Source: Chloroflexota bacterium (lineage in GTDB: Bacteria > Chloroflexota > Anaerolineae > UBA4142). From it: a DNA stretch of 37,062 nt. The notes below the pieces were generated by a model. That model was not told the DNA's origin, did not search any database, and was given only the letters and a program-made list of their open reading frames with translations. The stretch spans positions 1 through 37,062 of the forward strand of contig JACRBM010000084.1 in the NCBI GenBank assembly GCA_016219275.1, read 5' to 3'. Of this stretch, positions 1 to 37,062 are shown piece by piece. Position numbers and translations under genes: made by a program. Positions within the stretch are counted from its first letter, which is position 1. Each line of letters opens with the position of its first letter.

Positions 1-412
1 AAGTTTCTAACTTGTCCATCTCGCAAGTTGGAAACTTGCGCCACGTGTAGGACAAGTTTCTAACTTGTCCATCTCGCAAGTTGGAAACTTGCGCCACGTG
101 TAGGACAAGTTTCTAACTTGTCCATCTCGCAAGTTGGAAACTTGCGTCACTTGTAGGACAAGATTCTAACTTGTCCATCTCGCAAGTCGGAAACTTGCGC
201 CACGTGTGGAACAAGTTTCTAACTTGTCCATCTCGCAAGTCGGAAACTTGCGCCACGTGTGGGACAAGTTTCTAACTTGTCCATCTCGCAAGTCGGAAAC
301 TTGCGCCACGTGTAGGACAAGTTTCTAACTTGTCCATCTCGCAAGTCGGAAACTTGCGCCACGTGTAGGACAAGTTTCTAACTTGTCCATCTCGCAAGTT
401 GGAAACTTGCGC
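1..412. repeat. Eight tandem copies of a 53-bp double-hairpin repeat
   Basis: Copies begin at 1, 54, 107, 160, 213, 266, 319 and 372; the last is cut after about 41 bases and the array may continue left of the window. Each unit holds two perfect or near-perfect hairpins: GGACAAGTT/AACTTGTCC with a 3-base loop and CGCAAGTT/AACTTGCG with a 3-base loop, so the two stems share the core CAAGTT. Copies differ by single bases (for example AAGTT to AAGTC in the second stem from copy 4 on, and one A for T in copy 4). There is no unique spacer, so this is not CRISPR. No reading frame or promoter was recognised in it. Confidence 0.95.
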
Positions 413-426
413 TACACTTTGATTTC

Positions 427-461
427 AAAAGAAAAATGCCGCCACATATCGTAGCGGCATT
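427..461 (-). terminator. Rho-independent terminator of the secreted-protein gene
   Basis: A perfect 8-bp stem, AATGCCGC at 435-442 and GCGGCATT at 454-461, is followed on the minus strand by a T-run (positions 436-432) just past the stop of the minus-strand gene at 476. Confidence 0.75.
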
Positions 462-475
462 GTCGTTCTCGCCGT

Positions 476-1111
476 TTATTTGTTCAAACCGTACATGCCA
501 CAGTCTACCCACCAGATCGTATTGCCATAGGCATCTACTTCCCAGAATCCGCGACACTGCCGGTCGTCGGCTTGTTGATCGTGGCTCAGTTTGATTTCGA
601 CCGGGTTCGGATTGTAATTGGTGACCAGAAAGTACCAGCGTCCTTGCGCGTGCGAACCTTTCCAGGTGTATTTCGGATTTTTGCCATCGGCTGGCGCAAG
701 CGTACCGCGTCCTTTTGGCGGCGAGGAATTGTTGAGTCCGTTCTCTTGTTCCTGCGAAAACGCCGCAAAGTTCACGCCGTTGCTCAACTTGGTTTCGAGT
801 ATGACCGTCTGATAAAAACTTTGGCCGTTGTCGTTCATAAACCACAAGTACGAATTCGCGCCAACGGTGTACCACTTGTTTGCGTCAAGCGCCAGCGCAT
901 CCCCCGGAGCCAAGCCGCGATTGGGATTGCTTGGAGTTGGCTTGGGCGTCGGCGTCGGCGCAACACGCGCGACGACGCGCGGCTTGGGGCGCGGCATATC
1001 GCAACGCGGGTCGGTATCACTGCGCGGCTCGCACGCGAACGCCGGCACCGCCGCGACCAGGTTCAGCGCGAGCGCAAATAATATCGCCGTGAGAAAGATG
1101 AATTTCGTCAA
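476..1111 (-). CDS. Secreted protein with Thr/Pro linker, unknown function
   Basis: The 211-residue product has a typical signal peptide (residues 1-26, hydrophobic core, AxA-like end before Cys27), then a short Arg/Pro/Thr-rich linker (about 38-64) and a globular C-terminal domain of about 145 residues. The C-terminal domain is rich in aromatic residues and Asn, with several Trp residues and two late Cys. I do not recognise the family; the linker-plus-beta-domain layout is common for envelope or extracellular proteins of Chloroflexota. The start is TTG at 1111, chosen because no ATG or GTG precedes the signal peptide and GGGAGAG lies about 9 bases upstream. It is a single-gene unit with its own promoter (1141-1168) and terminator (427-461). 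Confidence 0.7.
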   Translation of the reverse strand: MTKFIFLTAILFALALNLVAAVPAFACEPRSDTDPRCDMPRPKPRVVARVAPTPTPKPTPSNPNRGLAPGDALALDANKWYTVGANSYLWFMNDNGQSFYQTVILETKLSNGVNFAAFSQEQENGLNNSSPPKGRGTLAPADGKNPKYTWKGSHAQGRWYFLVTNYNPNPVEIKLSHDQQADDRQCRGFWEVDAYGNTIWWVDCGMYGLNK

Positions 1112-1140
1112 GTTTTTTCTCTCCCGATCAAACTGCGCCG

Positions 1141-1168
1141 ATTATAGCATACGCGTGTACAGTTGCAA
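1141..1168 (-). promoter_or_regulatory. Promoter of the secreted-protein gene
   Basis: Read on the minus strand: TTGCAA (1168-1163), 16 bases, then extended -10 TGCTATAAT (TATAAT at 1146-1141). The expected start of transcription lies about 25 bases before the TTG start codon. Confidence 0.65.
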
Positions 1169-1204
1169 ATTTCTCGCCTCTCCCAACTTGGGTAGGACAG
1201 CAAT

Positions 1205-1400
1205 TGATCAACCGCAGATTACGCGGAGTACACTGCAATACCTTCGCCAAATCATTTTCGCCCGTTTTTTTATCCGCGAATAACGCGAATCTCCGCTAAT
1301 TTTTAAATTCATTTGCGTTACACTTGCCCTGGCGGGAACGCAAGTGCCAGGGTTCGCGTTCTTCGCGGATGAATTTGTGATTTTGGCGACGGTGTTGACA
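1205..1400. repeat. Nested palindromic repeat element in a gene-free stretch
   Basis: This is the main content of the gap 1112-1685. The 33 bases at 1272-1304 match 36948-36980 at the window end with two mismatches. Both copies are followed, after a central segment, by an inverted counterpart ending in TTCGCGGAT (here about 1359-1372). Between the arms lies another palindromic unit at about 1319-1350 (CCCTGGC ... GCCAGGG and CACTTG ... CAAGTG), so one repeat appears to be inserted in another. Open frames across this stretch are translations of repeat DNA and are not called genes. The remainder, 1401-1630, shows nothing I can name. Confidence 0.6.
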
Positions 1401-1630
1401 CTGATAAACCTAATGTGCAACTTTTGGTTTTTCTCCCGATTAGAAATATGGCAGTATCTGGAGCGATCACGCACGAACGCCAAACACACGCAGCGCGACA
1501 ATGCGGCGCGTGATGGTGTCTTTCTCGCGGCGCTGAACTCCACTGCATTGCGCTCGGCTCTAGCGTTTGCGGAAACCCCATCCCAGAAATGCGCGGGGCT
1601 TACATGCCAAGCGGGAAAACCAATCTGGTA

Positions 1631-1659
1631 TTGACATTGCATTGGCAAATAGTTATACT
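1631..1659 (+). promoter_or_regulatory. Promoter of the toxin-antitoxin operon
   Basis: TTGACA at 1631-1636, a 17-base spacer and TATACT at 1654-1659: a near-consensus housekeeping promoter directly before the antitoxin gene. Confidence 0.85.
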
Positions 1660-1683
1660 ATGTGTGGAAAGGATGGTATAACT
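1651..1683. promoter_or_regulatory. Operator-like inverted repeat for the antitoxin
   Basis: AGTTATAC at 1651-1658 and GTATAACT at 1676-1683 are perfect inverted copies separated by 17 bases. The left arm covers the -10 box and the right arm ends just before the antitoxin ATG (1686). This is where a ribbon-helix-helix antitoxin would be expected to repress its own operon. That it binds here is inference. Confidence 0.65.
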
Positions 1684-1685
1684 AA

Positions 1686-1940
1686 ATGCAAAACGTGAAA
1701 ACCGCAATCTCGCTTCAAAAAACGCTATTTGAACAGGCGGAAAATCTCGCGCGCCGGATGAAGGTCTCGCGCAGTCGCTTGTTCGTGCTTGCGCTGGAAG
1801 ATTTCATCCAACGTCAACAGAGCCGAGACCTGTTGACAAGAATCAACGCGGCGTACGCGGATGAACCAGACCCAGCAGAAAAAGTTCTTCAACGCAAGGT
1901 GAGAGGTCATCATCGTCGAATCGTGGAGGGCACGTGGTAA
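1686..1940 (+). CDS. Antitoxin, MazE/ribbon-helix-helix type
   Basis: An 84-residue protein starting with a short beta segment (VKTAISLQKTLFEQAE) followed by two helices, the pattern of ribbon-helix-helix DNA-binding antitoxins: it binds operator DNA as a dimer with the N-terminal half and neutralises the toxin with the charged C-terminal tail. It lies immediately upstream of a PemK/MazF toxin and overlaps it by 7 bases, so the pair is co-translated. An AAAGGA Shine-Dalgarno sequence is at 1668-1673, and the promoter and operator overlap the leader. The family assignment rests on size, fold pattern and partner, not on a diagnostic residue. Confidence 0.85.
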   Translation: MQNVKTAISLQKTLFEQAENLARRMKVSRSRLFVLALEDFIQRQQSRDLLTRINAAYADEPDPAEKVLQRKVRGHHRRIVEGTW

Positions 1941-2290
1941 TCAATCAGGGTGATATCTATTGGATTGACTTTGAGGAATCGTCGGGGTCTGGACCTGGGT
2001 ACAGGCATCCCCACGTTGTCGTGCAGAATAACTTGTTCAACCGCAGTCAGATAAGAACGGTTGTCGTCTGTGCGCTGACCTCTAATCCAAAACGTGCGGA
2101 CGCCCCTGGAAACGTATTGCTCAACAAGAAGGAAACAAATCTACCCAAAGATAGCGTGGTTAACGTGTCACAAATTTTCACGGTTGACAAGTCGCAGTTG
2201 GATGAATACGTCGGCACGCTCGCGGTCAAGCGTGTGCGAGAGATTCTGAATGGAATCAAACTCGTGCTCGACCCGCGCGAATCTGAATGA
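1934..2290 (+). CDS. MazF/PemK-family mRNA interferase toxin
   Basis: A 118-residue protein of usual MazF/PemK length. The N-terminus (INQGDIYWIDFEESSGSGPG, then RHPHVVVQNNLFN) is the typical PemK start: a beta strand, the Gly-rich loop after the acidic patch, then the hydrophobic strand ending in QN. Further on, SNPKRADAPGNVLL, then SVVNVSQIFTVDKSQL, match the conserved second half. MazF enzymes cleave single-stranded mRNA at short sequences and arrest translation when antitoxin is degraded. The start is GTG at 1934, inside the last codons of the antitoxin, with GTGGAGGG at 1923-1930 as ribosome site. Cleavage specificity cannot be read from the sequence. Confidence 0.92.
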   Translation: MVINQGDIYWIDFEESSGSGPGYRHPHVVVQNNLFNRSQIRTVVVCALTSNPKRADAPGNVLLNKKETNLPKDSVVNVSQIFTVDKSQLDEYVGTLAVKRVREILNGIKLVLDPRESE

Positions 2291-2423
2291 CGAGGATGGG
2301 CTTACGCAAACACACGCACCACGACAACGGTGGGGCGGCTTGTGGCTGGAAGATACTTTCGATTCGTCCACCGTTGCGGTGCGCTTTGGCATTTGACCAT
2401 CAGCCCTCTCGCATTAGATAGAA

Positions 2424-2448
2424 AACGCTCCTCGCGATGAGGAGCGTT
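2424..2448 (-). terminator. Terminator of the two-hydrolase operon
   Basis: A perfect 10-bp stem, AACGCTCCTC (2424-2433) and GAGGAGCGTT (2439-2448), with a 5-base loop. On the minus strand it is followed by TTTTC, and it lies 7 bases past the stop of the hydrolase gene at 2456. On the plus strand the T-run is poor, but the hairpin may also stop readthrough from mazF. Confidence 0.8.
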
Positions 2449-2455
2449 GTTCATT

Positions 2456-3592
2456 TCACTGACCGACCAATTTCCTGGAGTACCAATTGATGTACTCGCC
2501 CATGTGGGGCGACCAGTACGTGATGCCGTCATGCCCGCCCGTCCATTTATCTTGCCAATCGTGCTCGATCCCTTTCTCGACGAGCAGTTGATGAAACGTA
2601 TTGATGCATCGTTTACCGGGATCGCATTCGCGCCAATTATGATCGTCCGTGCCAACGTCAATACCGATGAGCAATTCGCGCGCCGTAGTCGTGTTTTGCA
2701 CCAGCCAGTACGGATCGTATTGATTGTAGTATTCCCAGGTTCCGAAAAACGCGTCGGGCAGATCCGTCCAGCCGGTCGGACCGCGAAACGAAGGACTGTG
2801 CGCGCCGACGACCTTGAATACTTCAGGGTGTGTCATGCCGAGCGTGAGCGCGCCTTGCCCACCGAGCGAAATGCCGCCAATCGCGCGGCTCTCGCGTTGC
2901 GGGAGCGTGCGATAGTTCGCGTCGACGTAGGCGACCACATCCTTCCAAATATAATCACCCCATTTTGCGCCGCCCGCAGTGGGCGCGTGATTGAAAAAGT
3001 ACGACGGAATGTTTTGCGCCATCAGACCGTTTGGCATCACGACAATCATCGGTTGCGCGATGCCACTGCGAATGGCAGGGTCGAGCGCATCGAGCAAGCC
3101 CCACCGTTCCCATTCATTGTACGGTCCGCCATACCCATGCAACAGGTACATCACCGGATAGCGTCGTTGCGAATCATAATAACTGGGCGGCAAATACACA
3201 CGCAGTTTTTGGTCCATTCCCAGCGAGGCGCTTCGCATCGTCACATCCAAACGCGCGGCGCGACCGGTCGGTGGCGGCGCTTGGGTCGAGGTCGGCGTGA
3301 TCGTTGGCGTGCGCGTGCGCGTCGGTGTGAGTGTGATTGTCGGCGTCGCGCTGGGTGGCACCGTCGCGGCCGGCGAAGTCGTTCCGGTACGAATCGGCGC
3401 TTGCGCGACATTCGCGCGAGATGGTGTAACTCTAGGCGCTGACGTGGGAACCGTCGTGCGCGTTGCGGTTGGCAATACTGTTGGTGTCGGTGTGGGAGTA
3501 GGTGGAGGAACAAAAACCGCGCAACCAGTAGTTAGCGCGGACACGAGCAGGGCGACAAGCACCCAGAGAATCGAATAGTCTAGTCTAGTCAT
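2456..3592 (-). CDS. Lipoprotein esterase (putative esterase/EstD-like family)
   Basis: A 378-residue exported hydrolase. Residues 1-24 form a lipoprotein signal with lipobox LTTGC (Cys24), followed by a long Thr/Pro linker (about 29-108) and an alpha/beta-hydrolase domain of the putative-esterase family (Fes/esterase D/antigen 85 group). Visible motifs are the oxyanion-loop region LLHGYGG (150-156), the nucleophile elbow GISLGG (Ser242), a candidate acid in GIDVGTDD (310-317) and the likely catalytic His354 in GGHDG. It should be anchored to the outer face of the membrane and hydrolyse an ester; the substrate is unknown. Its ATG overlaps the stop of the upstream hydrolase by 8 bases, so the two form a translationally coupled operon. 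Confidence 0.85.
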   Translation of the reverse strand: MTRLDYSILWVLVALLVSALTTGCAVFVPPPTPTPTPTVLPTATRTTVPTSAPRVTPSRANVAQAPIRTGTTSPAATVPPSATPTITLTPTRTRTPTITPTSTQAPPPTGRAARLDVTMRSASLGMDQKLRVYLPPSYYDSQRRYPVMYLLHGYGGPYNEWERWGLLDALDPAIRSGIAQPMIVVMPNGLMAQNIPSYFFNHAPTAGGAKWGDYIWKDVVAYVDANYRTLPQRESRAIGGISLGGQGALTLGMTHPEVFKVVGAHSPSFRGPTGWTDLPDAFFGTWEYYNQYDPYWLVQNTTTARELLIGIDVGTDDHNWRECDPGKRCINTFHQLLVEKGIEHDWQDKWTGGHDGITYWSPHMGEYINWYSRKLVGQ

Positions 3593-4640
3593 TCAAGTTA
3601 TCGGCAAGTTCGTCTGTGCGCAGAAAATTGACCATCGCGCGCCGCATCTCCGCAGTCATTTCGTGATCGGTGTTGGGGAACACGGCGATGTGCGCGTCCA
3701 CGCCCACCGCGCACAACGAGTTGTACAAATTCTGCGCGCGTTCGACGCGATTGTTCCCGACGTACGGATCAAACGTACGCGGCACGTCATCTTTGCGATT
3801 ATCGTTTGCGCCGACGCCCACCCAAAAGGTAATCTTTTTGAACGCATCCCAATTAAGTGGTTTGCCCAGATGTTTTTGCACATCACCCACGCCATACGGC
3901 AAGATGAGCAAACGCGTGCCAGTTGGATCCTTGCTATTTTCTTGCGGCAGGGTATACGCGCCGCCCGAAATCGCCGCGACGGTTTCGACGCGTTCGGGAT
4001 AGAAAAACGCAAAGCGTTGCGCGAGTTGCGCGCCGCGCGAAAATCCCAACAAGAGAACGTGTTGACGCAAACGGATGCCTAGCTCGGCGGGAAGCGTATC
4101 GAGCGTATCGCGCAACATCCGCGTGTACAACAAATCGTCTTTCAACAGCTGCTCGGGGTTTGTCCAATCGCCGTATCGAATGGTAGGCGCGATCAACAAC
4201 CACCCATGACTATCCGCTTCCGCGATCATATTACGCGAAAAAACATCGCCGCGATTGCCCATGCCATGCAGCACGACCAGCGCACGCAAAACTTTGTTGG
4301 GTGGAAGTGTGGCGGGGAGACGATAATACAGGTCAGCACGATCAAACGGCTGACGCGGCACGACCGGCATTGGTTGCAACGACCGATCCGGTTTGACGGT
4401 GCGTGCTTCATCTTGCCAATGCGAAGTCAAAAAGACGGAAGAAAACGAGGCACTTGCCGACGCTACGAGCGGTTCCGGCTCGCGCGACAACTCAAGCGAA
4501 GGAGACGCATTCCAGAGAGTCTCTGAGATAGCGAATCCCGAAACAGCGACAGTCAAGGACGTATGATACGACAATCCTACCGCGACGATGGTCGCCAACA
4601 GGATCAAGGCAAAACTGGTTGTACGAAAGAGCGCCTTCAT
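3585..4640 (-). CDS. Exported alpha/beta hydrolase (PHB-depolymerase/dienelactone-hydrolase-like)
   Basis: A 351-residue protein with an N-terminal hydrophobic segment (residues 8-37, signal peptide or membrane anchor), a low-complexity region, and a hydrolase domain from about 98 onward. LVVLHGMGNRGD (121-132) is the strand-plus-oxyanion loop, GFSRG holds the nucleophile Ser201, Asp280 (GANDN) is a candidate acid, and His326 (NTDHEM) completes the triad. The order and the GxSxG elbow match esterases of the LpqC/PHB-depolymerase or phospholipase/carboxylesterase type. It is the first gene of a minus-strand pair with the esterase at 2456, driven by a strong promoter at 4685-4713. The substrate is unknown; a shared extracellular ester substrate for the pair is inference. 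Confidence 0.82.
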   Translation of the reverse strand: MKALFRTTSFALILLATIVAVGLSYHTSLTVAVSGFAISETLWNASPSLELSREPEPLVASASASFSSVFLTSHWQDEARTVKPDRSLQPMPVVPRQPFDRADLYYRLPATLPPNKVLRALVVLHGMGNRGDVFSRNMIAEADSHGWLLIAPTIRYGDWTNPEQLLKDDLLYTRMLRDTLDTLPAELGIRLRQHVLLLGFSRGAQLAQRFAFFYPERVETVAAISGGAYTLPQENSKDPTGTRLLILPYGVGDVQKHLGKPLNWDAFKKITFWVGVGANDNRKDDVPRTFDPYVGNNRVERAQNLYNSLCAVGVDAHIAVFPNTDHEMTAEMRRAMVNFLRTDELADNLND

Positions 4641-4670
4641 CGGACCTCAATGTCATTACGGAGGCAAGGT

Positions 4671-4713
4671 GGTACTCTGGTACCATTATAGCATAACTGC
4701 ACTTGGATTGCAA
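4671..4713 (-). promoter_or_regulatory. Promoter of the hydrolase pair with an inverted repeat at the start site
   Basis: On the minus strand: TTGCAA (4713-4708), 17 bases, extended -10 TGCTATAAT (TATAAT 4690-4685). Just downstream, over the expected transcription start, is GGTAC-TCTG-GTACC (4671-4684), a candidate operator. Confidence 0.75.
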
Positions 4714-4736
4714 TTGTAGTATGCAATTTCGGACGA

Positions 4737-4764
4737 TTGACCAGACCGTTTTTTTTCGTATAAT
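4737..4764 (+). promoter_or_regulatory. Promoter of hutI
   Basis: TTGACC at 4737-4742, a 16-base spacer and TATAAT at 4759-4764. It is divergent from the hydrolase promoter 24 bases away. The leader to the hutI ATG is about 110 bases; no riboswitch or attenuator was recognised in it. Confidence 0.75.
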
Positions 4765-4880
4765 CTCTGGCAGAGCGCCGCGCTGATCTGTCTTCCATCC
4801 AAACTATAAAGTTCGCGGGTTGCAAATTCGGTGAGAGGTCCGTTGACTTTTGGTCTTAATTCTGTCGAAAGGAAATCGCC

Positions 4881-6161
4881 ATGCCAATTGATTTGCTGAT
4901 CCACTCTGCCGCCCAAGTTCTCACGCTCGCCGGCGATGCGCCCAAACGCGGCGCGACGCAAGGCGATCTCCATATCCTGCGTGACGGCGCGGTGGCGATT
5001 AGCGGCGAACACATCGTCGCACTCGGCGAGACGAGCACCATTTCCGCACTGGCAGACGCGAATACACGCGTGATTGATGCGCGTGGCAAGATCGTTTTGC
5101 CGGGCTTGGTCGACGCGCACACGCACGTCGTTTTCGCCGGCGACCGCGCGAACGAATTCGAAATGCGTTTGCAGGGCGCGACATTCCTCGACCTGGAAAA
5201 AGCCGGCGGCGGAATTATGAACACCGTGCGCGCGACGCGCGGCGCATCACTCGGCGATCTCATCACACAAGCGCGCGCACGGCTCGACACGATGCTCGCG
5301 CACGGCACCACGACCGCCGAAGTCAAAACCGGGTATGGTCTCGACCTCGAAACCGAATCGAAAATGCTCACCGCGATCTCCGCGCTCGATAGCGCGCACG
5401 CCCTCGACCTCGTGCCGACCTTTCTTGGCGCGCACGTCGTGCCCGAAGAATACAAGGGGCGCGAGGACGAGTACGTCACGCGTGTGATCGAGGAGATGCT
5501 TCCCGCCGTCTCCAAATCGAAAATCGAAAATGCTGTCCTGGGCGAAGCGAAGGACCCCAAATCGAAAATATTTTGCGATGTCTTTTGCGACGAGGGCGCG
5601 TTCACGCTCGATCAAACGCGGCGCATTCTCACGCGCGCACAGGAACTCGGGTTCGGTTTGCGCGTGCACGCCGACGAATTCGCCAACCTGGGCGCGGCAT
5701 CGCTCGCGGCGGAACTCGGCGCGGCGAGCGCGGATCACTTGATGGTGACGCGGCGTGAGGATATGCGCGCGATGGCAAAGGCGAATACGGTCGCGGTGCT
5801 GCTGCCGGGAACGACCTTCGGTTTGGGGAAAACCAATTTTGCGGATGGGCGCGCATTCATCGAGGAGAATGTGCCGGTCGCGCTGGCGAGCGATATCAAT
5901 CCCGGCACTTGTTGGTGCGAGTCGCTGCTGTTCGTCATCGCGCTCGCGTGTCGCTACTGCAAACTCACGCCCGATGAAGCGATTGCCGCCGCGACGATCA
6001 ACGCCGCCGCGTCGCTGGGCATCGCCGACCGCGTTGGCTCATTGGAGAACGGCAAACTCGCCGACGTGATTATCGCGAACGTGCCCGACTATCGCCACCT
6101 CGCGTACCGCTTCGGCGCGAATCCGATCGAGACGGTCATCAAGCGCGGGCGCGTGGTATGA
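4881..6161 (+). CDS. hutI: Imidazolonepropionase
   Basis: A 426-residue amidohydrolase that opens imidazolone-5-propionate to N-formimino-L-glutamate, the third step of histidine breakdown in the cytosol. Family signs: the metal-binding DAHTHVVFAGDR after the first strand block, GGGIMNTVRATR, GTTTAEVKTGYGLDLETE, PTFLGAHVVPEEY, CDVFCDEGAF, the metal-ligand region RVHADEF, and the C-terminal SDINPGT and ASLGIADRVGSLENGKLADV blocks. The start ATG has AAAGGA at 4868-4873. It is slightly long for the family because about 20 residues between the helix ending EEMLPAV and CDVFCDEG are encoded by a palindromic repeat (5512-5569). No other hut gene is present in the window. Confidence 0.95.
   Translation: MPIDLLIHSAAQVLTLAGDAPKRGATQGDLHILRDGAVAISGEHIVALGETSTISALADANTRVIDARGKIVLPGLVDAHTHVVFAGDRANEFEMRLQGATFLDLEKAGGGIMNTVRATRGASLGDLITQARARLDTMLAHGTTTAEVKTGYGLDLETESKMLTAISALDSAHALDLVPTFLGAHVVPEEYKGREDEYVTRVIEEMLPAVSKSKIENAVLGEAKDPKSKIFCDVFCDEGAFTLDQTRRILTRAQELGFGLRVHADEFANLGAASLAAELGAASADHLMVTRREDMRAMAKANTVAVLLPGTTFGLGKTNFADGRAFIEENVPVALASDINPGTCWCESLLFVIALACRYCKLTPDEAIAAATINAAASLGIADRVGSLENGKLADVIIANVPDYRHLAYRFGANPIETVIKRGRVV
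5512..5569. repeat. Palindromic repeat inserted in frame inside hutI
   Basis: Two 13-bp direct copies of CCAAATCGAAAAT (5512-5524 and 5557-5569) flank a segment with a GTCCT ... AGGAC hairpin (5535-5555). The same motif types (AAAATCGAAAAT runs and the GCGAAGCGAAGGA core) occur between genes elsewhere in this window (6445-6517, 33391-33413), which identifies this as repeat DNA now translated as part of HutI. Confidence 0.75.
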
Positions 6162-6315
6162 AAAGCAACACTCAATCGTTAGCTCCTGAAATCATAATTG
6201 AGCGTTTGAGATAACGTGACCTTTTGGCAATCCGACTTTGATTCTAGAGTCCGGCACTTGAATCTTCTTTTTCCTCCTCGATGAGATTACATCACGTCTA
6301 ACCTTGCTTTTCAAT

Positions 6316-6344
6316 TTGACACCCCATCCCATCCCGCATACAAT
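6316..6344 (+). promoter_or_regulatory. Promoter of tRNA-Glu
   Basis: TTGACA at 6316-6321, 17 bases, TACAAT at 6339-6344; transcription would start about 14 bases before the mature tRNA. The gap 6162-6315 between hutI and this promoter shows nothing definite. Confidence 0.8.
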
Positions 6345-6364
6345 AGCGCCAGTTATTTTCAGAC

Positions 6365-6438
6365 GCCGCATTCGTCTAGTGGACCAGGACGCCGCCCTCT
6401 CAAGGCGGAGATCAGGGGTTCGAACCCCCTATGCGGCA
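6365..6438 (+). tRNA. tRNA-Glu (anticodon CTC)
   Basis: The acceptor stem GCCGCAT (6365-6371) pairs with ATGCGGC (6431-6437). The D-arm begins TCGTCTAGTGG as in other glutamate tRNAs. The anticodon stem CCGCC/GGCGG encloses loop CTCTCAA, giving anticodon CTC (codon GAG). The T-arm is AGGGG-TTCGAAC-CCCCT-like, with the invariant TTCGA. CCA is not encoded. Its own promoter lies just upstream. Confidence 0.97.
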
Positions 6439-6444
6439 CAACCC

Positions 6445-6525
6445 ATTTTCGATTTTCGATTTCTGATTTTCGATTTGCGCACATCCAATCGAAAGTCCAA
6501 AACCGAAAATCGAAAATTCTTTTTA
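6445..6525 (+). terminator. Long inverted repeat with T-tail after tRNA-Glu
   Basis: A 14-bp perfect inverted repeat, ATTTTCGATTTTCG (6445-6458) and CGAAAATCGAAAAT (6504-6517), followed by TCTTTTT. The loop is long (45 bases) and AT-rich. It may end the tRNA transcript, but its arms are also the dispersed repeat found in hutI, so a terminator role is uncertain. Bases 6568-6620 hold a further degenerate repeat of the ATCCGCG type. Confidence 0.45.
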
Positions 6526-6629
6526 GAGCGCGAATGCGCAAAAGCAAGCGTTTGACAATCATCCTCTTTTCGCAGATAAGAAAAAATATCCGCGTGTATC
6601 CGCGTTCATCCGCGTCCAAATAATTTTGG

Positions 6630-6657
6630 TTGCGGCTACGCGGCATTATGCTATAAT
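6630..6657 (+). promoter_or_regulatory. Promoter of the ABC-type binding protein gene
   Basis: TTGCGG (6630-6635), 16 bases, extended -10 TGCTATAAT (TATAAT 6652-6657). The expected start point (about 6664) is only a few bases before the ATG at 6667, so the mRNA would be nearly leaderless. Confidence 0.7.
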
Positions 6658-6666
6658 CCACGTACT

Positions 6667-8328
6667 ATGTTACGCGTACGGGTTCTCCTCGTTTTGATTG
6701 CGGCGAGCGTGTTGATCGGTTGCCGCGCCGCGCCCGCCGTCATCGCGCGCGAATTGCGTCTCAATCTCGGCAGCGAACCGCCTACGCTCGATCCTGTGCT
6801 CGCGACCGATCCTGGGTCGCAACAAATCATCCGCATGATTTTTTCATCGCTCGTCGAACTCGACCCCACGACCGGCGCGCCGCAACACGGACTGTCGAAC
6901 GGCTGGGCGGTCTCCGCCGATGGTCTCATCTGGGAATTCAAATTGCGCGAGGATGCGGTGTGGGTGCGTTACGTGCCGGCGCGCGGCATCGTCGAAAAGA
7001 AACGCGCGGTCACCGCGCGCGATGTCGTGTACAGCGTCCGCCGCGTGTTCGACCCCCGCGTCGGTTCCGGTTTCGCGATGACGTTCGCACCGTTGATTCG
7101 CGGCGCGGAACAATTGCGCGCCGCGAATCCGCAGACAACGAGCGACGCCGAGTTCGAGCGATTGTTTGGCGCGCTTGGCGTGAGCGCGATAGATGATTCC
7201 ACTGTGCGTTTCATCCTCACGCGACCGGCAAGTTATTTTCCGTCTCTCCTCGCGACCTGGCTCGCGCGCATCCAGCCGCGCGAATCCATCGAAGCCGGCG
7301 GCACGGTGTGGACGGAGCCAGGAACGTTGTGGACGAGCGGACCGTACTATATCGAGCGGTGGTCGCACAATCGCGAAATCATCCTGCGGAAAAATGACAA
7401 TTATTACGATGCGGGATCAGTCGCCGTGACGCGCATTTCCTTCGCGATGATCGCGGATACCGCAACCGCGCTCGACGAGTACAAGAACGGCGACCTCGAC
7501 TCGCTCGACCCGTACGGCGCGCTCACCGCGACCGACGTGAATCAGTTGCGCGAAGACCCGCTCCTTGGCAAGCAGTTGCAAATCGTACCGAGCATGTGCG
7601 CGCACTATTACGGTTTCAACGTTGCAAAAGAACCGTTCAAGGACGTGCTCGTCCGCAAAGCGTTTGTCGCCGCGATTGATCGCGAGACGTTGACAAGTTC
7701 CATCGTGTATCTCGGCGAACCGGCGCGCTGGTTCACGCGTCCCGGCATTTACGCGTCGCCGGATATTTCGGATACGCTCGGCGCGCAGAGCGGATTCAAC
7801 GTCAACCAAGCGCGCGAGTATTTGCGTCAGTCGGGGTACGACCGGCGCAAACTCGGCACGATCACGCTCGCGGTGAACACAAGCGAAACGCACGTGGTGT
7901 TGGCGGAGACAATCGCGCAAATGTGGAAGAGCAATCTCAACGTCGAGGTGCGCGTCGCACGCTTGGACTGGAAAAGTTATCTGCAAAATTTGCGCGACGA
8001 TACGCCGCAGATCTTTCGGCTGGGATACTGCGCATACTATCCCGACGCCGCGAATTTTGCAAACGTGTTTCGTTCCAATTCGCCGGACAATTTTACGCGC
8101 TGGGTGTCCTTGCCGTTCGATCAACAAGTGATCAACGCCGCGCGCGAAACGGATGCGACGAAGCGCCGGGCGATGTATCGCGCCGCCGAAAAAATGTTGA
8201 TCGAAGACCAAGCGATCATCGAGCCGTTGTGGTGGTCGCAGCGCGCCACGTTGACCAAGCCAAACATTCGCCGCACCTACGCGATCACGGACGGCTACGA
8301 GCGATTTGATTTGTGGAATGTGGAGTAG
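6667..8328 (+). CDS. Peptide/oligopeptide ABC transporter substrate-binding lipoprotein (family 5)
   Basis: A 553-residue solute-binding protein of the OppA/DppA/NikA class. The lipoprotein signal ends in LIGC (Cys19). The mature start, LRLNLGSEPPTLDPVLATDP, followed by an IIRMIFSSLVELD segment, is the family-5 signature, and the TWRFKLRE-type block is present as LIWEFKLREDAVW. Further typical blocks are KEPFKDVLVRKAFVAAIDRE and the C-terminal PLWWSQRATLTKPNIR. It should capture peptides or related solutes outside the membrane. No permease or ATPase gene lies nearby, so it is an orphan or works with a transporter encoded elsewhere. Its stop codon (8326-8328) belongs to the palindromic element that follows. 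The start lies 10 bases after the -10 box. Confidence 0.9.
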   Translation: MLRVRVLLVLIAASVLIGCRAAPAVIARELRLNLGSEPPTLDPVLATDPGSQQIIRMIFSSLVELDPTTGAPQHGLSNGWAVSADGLIWEFKLREDAVWVRYVPARGIVEKKRAVTARDVVYSVRRVFDPRVGSGFAMTFAPLIRGAEQLRAANPQTTSDAEFERLFGALGVSAIDDSTVRFILTRPASYFPSLLATWLARIQPRESIEAGGTVWTEPGTLWTSGPYYIERWSHNREIILRKNDNYYDAGSVAVTRISFAMIADTATALDEYKNGDLDSLDPYGALTATDVNQLREDPLLGKQLQIVPSMCAHYYGFNVAKEPFKDVLVRKAFVAAIDRETLTSSIVYLGEPARWFTRPGIYASPDISDTLGAQSGFNVNQAREYLRQSGYDRRKLGTITLAVNTSETHVVLAETIAQMWKSNLNVEVRVARLDWKSYLQNLRDDTPQIFRLGYCAYYPDAANFANVFRSNSPDNFTRWVSLPFDQQVINAARETDATKRRAMYRAAEKMLIEDQAIIEPLWWSQRATLTKPNIRRTYAITDGYERFDLWNVE

Positions 8329-8426
8329 GGGCGAGGCATTCGCCACTGCTTGATCGTTCGAGTAGTTAGCTTGCTCATGCAGACGGCGTCCAAGCCAATA
8401 CAGATTTGCGAATGCCTCGCCCCTAC
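8325..8426. mobile_element. MITE-like element, copy 1 (19-bp terminal inverted repeats)
   Basis: GTAGGGGCGAGGCATTCGC at 8325-8343 and its exact reverse complement at 8408-8426 bound a 102-bp segment with no coding capacity. A second copy of the same family is at 25094-25197. The first TAG of the left arm is the stop codon of the preceding gene. No transposase is present and clear target-site duplications were not seen, so non-autonomous mobility is inferred. Confidence 0.75.
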
Positions 8427-8428
8427 CT

Positions 8429-8457
8429 TTGACAAACATTCGTGCGTTCGGTAGAAT
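8429..8457 (+). promoter_or_regulatory. Promoter of the histidine kinase gene
   Basis: TTGACA at 8429-8434, 17 bases, TAGAAT at 8452-8457, giving a start about 12 bases before the ATG at 8476, with AGGA at 8467-8470 as ribosome site. Confidence 0.8.
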
Positions 8458-8475
8458 GCGCGTATAGGATTTCGC

Positions 8476-10392
8476 ATGTCTGTATTTTCCTCTACAGTCG
8501 AACGAGTAACGGGACTCGTACACACGGGACTGACGAGCGCCAAAGTTATGCGTTGGCGTTGGGTTGCGTTACTGATCGTCCTCGCGCTCGTGGCGTTGCA
8601 CGAGTTGTTTCTCTCCGCGATTATTTTACAGGTTGCCCCAGTTTGGCGCGATGCCGTGGGGATGTTGGTGTACAGTCTCACCGGCATCTCCGCGACCTGG
8701 TTCACGATGACGATGCTGGCGCGCGCGCTCGCGCGCCGTGAGCAAGTCGAAGCTGAACTGCGCGCGGCATTCGCCGAACTCGAATTCAATCACCAAAAAC
8801 TGCTCGCGCTCAACGAGTTTGGCAAACGCATCACCGACGCGAATCACGAAGAGACGGTGTACGAACTCGCGGCGCAAGGCGCAGTGCAATTGACCGGCGC
8901 GCGCGCGTCCAGTGTCGTAACGTTCGACGATAACGGCGACCGCCTCAAACTCGATGTGACCTGGGGCTTGAGCGATCACTATTTGCACGCGTTCCGCGCG
9001 CGTCTGGACGCAGGCGTTTCGATGTTGCGTTGCCGCGATTGCTCGACGCTCAAAACGCACGCGTCGAGCGATTGTCCGTTGTTTCTCGGTTTGCACGACG
9101 AAGCGCGCGCCGAAGGTATCGGTTCGCTCGTTTGCTTGCCGATTGTGCGCGATCAAGAACGCGTCGGCATCATCTCCGCGTATTTTCCCACGGTGGACGG
9201 TCCGCCCGAAGACTACATTCGTCTGCTCAATATTCTCGGCGGCGTGATCGCGAGTGCGCTCGATAGTTTGCGTCAACGTCAGCGTCAGGTCGGCACACTG
9301 CACGCGCTCGACCGCGCGTCGCAAAGCGCGCAAGCATTGAACGATCTCGCCGCGCAAGTGCTCGACATCGCGGCGGCGGGCTGGGACGCGCACGCCGGCG
9401 GAATTTTTCTTTTCGACGAGGCGTCGGAAACGTGGACGTGCCGCGCGCGCCGCAACCTGGGCGACGCGCTTACCGACGCGCGGTTTCAACTCGGTTTGCA
9501 GTTGGCGAACCAAACGCACGAAACGCGCGCGCCGGTTCTGCGCGCGAATGTCGCGAGCGACGCGCACGATTTGCTGTCGGTCGTCGCCGCGCCGCTCGTG
9601 GCGGAGAACCGCACCTTTGGCGCGATGTTCCTGGGTTCGCGTCACGCGCGCACTTTCACCGACGATCACGTCGAGATGTTGACGACGATGGCGCATCAGA
9701 TCGCGTTGGCGATTCGTAACGCGCAACTGTACGCGCAGGTCAATCAACTCGCCGTGCTCGAAGAACGGTACCGCTTGTCGCGCGAAATTCACGACGGCTT
9801 GGCGCAAACACTCGGCTACCTCAGTTTGCAAGCCGAGCGATTGGAAAACTTGATCGCGTCGCAACGCTACGATGCGACGACGCGCGAATTGAGCGAGATG
9901 CAACAGACGATTCGCGGCGCGTATGTGGATGTGCGCGAAGCGATTGATGGTTTGCGTCTCGGCGTGGATGAGCCGGATAAACTCGTCGCGCGCTTGACCG
10001 ATTACGTGGACGAGTTCGCGCGGCAAACCGGCATCGCGGCGACGTTTACCTCCGAGCCAGCGGGTTTGACCGTTTCGCCGGAAATGGGGATGCAGTTGCT
10101 GCGCATCGCGCAGGAAGCGTTAACGAACGTGCGGAAACATTCGCACGCGCGCCAAGTCCAGGTCGCGTTGCGCGCGAACGCGCACGAGATCGCGTTGAGC
10201 GTGACGGATGATGGGAGCGGTTTTCGCGATGCGGCGCAACCAGGACGCGTGTATCACAGTCACGGCATGGCGACGATGCGCGAACGCGCACAGAGTCTCG
10301 GCGGCACGTTGACGGTCGCGACCGGTCCGGGGCAAGGCACGCGCATCGTCGTGATGATGCCAATACGCGCGGCGCGCGATTCTGTAGTATAA
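8476..10392 (+). CDS. NarX/LiaS-type sensor histidine kinase with two GAF domains
   Basis: A 638-residue membrane kinase. Two hydrophobic segments (about 29-52 and 59-83) are followed by a short coiled linker, a first GAF-like domain (about 105-265), a second GAF-like domain (about 275-420), a HisKA_3 dimerisation domain (LSREIHDGLAQTLGYLSLQ, phospho-acceptor His439) and a HATPase_c domain with LLRIAQEALTNVRKHSHA (N-box), SVTDDGSGF (G1) and GHGMATMRERA-like SHGMATMRERAQSLGG (G2). The first GAF carries Cys186, Cys189 and Cys200 (CRDC, then SSDCP), recalling the cysteine cluster of NarX-type central domains, so a redox or metal signal is possible. The partner is probably the LuxR-type regulator at 11012, with one gene in between. 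Confidence 0.92.
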   Translation: MSVFSSTVERVTGLVHTGLTSAKVMRWRWVALLIVLALVALHELFLSAIILQVAPVWRDAVGMLVYSLTGISATWFTMTMLARALARREQVEAELRAAFAELEFNHQKLLALNEFGKRITDANHEETVYELAAQGAVQLTGARASSVVTFDDNGDRLKLDVTWGLSDHYLHAFRARLDAGVSMLRCRDCSTLKTHASSDCPLFLGLHDEARAEGIGSLVCLPIVRDQERVGIISAYFPTVDGPPEDYIRLLNILGGVIASALDSLRQRQRQVGTLHALDRASQSAQALNDLAAQVLDIAAAGWDAHAGGIFLFDEASETWTCRARRNLGDALTDARFQLGLQLANQTHETRAPVLRANVASDAHDLLSVVAAPLVAENRTFGAMFLGSRHARTFTDDHVEMLTTMAHQIALAIRNAQLYAQVNQLAVLEERYRLSREIHDGLAQTLGYLSLQAERLENLIASQRYDATTRELSEMQQTIRGAYVDVREAIDGLRLGVDEPDKLVARLTDYVDEFARQTGIAATFTSEPAGLTVSPEMGMQLLRIAQEALTNVRKHSHARQVQVALRANAHEIALSVTDDGSGFRDAAQPGRVYHSHGMATMRERAQSLGGTLTVATGPGQGTRIVVMMPIRAARDSVV

Positions 10393-10412
10393 TGCGGTGG
10401 CAGGAGGTTGAA

Positions 10413-11015
10413 ATGGCGCAAGCACCGACGCTCGCTTCACCAGCAATTCCGTCCACGCCATTGCCCGAGCAGGGCAAATGGACGTACGAGGATTGGCTCA
10501 AGTTGCCGGAGAATGATTATCGTTACGAAATCATTGACGGAGTGTTGCACATGGCACCGCCACCCAATTTTGAGAAACATCAAAAACCGGCTTTTGAATT
10601 GGCAACTCAATTGAAACTGTTTGCCAAAGCGAACAAACTTGGGCTGGTCGGAGTCGCACCGACAGGCGTGCGTTTGCCGACGCAATCCGTGCCGTTGCAG
10701 CCGGATATTTTCTTTGTTGCGGCGGGACGCAATGATGTGCGTTTCGGTCACTTTGTCGAAGGCGCGCCCGATTTGATCGTCGAAGTGTTATCACCGTCGA
10801 ATTGGATGTACGACCGGCAAGAAAAATTTCAAGCGTACCAAGACGCGGGCGTGCGCGAGTATTGGATCGTTGACCCGCGCGTGCAGACCATCGAAGTGTT
10901 TGTGTTGGAGCAAGGCGCGTTCACGTTGATCGGCAAGTGGGGCGCGACTGAACGCGCGCAATCCCAGGTCATGCGCGGTTTTGAAATTAACGTTGCCGAA
11001 CTATTCCAGGAATGA
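10413..11015 (+). CDS. Uma2-family protein (restriction-endonuclease-like fold)
   Basis: A 200-residue protein with the full DUF820/Uma2 pattern: WTYEDWLKLPENDYRYEIID at the start, then QPDIFFV, DLIVEVLSPSNWMYDRQEKF and GVREYWIVDPRVQTIEVF. The Asp, Glu-x-Leu and Lys positions of the PD-(D/E)XK-like core are present, so nuclease activity is possible, but no substrate is known for this family. ATG at 10413 is preferred to 10392 because AGGAGG (10402-10407) precedes it. It sits between a sensor kinase and its likely regulator and overlaps the regulator by 4 bases (ATGA), so it is co-translated with the two-component system, an unusual place for this usually orphan family. Confidence 0.88.
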   Translation: MAQAPTLASPAIPSTPLPEQGKWTYEDWLKLPENDYRYEIIDGVLHMAPPPNFEKHQKPAFELATQLKLFAKANKLGLVGVAPTGVRLPTQSVPLQPDIFFVAAGRNDVRFGHFVEGAPDLIVEVLSPSNWMYDRQEKFQAYQDAGVREYWIVDPRVQTIEVFVLEQGAFTLIGKWGATERAQSQVMRGFEINVAELFQE

Positions 11016-11659
11016 AAATTCTCATCGCCGACGACCACTTTCTTTTTCGCGAAGGACTGGCGCGCATCTTGAACGACGTGCCGGATGTGCGCGTCGTGGC
11101 GACCGTTGCCAGCGGTGAAGATGCGCTCGTGCGCGTGGGCGAGTTCAAGCCGGATGTCGTCTTGCTCGACGTGAACATGCCCGGTATGGGCGGCGTCGAA
11201 GCGGCGCGGCGTTTGCACGATGTGCATCCGCAATTGGGCATCGTGATGCTCACCATATCGGAACAACAATCCGATCTCTTCGCCGCGATTCGCGCCGGCG
11301 CGCGCGGCTATCTCCTCAAGAACATGAACAGCCAGGATTTGATCGCGGCGATTCAACACGTCGCCGCGGGCGAAGCGATGATTGCGCCCGCGATGGCGGT
11401 CAAGCTTCTCAGCGAATTCGCGTCCGGCGCGCCCAAGCCGGACAGTCCGCCTCCCGGCGACGAGTTGAGCGCGCGCGAGCGCGAAGTGCTCGAATTCGTC
11501 GCGCGCGGGTTGAGCAACAAGGAAATCGCGACGCAACTTGCGCTATCGCCACACACGGTCAAGGCACACCTCCGCACGATCCTCGATAAGCTCCACGTTC
11601 GCAGTCGCGCCGAAGCCGCCGCCTGGGCGGCGCGGCGCGGGATTAATCCTTCCGGCTAG
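11012..11659 (+). CDS. NarL/FixJ-family response regulator
   Basis: A 215-residue regulator. The receiver domain (1-120) shows the acidic pair in LIADDHFLF, phospho-acceptor Asp53 in VVLLDVNMPGMGG, a Ser/Thr position in MLTIS and the Lys in YLLKN. The C-terminal LuxR-type helix-turn-helix (about 148-212) is complete: LSAREREVLEFVARGLSN, then KEIATQLALSPHTVKAHL. It should be phosphorylated by the kinase at 8476 and bind DNA as a dimer. It shares an ATGA overlap with the Uma2 gene. The genes that follow encode oxidase assembly factors, so control of respiration is a reasonable guess, not shown by any binding site that I can identify. Confidence 0.93.
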   Translation: MKILIADDHFLFREGLARILNDVPDVRVVATVASGEDALVRVGEFKPDVVLLDVNMPGMGGVEAARRLHDVHPQLGIVMLTISEQQSDLFAAIRAGARGYLLKNMNSQDLIAAIQHVAAGEAMIAPAMAVKLLSEFASGAPKPDSPPPGDELSAREREVLEFVARGLSNKEIATQLALSPHTVKAHLRTILDKLHVRSRAEAAAWAARRGINPSG

Positions 11660-11690
11660 TTCATTTTCCTTAAAGTGTACCCCTCTGGGC

Positions 11691-11736
11691 GATGACATTT
11701 CGCGCGACGATTGTTACAATCATGTCAAATGTCATC
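11691..11736 (+). promoter_or_regulatory. Promoter flanked by a 10-bp inverted repeat; leaderless start
   Basis: ATGACA (11692-11697), 17 bases, TACAAT (11715-11720). The expected start point, about 11727, is at the ATG (11729), so the mRNA would be leaderless. GATGACATTT (11691-11700) and AAATGTCATC (11727-11736) are exact inverted copies covering the -35 box and the start codon, a possible operator pair. It may launch the whole respiratory cluster downstream. Confidence 0.6.
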
Positions 11737-12076
11737 GCGAGTTTTGCTTGTTGGTCAAGGTCTTTTCCTCGATGGGTTGACGCGTCTGCTGAGTGAACAG
11801 CGGAGCGTCTGCATTATCGGCGCGGCGCGTGATTGGGCGGAGGCGGAAACGCTCGTCCAGACGCATCACCCGGATACGGTGATCGTTGACCACGCGGATA
11901 CCGCGCCGGCATTTCAATCCGCATCTTCCGCGCCTCAGGTCATCTATCTCACGCTCGCCGAAAATCGGATGGTCGTTCACAGTCGCCAAGAGTTGGCGGG
12001 TCCGACTGCTTCCGATTTGGTGCGCGTGATCAAGGGCAAAACGCGCCAACGCCGCGCGAAGAAGGTGACGCGATGA
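11729..12076 (+). CDS. Stand-alone degenerate receiver-like protein
   Basis: A 115-residue protein resembling the first half of a NarL-type regulator: SSRVLLVGQGLFLDGLTRLL corresponds to the first strand and helix of a receiver, and PDTVIVDHADTAP to the strand carrying the phospho-acceptor. The usual acidic pair after the first strand is missing (GQG instead of a DD-like pair), Asp in VIVDH is kept, and the output helix-turn-helix is absent, replaced by a basic tail (KGKTRQRRAKK). It could be an unphosphorylated regulator, an adaptor, or a decaying gene. ATG at 11729 is chosen over TTG at 11711 because of the promoter position. It overlaps the next gene by 4 bases (ATGA), so it is coupled to the SCO gene. 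Confidence 0.6.
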   Translation: MSSRVLLVGQGLFLDGLTRLLSEQRSVCIIGAARDWAEAETLVQTHHPDTVIVDHADTAPAFQSASSAPQVIYLTLAENRMVVHSRQELAGPTASDLVRVIKGKTRQRRAKKVTR

Positions 12077-12732
12077 GTCGTTGGCGTCTCCTCTACGCGC
12101 TCGCGGCATTGCCGGTGATCGCAGTCATCGCGTTCGCGACATTGCGCCCAATCCAAGTTTTGCCACGCATCACACTTTCACCTGGTTTTTCACTCACCGA
12201 TCAAAATAACGCGCGTTTGACGAACGAAGATTTGCGCGGGCGCATCACGCTGTACAATTTCACGTACGCGAATTGCGCCGCGCCGTGTCCGCAAACGAGT
12301 TCTGTGTTTCGCGCGTTGCAAACCGAGTTGCGCGCGACCGACACGAACGGGATTCCGGTTTCGCTCGTGACGATTTCGTTCGACCCCGAGCGCGACACGC
12401 CGGAAAAATTGCACGCGTACGCCGCGCAAGTGGGTGCGGATTCGTCCGTGTGGCGCATCGCGACCGGCGACGCGACGCGGCTCAAGTACGCGCTGGGCGG
12501 CGGCTTTGGTCTGTACTATGCGCGCAACGCGGACGGCGCTTTCACCTTTGATCCGTTGTTCGTGTTGGTGGATGGCTGGGGCATCATTCGCGCGTACTAC
12601 AAAACGGCGACGCCGACGACCGACCGTCTCGCGCGCGATATTCGCTTGATCGCGCAAGAAGCGCGCAACAGCGAGGGCGCGGCGCGGTACGCGTACGAAG
12701 CCGCGCACTTGTTCTTGTGTTATCCACCGTAG
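12073..12732 (+). CDS. SCO1/SenC-family protein lacking the usual copper-binding His
   Basis: A 219-residue thioredoxin-fold protein anchored by one N-terminal membrane helix (about 5-24). CAAPC (Cys68, Cys72) is the CxxxC of SCO proteins, and the surrounding TLYNFTYANCAAPCPQTSS and VSLVTISFDPERDTPEKL blocks are typical. In SCO copper chaperones a conserved His lies just before the LVDxxG strand; here the sequence is FTFDPLFVLVDGWG, with no His at that point. It may work as a thiol-disulfide reductase for the CuA site rather than as a copper donor, with the second SCO (13723) as the metal chaperone. This division of labour is inference. It is coupled by ATGA to the gene before it. Confidence 0.88.
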   Translation: MSRWRLLYALAALPVIAVIAFATLRPIQVLPRITLSPGFSLTDQNNARLTNEDLRGRITLYNFTYANCAAPCPQTSSVFRALQTELRATDTNGIPVSLVTISFDPERDTPEKLHAYAAQVGADSSVWRIATGDATRLKYALGGGFGLYYARNADGAFTFDPLFVLVDGWGIIRAYYKTATPTTDRLARDIRLIAQEARNSEGAARYAYEAAHLFLCYPP

Positions 12733-12745
12733 ACAAAATTCGGAG

Positions 12746-12780
12746 TTCGGAATTCGGAATTCAGAATTCCGAATTCCGAA
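12746..12780. repeat. Hairpin repeat between SCO and heme A synthase genes
   Basis: Two 17-bp perfect inverted arms built of the AATTCGG unit (12746-12762 and 12764-12780) around a single A. The repeat is AT-rich and unlike the flanking coding DNA. Confidence 0.85.
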
Positions 12781-12803
12781 TTTGGGCTTTCGGCTCTAGA
12801 GAA

Positions 12804-13721
12804 ATGAAAACAACCTCTTTCAGCAACTATGCCTGGTTCGTGCTCGTCCTCAACATCGCGGTGATCTTGTGGGGCGCGTATGTGCGCGCGAGCGGTTCGG
12901 GCGCCGGGTGCGGCAGTCATTGGCCCCTCTGCAACAATCAGGTCGTGCCAGCCGCGTCCCAGGTTGCCACGCTCATCGAATTCGCGCATCGCGTTACGAG
13001 CGGACTCGCCCTCTTGATGGTGCTGGGGATGCTCGTGTGGGCGCGGCGCGAATTCCCGGCGGGACATCCGGCGCGCGCTGGCGCGGCGTTCTCAATGGCG
13101 ATGATGATTACCGAAGCGGTCGCCGGCGCGGGTCTCGTGCTGTTCAACTGGACCGCGTTCGACATTTCACTCGGACGCATCATCGTGATGCCGGTGCATC
13201 TCTTGATTACGTTTTCGCTGCTCGCCGCGCTATCGTTGACGGTGTGGTGGGCATCGGGCGGCGCGGCGATTCGATGGCGCGGGCAAGGCGCGCGCGCGTG
13301 GATGCTGGGAATTGGATTGTTCGTCACTTTGTTGATGGGCATGGCGGGCGCAGTCACCGCGCTCGGCGACACGGTTCTGCCGGTCGCCTCGCTCACACCT
13401 GGACATTACGAATCGCTTTCGCCAGCGGGGCAACTACTCGTCAGTTTGCGCGTGTGGCATCCGCTGATCGCGGTTGCCGTCGCCGCGTATTTGTTGTTCG
13501 TCGTCAATACGTTGCGCGCATCCAAGATGGACGCGGACGCGCGGCGTTTCTCGACGACGTTGGTCGTCCTGTTCGCAATTGAATTAGGCGCGGGCGTGTT
13601 GAACATTTATTTGCTCGTGCCGATCTGGATGCAGTTGTTGCATTTGTTACTCGCCGATCTTGTGTGGATCGTTTTGATCTTGTTGACCGCCGCGACCTTG
13701 CGGTCGGCGGAAAGCGGTTGA
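12804..13721 (+). CDS. ctaA: Heme A synthase (CtaA/COX15)
   Basis: A 305-residue membrane protein with eight predicted helices, the length of Bacillus CtaA. It oxidises the C8 methyl of heme O to the formyl group of heme A, needed by aa3 and ba3 oxidases. Diagnostic features: the extracellular cysteine pair in CGSHWPLC (Cys36, Cys43) after GAYVRASGSGAG, Glu59-x2-His62 (EFAHR) on the second helix, His132 (MPVHLL), His219 (RVWHPL) and His280 (LLHLLL), the expected heme ligands of the two halves. ATG at 12804 follows the hairpin repeat; upstream in-frame codons translate the repeat and are rejected. The heme O synthase (ctaB) is not in the window. Confidence 0.93.
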   Translation: MKTTSFSNYAWFVLVLNIAVILWGAYVRASGSGAGCGSHWPLCNNQVVPAASQVATLIEFAHRVTSGLALLMVLGMLVWARREFPAGHPARAGAAFSMAMMITEAVAGAGLVLFNWTAFDISLGRIIVMPVHLLITFSLLAALSLTVWWASGGAAIRWRGQGARAWMLGIGLFVTLLMGMAGAVTALGDTVLPVASLTPGHYESLSPAGQLLVSLRVWHPLIAVAVAAYLLFVVNTLRASKMDADARRFSTTLVVLFAIELGAGVLNIYLLVPIWMQLLHLLLADLVWIVLILLTAATLRSAESG

Positions 13722-13722
13722 G

Positions 13723-14334
13723 ATGAAATCGAAACGGGTAACGCTCATCGCGGTGATTGTCGTCGGGCTGGTTCTGCTCGGCGCGACGGCGTTCATCGGC
13801 GGACGTTTGTTGACGCCGTACGCGTTTCACGGCGCAGTTTTACAATCGCCGCTCCCGGCGCAAAACTTTACGATGATGAGTCACCTGGGACAACGCATGT
13901 CGCTCGAAGATTTTCGCGGCAAGTTCGTTTTGCTTTATTTCGGTTATACGATTTGCCCGGATGTGTGCCCGACGACATTGGCGGAACTCGCCAACGCGCG
14001 CAAGTTGCTCGGCAAAGAGGGCGACCAAATGCAAGTCGTGATGGTGACGGTGGACCCCGCGCGCGATACGCAAGCCGTGCTCGCCAATTACATGACGCAC
14101 TTTCATCCGTCGTTCATCGGTTTGACCGGCACGGAAGATCAAATCGCGCAGATCGCGACGTACTATGGCATCTACTACGAAAAGCAAGAAAGCGATTCCG
14201 CGCTCGGTTATCTGATGAATCACACCGCGACGACGATGGTCGTGGATCGCAACGGATACCTGCGACTCGTATTTCCGTATGGGACGTCGGCGCAAGACAT
14301 GGCGTCCGATTTACAATACTTGATGTCGAGGTAA
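13723..14334 (+). CDS. SCO1/SenC-family copper chaperone for cytochrome oxidase
   Basis: A 203-residue protein with one N-terminal membrane helix (about 7-27) and an outward-facing thioredoxin-fold domain. All three copper ligands of SCO proteins are present: Cys78 and Cys82 in TICPDVCP and His167 in YLMNHTATTMVVD. The GKFVLLYFGYT strand and VTVDPARDT block are also canonical. It should deliver copper to, or reduce, the CuA site of the oxidase subunit II encoded at 14972. It starts 2 bases after the heme A synthase stop and is followed 5 bases later by the PCu(A)C gene, forming a tight assembly-factor operon. Confidence 0.95.
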   Translation: MKSKRVTLIAVIVVGLVLLGATAFIGGRLLTPYAFHGAVLQSPLPAQNFTMMSHLGQRMSLEDFRGKFVLLYFGYTICPDVCPTTLAELANARKLLGKEGDQMQVVMVTVDPARDTQAVLANYMTHFHPSFIGLTGTEDQIAQIATYYGIYYEKQESDSALGYLMNHTATTMVVDRNGYLRLVFPYGTSAQDMASDLQYLMSR

Positions 14335-14339
14335 ACGAA

Positions 14340-14786
14340 ATGAAACGCGTGATGTTGGTGGTGAGTGTTGTAGTGTTGTGGTTGGTTGGCTGTGCCAGTC
14401 CCACGCCTGCCGCGCCAAAAATCGCGGTCGAAGGTGTGTGGGGGCGCCCTTCGCCGGCAACGGCTCAAGCCGGTGCGTTCTACATGATGATTCGCAACAC
14501 TGGTTCTGTCGCAGACAAGTTGACTGCCGCGAAATCGAACGCGTGCGGCACGGTCGAACTGCACGAGTCGTACATGATGGCGAACGGCGCGATGGGCATG
14601 CGAATGGTCACGGGCGGCACGATGGACATTCCGGCGAACGGGCAAGTGGAACTCAAAGTCGGCGGCTTGCACATCATGTGCATTGAAAAAAAAGTGGAGC
14701 TCAAGTCTGGAGTCAAACTACCGCTGACCCTGGTCTTTGAAAAATCGGGGCAGATCAACGTGGATGTCGAAATTCGTGAGCAATAA
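14340..14786 (+). CDS. PCu(A)C-type copper chaperone lipoprotein
   Basis: A 148-residue lipoprotein (lipobox LVGC, Cys18) of the DUF461/PCu(A)C family, which binds Cu(I) outside the membrane and passes it to SCO or directly to CuA. VWGRPSPATAQAGAFYMMI is the conserved N-terminal block. Copper ligands are visible as His75 (ELHES), the Met cluster Met85-Met89 (AMGMRM) and His111-x-Met113 (GGLHIM). It follows the second SCO gene directly. An additional Cys114 next to the HxM motif is slightly unusual. Confidence 0.94.
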   Translation: MKRVMLVVSVVVLWLVGCASPTPAAPKIAVEGVWGRPSPATAQAGAFYMMIRNTGSVADKLTAAKSNACGTVELHESYMMANGAMGMRMVTGGTMDIPANGQVELKVGGLHIMCIEKKVELKSGVKLPLTLVFEKSGQINVDVEIREQ

Positions 14787-14858
14787 AAGGGGGTGATCCA
14801 CAACGGCGCGGGCACATTCCAATCGAGCAATTTATTTAAGATTCTAAGAGGAGGACAA

Positions 14859-14975
14859 ATGAAAGAAGAACATCCCAAAGGGACATTGACGATCATGCTG
14901 ATCTTTGCGCTCTCGATCGTCGTGTTGTGGTCTTGGGTCTTTTTGACTCTGATGGAAAGGGGAATGACGCGATGA
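14859..14975 (+). CDS. Cytochrome c oxidase subunit IIa (ba3 type), 38 residues
   Basis: A 38-residue single-helix protein. The start (MKEEHPKGTLTI) and the helix that follows closely resemble the small subunit IIa of Thermus ba3 oxidase, which begins with an acidic/Lys segment, PKGAL, one helix and ends in a short ARG-type tail; here the end is ERGMTR. It packs beside subunits I and II and replaces the second helix missing from subunit II. AGGAGGA lies 5-8 bases before the ATG, and the gene overlaps subunit II by 4 bases (ATGA), as in other ba3 operons. Confidence 0.88.
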   Translation: MKEEHPKGTLTIMLIFALSIVVLWSWVFLTLMERGMTR

Positions 14976-15454
14976 TTCACGTTGACACTTACGAACGCTA
15001 TTGGATCATGCTGACGGCTGTGGTGTTGATCGTCTTTACCGCGGCGGTGGGCATCTCCGGTTTTATGATGGGCGTCCAAGTGCCGGTGCCCGAGGCGCTG
15101 GTCAACCCGAATACGGTCGCCACGGATCCCACGAGCCGATTTGCCAATCCTGGGTTGCGCCAACTCGCGCCGAATCGCTATGAGGCGTACATTCGCGCGG
15201 GGTCGAGTCCGTGGAAATTCGTGCCGGACAAACTCGAAGTACCCGTCGGCTCGACCGTGACGTTCTACGTGACGAGCGTGGACGTTCAACACGGCTTTAA
15301 ACTGGAAGGCACGAACATCAACGTGCAGATTTTGCCCGGGCAAGTGAGCAAGATGACCGCGACATTCAAGACTCCCGGCAAGTACCCGTTCATCTGCACC
15401 GAGTACTGCGGCGTCGGTCACCAAAACATGTTCGGCGAACTGACCGTGAAATAA
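14972..15454 (+). CDS. ba3-type cytochrome c oxidase subunit II
   Basis: A 160-residue protein with one membrane helix (about 12-33) and a cupredoxin domain outside the membrane. The complete CuA site is present: His107 (DVQHGF), Cys142, Glu144, Cys146, His150 and Met153 in CTEYCGVGHQNM. Length and single helix are those of ba3 (B-family) subunit II, not of the two-helix A-family. It receives electrons from a c-type cytochrome, probably one of those encoded downstream (17194 or 22165). The true start is the ATG in the ATGA overlap with subunit IIa. Confidence 0.95.
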   Translation: MIHVDTYERYWIMLTAVVLIVFTAAVGISGFMMGVQVPVPEALVNPNTVATDPTSRFANPGLRQLAPNRYEAYIRAGSSPWKFVPDKLEVPVGSTVTFYVTSVDVQHGFKLEGTNINVQILPGQVSKMTATFKTPGKYPFICTEYCGVGHQNMFGELTVK

Positions 15455-15481
15455 CGCGTCGTCATGTCCAAAGGAGGAGAA

Positions 15482-17119
15482 ATGATTTTAGGGGCTGAAC
15501 GAAAAATTGCCAGTTGGCATATGTTGGTTGCAATCGTGGCGTTGTCCATCGGCACGCTCTTTGGTCCGCTCCAGGCATTGGAGCACATGGGCATCAATCT
15601 CTATCCCGCGTTGCAAAGCGTCGGTCTGCAATCGTATTATCAAGGTCTGACCTTGCACGGCGTTTTGAACGCGTTGGTGTGGACGACGTTTTTCATCACC
15701 GGTTTTTTCACCTTGACCGTGACCTACACGCTCAAGAAAGCACTGGTCTATCCCATGCTGAGTTGGGCGGCGTTCATCGTGATGGTCGTCGGCTTGGTGA
15801 TGGCGGCGATTCCACTCTTGCTCAACATGGCGTCGGTGCTGTACACCTTGTACCCGCCAATGCAAGCGCCGTGGTTCTATTATCTTGGTTTGACGCTCGT
15901 CGTCGTCGGTAGTTGGATGAGCGGTTGGAGTTTGCTGCTGACCTGGGCGGCGTGGCGCAAAGAGAACAAGGGCGCGACGACGCCGTTCATCGCGCTAGGG
16001 TCGCTCATCACCGTCGTGTTGTGGCAAATCTGCACGCTCGGCATCGCGGCGGAAATCTTGGTGATGCTGTTGCCCTGGTCGCTTGGATTGTTGCCGGGCG
16101 TGGACGCGCAACTTGCGCGCACGTTGTTCTGGTTCACGGGTCATCCGCTGGTTTATTTCTGGTTGTTGCCGGCGTACGTGTCGTGGTACGGCATGTTGCC
16201 CAAGCAAGCCGGCGGCAAGTTGTTCAGTGAACCGCTCGCGCGTCTTGCGTTCTGGTTGTTCCTCTTGCTTTCAACGCCGCTCGGTTTCCACCATCAATAT
16301 GTGGACCCCGGCATCTCGGAAGGTTGGAAGTACTTGCACGCGATCCTGACCTTCTCCGTGTTCTTCCCCAGCATGTTGACCGCGTTCACGGTCACGGCGT
16401 CGCTCGAAACGGCGGGGCGTGCGCGCGGCGCGAAAGGTTTGCTCGATTGGATCTTGAAACTGCCGTGGAACGAACCATCGTTTACCGCGCAAGCCGTCGC
16501 GATGATCATCTTTGCATTCGGCGGCATCGGCGGCATCATCAACGCGTCGTACAACGTCAACCTCGTCATTCACAACACAGCGTGGGTGCCAGGTCACTTG
16601 CACCTGACCGTTGGCACGGGCGTGACGCTCACGTTCATCGGCATCTTGTACTGGCTCTTGCCGCACCTGACCGGCAAAGCGTTATGGGGCACGGGCTGGG
16701 CACGCGCGCAATCGTGGTTGTGGCTTGTTGGAATGGGACTCATGTCGAACGGCTTGCACCGCCTCGGTTTGCTAGGCGCGCCGCGCCGCACGATGCTCGG
16801 CGTTGCGACGGACAATTATGGCACGCCCGATTGGTTGTTCCCGCGTTTGGAAACCGGTATCGGTGGTACGATCCTGCTCGTTTCGTTCATCTGCTTCTTG
16901 GTCGTCGTCGTCAAGACGATGATGAACAAAGAAACTGCCAAGGTCGAGATGCCGATTGCCGAAGCGTTGCAACCAGAAGGTATTCCCGCGTGGCTCAACA
17001 ATTGGCAACCCTGGCTCGTCGGCACGGTCGTGTTGATCGTCATCGCGTACGGTCCGGTCCTCGTGTCGCTGATTAGTCAAGTGCAGTTGGTCTCGCCCGG
17101 TTTTAATGTTTGGAAGTAA
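15482..17119 (+). CDS. ba3-type (B-family) cytochrome c oxidase subunit I
   Basis: A 545-residue protein with about 13 membrane helices, the catalytic subunit reducing oxygen to water and pumping protons. Heme b is held by His59 ([10 protein letters not shown]) and His374. The CuB site is His221 (GHPLVYFW) with the cross-linked Tyr225, and His270 and His271 (FHHQY). His372 in [11 protein letters not shown] is the heme a3 ligand. The HPLVY motif without the Glu of A-family enzymes and the YFWLLPAY block place it in the B (ba3) family, which uses a K-type proton channel and has high oxygen affinity. AAGGAGGA precedes the ATG. No subunit III is encoded, as is normal for this family. Confidence 0.96.
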
Positions 17120-17124
17120 TCGCG

Positions 17125-17170
17125 TATAATGGTTGCGTAACGCGCGAGGCATGTCGGCGCGTTACGCAAC
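17125..17170 (+). repeat. Hairpin between oxidase subunit I and cytochrome c genes
   Basis: GTTGCGTAACGCGC (17132-17145) and its exact complement (17157-17170) form a 14-bp stem with an 11-base loop. A TATAAT (17125-17130) stands directly in front, without a good -35, so a weak promoter is possible. No T-run follows, so termination is unlikely; RNA processing or attenuation between the two operon parts is possible. Confidence 0.6.
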
Positions 17171-17193
17171 TTTAGTTCAAGAGGAGAAGCAGA

Positions 17194-17607
17194 ATGCGTA
17201 AATTAGTTTTACTGATTGCGTTGCTCGCGATCACCGCGTTGGTGTTGTCCGCGTGCGGCGGCGGCGGTGGTGGCGCGGCGGGCGCGGGCGATGCGGCGCG
17301 CGGCAAAGCGCTCTACAACAAGAGCACCATCGGCACCAAGTCTGCGGAAGGATGCGTCGCGTGCCACAAGTACGACGAAAAAGAAGGCAAGGCGGAAAAG
17401 GCGCCGTACACCAAGGGCACTGGCGCGCGCGCGGCAACGCGCGTCGCGGGCATGAGCGCGGAGGAATACATCAAGGAATCCATCACCAAGCCCGATGCGT
17501 ACGTCGTCGAAGGTTTCAACAAGGGCGACATGTACCAGAAATTCAGCGCGGAACTTTCGGCGCAAGAGATGGCGGATTTGATCGCGTATCTGTTGAGCGA
17601 AAAGTAA
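17194..17607 (+). CDS. Monoheme cytochrome c lipoprotein
   Basis: A 137-residue protein with a lipoprotein signal (LSAC, Cys21), a Gly-rich spacer and one class-I-like heme domain: Cys54-x2-Cys57-His58 (CVACH) with Met113 (KGDMYQKF) as likely distal ligand. The C-terminal helix SAQEMADLIAYLLSEK is the usual c-type ending. Tethered to the outer membrane face, it is well placed to carry electrons between the Rieske/cytochrome b proteins and the CuA site of the ba3 oxidase. AGAGGAGAAG precedes the ATG. An insertion of charged residues after the CxxCH (DEKEGKAEKA) lengthens the loop before the methionine. Confidence 0.93.
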   Translation: MRKLVLLIALLAITALVLSACGGGGGGAAGAGDAARGKALYNKSTIGTKSAEGCVACHKYDEKEGKAEKAPYTKGTGARAATRVAGMSAEEYIKESITKPDAYVVEGFNKGDMYQKFSAELSAQEMADLIAYLLSEK

Positions 17608-17619
17608 AACCGTATTGCG

Positions 17620-17659
17620 TAGTGCGTATGGCGTAACGCGCGTTACGCCATACGCACTA
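17620..17659. repeat. 40-bp perfect palindrome
   Basis: The sequence from 17620 to 17659 equals its own reverse complement (core GGCGTAACGCGCGTTACGCC). It is in the 76-base gap between the cytochrome c and flavoprotein genes. It could form a cruciform or a very stable RNA hairpin. Confidence 0.9.
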
Positions 17660-17683
17660 TGCACTGCTTGATTGGAAGAGATA

Positions 17684-19708
17684 ATGGCTGACGCAAAATA
17701 CAACGTCACCGTTCCAACGATAGAGCACTGGCGCGCGATGGTGAAATGCCAAGCCGCGTGCCCGGTGCTGACCGACGCGCGCGCGTATGTGACCGCGGTC
17801 GCGCGCGGCGAACTTGAACTGGGTTATGCGATCGCGCACGAACCGAACCCACTTTCGACAGTGTGCGGACGCATTTGCGGCGCGCCGTGCGAAAAAGCGT
17901 GTCGGCGCGGCGCGGTCGGTCCCGATATGGAACCGGTCGCGATTCGTCCGCTCAAGCGCGTCCTCACCGAGCGGTACGGACCCGAAGCGGTTCAACAATT
18001 GCCCGGCAAGGGCGACAAGACGAGCCGCATTATCCCCCTCGAGGCGATTGGCGTAGGCACGCCGCAAGCCGCGGCGCGTAAAGAAAAAACGTTTCCGGGA
18101 ACGGGTCTCGATCAGGTGCATTCCCCGGCGCGCTGGTCGCGCGATTCGTTGCGCGCGCTCGCCGCGACGCCGGGACGCAAACGCGGCAAGGTCGCGATCA
18201 TCGGCGCGGGTCCGTCGTCGCTCGCGGCGGCGAACGATCTCGCGTTGCTCGGACACCACGTCACGATTTATGAAGCCGGTCCGAAGACCGGCGGCATGAT
18301 GCGATATGGCGTGCCGATCTATCGCATTGACCAACAAGCGATGGACCTCGAAGTGCAATCCATCCTCGACTTGGGTGTGACGATTCATTTCAACACGCGC
18401 GTCGGGCAAGATATTTCGCTCGCGGACATTCGCAAGCAACACGACGCGGTGTACCTGGGTCTCGGTTTGATGCAGGGACGCCGGCTTAACATCGAAGGTT
18501 CAGACCTCGACGGCGTGATTACCGCCGTGGATTTGTTGCTCAATTACAACCTGGGTTACAAGGTCACGCTCGGCAAGCGGGTGATTGTCGTCGGCGGCGG
18601 CGATGTCGCGATGGATGCCGCGCGCACCGCGTTGCGGCTGGGGCAAACGACCGCGCAACAGCAAGCTGACCTGGGGCAGACCGAAGCGCGTTCCGAAGAA
18701 GAAGAGGAAGGCGTCAAGACCGCGCTCGATGTCGCGCGCACCGCGTTGCGGCTCGGCGTCGCGGACGTGAAAATGATTTCGCTCGAATCCTGGGACGAGT
18801 TGCCCGCCTCGCGCTTTGAAATCGAGGAGGCGCTCGAAGAAGGCATCCAACTCAATCCGCGATTCGGTCCGAATAAAATTCTCGGCAAAGACGGCAAGGT
18901 CGTCGGGTTGGAAACAATCGAGGTTGCGTCGGTGTTCGACGAGAATCGCCGGTTCAACCCCAAGTTCAAACCGGGCACCGAGAAAACCTGGGAATGCGAT
19001 ACGGTCATTCTCGCGATTGGTCAATCTGCGGACCTCACTGCGCTCGGCGGCGCGGACGATGTCAAGATGTCGCCGCGCGGTCTGGTCGAGATCAACCCGG
19101 CGACCGGGCAAACTTCGGCGCAGGATGTGTTCGCCGGCGGCGATGTGGCGTACGGTCCGCGTCTCATCATTCACGCCGTGCGCGATGGACACCTCGGCGC
19201 GCTCGGCATCGAAGAACATATCCAGGGTCGCGCGCTCACGACGACCGTCGAAACCGAGTGGCAGGAGTTGCCGAATCACGCGATGCCTGCCGATTGGACG
19301 AAACGCGAACGCACGAAAATTCCGGGCTTGCCGGTGGATCGTCGCACCGGTCTCACGGTCATCGAGCTGGGTTACTCGGAGCAGCAAGCCGCGGATCAAG
19401 GTCTGCGTTGTCTTGAATGCAGTGTCAATACGATCTTTGACGGAACAAAATGTATTTTGTGCAACGGGTGCGTGGACGTGTGCCCGTGGGATTGTCTCAA
19501 GATTGTGCGGCTCGATCAGATTCAAGGCGATGCGACGCTGACCCAGGTCATCGAGACGCACGCGGCGAACGCGCCCGAAGGCAAGGTCGCGGTGATGCTC
19601 AAGGACGACACGAATTGCACGCGCTGCGCGCTCTGCGCCGAACGCTGTCCGACCGATGCGATTACGATGGAAGCGTTTCGGTTTAAGGAAGTTCTCAGTT
19701 ATCAGTAA
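17684..19708 (+). CDS. GltD-like FAD/NAD(P) oxidoreductase with N- and C-terminal iron-sulfur clusters
   Basis: A 674-residue soluble protein. Residues 20-75 hold the cysteine set of GltD-like proteins (Cys22, 26, 61, 65, 69, 73; two 4Fe-4S clusters). Residues 168-200 form the FAD dinucleotide fold ([20 protein letters not shown]), 299-320 the NAD(P) fold ([17 protein letters not shown]), and 480-490 ([12 protein letters not shown]) the second FAD-contact block. The C-terminus adds a 2[4Fe-4S] ferredoxin (Cys590/593/596/600 and 645/648/651/655). This architecture moves electrons between NAD(P)H and iron-sulfur partners. Its position before Rieske/cytochrome b genes suggests it docks to that complex. 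Residues 311-320 and 349-358 are near-identical (ARTALRLG), an internal duplication. The last residues (SYQ) and stop lie in repeat DNA. ATG 17684 has GGAAGAG upstream. Confidence 0.9.
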
Positions 19709-19760
19709 CCAGTATACAGTGAACAGTAGACTGTTTACTGTTTACTGTTCACTGTTCACT
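19695..19760. repeat. CAGT-rich hairpin repeat
   Basis: AGTGAACAGTA (19718-19728) and TACTGTTCACT (19743-19753) are inverted arms within a run of CAGTTA/CAGTGA/ACTGTT units. The upstream end of the run encodes the last residues and the TAA (19706-19708) of the flavoprotein. Confidence 0.8.
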
Positions 19761-19781
19761 ACTGACACAGGAGTAGCATTC

Positions 19782-20504
19782 ATGGCTTCATTTGTAGATT
19801 TTGTAACTCGCTCGCGCGTCTGGCGGTCATTCTTTCGCCACGGCTTGCCCGACAATCCACTTGACCGTTCGCTGGTGATGACGACGAATCTCTTTTTCCA
19901 TTTGCATCCGGTCAAGGTGAATCTCAAGAGTCTCAGAGCGACCTATTCGCTGGGGCTGGGAATTATCACGACAGTTTTGTTTCTGACCTTGGCGTTGACT
20001 GGCATCTTGTTGATGTTCTACTATGTGCCTTCGGTCGAGCGCGCGTACGTGGATATTGTGGAACTCCAAACCGGCGTGCCGTTCGGACAGATGCTCCGCA
20101 ACTTGCATCGCTGGGGCGCGCACCTGATGGTGCTCGCGGCAGTGCTGCACATGGCGCGCGTGTTTTACACCGGCGCGTACAAACCACCGCGCGAATTCAA
20201 CTGGGTCGTCGGCGTTGTGCTGCTCATCCTCACGCTCGGTGCGAGTTTCACCGGCTATCTCTTGCCCTGGGATCAACTTTCGTTCTGGGCGATCACGGTC
20301 GGCACGAGCATCGCCGCGTACGAACCGGTCATGGGTTCGACCGTCAAACGCATTTTGCTCGGCGGTCCCGAAGTGGGGCAAGAAGCGTTGACGCGTTTTT
20401 ACGCGTTGCACATTATGGTGATTCCCGCGCTATTGTTCTTGCTCATCTCACTGCACATCTGGCGCGTGCGGAAAGATGGCGGCTTGGCGGCGAACGAGCA
20501 ATAG
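19782..20504 (+). CDS. Cytochrome b6-type subunit of a Rieske/cytochrome b complex
   Basis: A 240-residue membrane protein with four core helices carrying two b hemes. Heme ligands are His109 and His123 on the second helix ([20 protein letters not shown]) and His210 and His225 on the fourth ([20 protein letters not shown]); 14 residues between the second pair is the b6f-type spacing. [13 protein letters not shown] is the quinone-site loop. The N-terminal FFHLHPVKV stretch is common in split cytochrome b of Chloroflexota and related phyla. With subunit IV (20607) and the Rieske protein (21513) it would oxidise menaquinol. AGGAG precedes the ATG. The stop codon is part of the following repeat. 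Confidence 0.94.
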
Positions 20505-20592
20505 TGCGATAGTTGGATAGTACGATAGTGCGATAGTTACTCCTCTTACTGAAGACTATCGCACCAACGCACTAACGCACTATTGCACCAGT
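20502..20592. repeat. GTGCGATAGT hairpin repeat
   Basis: Several copies of a GTGCGATAGT-like unit (20504-20538) face inverted ACTATCGCAC-like units (20555-20588); the best pair is 20528-20537 with 20555-20564. The first TAG is the stop codon of the cytochrome b6 gene. Confidence 0.75.
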
Positions 20593-20606
20593 AAACGGAG
20601 ATAGCA

Positions 20607-21380
20607 ATGTCAGATACACAACTTGAACCTTTTGCAAAAGTCGGCACGAAAACCTACAGTCTCGTCGAAGTCGTGCGCGGCGCGCCGACGACGATGGCAG
20701 ACAAGGGTCCCGACAATACCTTGTTCGCGTTTCCCATCGTCGCGATTTTAGAAACGTTGATCTTGTTAGGCGTCAGCGTCGTGTTGATGGCGATTTCGCT
20801 GTTCAAAAACGCGCCGCTCGAAGAATTGGCAAACCCGCTCGTCACGACCGACCCGGCGAAAGCGCCGTGGTATTTTATGGGTTTACAAGAATTGCTCGAG
20901 CACATGCACCCCACCGTTGCCGGCGTGCTCATCCCGACCATCGCCGTGCTGTTCTTGATCGCGATTCCGTACCTCGACAATCAACGCGCCGGCGCGGGGA
21001 CATGGTTCGGGGATGCTCGTGCAAAACGCATCGTGCTGTTCACCGCGCTTTACGCGCTCGTGATCATGCCGATCTATGTCCTGGTGGATAACGCGTTTCC
21101 GTTGCGCGAATTGTTGCGCGACGCGCTGCCGGCAGAGGTCGCGCAAGCGATTCTGCCGTTTCTGATCATGTTCGTGCTCTCAGCGATCCCGGCGGTCGTC
21201 GTGTGGCGGACTCAACGCGGCGGCGGCGACGCGCGCGAGTTGTTGCTCGCGTTATTTACGATGCTCTTTATCACGGCGGTCGTGTTGACGATTACCGGCT
21301 TTTTGTTCCGCGGACCTGGCTTCAAGTTGTACCTGCCGTGGGATATGCCGGGCGGTTACGATCCGCTGAACAATTTCTGA
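20607..21380 (+). CDS. Cytochrome b subunit IV-like protein
   Basis: A 257-residue membrane protein corresponding to the C-terminal half of cytochrome b. After a soluble N-terminus (1-40) come a helix (about 41-65) and PLVTTDPAKAPWYFMGLQEL, the counterpart of the PEWY quinol-oxidation motif (here APWY), then LLEHMHPTVAGVLIP and three or four further helices. It is longer than plant-type subunit IV (about 160 residues), having extra C-terminal helices, as usual for split cytochrome b in several bacterial phyla. GGAG precedes the ATG. It works with the b6 protein at 19782 and the Rieske protein at 21513. Confidence 0.88.
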   Translation: MSDTQLEPFAKVGTKTYSLVEVVRGAPTTMADKGPDNTLFAFPIVAILETLILLGVSVVLMAISLFKNAPLEELANPLVTTDPAKAPWYFMGLQELLEHMHPTVAGVLIPTIAVLFLIAIPYLDNQRAGAGTWFGDARAKRIVLFTALYALVIMPIYVLVDNAFPLRELLRDALPAEVAQAILPFLIMFVLSAIPAVVVWRTQRGGGDARELLLALFTMLFITAVVLTITGFLFRGPGFKLYLPWDMPGGYDPLNNF

Positions 21381-21389
21381 GAGCAGAAT

Positions 21390-21422
21390 AGAATCCAGGT
21401 TTCTCGAAGAAACCTGGATTCT
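21390..21422. repeat. 15-bp hairpin repeat, CCAGGTTTCT family, copy 1
   Basis: AGAATCCAGGTTTCT (21390-21404), loop CGA, and the exact complement (21408-21422). The core is shared with the hairpin at 28802-28830. It has no T-run, so it is not an obvious terminator. Confidence 0.85.
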
Positions 21423-21512
21423 GGCGAAGGTATTTGGGGTAAACAAGGAAACAACCAAACTCGTCTCTCTGTCTGCACGTTTCCTAGTCTATTTAATGAG
21501 GGGATACCCACG

Positions 21513-22010
21513 ATGACTGTGAATGTGACACATCCGAAAAAATCTGGGATCAATCGTCGTCAATTCTTAGGAATTGCCTGGGCTGGTTCGCTCGCGTTGT
21601 TGGGCGGGCAAATGATCGCCGCGCTGCTCCGTTTCGTGCAACCAGTGAGCACGAGTGGTTTTGGCGGCGTCGTGCGCGCGGGCAAGGTTGCCGAGTTCGC
21701 ACCCGGCAGTGTCAATCTGATCAAAGCCGGGCGCTTTTTCCTGTATCGTTTGGAGAACGCAAGTTTCCTCGCGATGTGGCAAAAATGCACGCACCTGGGT
21801 TGCAGTGTGCCCTGGATTGAGGACGAAAAACAATTTCATTGCCCGTGTCATGGGTCCATCTTTGACAAGACCGGGCAAGTGACCGGTGGTCCCGCGCCGC
21901 GTCCGCTCGATATTTTTCCGGTGACGATCAAGGACGGCGAAGTGTATGTGGATACCGGCAACCCAGTCCAGCGCGCCAAGTTTGACCCGAGTCAGACGAC
22001 GAAAGCGTGA
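21513..22010 (+). CDS. Rieske 2Fe-2S protein
   Basis: A 165-residue protein. The N-terminus has a twin-arginine motif (NRRQFLG, residues 14-20) before a hydrophobic anchor (21-41), as expected for Tat export of a folded iron-sulfur protein. The cluster is bound by Cys92 and His94 (CTHLGC) and Cys110 and His113 (CPCHGS), with Cys97 and Cys112 as the stabilising disulfide, so this is a high-potential bc/b6f-type Rieske. GGPAPRPLDIFPV is the conserved Pro loop. It takes one quinol electron and hands it to a c-type cytochrome. It is preceded by the two cytochrome b halves and followed by a triheme cytochrome c. Confidence 0.96.
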   Translation: MTVNVTHPKKSGINRRQFLGIAWAGSLALLGGQMIAALLRFVQPVSTSGFGGVVRAGKVAEFAPGSVNLIKAGRFFLYRLENASFLAMWQKCTHLGCSVPWIEDEKQFHCPCHGSIFDKTGQVTGGPAPRPLDIFPVTIKDGEVYVDTGNPVQRAKFDPSQTTKA

Positions 22011-22017
22011 ACGAACG

Positions 22018-22141
22018 TGTCATTGCGAGCCGCGTAGCGGCGAAGCAACCCTCAACCCCATCCTAGCCCTCCCCTTCGTAAGGGGAGGGTTGGGAGGGGG
22101 TAGATTGCTTCGTCAGCAAAAACCGCCTCCTCGCAATGACA
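22018..22141. mobile_element. MITE-like repeat with a second repeat nested inside
   Basis: TGTCATTGCGAG (22018-22029) and CTCGCAATGACA (22130-22141) are 12-bp terminal inverted repeats. Inside is an unrelated C/G-rich palindromic unit with CCCTCCCCTT (22067-22076) and AAGGGGAGGG (22080-22089). The outer type, with its CGAAGCAA continuation, is related to the GCGAAGCGA repeat at the end of the dinB gene. Confidence 0.75.
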
Positions 22142-22164
22142 GTGGCTGAACAAGGACATCAACT

Positions 22165-23295
22165 ATGCAAAATGAAAATTACGAACGATACATGTGGATT
22201 GGCTTGGGGCTAACAGTCTTGCTCATCATCGCGCTGGGATTCGCGTGGTTGACCGAGCCAGACCGGATTGCCGCCGCCGGCAAAGCGTTGAACAAGATCA
22301 GTTTGACGCGCGGACGCGAATTGTACGTGGACAACTGCACGTCGTGCCACGGCACGCGCGGCGAAGGCGGGGTTGGTCCCGCGCTCAACAACAAAGCGCT
22401 GTTAGCGAACGCGTCCGACGAAGTGCTCGTCGAAACGATTCGCGCCGGGCGTCCGAACACGACGATGCCCGCGTGGGCGCAAGCGAACGGTGGTCCGTTC
22501 ACCGACGAAGACGTTCGTTACGTCGTCTCGTTTCTGCGCGCCTGGGAACCCAACGCGCCAGTGATTGCGACCGATTTCAAACCGAGCGCCTCGCGCGGTG
22601 CGACCTTGTTCGCGAGCACCTGCTCGCTCTGTCATGGCGAAGAAGGCAAAGGCGCGACCGCGCTCGCGTTGAACAACTCCACGCGTCTCAAGAGTCTTAA
22701 CGACACCTGGTATCGCCAGACGATTGCGAATGGTCGCCCGGCGAAAGGGATGCCGACCTGGGGCACTGTGCTCTCGCCCAATCAAATCGAAGACCTCGTC
22801 GCGTTGTTCGGCGCATGGCGCACCGGCGAACGCGTATTGCCTGACACGACCGTCGCCGATTTGCTTGAATCGGCGTTGTACTCGCTCGATCAGCGCGACG
22901 CGCCGGATGCGCTCTTTTATTTGAAACGCGCCAAGTCGGGAGCGTTCGGTCCGGCGCTCGCCAAATTCGATCCGCTCATCGCGCTCATCGAAAAAAATCC
23001 GGATCAGGCGCTCAAAGACTTGAAGACACTACGCGACGAGTGGCCCATCGGCAACGCGACCAAAGGCAAAAAAGTGTACAACGACGCGTGCGCCGGGTGT
23101 CACGGTTCGGAGGGACAAGGCGGCGTGGGACGCAAACTCAAGCCGAACGAGTTCATGCAAAAAAGCACGAACGCCGAAGTGCTGATGCTTGCGTTGAACG
23201 GACGCCAAGGCACGGCGATGCGGAGTTTTGAAGGCAAACTGACCGAGGAACAGCTGGCGGACGCCATCGCGTTCTTGCGGACTTGGCAAAAATAA
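22165..23295 (+). CDS. Membrane-anchored triheme cytochrome c
   Basis: A 376-residue protein with one N-terminal helix (about 10-29) and three heme domains: Cys58-x2-Cys61-His62 (CTSCH), Cys153-x2-Cys156-His157 (CSLCH) and Cys309-x2-Cys312-His313 (CAGCH). The likely Met ligands are Met101 (TTMPAW), Met196 (KGMPTW) and the Met in TAMRSFE. A helical insert (about 225-295) separates the second and third domains. Its place after the Rieske gene suggests it acts as the cytochrome c1 equivalent, collecting electrons and passing them to the mobile cytochrome c or the CuA subunit. Confidence 0.92.
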   Translation: MQNENYERYMWIGLGLTVLLIIALGFAWLTEPDRIAAAGKALNKISLTRGRELYVDNCTSCHGTRGEGGVGPALNNKALLANASDEVLVETIRAGRPNTTMPAWAQANGGPFTDEDVRYVVSFLRAWEPNAPVIATDFKPSASRGATLFASTCSLCHGEEGKGATALALNNSTRLKSLNDTWYRQTIANGRPAKGMPTWGTVLSPNQIEDLVALFGAWRTGERVLPDTTVADLLESALYSLDQRDAPDALFYLKRAKSGAFGPALAKFDPLIALIEKNPDQALKDLKTLRDEWPIGNATKGKKVYNDACAGCHGSEGQGGVGRKLKPNEFMQKSTNAEVLMLALNGRQGTAMRSFEGKLTEEQLADAIAFLRTWQK

Positions 23296-23318
23296 TTTTC
23301 GGATCGTCGGTGTGAAAA

Positions 23319-23358
23319 CGTGTAGAGACGTTCGCAAAGCGTGCAACGTCTCTACACG
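23319..23358. repeat. 14-bp hairpin repeat
   Basis: CGTGTAGAGACGTT (23319-23332) and AACGTCTCTACACG (23345-23358), a perfect stem with a 12-base loop, in the 80-base gap before the cytochrome b fusion gene. Confidence 0.85.
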
Positions 23359-23375
23359 CGTTTAACGAGGATATT

Positions 23376-25097
23376 TTGGATCAATCGAAAGATGTTTTGC
23401 CGGGCGCGGATCCAACCAAGGATTGCGCGCCGGTGGTCGTCGAAGAGGCGGAAGAGACCGCGCCAGAATTGAGCGTGGTGGTGTCCGCTGAGACGGCGGA
23501 GCAACCCATCTGGATGCCGCGCCGCCACGCGATACTGCGCTGGCTCGAACGCGCGATGTTGTGGATCGAAGCGCCGGTGACGCGTTGGGTCGGCGCGCCG
23601 CAGATGAATCCGTTTTATTACACCGGTCCCATCGCGGTGTTTTTGTTCGGCGTGATTTCTCTCACCGGCTTGTTCCTCGTTATGTTTTTCCAGGTCGGGT
23701 TCGATTCGTCGTACGTGTTCATCGCGCGCGTCGAAAGTCAGCCGCTCGCGCGCGTCGTGCGCGCGGCGCATCGTTACGCGTCCGACGCGTTGATCGTCGT
23801 CGCGCTCATTCACGCGTGGCGTCTGTTCGTGATGAATCGCTGGCGCGGAGCGCGGTGGCTCGCGTGGGCATCGGGTATCGCGATGCTGTTGCCGATCTGG
23901 CTGGCTGGTGTCACCGGTTATCAACTCGTCTGGGATGAACGCGCACTCGCGATCACGATCGCGTTCGACAAGATGTTGCAACGCGGATCGTACTCGGTGA
24001 TGAATTTGCTCGCGGTCAATCAAAAAGGCAACAGTTGGATTTTTGTGATGATCGTACTGGTGGCTCACCTCGCGCTATCGGTGTTGATCGGCGTCGCGGT
24101 GTGGACGCACCTCGCGCGACTCAATCGTCCCAAATGGATTGCGAGCCGGTACTGGATGGTCGGCGCGACGATTGTTATCCTGGTTGTCTCTGTTCTCGTG
24201 CCGGTTGGCATGTTGCCCAAAGCCGATTTGAATCGCGCGCCCGACGCATTTCCGATTGATTTGCTCTATCTGTTCTACCTTCCCGGCGCGTTCAGCGCGA
24301 CGTTCAACTCACCCTGGTTGTGGCTCGGCTCGCTCGCGTTGCTCGGCGGGCTGGCGCTCTTGCCCTGGCTCTTGCCGCGCGAAGAAACATCGCCGCGTGT
24401 CGTGATTGACAAGGCGCGTTGCACGGGGTGTACCAAGTGCGCGCTCGATTGTCCGTACCGCGCGATCACGATGACGCCGCGCACGGACGGCAAGCCGCAT
24501 AAATTTATTGCGATCGAAAATCCCGACCTGTGCGTTTCGTGCGGCATTTGCATTGGCTCGTGCGATGTGCGCGCAGTGTCGCTGGGTGCAGGCACGGTGG
24601 ACCCGTTGTGGCAGACTGTGTTGGCGCGCGTCGCACGCGCCCAGGTGCAGAACGACGATCTGCGCGTGGTGGTGACGTGCGAACGACACACCGCGCACGC
24701 CGATGTGACGCGCGCGCACGCGACGGTCATCGCGTTGCCGTGTGTCGCCGCGGCGAGTCCCGATTTGATCGGACGCATCCTCGCTGCGGGCGCGCGCGAG
24801 GTGCGCGTGATCGGTTGTCCGCCGGACGATTGCGCGAATCGCGAAGGCAATACCTGGGAAGAGGCGCGCTTGACGGGTGCGCGCTTGCCGCGTTTGCGAA
24901 ACGAGTACGTCGGCAAGCCGATTCTGCGTCGCTGGCTTGCGCCGGGTGAATTCGCGCGCGGCATCGCGAACGGCGAAGCGGACGCGTCGCTCACGCGCAA
25001 AATGACGCGGCGAAATTATATCGTCGGGTTTGGTTTGCTCATCCTCGTCTTGCTCGCGCAGATTTGGTTGACGAATGTGATGTTCCAACCCTGGTAG
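23376..25097 (+). CDS. Cytochrome b fused to 2[4Fe-4S] ferredoxin and an MvhD-like domain
   Basis: A 573-residue fusion. Residues 75-335 form a diheme cytochrome b: ligands His132/His146 (AAHRYASDALIVVALIHAWR) and His231/His245; the loop reads GYQLVWDE, and the region matching PEWY is degenerate (APDAFPIDLLY). Residues 341-400 form a ferredoxin (Cys349/352/355/359; Cys386/389/392/396). Residues 425-505 resemble the delta subunit of F420-nonreducing hydrogenase (MvhD): VIALPCV, then VIGCPPDDCANREGN, corresponding to the GCxxGDC-x-GN signature; Cys435, 456, 481 and 486 could bind a 2Fe-2S cluster. A final membrane helix is at 547-567. It would link membrane quinone/heme chemistry to a low-potential soluble partner. 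The start is TTG with CGAGG upstream; the stop codon is in the following MITE-like element. Confidence 0.87.
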   Translation: MDQSKDVLPGADPTKDCAPVVVEEAEETAPELSVVVSAETAEQPIWMPRRHAILRWLERAMLWIEAPVTRWVGAPQMNPFYYTGPIAVFLFGVISLTGLFLVMFFQVGFDSSYVFIARVESQPLARVVRAAHRYASDALIVVALIHAWRLFVMNRWRGARWLAWASGIAMLLPIWLAGVTGYQLVWDERALAITIAFDKMLQRGSYSVMNLLAVNQKGNSWIFVMIVLVAHLALSVLIGVAVWTHLARLNRPKWIASRYWMVGATIVILVVSVLVPVGMLPKADLNRAPDAFPIDLLYLFYLPGAFSATFNSPWLWLGSLALLGGLALLPWLLPREETSPRVVIDKARCTGCTKCALDCPYRAITMTPRTDGKPHKFIAIENPDLCVSCGICIGSCDVRAVSLGAGTVDPLWQTVLARVARAQVQNDDLRVVVTCERHTAHADVTRAHATVIALPCVAAASPDLIGRILAAGAREVRVIGCPPDDCANREGNTWEEARLTGARLPRLRNEYVGKPILRRWLAPGEFARGIANGEADASLTRKMTRRNYIVGFGLLILVLLAQIWLTNVMFQPW

Positions 25098-25197
25098 GGG
25101 CGAGGCATTTGCAAAATGCAATTCGAACGCGTAGTGACTAACTAATGGCAAGTCAACTCGCTCATCGCTGCATGTGGCGCAAATGCCTCGCCCTTAC
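25094..25197. mobile_element. MITE-like element, copy 2
   Basis: GTAGGGGCGAGGCATTTGC (25094-25112) is inverted at 25179-25197 with one mismatch. Length (104 bp) and termini match the copy at 8325-8426; the middle is only partly alike. Again the TAG of the left arm stops the upstream gene. Confidence 0.75.
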
Positions 25198-25227
25198 GAA
25201 ACCATCCTCCCCATCGCCTGGATGCGT

Positions 25228-25256
25228 TTGCGGCTTGCCGCGTCTTGTGGTATGAT
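25228..25256 (+). promoter_or_regulatory. Promoter of the UDP-glucose dehydrogenase operon
   Basis: TTGCGG (25228-25233), 17 bases, TATGAT (25251-25256), 31 bases before the ATG. Confidence 0.7.
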
Positions 25257-25287
25257 AGCGCCGAATGTTTGGCAGAGAAAGGTGGGA

Positions 25288-26595
25288 ATGCGTCGAATCT
25301 GCGTTATCGGTACGGGCTATGTCGGCTTGGTGACTGGCGCGTGTTTTGCCGACCTGGGCAATCAAGTCATCTGTCTCGATATTGCCGAAGAAAAAATCGC
25401 CAAGCTCCAACGCGGCGAGATGCCAATCTACGAGCCAGGTCTGGAAGAAGTCGTCGCGCGCAATGTCGCAGCAAAGCGTTTGCGCTTTACCACAAGTTAC
25501 CCCGAAGCGATTCTCGGCGCGGATTTTATTTTCGTCGCGGTCAACACCCCACCCAGTCCGGACGGCGAAGCCGACTTGCAGTACGTCCGCATGGCGGCGG
25601 AGAGCATCGCCGACGTGTTGGCGAATTACGCGATCCTCATCAACAAGAGCACCGTGCCCGTTGGCACCGGCGATGCCGTCGCGGAGATTTTGCAGGAACG
25701 CGGCAAAACACCGGGCGTGGATTTCGATATTGTTTCCAATCCGGAATTTCTGGCGGAAGGCACGGCGGTCCACGATTTCCAACAACCTGACCGTGTGGTG
25801 CTCGGCGGCACGAATCGCGAAGCGGTGGACAAGGTCGCGCAACTCTATTTGCCGTTGCGTTGCACGATCATGACGACCGATCTGCGCACCGCCGAAATGA
25901 TCAAGTACGCCTCGAACGCGTTCCTCGCGACGCGCATTTCGTTCATCAACGAGATCGCGACGATTTGCGAAAAAATGGGTGCGGATGTAAAAGAAGTGGC
26001 GGCGGGCATGGGGATGGATCGGCGCATCGGGCGCGCGTTTCTCGACGCCGGCGTGGGTTACGGTGGTTCATGCTTTCCCAAAGACGTCAAGGCGCTCACC
26101 TGGATGGCAGAGGTCAACGGATGTCACCCGCAGTTGTTGCGTTCGGTGATGGACATCAATCGCGATATGCGCCGGCAGGTGCTCGCGAAACTGCGCGAAC
26201 AACTCGGCGCGTTGCGCGGCAAGACGATCACCGTGTGGGGGCTAGCGTTCAAGCCGAACACGGACGATGTGCGCGAAGCGCCCGCGCTCGACATTATCCA
26301 TTACCTGCAGAACGAAGGCGCGAACGTACGCGCCTACGATCCGGTCGCGATGCCGAACGCGAAATGCGTGCTCAAGAATGTGACGTTCTGCGAGGACGCG
26401 TACGCCGCGGCGGAAAGTGCCGAAGCGTTGGTGTTGGTGACGCATTGGAACGAGTTCAAGCAAATGGATTGGCAACGCGTCGTCGCTTCGATGAAACGTC
26501 CCGTATTCATTGATGGTCGCAACATTTACGAGCCGGCGCATATGCGCGCGTTGGGATTCGAGTATCGCGGCATCGGGCGCGGCTACGAGGCATAG
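25288..26595 (+). CDS. UDP-glucose 6-dehydrogenase
   Basis: A 435-residue NAD-dependent enzyme turning UDP-glucose into UDP-glucuronate, a precursor for capsule, exopolysaccharide or glycolipid. The start [20 protein letters not shown] is the N-terminal NAD fold, FVAVNTP follows, then [19 protein letters not shown], and the catalytic Cys262 in [13 protein letters not shown]. The C-terminal UDP-binding fold has [22 protein letters not shown] at 25288 has AAAGGTGGGA before it; upstream in-frame ATGs translate the MITE-like element. UDP-mannuronate dehydrogenases are related, but the pattern fits the Ugd group best. Confidence 0.95.
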
Positions 26596-26604
26596 AGCGG
26601 GCAC

Positions 26605-27264
26605 ATGAATTCGCGAACTATTCTGCCGTACTATTCGGTGGGCGAGGAAATCGCCAACAGCATTACGCACGGATTAGGCATCGTCCTCTCCATCGCCGGC
26701 TTGGCGATCCTGACCGCGTTTGCGAGCGTGTTTGGAAGTGTGTGGCACATTGTCGGGTGCAGTATTTACGGCGCGATGCAGATCGTTTTGTACACGGCGT
26801 CTACCTTGTATCACAGCATTCCGCTGCCGCGCGCCAAAGCCGTTTTGCGCGTGATTGATCATTCCGCGATTTTTTTGCTGATCGCCGGCACGTACACACC
26901 GTTCGCGTTGGTCAACCTGCGCGGACCCTGGGGCTGGTCGTTGCTGGTCGCGGTGTGGACGCTGGCGATTGGCGGGATCGTCGCGCAAAGTTGTTTGATG
27001 CGCCAGAAAGCGTTCTTGACGGTTGGTTTGTACGTGGCGATGGGGTGGTTGGCAGTCGTGGGAATTCAGCCGCTGGTCGAATCAGTCTCGTTGGGTGGAT
27101 TGGTGTTGCTGTTTGCCGGGGGATTAGTTTACACGCTGGGTTGTGTTTTCTATGTGTGGCGACGTTTGCGCTATCACCACGCGGTCTGGCACCTGTTTGT
27201 GCTCGCGGGTAGCGTTCTACATTTCTTTGCCGTATTGTTCTATGTGATTCCGCTTGCCGCGTAA
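26605..27264 (+). CDS. TrhA/hemolysin III family membrane protein
   Basis: A 219-residue protein with seven membrane helices of the PAQR/hemolysin III family. The conserved metal-site elements are present: Glu and His in EEIANSITHGLG (first helix), STLYHS, DHSAIFLLIAGTYTPF, and the C-terminal HHAVWHLFVLAGS. Despite the name, bacterial members are linked to membrane lipid homeostasis rather than to haemolysis. It starts 9 bases after the UDP-glucose dehydrogenase stop, so the two are co-transcribed. Confidence 0.92.
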   Translation: MNSRTILPYYSVGEEIANSITHGLGIVLSIAGLAILTAFASVFGSVWHIVGCSIYGAMQIVLYTASTLYHSIPLPRAKAVLRVIDHSAIFLLIAGTYTPFALVNLRGPWGWSLLVAVWTLAIGGIVAQSCLMRQKAFLTVGLYVAMGWLAVVGIQPLVESVSLGGLVLLFAGGLVYTLGCVFYVWRRLRYHHAVWHLFVLAGSVLHFFAVLFYVIPLAA

Positions 27265-27285
27265 ATCGTTTATCGGACGAAATTG

Positions 27286-27654
27286 ATGTTGACGACCGGG
27301 ATTGATCTGATCGAAGTAAATCGCATCCAAGATTCCATCGCGCGGTATGGAGAGCGATTTCTTACGCGCGTATTCACCGCGAGCGAGTTGGCGTACTGCG
27401 CGGGACGCCCACCTCAACTCGCGGCGCGCTTTGCCGCGAAAGAGGCAGTGAGCAAAGCGTTAGGCGTCGGCATCCAACATCCTGATGGCGTCGCGTGGCG
27501 CGAAATTGAAATCGTATCCGGCGCACGCGGTCAGCCGTCAGTCGAATTGACGGGGCGCGCGGCTCAACGCGCGACGGAGCTTGGAGTTCAGCATTTTGCG
27601 GTCAGTTTGTCTCACACGCGTGAACACGCAATTGCAATGATTGTTGCACAATAA
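27286..27654 (+). CDS. acpS: Holo-[acyl-carrier-protein] synthase
   Basis: A 122-residue phosphopantetheinyl transferase that attaches the 4'-phosphopantetheine arm of CoA to acyl carrier protein in the cytosol. The Mg-binding Asp is in TGIDLIEVNRI (residues 5-15), ARFAAKEAVSKALGVG carries the conserved Glu and Lys, and the C-terminal VSLSHTREHAIAMIVA is typical. ATG at 27286 is preferred to the TTG immediately before it. It lies 21 bases after the TrhA gene in the same operon. Confidence 0.95.
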   Translation: MLTTGIDLIEVNRIQDSIARYGERFLTRVFTASELAYCAGRPPQLAARFAAKEAVSKALGVGIQHPDGVAWREIEIVSGARGQPSVELTGRAAQRATELGVQHFAVSLSHTREHAIAMIVAQ

Positions 27655-27672
27655 TCCGGAGGTAAAGTCGAG

Positions 27673-28794
27673 ATGACATTCCAAGAAGCCGAACGAACTT
27701 ACAAAGATCTTAAAGTCCAACATGCCGCCGGCAAGTTGAGCGACGCCGATTTTGAAGCGCAAGTCGGCAAACTCAAAATGCAAGACCCGCAGGGCAGATG
27801 GTGGCAGATCGGCGTGCAAACCGGTGAATGGTATATGCACGACGGTCAAAAATGGAACAAAGCCAAGCCCCCCGCCGAGACGGCGCCAATTCCCCCCCCG
27901 CCGCCACCCGCCGAAGCGGCTCCGTTGCCGCTCGAAACGGCATCTGCTGGGATGAATAGCCCGGCAAACGGCGAGAAAAAACCAGGACGTGCGAGTGTTG
28001 CGCCGACGCGCCTCTTTTCGTCCAAGCCCGCTGGGCGCGAGGGTGGCTTGCCGATGCCGGTGTTGATTGGCATTATTGCCGGCGTCGCGGTCGTCGTGAT
28101 TTTGCTCGCGGTTGGTGTGTTGTGGGCGACCGGCGCATTCAATCCGGCCGCGCAGGGCGCACGCACGCCAACACGTGTGGCGGTCACTTCGCCCACGGCT
28201 CTCGTGGTCGTGCCGACCGTACGTCCGACCGATGCGCCGACCTTGTTGCCTTCACCGACCATCATCGCCGCGCCGACGATTACGCCGACGCTCGCGGCGA
28301 CTGCAACGGCGACGCGTCGTCCCGCCGGCACACCCGCCACCAAAGTGACCGCCGTGCCGACGAAAGCCGGCGTTGCCGCCTCGCCAACGCCCGCGGTCGC
28401 GCCGGGAGTTTACATCACCAAGTTGGAAACCAATCCAGCCAAGATCAGCATCGGCGGCACCGACAAGATTCAAGTTGGTTTCAAAGCGACGTTCTTTAAC
28501 AACACCGGCGGAACTCAGGCGTTTAAGAAATGGTTTGTCCGCATTTTCCAATGTCCGGAACAATGCACCGGCGATAGGGCGTACCGCAATTCGTACGGCG
28601 AATCGCTCAAGCAAGATACGAATGTTGCCGCCGGCGCGTCAGTGGAAATCACGACGCCGCCGCACGCGAATTTCGGACCAGGTCGTTGTGAATACACGGC
28701 GGTGCCGTACTATACCGGCGACAATGAAATCGCAGTGCCGTTCATGACCGTCAAAGGCGCGCCGCTCTACTACAATTTCTCGGTGTGCAACTAA
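27673..28794 (+). CDS. Membrane-anchored surface protein with cytosolic N-terminal domain, unknown function
   Basis: A 373-residue protein in four parts. Residues 1-65 are a small SHOCT-like helical segment (YKDLKVQHAAGKLSDADFEA) followed by a Trp-rich motif (GRWWQIGVQTGEWYMHDGQK); 66-128 are Pro-rich; 129-151 form a membrane helix; 160-245 are a Thr/Pro linker; and 246-373 form a beta-rich outer domain with three Cys sets (CPEQC, GRCEY, SVCN), probably Ig-like. I do not recognise the full protein; this layout is found in Chloroflexota proteins that may sense or bind something at the surface. GGAGG lies about 7 bases before the ATG. Two terminators follow. Confidence 0.72.
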   Translation: MTFQEAERTYKDLKVQHAAGKLSDADFEAQVGKLKMQDPQGRWWQIGVQTGEWYMHDGQKWNKAKPPAETAPIPPPPPPAEAAPLPLETASAGMNSPANGEKKPGRASVAPTRLFSSKPAGREGGLPMPVLIGIIAGVAVVVILLAVGVLWATGAFNPAAQGARTPTRVAVTSPTALVVVPTVRPTDAPTLLPSPTIIAAPTITPTLAATATATRRPAGTPATKVTAVPTKAGVAASPTPAVAPGVYITKLETNPAKISIGGTDKIQVGFKATFFNNTGGTQAFKKWFVRIFQCPEQCTGDRAYRNSYGESLKQDTNVAAGASVEITTPPHANFGPGRCEYTAVPYYTGDNEIAVPFMTVKGAPLYYNFSVCN

Positions 28795-28801
28795 AAAAGA
28801 A

Positions 28802-28836
28802 ATACCAGGTTTCTTGAAGAAACCTGGTATCTTTTT
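28802..28836. terminator. Bidirectional terminator, CCAGGTTTCT hairpin copy 2
   Basis: ATACCAGGTTTCT (28802-28814) and AGAAACCTGGTAT (28818-28830) form a 13-bp stem. CTTTTTG follows on the plus strand and, on the minus strand, TTTCTTTTTTAG, so it can end transcripts from both sides. The core matches the repeat at 21390-21422. Confidence 0.8.
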
Positions 28837-28838
28837 GT

Positions 28839-28870
28839 ACGAGGTCGGAATCATCCGACCTCGTTTTTTT
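28839..28870 (+). terminator. Second terminator in tandem
   Basis: ACGAGGTCGGA (28839-28849), loop ATCA, TCCGACCTCGT (28854-28864), then a T-run to 28870. It is a textbook rho-independent terminator on the plus strand; its T-run overlaps the stop codon of the minus-strand gene. Confidence 0.9.
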
Positions 28871-29849
28871 ATTGTGCGCCAGTTCGCGCGTAATGAATCA
28901 CGTCCGATGACTCGTCGCGCCGGATGCGCCCCGCGCTTTCGAGAATGTCGAGATGTCCGATGATTTCGGATAGACCCAGGAAAATGTCGAACGATTTCAA
29001 ATCGGGAAAGAGCAGGTTACACAATTCCCAGCCAGTCTGCGCGCAACACTCGATTTGCGCTTCGATGTGATCGAGCCGCGCGCGATGGAACGCGAGCCGC
29101 GCTGCGACGAGCGCGCCAATATCGTACACCGGTTCACCGTGCGAAGGGAGCGCGATCCGCACGTCGAGCCGCGCGACCTTTTGCATCGAAGCGACATAAT
29201 CAGCAAGCGCGCGCGGGCGTTCCGTCTCGCCGCGTGCCGGCGGTTCGAGCACCGGATTCGACGTAATGTCGCGCAAGATGTGATCGCTCGATAGCAATGT
29301 GCGCGAGGCGGATTCGTAGAGACAAATCAAGCCGCTGGCGTGCCCCGGCGCGAACACGACGCGCCACGTGTCGCGTCCCAGGGTTAGCGTGTCGCCGTCG
29401 TCGAGCGCGACGAATTCTTCGGTGGGAATCGTGTCCGCGTGTTGCGCGAGGCGACGCATGCCTGTCGCGACGCGTTCCGCCAATTCGCGCGGCGCGCCGT
29501 GCCGTGTGAAGGTGTCGCAGTAAAAATCGTACCGCCGTTCCCACTCGCGCGCGGAATCGGTAAGCCACCAGCGATTGCGCGCGTGCGCGTACACGCGCGC
29601 GCCGGACTCGGCGACGATCTGCCCGGCGAGTCCAAAGTGATCCACGTGCGCGTGCGTGACGATCACGCGGCGAATATCTTTGAACGCGAATCCATGCGCG
29701 GCAAGTTGCTCGCGGAGCGCGATAATCGTCGGCGCGTCTTTTGGTCCGGTGTCAATCAACGTGAGTTCGTCGTCCTCGACGAGAAAGACGTTGATCGGAC
29801 CGACCGGGTATGGCGTAGGAAGAATGAGCGGGTGAAGATAATCGAGAAT
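28869..29849 (-). CDS. Metallo-beta-lactamase-fold hydrolase (possible ATT start)
   Basis: A protein of about 326 residues with the zinc-binding THAHVDHFG motif (His66, His68, Asp70, His71 counted from the proposed start), then APGHASG (His170), LLSSDH (Asp189) and the late His in LPSHGEP: all ligands for two metals. A C-terminal helical domain follows, as in glyoxalase II-like and LACTB2-like enzymes; substrate unknown. The conserved start (LILPTPYPVGPINVFLVEDD) has no ATG, GTG or TTG nearby. ATT at 29849, with AGAGG 5 bases upstream and 8 bases after the transporter stop, is the best fit. The alternative, GTG at 29927, lacks a ribosome site and overlaps the transporter by 70 bases. Confidence 0.85.
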   Translation of the reverse strand: MLDYLHPLILPTPYPVGPINVFLVEDDELTLIDTGPKDAPTIIALREQLAAHGFAFKDIRRVIVTHAHVDHFGLAGQIVAESGARVYAHARNRWWLTDSAREWERRYDFYCDTFTRHGAPRELAERVATGMRRLAQHADTIPTEEFVALDDGDTLTLGRDTWRVVFAPGHASGLICLYESASRTLLSSDHILRDITSNPVLEPPARGETERPRALADYVASMQKVARLDVRIALPSHGEPVYDIGALVAARLAFHRARLDHIEAQIECCAQTGWELCNLLFPDLKSFDIFLGLSEIIGHLDILESAGRIRRDESSDVIHYARTGAQ

Positions 29850-29857
29850 GGGTGCCT

Positions 29858-31105
29858 CTAGAATCCCAGCGCCGTGCTGACCAACAACACAATCGTCGCG
29901 GCGATGACGATGAGGGCGGTACCCCACCCGATAATATTCGCCAGACGCGAGTTGGCATACTTGCCCATCAAACGTTTGATATTCGCAAGTCGGAGCATCA
30001 AGACCAAAATCACCGGCAACAGAATGCCATTGACTGTTTGCGACGCGAGCAGCAAAGTAATGAGCGGCACATCGGGAATTAGCGCGACCGCCGCGCCGAT
30101 CACGATCATGCCGGTGTAGAGTCCGTAGAAAACCGGCGCATCTTCCCAGGTTTGATTTACGCCGCGCTCCCAGCCGAACGCCTCGCAGACCGCGTACGCG
30201 GTCGAAAGCGGCAAGATGCTCGCGGCAAGTAATGACGCGCCGAGTAAGCCGAGCGCGAACATCTCGCCGGCAAGTTCGCCAGCAATCGGCACGAGCGCCG
30301 CGGCGGCTTGCGCGGCAGAATCAATCACGCGATTGCCGCTGACGTACAACGTCGCGCCGGTTGCCACGATCATAAAGAACGAAAAGAAATCGGTGACCAA
30401 CGCGCCGAACAATACGTCCGCGCGCGCGTACGCATATTCCTCGACCTTAAGCCCCTTGTCCACAATCGAACCTTGCAGGTAAAATTGCATCCACGGTGTA
30501 ATTGTCGTGCCGACGGTCGCGATGAAGAGCAGGAAGAATTTCGTTTCGGGCACGATGGTCGGTGTGACCAATCCGCGCGCGACATCCCCCCAGTCTGGCT
30601 TGGCGAGAAATCCAGCAAACACGTACGCGATGAACACGAGCGAGAGCGCGAGGAAAATTTTTTCCGCGCGTTTGTAATTGCCGCGCACGACGATGAACCA
30701 CACGAACAACGCCGACAGCAGTACCGCGATCCATTTGGGGATGCCGAGCAGTTCGCTCGCCGCGGCGATGCCGGCGAATTCCGCGATCGTCGTCGCGACA
30801 TTCGCGACGAGTAGTGTTAGCATCGCAAATGCAGTCGTCTTGACGCCGAACTCTTCGCGAATCAAATCGCTCAAGCCCTTGCCCGTGACGACGCCCATGC
30901 GCGCGATCATTTCCTGCACAACCGCGAGCGAGATCGTGATGAGCAGGAGAATCCAGAGCATCTGATAGCCGTACGCCGCGCCGACCGTCGCGTACGTTGC
31001 GATGCCGCCCGCGTCGTTGTCGGCGGTCGAAGTGACCAAGCCCGGTCCCATGATCGCGAGGAACGCCAAAAACTTTTTGTTGGGGATCCGTTTCCAGAAT
31101 TTCAT
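29858..31105 (-). CDS. Nramp (SLC11)-like divalent metal transporter, atypical metal site
   Basis: A 415-residue protein with about eleven membrane helices of the Nramp fold. In helix 1 the canonical DPGN metal motif reads DAGG (STADNDAGGIATYATVGA). The helix 6 region reads VGTTITPWMQFYLQGSIV, without the canonical Met-Pro-His pattern. Loss of these residues argues against ordinary Mn/Fe transport; Nramp-related magnesium transporters also deviate here, but I cannot confirm that group from memory. ATG at 31105 is chosen because it overlaps the upstream stop as ATGA; an ATG at 31135 is also possible. Coupling to an MgtE_N/CBS protein supports a magnesium-related role. Confidence 0.87.
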   Translation of the reverse strand: MKFWKRIPNKKFLAFLAIMGPGLVTSTADNDAGGIATYATVGAAYGYQMLWILLLITISLAVVQEMIARMGVVTGKGLSDLIREEFGVKTTAFAMLTLLVANVATTIAEFAGIAAASELLGIPKWIAVLLSALFVWFIVVRGNYKRAEKIFLALSLVFIAYVFAGFLAKPDWGDVARGLVTPTIVPETKFFLLFIATVGTTITPWMQFYLQGSIVDKGLKVEEYAYARADVLFGALVTDFFSFFMIVATGATLYVSGNRVIDSAAQAAAALVPIAGELAGEMFALGLLGASLLAASILPLSTAYAVCEAFGWERGVNQTWEDAPVFYGLYTGMIVIGAAVALIPDVPLITLLLASQTVNGILLPVILVLMLRLANIKRLMGKYANSRLANIIGWGTALIVIAATIVLLVSTALGF

Positions 31106-32361
31106 TTGAACAGCCGCGGTAATTTGATTTTCCATTCGCTCGGCAGAATCATTTGAAGCGCGTCTTCCGCCGTGACGATTCCCTGCAAGCGATTATCCGC
31201 GTCCACGACTGGCAGCGCGAGCAAGTTATACCGCGTCATCGCTTCGAGCACTTCGGACGGCGCGGTATCGAGTTGCATCCGAATGGGGCGGCGGTGCATA
31301 ATATCGTCCACGCGTTGCTCCGGCGGTGTGAGCACGAGATCGCTCAACGAAAAAACACCCAGCAAATGTTCTTCGACGTCTACGACATAGACATAGTAAA
31401 TTGTTTCGGCTTCCTTTGCCGCGGCGATCTCGCGCAAATGTTGCAATGCCTGGGCGACGGTGATCCCGGGCGGCACGGTGACGTACTTGGTCGTCATGAG
31501 ACCGCCGGCGGTGTTTTCGGGGTGCGCGAGCAATTCCTTGACCTCGGCTTTTTCGTCCGGCTCCATCAAGTTCAACACTTGTTCGCGGCGATCCTCTTCC
31601 ATCTCTTGCAACACGTCCGCCGCCGCGTCCGGCTCCATCTCTTCGACAATGTCCGCCGCGCGTTCGTTCGTAAATGTTTCGAGCACCTCGGCTTGGAACT
31701 CGGGTTCGAGTTCTTCCATCACGTCCGCGACTTTTTCGTCGGACAGATCGCGCATCACCGCGCCCGCGTCGCGCGGACGCATGTCCTCCAAAATTTCCGC
31801 GATATCTGCCGCGTGCAGTTCTTTGAGTTTGGTGCGCGCCACGCGCACTTGGAGATCGCCGCGCGGAATGAAACCCAGGTCGGTCCACGCGATCGCGCGC
31901 GAGGGCAGTTCGCGGCGAACGAGTCCGACGACGCGTTCGGAAAGGTCTTCCCAACCGAGCCGGCGCAAAAGCCCGCGTCCGCCCACGTCCACATTGACCA
32001 AGCGATAATCGTTGCCGATGCGCGCGAGTTCGAGATCATTGACACGCACGACGCGAAAGCCGTTCGTGTCAATCACTTGCTTGTCGAGGACGTCGCGGTT
32101 GAGGTAAACTTCGGTGCCTTTCGGAGTGTACGACATGGAGGGAGGTTTTTGCAGAATAATTTTACTTCCCGCGAGGTCTTCCGCGCCTTCCCAGGGTAAC
32201 AAGGACGGCTCGCCGCCGTTGCGTTTGACCGCCAGCGCGACGACGCGCGGGTACGGTTCGTTCTCGTTGTCGGGTCCGATGAGCAAATCGTTGAGCACGC
32301 CGATCAGCGTGCCTTTCGTATCGCGCACCTCGCGTCCGATGAGTTCGCTCAGGTATGCCAT
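31102..32361 (-). CDS. PRC-barrel/MgtE_N/CBS protein without the MgtE membrane domain
   Basis: A 419-residue soluble protein. Two PRC-barrel-like units (about 1-75, YLSELIGREVRDTKGTLIGV; and about 90-150, VLDKQVIDTNGFRVVRVND) precede an MgtE N-terminal superhelix of short repeats (LHAADIAEILEDM, ADVMEELEPE, ERAADIVEEMEP, AADVLQEME) and two CBS motifs (about 290-345 and 350-410). In MgtE these parts sense Mg and gate the channel, but the membrane channel domain is missing here: the protein ends at LPSEWKIKLPRLFK. The ATGA overlap with the Nramp-like gene suggests it gates that transporter instead. ATG 32361 has GGCGGTGG upstream. Confidence 0.9.
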   Translation of the reverse strand: MAYLSELIGREVRDTKGTLIGVLNDLLIGPDNENEPYPRVVALAVKRNGGEPSLLPWEGAEDLAGSKIILQKPPSMSYTPKGTEVYLNRDVLDKQVIDTNGFRVVRVNDLELARIGNDYRLVNVDVGGRGLLRRLGWEDLSERVVGLVRRELPSRAIAWTDLGFIPRGDLQVRVARTKLKELHAADIAEILEDMRPRDAGAVMRDLSDEKVADVMEELEPEFQAEVLETFTNERAADIVEEMEPDAAADVLQEMEEDRREQVLNLMEPDEKAEVKELLAHPENTAGGLMTTKYVTVPPGITVAQALQHLREIAAAKEAETIYYVYVVDVEEHLLGVFSLSDLVLTPPEQRVDDIMHRRPIRMQLDTAPSEVLEAMTRYNLLALPVVDADNRLQGIVTAEDALQMILPSEWKIKLPRLFK

Positions 32362-32423
32362 CGCGCCACCGCCGTTCAGAACAGAAATACCGCGCGACCA
32401 CATCGCGCGGAATGTTCGCGCAA

Positions 32424-32452
32424 CTTATAGCACCGTTGCGCACGCGAGTCAA
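32424..32452 (-). promoter_or_regulatory. Promoter of the MgtE_N/CBS-Nramp operon
   Basis: On the minus strand: TTGACT (32452-32447), 17 bases, TGC-TATAAG (TATAAG 32429-32424). The leader to the ATG at 32361 is about 55 bases, too short for a typical Mg riboswitch. Confidence 0.75.
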
Positions 32453-32460
32453 GTAGAAAC

Positions 32461-32499
32461 AAAAGAAAAACCCGAAGGGTCGGAGTGACCCTTCGGGTT
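32461..32499 (-). terminator. Terminator of the reductase gene
   Basis: AACCCGAAGGGTC (32469-32481) and GACCCTTCGGGTT (32487-32499), 13-bp perfect stem, followed on the minus strand by TTTCTTTTG. Confidence 0.88.
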
Positions 32500-32530
32500 T
32501 GGCGAAAAAACCTTGCGAAGGTTGCCTGGA

Positions 32531-33322
32531 TCAGATATTGTCTTCGCCGCCGTCTACGCGGATGACGGTGCCGGTCATCCATTGGATGCGCGGGTCCATC
32601 AACGCGACGAGTGTTTGCGCGACATCTTCGGGTTGGGTCATTCGTCCGTCGGGATGCAGTCGCATGATGTGCTGTTTCACTTGATCGTGTCCGGGAATCA
32701 TGCGGAATGCGGGCGTATCGGTGACGCCGGCTTGGAACGTGTTCACGCTGATGCCGCGCGGCGCAAGTTCGAGCGCGAGTTGGCGCGTGTGCGATTCGAG
32801 CGCGGCTTTTGCCGCCGAGACCGGACCGTAGCCGGAAATTACACGATGCGAACCGGAACTCGTCATCGAAAAAACTTTCGATCCTTTGCCGAGCAAGCCC
32901 GCGCGCACCAGGTCTTGCGTCCAGTAGACGAGCGAGTTCGCCATCACGTCGAGCGTCATCTCCATCGCTTTGCGATCCACCGCGTCGTCCGGCTTGTCGG
33001 CGATGTACGGTTTCAGGTTGCCGAACGCGACCGAATGCAGGACGCATTCAATCGAACCGCCGCCCACGCTGGCAAAGTACTCTTTGATCTTTGCAATGAT
33101 CTCGGCGCGATTGCGATCATCGGCGATGTTCTTGTTGAAGAACATTGCCGTGCGCCCTTTCGCTTCGATGTCGGCTTTTACCTGCAACGCGCGCGGTAGC
33201 GTCGTCTTGAGATCAAAGTGCGCGCCGAAAATGTTGAACCCGGCTTCGGCAAGCGCGCGCGAACATGCCGCGCCAAACCCGCTCGATGCGCCGAGAATGA
33301 GTGCCCATCGTTCTTGTGCCAT
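32531..33322 (-). CDS. SDR-family reductase, FabL/FabI-like enoyl-ACP reductase
   Basis: A 263-residue short-chain dehydrogenase. The cofactor site is LILGASSGFGAACSRALAEA (9-28). The catalytic Tyr165 and Lys172 are separated by six residues (YGPVSAAK), the spacing typical of enoyl-ACP reductases (FabI, FabL), whereas ordinary short-chain dehydrogenases have three. The TSSGSHRV segment before it and GVTDTPAF after it recall FabL of Bacillus. It would catalyse the last reduction of fatty-acid elongation. The C-terminus ends MTGTVIRVDGGEDNI, normal for the superfamily. GGGAGG lies 5-6 bases before the ATG. It has its own terminator. Confidence 0.82.
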   Translation of the reverse strand: MAQERWALILGASSGFGAACSRALAEAGFNIFGAHFDLKTTLPRALQVKADIEAKGRTAMFFNKNIADDRNRAEIIAKIKEYFASVGGGSIECVLHSVAFGNLKPYIADKPDDAVDRKAMEMTLDVMANSLVYWTQDLVRAGLLGKGSKVFSMTSSGSHRVISGYGPVSAAKAALESHTRQLALELAPRGISVNTFQAGVTDTPAFRMIPGHDQVKQHIMRLHPDGRMTQPEDVAQTLVALMDPRIQWMTGTVIRVDGGEDNI

Positions 33323-33389
33323 TACGCCTCCCGTGGAAATTTTGGATTTTGGATTGATGATTTATGATTTGGTTCTGATCGTTGCTTTG

Positions 33390-33905
33390 TCATTTCGAGC
33401 GAAGCGAGAAATCGCTGCGTTCGTCGGCAAAGTAGATGAAATCCCAATCGCCCGGCGAACGACCGAGCGCGGTGAGCATCGCGGATGCTTCAGCGCGATG
33501 TTGCGTGCCGTGATTGACGACATGCGCGAGCATCTCCCACAATGGTCGCGCGAACGCCTGCCCGCGCGTGTTGGTGTAATGAATCACGCGCGTTAAATCC
33601 GCGTCGGTCAGCCCGCTGAGAAACGCGCGCAGTTTGGTTTCCTCATCGCGCCAACGCGCGATGAGCGCGGCGAGCGTCGGGAATTCCTCTTCGCGAATGA
33701 GAGCAGTCGGCGAAACACCTTGCCAGCGCGAGAGCCAGATCCATTCCGCCATCATCGTATGCGCGAGCGTGCCGCGTAAACTGCCATGGCTGTGCGCGGT
33801 CGGCGCGATAAACTGCGCGTCGCTGATACCTTCTGCCGCGCGCAACAGGCGTCCGTTCGCCCAATAATTATAGTCGTACAGAAATTGAAAGTACGCAACG
33901 TCCAT
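33390..33905 (-). CDS. DinB-family metal-binding four-helix protein
   Basis: A 171-residue protein with the DinB/YfiT helical bundle pattern. The metal ligands are His49 (RGTLAHTMMAEW) and His132/His136 (HVVNHGTQHRAE). Members include thiol transferases and many uncharacterised proteins, so no reaction is assigned. The start ATG at 33905 has GGAGG 6 bases upstream; the earlier in-frame ATG at 33923 would place that ribosome site inside the gene. The last residues (SDFSLRSK) and the TGA are encoded by a dispersed palindromic repeat (GCGAAGCGAG type, 33391-33413), and the ribosome site lies in a second repeat that also ends the upstream gene. Confidence 0.85.
   Translation of the reverse strand: MDVAYFQFLYDYNYWANGRLLRAAEGISDAQFIAPTAHSHGSLRGTLAHTMMAEWIWLSRWQGVSPTALIREEEFPTLAALIARWRDEETKLRAFLSGLTDADLTRVIHYTNTRGQAFARPLWEMLAHVVNHGTQHRAEASAMLTALGRSPGDWDFIYFADERSDFSLRSK
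33391..33413. repeat. GCGAAGCGAG-type repeat forming the end of dinB
   Basis: CATTTCGAGC (33391-33400) followed by GAAGCGAGAAATC is an imperfect palindrome (ATTTCG ... CGAGAAAT) of the same type as the termini at 22018-22040. It covers the last codons of the DinB-family gene. Confidence 0.6.
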
Positions 33906-33926
33906 CCAACCTCCAACTTCCAATTT

Positions 33927-34928
33927 CTAACTTCCAATCTCCAACACCGCCGCGCCGCGAATCTGACTCGCCTTCAACATTTGCAGAACGCGATTCGCTT
34001 CGTGCAAAGGAAATGTTTCAATCTCGGTGCGAACCGGAATTTCCGCCGCGATGTTCAGCAATTCCTCCACATCGCGCCGCGTGCTGTTGGCGACACTACG
34101 CACGGTGCGCTCGTGGTACAACAAATCATAATCGAATTGCGGAATCGGCGAACTGTAAATGCCTGCGTGCGCGACCGTACCGCCTTTTCGCAATACGCGC
34201 AATGCTTGAACGATCAATTCGCCCACCGGCGCGAACACGATAGCGCGATCTAACAACTTGGGCGGTGTGTCTTCCGCGCGCCCGACCCAGGTTGCGCCCA
34301 GCGCGCGCGCGAGCGCACGATGCTCGTCGCTGCGCGTGAACACGTACACATCGCAATCCCAGCGCCGCGCGATTTGGATGACGATGTGCGCGCTCGAACC
34401 AAATCCATACAAGCCGACTCGCTCGCCCGGCTTCACTCCGCACACGCGCAACGCGCGGTACCCGATGACACCGCCGCAGAGCAGAGGCGCGGCTTGCGCG
34501 TCCGTGAACACCGCCGGAATGTTGTACGCAAAGTTTTCGTTGACGACACAAAACTCGGCGTACCCGCCATCCGCGTGCAAGCCGGTGAACCGCGCGCCCT
34601 CGCACAGGTTCTCCTCGCCGCGCGCGCAAAACTCGCACACACCGTCCGTCGCGTAGAGCCACGGTACGCCCACGCGGTCGCCGAGTTTGAATCGCGTAAC
34701 ATCTTGCCCAAGTTGTTTTACGATACCGACGATCTGATGCCCAGGAATAATTGGTAATTGGTAAGTTGGGATTTCACCTTCGACGGTGTGCAGATCGGTG
34801 TGACACACGCCGCACACGCGCACCGCGATCTGGATTTCATTCGCGCGCGGCGTCGGCGTTTCGACTTGCGCGAATTCGAGTGGGTTCGCGTTCACCGCAC
34901 GTGGTGCGCGTAAAAGCATCGCGTTCAT
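33927..34928 (-). CDS. Zinc-dependent alcohol dehydrogenase family protein
   Basis: A 333-residue medium-chain dehydrogenase. The catalytic zinc region is CGVCHTDLH (Cys42) with His64 in PGHQ; the usual Glu after this His is Gln65. The structural zinc loop (DGVCEFCARGEENLC) has Cys98, Cys101 and Cys109, but the first of the normal four Cys is Asp95. The NAD(P) fold is GERVGLYGFGSSAHIVIQIA. It matches the zinc-binding alcohol dehydrogenase subfamily with the VPWLY loop; substrate unknown. ATG at 34928 is chosen because the longer frame (to 35003) translates a hairpin repeat. The stop TAG is inside a polypurine repeat (about 33906-33935) that also gives dinB its ribosome site. Confidence 0.88.
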   Translation of the reverse strand: MNAMLLRAPRAVNANPLEFAQVETPTPRANEIQIAVRVCGVCHTDLHTVEGEIPTYQLPIIPGHQIVGIVKQLGQDVTRFKLGDRVGVPWLYATDGVCEFCARGEENLCEGARFTGLHADGGYAEFCVVNENFAYNIPAVFTDAQAAPLLCGGVIGYRALRVCGVKPGERVGLYGFGSSAHIVIQIARRWDCDVYVFTRSDEHRALARALGATWVGRAEDTPPKLLDRAIVFAPVGELIVQALRVLRKGGTVAHAGIYSSPIPQFDYDLLYHERTVRSVANSTRRDVEELLNIAAEIPVRTEIETFPLHEANRVLQMLKASQIRGAAVLEIGS

Positions 34929-34937
34929 AGAATCAAA

Positions 34938-34991
34938 GGCGGAAGGATGAAGGATGAAAACCGGGCAAACAGAACCGTTCATCCTTCCGCC
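34938..34991. repeat. GGATGAAGGATG hairpin repeat
   Basis: GGCGGAAGGATGAA (34938-34951) and TTCATCCTTCCGCC (34978-34991) are exact inverted arms between the MaoC and dehydrogenase genes. The repeat unit continues to about 35008 and contains the MaoC stop codon. Confidence 0.85.
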
Positions 34992-34999
34992 TCCATCCT

Positions 35000-35458
35000 T
35001 CATCCTTTACTTTTCATCAGCAACGTCCACTCGCCTTGCTGGGTCACTTCGTTGCGGTGATTGAGCACCTTGGCTTCGAGAATCACAAAGCCGCCGCCGA
35101 GTTTCGCCATCGCTCTGGTCTGCTTGACCCGGGCGGTCATGTGGATCGTGTCGCCGATTTTGATCGGCGCTTTGAATTTCCATTCCAAGCCCATAAACGC
35201 GATGACCGTGCCGTCAAGAAAACCGAGTTGCATCCCCAGCCCGCTCGCCACCGACAAACCGAGCAAACCGTGCGCGATGCGTTCGCCGAACATCGTCGTC
35301 TTGCCGTACTCGGCGTCGGTGTGGATGGGGTTGAAATCGCCGGACACGCCGGCGAAATTCACAATGTCGGCTTCGGTAATCGTGCGACCTTGCGTGAGGA
35401 TTTCGAGACCTTCGGTGAATTCTTCAAAGTACATTCCGCGCGGACGATAATCAGGCAC
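35000..35458 (-). CDS. MaoC-like (R)-specific enoyl-CoA hydratase/dehydratase
   Basis: A 152-residue single hot-dog-fold protein. FAGVSGDFNPIHTDAEYG is the hydratase-2 motif with catalytic Asp41 and His46, and HGLLGLSVASGLG is the following helix block. Such proteins hydrate trans-2-enoyl-CoA or related thioesters. The start is GTG at 35458 with AAAGGAG about 7 bases upstream. The genes around it (dehydrogenase at 33927, FabL-like reductase at 32531) are also short-chain carbon metabolism genes, but a shared pathway is inference. Confidence 0.92.
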   Translation of the reverse strand: MPDYRPRGMYFEEFTEGLEILTQGRTITEADIVNFAGVSGDFNPIHTDAEYGKTTMFGERIAHGLLGLSVASGLGMQLGFLDGTVIAFMGLEWKFKAPIKIGDTIHMTARVKQTRAMAKLGGGFVILEAKVLNHRNEVTQQGEWTLLMKSKG

Positions 35459-35479
35459 GTCAAACTCCTTTGTTTGATT

Positions 35480-35541
35480 TCCCTGATTTCCCTCATTTCC
35501 CAGGTTTCAATGGAAATAAGGGAAATGAAGGAAATCAGGGA
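35480..35541. repeat. 22-bp inverted repeat between enolase and maoC
   Basis: Arms at 35480-35501 and 35520-35541 pair over 21 of 22 bases (units CTGATTTCC and CATTTCCC). Further CCCTTAGTT units continue to the enolase stop. No clear T-run follows on the minus strand, so a terminator role is uncertain. Confidence 0.8.
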
Positions 35542-35551
35542 ACTAAGGGAA

Positions 35552-36850
<1,299 letters not shown>

Positions 36851-36922
36851 TCATAACAAATTTTCAAATTCTTCGAGAGTCAATTCTGCGTCTCGAAGTA
36901 TTTTGCGTAACAAACCTATTCC

Positions 36923-37062
36923 GTAACTACTCAGCCATCGTTCCTTTATCCGCGAATTACGCGAATCTTCGCTAATTTTTTCTTCTTATTCGCGCAATTC
37001 GCGTTATTCGCGGATAAATTTGTTTTTTCATCGGCGTAAATGTGGGTTGGCTGAGTAGTTAC
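36923..37062. mobile_element. TIR element with nested palindrome at the window end
   Basis: GTAACTACTCAGCCA (36923-36937) and its exact reverse complement (37048-37062) bound a 140-bp non-coding segment that ends at the last base of the window. Inside is a second inverted pair, about 36948-36966 and 36998-37016 (18 of 19 bases), the same repeat as at 1272-1372. No transposase is present. Bases 36842-36922 hold the enolase leader; I see no convincing promoter there. Confidence 0.75.

Follow-up and report, generated by a model that had tools for sequence, protein, structure and literature searches.

A cytochrome b carrying a ferredoxin-FlpD module is a probable electron-transfer partner of ba3-type O2 reductases and eNOR in Chloroflexota

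The window analyzed here, a 37,062-nucleotide stretch of DNA from a Chloroflexota bacterium (GCA_016219275.1, contig JACRBM010000084.1), contains a gene whose product joins a membrane cytochrome b to two ferredoxin motifs and an FlpD/MvhD-like domain. Such a fusion raises the question of which redox system it serves. A preliminary description, made from the letters alone, proposed that it connects the quinone pool to a soluble Hdr-like or flavin partner. No earlier characterization of the protein was found in the open-access literature. We asked whether the fusion is a genuine protein family, how it is folded into the membrane, and which genes accompany it.

Domain order, family, and topology of the fusion protein

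The gene encodes 573 amino acids from a TTG start, ahead of which a GAGG sits in the window. Its features are as follows.

23376..25097, + strand: cytochrome b - 2x[4Fe-4S] - FlpD - TM fusion protein (573 aa, TTG start)
23595..24371, + strand: cytochrome b core, helices A-F (residues 74-332), with H132/H146/H231/H245; Pfam Cytochrome_B; fold of a relative matched to bc1 cytochrome b (Z ~18-22); His in 70/70
24399..24575, + strand: two 4Fe-4S motifs (residues 342-400); Pfam Fer4_7/Fer4; eight Cys in 70/70
24663..24872, + strand: shortened FlpD/MvhD domain (about residues 430-499), with C435, C456, C481, and C486; Pfam FlpD 1.2e-7; all four Cys matched in an alignment with the genome's own FlpD proteins
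25008..25073, + strand: terminal membrane helix (residues 545-566), predicted counterpart of cytochrome b helix G from secondary structure and the fold alignment of a relative's model

In the Pfam search, Cytochrome_B (5.8e-10), Fer4_7 (2.4e-8), and FlpD (1.2e-7) were all matched above their curated cut-offs. The preliminary description had read four b-heme ligands with 13-residue spacing, eight ferredoxin cysteines in two sets, an MvhD/FlpD-like part with PC, GCPPDDC, and GN, and a last membrane helix, and all of these were recovered. The predicted heme ligands H132 and H146 are separated by 13 residues, as are H231 and H245; the ferredoxin cysteines are C349/352/355/359 and C386/389/392/396; and the FlpD part carries P455-C456, G480-CPPDD-C486, and G491-N492.

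The FlpD match (PF02662) scored 32.2 bits against a cut-off of 22.3 over residues 447-499, and it covered positions 26-78 of the 123-position profile, so the domain is not full-length. The same profile was matched in 10 of the 11 family members scanned. The NCBIfam HdrA2 model spanned the ferredoxins and FlpD as a single block (residues 343-500, 5.8e-12), and its C-terminus was matched by all 11 members tested; the cassette was therefore likened to the C-terminal part of an HdrA-FlpD fusion. In an alignment with the HdrA-fused FlpD that the same genome encodes, each of the four FlpD cysteines of the window protein has a counterpart. Compared with the free FlpD of that genome, four of five cysteines are kept and the second Cys of the CxxC is missing. 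As judged from the sequence, this cysteine set suffices for a putative [2Fe-2S] cluster.

To define the extent of the family, a profile search was run against 396 genomes of one Chloroflexota class, most of them multi-contig drafts in which "absent" means below the stated E-values. It returned about 80 near-full-length copies, of which 70 loci were examined. When 400 genomes from the phylum were searched at E<=1e-60, no members turned up outside this class, and one further copy lies on a plasmid of the alphaproteobacterium Defluviimonas (NZ_CP156080.1). The four heme histidines and the eight ferredoxin cysteines are invariant in 70 of 70 relatives; the fusion is therefore a real protein family and not a chance arrangement. 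An assembly artifact was rejected, since the gene order of the window recurs in four other, related genomes.

The FlpD cysteines are less uniform. All four are kept in 60 of the 70 members and all four are lost in the remaining 10, which form one clade on the eNOR side of the family tree (L033, L071, L074, L077, L078, L081, L084, L103, L109, and L112). The FlpD domain of this clade still keeps its Asp/Arg/Glu residues. The PEWY motif of quinol oxidation is degenerate, as had been noted; across the family it is replaced by x-[ILMV]-D, with the Asp (D295 in the window protein) present in 69 of 70. The HMM-HMM alignment of this region with subunit IV was weak (E 0.068). Because PEWY is degenerate and a Rieske gene accompanies only 10 of 70 loci, the preliminary view that this cytochrome b probably does not perform a standard Q-cycle is a reasonable one on sequence grounds.

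To place the ferredoxin-FlpD module relative to the membrane, P0013, a relative of full length that shares 46% identity with the window protein, was modeled from 70 sequences, with a pLDDT of 87.8 and a pTM of 0.88; an earlier model from 11 sequences was too poor (pLDDT 52.6) and served for secondary structure only. The P0013 model matched bc1-type cytochrome b with Z scores of 18-22 and rmsd values mostly of 3-5. In many of these fold alignments, model residues ~98-630 were paired with cytochrome b residues 24-343, a range that takes in the helix at 602-622 of P0013. The helix after FlpD therefore corresponds to helix G, and the model shows the ferredoxin-FlpD module inserted in the predicted cytoplasmic loop that joins helix F to helix G. 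A cytoplasmic side for this module agrees with the B-C and D-E loops, which are rich in Arg/Lys. Most relatives carry, after the last helix, an outer all-beta domain that the window protein does not have; in Pfam this domain had no match, and cytochrome b took up the matches when the whole model was searched by fold.

Genes accompanying the fusion protein

In the window, the fusion gene closes a run of co-oriented genes that extends from SCO1 through a triheme cytochrome c, and unrelated genes (UDP-glucose dehydrogenase and others) follow downstream.

12073..12732, + strand: SCO1/SenC copper chaperone
12717..13721, + strand: CtaA/COX15 heme A synthase
13723..14334, + strand: second SCO1/SenC
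14427..14762, + strand: PCuAC copper chaperone domain
14927..15454, + strand: oxidase subunit II, CuA-type motif
15464..17119, + strand: ba3-type (B-family) heme-copper oxidase subunit I, Tyr present (GHPLVY), best matched by solved ba3 oxidases
17194..17607, + strand: monoheme cytochrome c lipoprotein, homologous to the fused cytochrome c domain of relatives
17672..19708, + strand: GltD/NfnB-like FAD/NAD(P) flavoprotein with two C-terminal 4Fe-4S motifs
19782..20504, + strand: cytochrome b6-like subunit
20607..21380, + strand: subunit IV-like cytochrome b C-terminal subunit
21513..22010, + strand: Rieske protein
22165..23295, + strand: triheme cytochrome c

Against solved oxidases, subunit I matched the Thermus thermophilus ba3 entries best, at ~1e-141 or lower; a second ba3-like oxidase followed at 1e-110, and the single remaining one reached only 1e-8. 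By these matches, the window oxidase is of the ba3 type and keeps its active-site Tyr. The Rieske protein has its own b6-like subunit in the operon. In the module at 17672-23295, subunit IV shows APWY instead of PEWY. Imperfect inverted repeats with arms of 24-34 nt and 79-96% complementarity lie in the operon spacers (17616-17663, 19711-19760, 20504-20588, and 22052-22104), and one of them lengthens the ORF ahead of the cytochrome b6 gene.

Across the family, terminal reductases are the constant company. With about 8 kb fetched on each side, 60 of the 70 loci contained subunit I of a heme-copper reductase and 57 contained subunit II, and several of the loci lacking subunit I are interrupted by contig ends. 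In the 46 good genomes, with reductase classes assigned by bit-score bands and motif-checked only for the loci examined, a family member was located within 12 kb of 30 of 36 ba3-type oxidases and 17 of 21 eNOR-like reductases, compared with none of 52 A-family oxidases. O2 reductases and eNOR were told apart by the replacement of the cross-linked active-site Tyr by Gln (PMC8756737), which typed 39 loci as O2 reductase and 20 Chloroflexota loci as eNOR; the plasmid copy is also beside an eNOR. The family tree has two fully supported sides that follow this typing exactly, one with 39 O2-type and no eNOR loci and the other with 21 eNOR and no O2-type loci. Several genomes hold one member of each side. 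On the Defluviimonas plasmid (L135:10567-16538), genes for eNOR, heme O synthase, SCO, the cytochrome b-FlpD protein, and a hemerythrin lie together, which suggests horizontal transfer of the set.

A small cytochrome c is a probable further link to the reductases. It is fused at the end of 20 of 70 members, all of one clade, and the free cytochrome c of the window (17194-17607) is 38% identical to the fused domain of a relative. The neighborhood, the split of the tree, and the cytochrome c homology therefore argue that the fusion protein works with these reductases, probably through the small cytochrome c.

The same loci also hold copper genes (Cu-ATPase in 21 of 70, a SafE-like gene in 20, SCO1 in 29, and PCuAC in the window), and this brings in a different reading, in which the protein, as a CcoG-like assembly factor, would reduce cupric copper at the membrane and so assist the loading of the ba3 oxidase or eNOR. 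CcoG combines two [4Fe-4S] clusters with an Ig-like domain at its periplasmic C-terminus, and its gene shares the ccoGHIS cluster with that of the Cu-ATPase CcoI (PMC7558416). The two [4Fe-4S] motifs of the fusion, the terminal helix followed by an all-beta domain in its relatives, and the finding that no CcoG scored above cut-off in 46 genomes all fit this reading. However, an assembly reductase would need neither the invariant heme ligands nor the cytochrome c fused in 20 of 70 members, the window protein has no outer domain, FixG_C was unmatched in Pfam scans of 11 members, and the CcoG model was absent among the NCBIfam matches listed. A redox partner explains the clean co-segregation with reductase chemistry at least equally well. 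A copper role thus accounts for the copper genes but not for the hemes or the cytochrome c fusion, and we consider it unlikely.

Electron flow and candidate partners

The likeliest role of the fusion protein, in our view, is to carry electrons across the membrane as a partner dedicated to ba3-type O2 reductases and, in the sister clade, to eNOR. In this mechanism, two b hemes held by the cytochrome b core would span the membrane, and the [4Fe-4S]x2-FlpD module between helices F and G would reach into the cytoplasm, giving a putative chain from a [2Fe-2S] cluster at the FlpD tip through two [4Fe-4S] clusters and the two b hemes to the outer face. There, electrons could be exchanged, in either direction, with the small cytochrome c, which would feed CuA of the oxidase. 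The terminal reductase would thereby be supplied by a path other than the usual bc/ACIII route, most likely with electrons that come from the quinone pool or from a flavin or ferredoxin donor in the cytoplasm. For the operon of the window, the flavin partner would likely be the GltD/NfnB-like protein, in keeping with the flavin half of the preliminary proposal. The simplest version is a donor role, in which the oxidase would receive electrons from the cytoplasm or from quinone, and it would suit rapid removal of O2 or NO. Outward electron flow would cost membrane potential; a donor role would therefore be sensible chiefly where it provides a sink or clears NO or O2.

Several observations weigh against the partner role. 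A bc-type cytochrome b or ACIII occurs in 46 of 46 genomes, so the fusion is not needed as a complex III, and replacement of complex III by it was rejected as unlikely. The flavoprotein, a candidate for the FlpD partner, is found in only 10 of 70 loci, and it was rejected as the general partner of FlpD. The absence of all four FlpD cysteines from ten members of the eNOR clade and the copper-assembly genes in the same neighborhood also count against it.

The other half of the preliminary proposal, connection of quinones through FlpD to a soluble Hdr-like complex, draws on the FlpD cysteine set, which is identical to the one in the genome's HdrA-fused FlpD, on the HdrA2 matches of 11 of 11 members, and on HdrA-like genes in the genome of the window. 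These genes lie outside the window, in a NiFe-hydrogenase locus with HdrA-like and free FlpD genes (L124, G000:C40) and in an HdrA-FlpD/HdrC/HdrB-like set beside a fumarate-reductase/AprA-type flavoprotein (L125, G000:C42). Because its genome has these hydrogenase-linked and HdrABC-like loci, an Hdr role is possible there. As a general role, however, an Hdr partner was rejected: in 18 of 46 family-bearing genomes HdrA was unmatched at E<=1e-60, and in several the fusion protein is the only FlpD. Within the window, no partner gene for Hdr, hydrogenase, or formate dehydrogenase was found, and oxidase genes adjoin the fusion instead. We consider the Hdr connection highly improbable.

A bolder reading of the mechanism is a Rieske-free quinol bifurcation, in which quinol would be oxidized near the outer heme and the reduction of O2 or NO would pull one electron outward through cytochrome c, while the other would pass via both b hemes and the Fe-S/FlpD arm to an acceptor of low potential in the cytoplasm, such as NAD(P)+ or ferredoxin. 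It is the boldest of the readings and gains from the predicted cytoplasmic position of that arm, the Asp at the PEWY site in 69 of 70 members, the association with strong oxidants, and the likeness of the window's flavoprotein and Rieske/b6-like module to anammox complexes (PMC12954380). Yet PEWY is degenerate and its HMM alignment weak, most loci have no Rieske or other obvious acceptor for the first electron, and no conserved cytoplasmic acceptor was found among the 70 loci. We regard bifurcation as distinctly improbable.

If the fusion protein is the electron path to these reductases, the ba3 oxidases and eNORs of a large bacterial group would be served by a dedicated cytochrome b whose redox arm reaches into the cytoplasm, an arrangement that appears in no open-access description that we found of these respiratory chains. 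Such a path would bear on the electron supply of eNOR, on the removal of O2 and NO by these organisms, and on whether a cytochrome b can connect NAD(P)H or ferredoxin with terminal oxidases. It would also give a testable role to proteins that, like the Defluviimonas plasmid homologue, are annotated only as "cytochrome b N-terminal domain-containing protein".

Comparison with known systems

With FlpD/MvhD (PF02662) and the HdrA2 C-terminus, the fusion protein shares the ferredoxin-FlpD order and a Pfam match above cut-off, whereas its own domain is shortened and sits inside a membrane cytochrome b, and most of its loci have no hydrogenase or Hdr context. It resembles the cytochrome b of bc1/b6f in fold, in the four histidines, and in helices A-G, but it has no PEWY, holds an Fe-S module in the F-G loop, and in most loci is unaccompanied by a Rieske gene. 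The CcoG/FixG proteins of cbb3 operons are similar in their two 4Fe-4S motifs, membrane helices, outer beta domain (in the relatives), and copper-gene neighbors; the fusion differs in its predicted heme-binding cytochrome b and its FlpD domain, and no FixG_C match was found.

For the anammox Rieske/cytb-NAD(P) oxidoreductase complexes, quinol-driven NAD(P) reduction has been proposed (PMC12954380). Like Kuste4569-4574, the operon of the window has b6-like, subunit IV-like, Rieske, multiheme c, and NAD(P)-type flavoprotein genes, but in this Chloroflexota bacterium a ba3 oxidase and the cytochrome b-FlpD protein are added, and relatives of the fusion often have these two without the Rieske module (flavoprotein/Rieske module in 10 of 70 loci). 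In the open-access descriptions of eNOR and ba3-type oxidase operons, no account of the fusion protein was found, and mention elsewhere is possible; it is with these operons that the family shares its conserved neighbor genes.

Follow-up and report, generated by a model that had tools for sequence, protein, structure and literature searches.

SLC11 transporters are generally regarded as lone carriers. Members of the NRMT type carry a signature of DxxG in helix 1 and TxxA/T in helix 6, as given in the available sections of PMC8806188, and Shin et al. (2014) reported that most NrmT genes have a neighbor homologous to MgtE's cytoplasmic portion, and speculated on feedback (PMC4072509). According to the accessible portions of the latter paper, the Acidobacterium NrmT is mainly a Mn transporter, the partial MgtE gene brought no gain in rescue by this NrmT in a single co-expression test, and the C. 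acetobutylicum NrmTs are functional without a partner gene (PMC4072509).

Here, we analyze a pair of this kind in the window, a 37,062-nucleotide stretch of DNA from a Chloroflexota bacterium (contig JACRBM010000084.1). A sequence-only reading of the window had put forward both the pairing and the idea that the cytosolic protein may gate the transporter; both have been in print since 2014, in the consulted text of PMC4072509, and the mechanism offered is therefore a published hypothesis. New here are the wide distribution of the sensor, its PRC-barrel front part, and its tail, basic in place of the acidic plug of the channel. On balance, we consider it probable that the transporter is an NRMT with the upstream protein as its cytosolic Mg2+-sensing regulatory subunit.

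Results

The transporter groups with the NRMTs

The features of the transporter gene are as follows.

29858..31105, minus strand: coding sequence of an NRMT-type SLC11 transporter, 415 aa (Pfam, best solved structure, tree)
31004..31015, minus strand: helix-1 site DAGG, the DxxG of NRMTs (sequence, alignment)
30491..30508, minus strand: helix-6 site TTITPW, the TxxA/T of NRMTs (sequence, alignment)
31102..31105, minus strand: ATGA, the transporter start lying over the regulator stop (sequence)

The protein matches Pfam Nramp (PF01566) with 326.5 bits, and among solved structures EleNRMT (7QIA) scores highest, with 393 bits, the next solved Nramp reaching 116 bits. In a 62-row tree it falls inside a 56-row group with EleNRMT (support 97/96), and DraNramp, BfraNramp and L001, the genome's MntH-type copy, stand apart from this group (100/100). 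The phylogeny thus sets the transporter with EleNRMT and not inside the Mn/Fe Nramps, and, together with the best solved structure, supports the earlier proposal of a cytosolic MgtE-type sensor that lacks a channel and is tied to a transporter of the SLC11 fold, here an NRMT. Two further rows, L067 and L071, with DPSG and TTISPY, lie just outside the NRMT group, at a point that carries a long-branch warning; they represent a second divergent Nramp relative, encoded next to the pair but on the other strand (L067:4028-5395 and L071:4125-5489).

The metal site had been described as altered, and it does have DAGG and no Met-Pro-His in helix 6, but these residues are the ordinary NRMT signature: the window has DAGG and TTITPW, EleNRMT has DAGG and TTIAPW, and L001 has DPGN and ATVMPH. 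That the site is novel or altered and serves a new substrate, as its departure from the DPGN and MPH of Mn/Fe Nramps might suggest, has a negligible probability, given that DxxG-TxxA/T is the published NRMT signature and that EleNRMT shares DAGG and carries TTIAPW (PMC8806188, as far as the available text goes). Judged from its sequence, the window transporter is an NRMT with a normal NRMT metal site, and its predicted function is very likely Mg2+ import. The overlap of the regulator stop with the transporter start, also noted earlier, is found as ATGA at 31105..31102, and therefore the transporter likely starts at 31105 (MKFWKR..., 415 aa) rather than at 31135, the longer open reading frame from there being unneeded.

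The regulator combines a PRC-barrel front part with an MgtE-type sensor

The protein encoded directly upstream of the transporter, referred to here as the regulator, has the following parts.

31102..32361, minus strand: regulator coding sequence, 419 aa, with PRC-barrel, MgtE_N, two CBS domains and a short basic tail (Pfam, NCBIfam, sequence, model)
32143..32358, minus strand: first PRC-barrel unit, aa 2-73 (Pfam PF05239, 46.8 bits)
31972..32109, minus strand: second PRC-like unit, aa 85-130 (weak Pfam match, model strands, conservation)
31513..31818, minus strand: MgtE_N domain with D213, D245 and D249, the counterparts of MgtE E59, D91 and D95 (Pfam, alignment)
31147..31509, minus strand: two CBS domains, aa 285-405, with D400 (= D247), N379 (= D226) and Q403 (= D250) (Pfam, alignment)
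31105..31152, minus strand: basic C-terminal tail, aa 404-419, replacing the acidic plug helix of MgtE (alignment, charge counts)

Pfam scores are 46.8 bits for PRC, 95.4 bits for MgtE_N and 72.6 bits for CBS, and Pfam detects no MgtE membrane domain (PF01769) in the protein; the NCBIfam mgtE model is matched over positions 19-251 of 450, with a score of 192.7 that lies under its cut-off of 232.75. The protein is thus, as first described, an MgtE_N plus CBS protein from which the membrane domain is missing, and the PRC-barrel units noted at its front are also present, the first clear and the second weak by sequence (E = 0.0067, under the Pfam cut-off) and visible in the model as a second small strand unit. 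Within the front part, conservation is highest in this second unit (D93, Q95, D98, R106, N108 and D109), and in the conservation counts some of its residues rank among the most conserved in the regulator overall. Compared by sequence with solved structures, the PRC part has no significant relative, and a search of the open-licence literature returned no paper linking a PRC-barrel to MgtE plus CBS, to Nramp or to a magnesium transporter. In a model of the regulator by itself (mean pLDDT 88.6, pTM 0.62), the MgtE part aligns with 2YVY, a cytosolic structure with Mg2+ bound, at a TM score of 0.85 by target length. The regulator most likely resembles the sensor of MgtE in its working, yet it is no member of the MgtE channels because the membrane domain is absent.

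Most acidic sensor residues are retained, and the output element differs

Residues were counted in 136 standalone regulators and 18 channel-fused copies, taking the site residues of Thermus MgtE from PMC5882242 and those of its ATP site from PMC5529423, in each case from the parts of the paper available. Among the standalone regulators, the counterparts of D91, D95 and D247 are Asp in 126/136, 133/136 and 128/136, respectively, and those of E59 and D250 are Asp or Glu in 131/136 and 121/136. At the position of D226, Asn occupies 100 and Asp 24 of the 136 standalone copies, compared with Asp in 15 of the 18 channel-fused copies. The window regulator keeps the acids of Mg4, Mg6 and Mg7 and has N379 and Q403 as its Mg5 pair. 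Of the two ATP-site residues, Y170 is kept in 122/136 standalone copies, and F227 is Leu in 122/136 of these and in 18/18 of the channel-fused copies.

The two classes end differently. The channel-fused copies run on into the acidic plug helix, with a net charge over 18 residues that is negative in 18/18 (median −5); the standalone copies close with a tail of median 16 residues, the net charge of which is positive in 124/136 (median +4) and which contains Trp in 88/136. The E258 and D259 of Mg2 and Mg3 are missing from the regulator because it has no acidic plug helix.

Genome and locus context connect the pair with magnesium

The window genome (97.9% complete) encodes one CorA, two Nramps and one MgtE_N protein, which is the regulator. 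No MgtE membrane domain (PF01769) is found across this genome at that completeness, and therefore no channel is left in it for the sensor to serve. On the same strand, the pair is flanked by a metallo-beta-lactamase-fold gene (28869-29850) and an SDR (enoyl reductase-like) gene (32531-33322), both of which recur at L125, L149 and L253. One feature lies in the upstream spacer, and a second GC-rich hairpin (window 32410-32390) occurs just ahead of the regulator start.

32468..32500, minus strand: terminator-like hairpin in the spacer that separates the regulator from the SDR gene upstream of it (sequence scan)

A Mg riboswitch often accompanies NRMT genes without defining them, and an M-box riboswitch stands upstream of the unit in 7 of the 76 loci scanned (out of 80 selected by their transporter). 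Its carriers include L094, the closest transporter relative in the scan (80% identity), and the syntenic L125, which shares the gene order of the window (SDR gene, regulator, transporter, metallo-beta-lactamase-fold gene) and has its M-box in the spacer whose window counterpart has none. No M-box was detected in the window, including the spacer upstream of the regulator, or in 18 further related loci (a set that also held one CorA locus), and the riboswitch scans of the 76 and 18 loci found no other metal riboswitch.

These elements bear on whether the NRMT could be mainly a Mn2+ importer in vivo, with an MgtE-like partner that responds to Mn2+, a view that Shin et al. put forward for Acidobacterium capsulatum. 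The published complementation with the Acidobacterium member (PMC4072509) and the use of Mn2+ first in the transport assay of EleNRMT (PMC8806188), both cited from partial texts, lend this some weight, but the genome already has a canonical DPGN and ATVMPH Nramp in L001, M-boxes, which are of the Mg type, are the sole metal riboswitches among the 76 scanned NRMT loci, and both L094, a close relative, and L125, which is syntenic, have one. We regard a primary role in Mn2+ import as unlikely.

The regulator-transporter pair is widespread

The distribution of the pair was assessed in 80 named loci, spread over archaea and many bacterial phyla, that were selected by the transporter alone. In 67/80, the gene immediately upstream, on the strand of the transporter, encodes a complete PRC+MgtE_N+CBS protein (63 standalone and 4 channel-fused). 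In the other 13, the regulator is further away (4 loci) or cut by the contig end (2), a PRC-only protein is present (2), no regulator is found although sequence is present (3), too little sequence is available (1), or there is a doubtful single frame (1, L103). At L141:2700-3302 and L150:2736-3353, the NRMT is preceded by a PRC-only protein of ~200 aa. The frame at L103:1-2250 (750 aa) was considered as a natural fusion of regulator and transporter and is doubtful, its junction containing a stretch of the sensor's end duplicated out of frame, such that it may be an assembly error or a real fusion; further fusions hinted at by equal open-frame lengths were rejected, as the DNA shows in-frame neighbors with a stop codon between them. 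These apparent fusions are left out of the evidence.

In a sample of 301 genomes from the phylum of the window, with a strong NRMT match defined as 277 bits or more, a regulator match occurs in 103 of the 105 genomes that have such a match, among the matches listed. On the same basis, the regulator is within 1.5 kb of 80/121 NRMT genes and directly upstream of 72/121, and no regulator match lies within 1.5 kb for 41/121. Across 140 distinct pairs, a set biased in that many loci were fetched with the regulator as the query, the PRC part is present in 138, the other two being cut by the contig start, and 36/140 overlap in the ATGA manner (ATGA, GTGA or TTGA) as the window pair does.

One alternative is that the MgtE_N-CBS protein senses Mg2+, or acts as a chaperone, separately from the transporter, sharing its expression but having another target, with the PRC barrel binding some other partner. 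It would account for the 29 of 99 full-length regulator matches listed that have no strong NRMT (277 bits or more) within 1.5 kb, and it accords with the co-expression without effect in the available account of PMC4072509. However, 17 of these 29 sit in genomes that have a strong NRMT match at another locus (among the matches listed), some of the others adjoin a weaker or cut NRMT gene (for example L051, L054 and L076), the paired genes overlap or lie close together, and the window genome has no MgtE channel; a separate sensor is thus unlikely. Much less probable still is that the regulator is a decayed MgtE, a remnant of a lost channel. The membrane domain is indeed missing from both the protein and the genome, but the invariant residues, the conservation across many phyla, the recurrence of tail and operon position, and the predominance of standalone copies in the sensor tree all argue against decay.

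A tethered model is consistent with contact between the proteins

To our reading, the two proteins would also be in physical contact, a prediction examined with AlphaFold2 on a related pair in tethered form, the L245 regulator and transporter, joined by stop-codon readthrough into 863 residues. The model has a mean pLDDT of 90.1 and a pTM of 0.75, with low confidence over the linker (~417-454), and its transporter part matches EleNRMT with a TM score of 0.96 by target length. By our own estimate, freely placed halves would give a pTM of roughly 0.5-0.6, and the relative placement therefore looks fairly definite. The model speaks for the predicted contact and gives it moderate support, short of being decisive. 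Covariation between regulator and transporter was not usefully above that of shuffled alignments (best z 6.23 versus shuffle maxima of 5.01-6.06; 131 rows, Meff ~70).

The sensor has been exchanged with MgtE channels

The operon at L094:154-4751 consists of an M-box, a full PRC-MgtE channel, a standalone regulator and an NRMT, and the channel-fused and standalone sensors are 74% identical. In a 64-row sensor tree, this channel copy branches with its own standalone neighbor (100/95), inside the standalone rows, and the other 17 channel-fused copies form a separate group (99/85). It follows that fusion of such a sensor to a channel, or its separation from one, has occurred at least twice, and that the sensor type also serves a channel. 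In the L094 channel copy, Ser takes the place of D226 and His that of D247. At L106, L122, L132 and L097, a full-length PRC-MgtE channel lies directly upstream of the NRMT in place of the standalone sensor, with an M-box in L106, L122 and L132.

Discussion

In the mechanism that we propose, the NRMT would import Mg2+, probably with some tolerance of Mn2+, and the regulator would act as an MgtE-type Mg2+ sensor, presumably dimeric like that of MgtE. High cytosolic Mg2+ would close the regulator into a compact form through its retained acidic sites (of the Mg4, Mg6 and Mg7 type), and the compact regulator would hold the NRMT in a non-transporting state. The output may pass through the short tail with its basic charge, probably together with the PRC-barrel front part, taken here as a docking piece, with no insertion of an acidic plug. 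We infer the contact, the dimer, the direction of the effect and the role of the PRC part; the identities of the genes, their association, the retained sensor residues and the different output element are observed.

More tentatively, and with slightly less than an even chance of being correct, PRC+MgtE_N+CBS may be a portable Mg2+ sensor that serves two unrelated membrane proteins, closing the pore by an acidic plug when fused to the channel and gating an SLC11 carrier when present as a separate, basic-tailed subunit. If so, we know of no earlier SLC11 transporter that has a regulatory subunit of its own for ligand sensing. With a conserved and separable sensor of Mg2+, the SLC11 family would gain allosteric feedback, and one sensor module would be seen to pass between channel and carrier. 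What the MgtE-like neighbor does, a question raised in 2014, can now be addressed through named parts: D213, D245, D249 and D400, together with the basic tail and the PRC front.

Comparison with known systems

The closest described systems are the NRMTs (Shin et al. 2014, PMC4072509; EleNRMT 7QIA, Ramanadane et al. 2022, PMC8806188), which the window matches in fold, tree group, DxxG-TxxA/T and the adjoining MgtE-N gene; it differs in that the window has no M-box and in the PRC-barrel front part of the neighbor, which goes unmentioned in the available parts of PMC4072509 and PMC8806188. The MgtE channel (Thermus thermophilus 2YVX/2ZY9; PMC5882242 and PMC5529423, as far as available) shares with the regulator MgtE_N plus CBS and acids of Mg4, Mg6 and Mg7 that are mostly retained, whereas the regulator has no channel domain and no acidic plug helix, carries mostly Asn in place of Asp226, and has the extra PRC-barrel part. 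The PRC-MgtE full-length channels (among L035-L049; L052, L094, L106, L122 and L132) have the same PRC+MgtE_N+CBS front part, and some of them adjoin an NRMT, but, unlike the regulator, they carry a fused MgtE membrane domain and the acidic plug.
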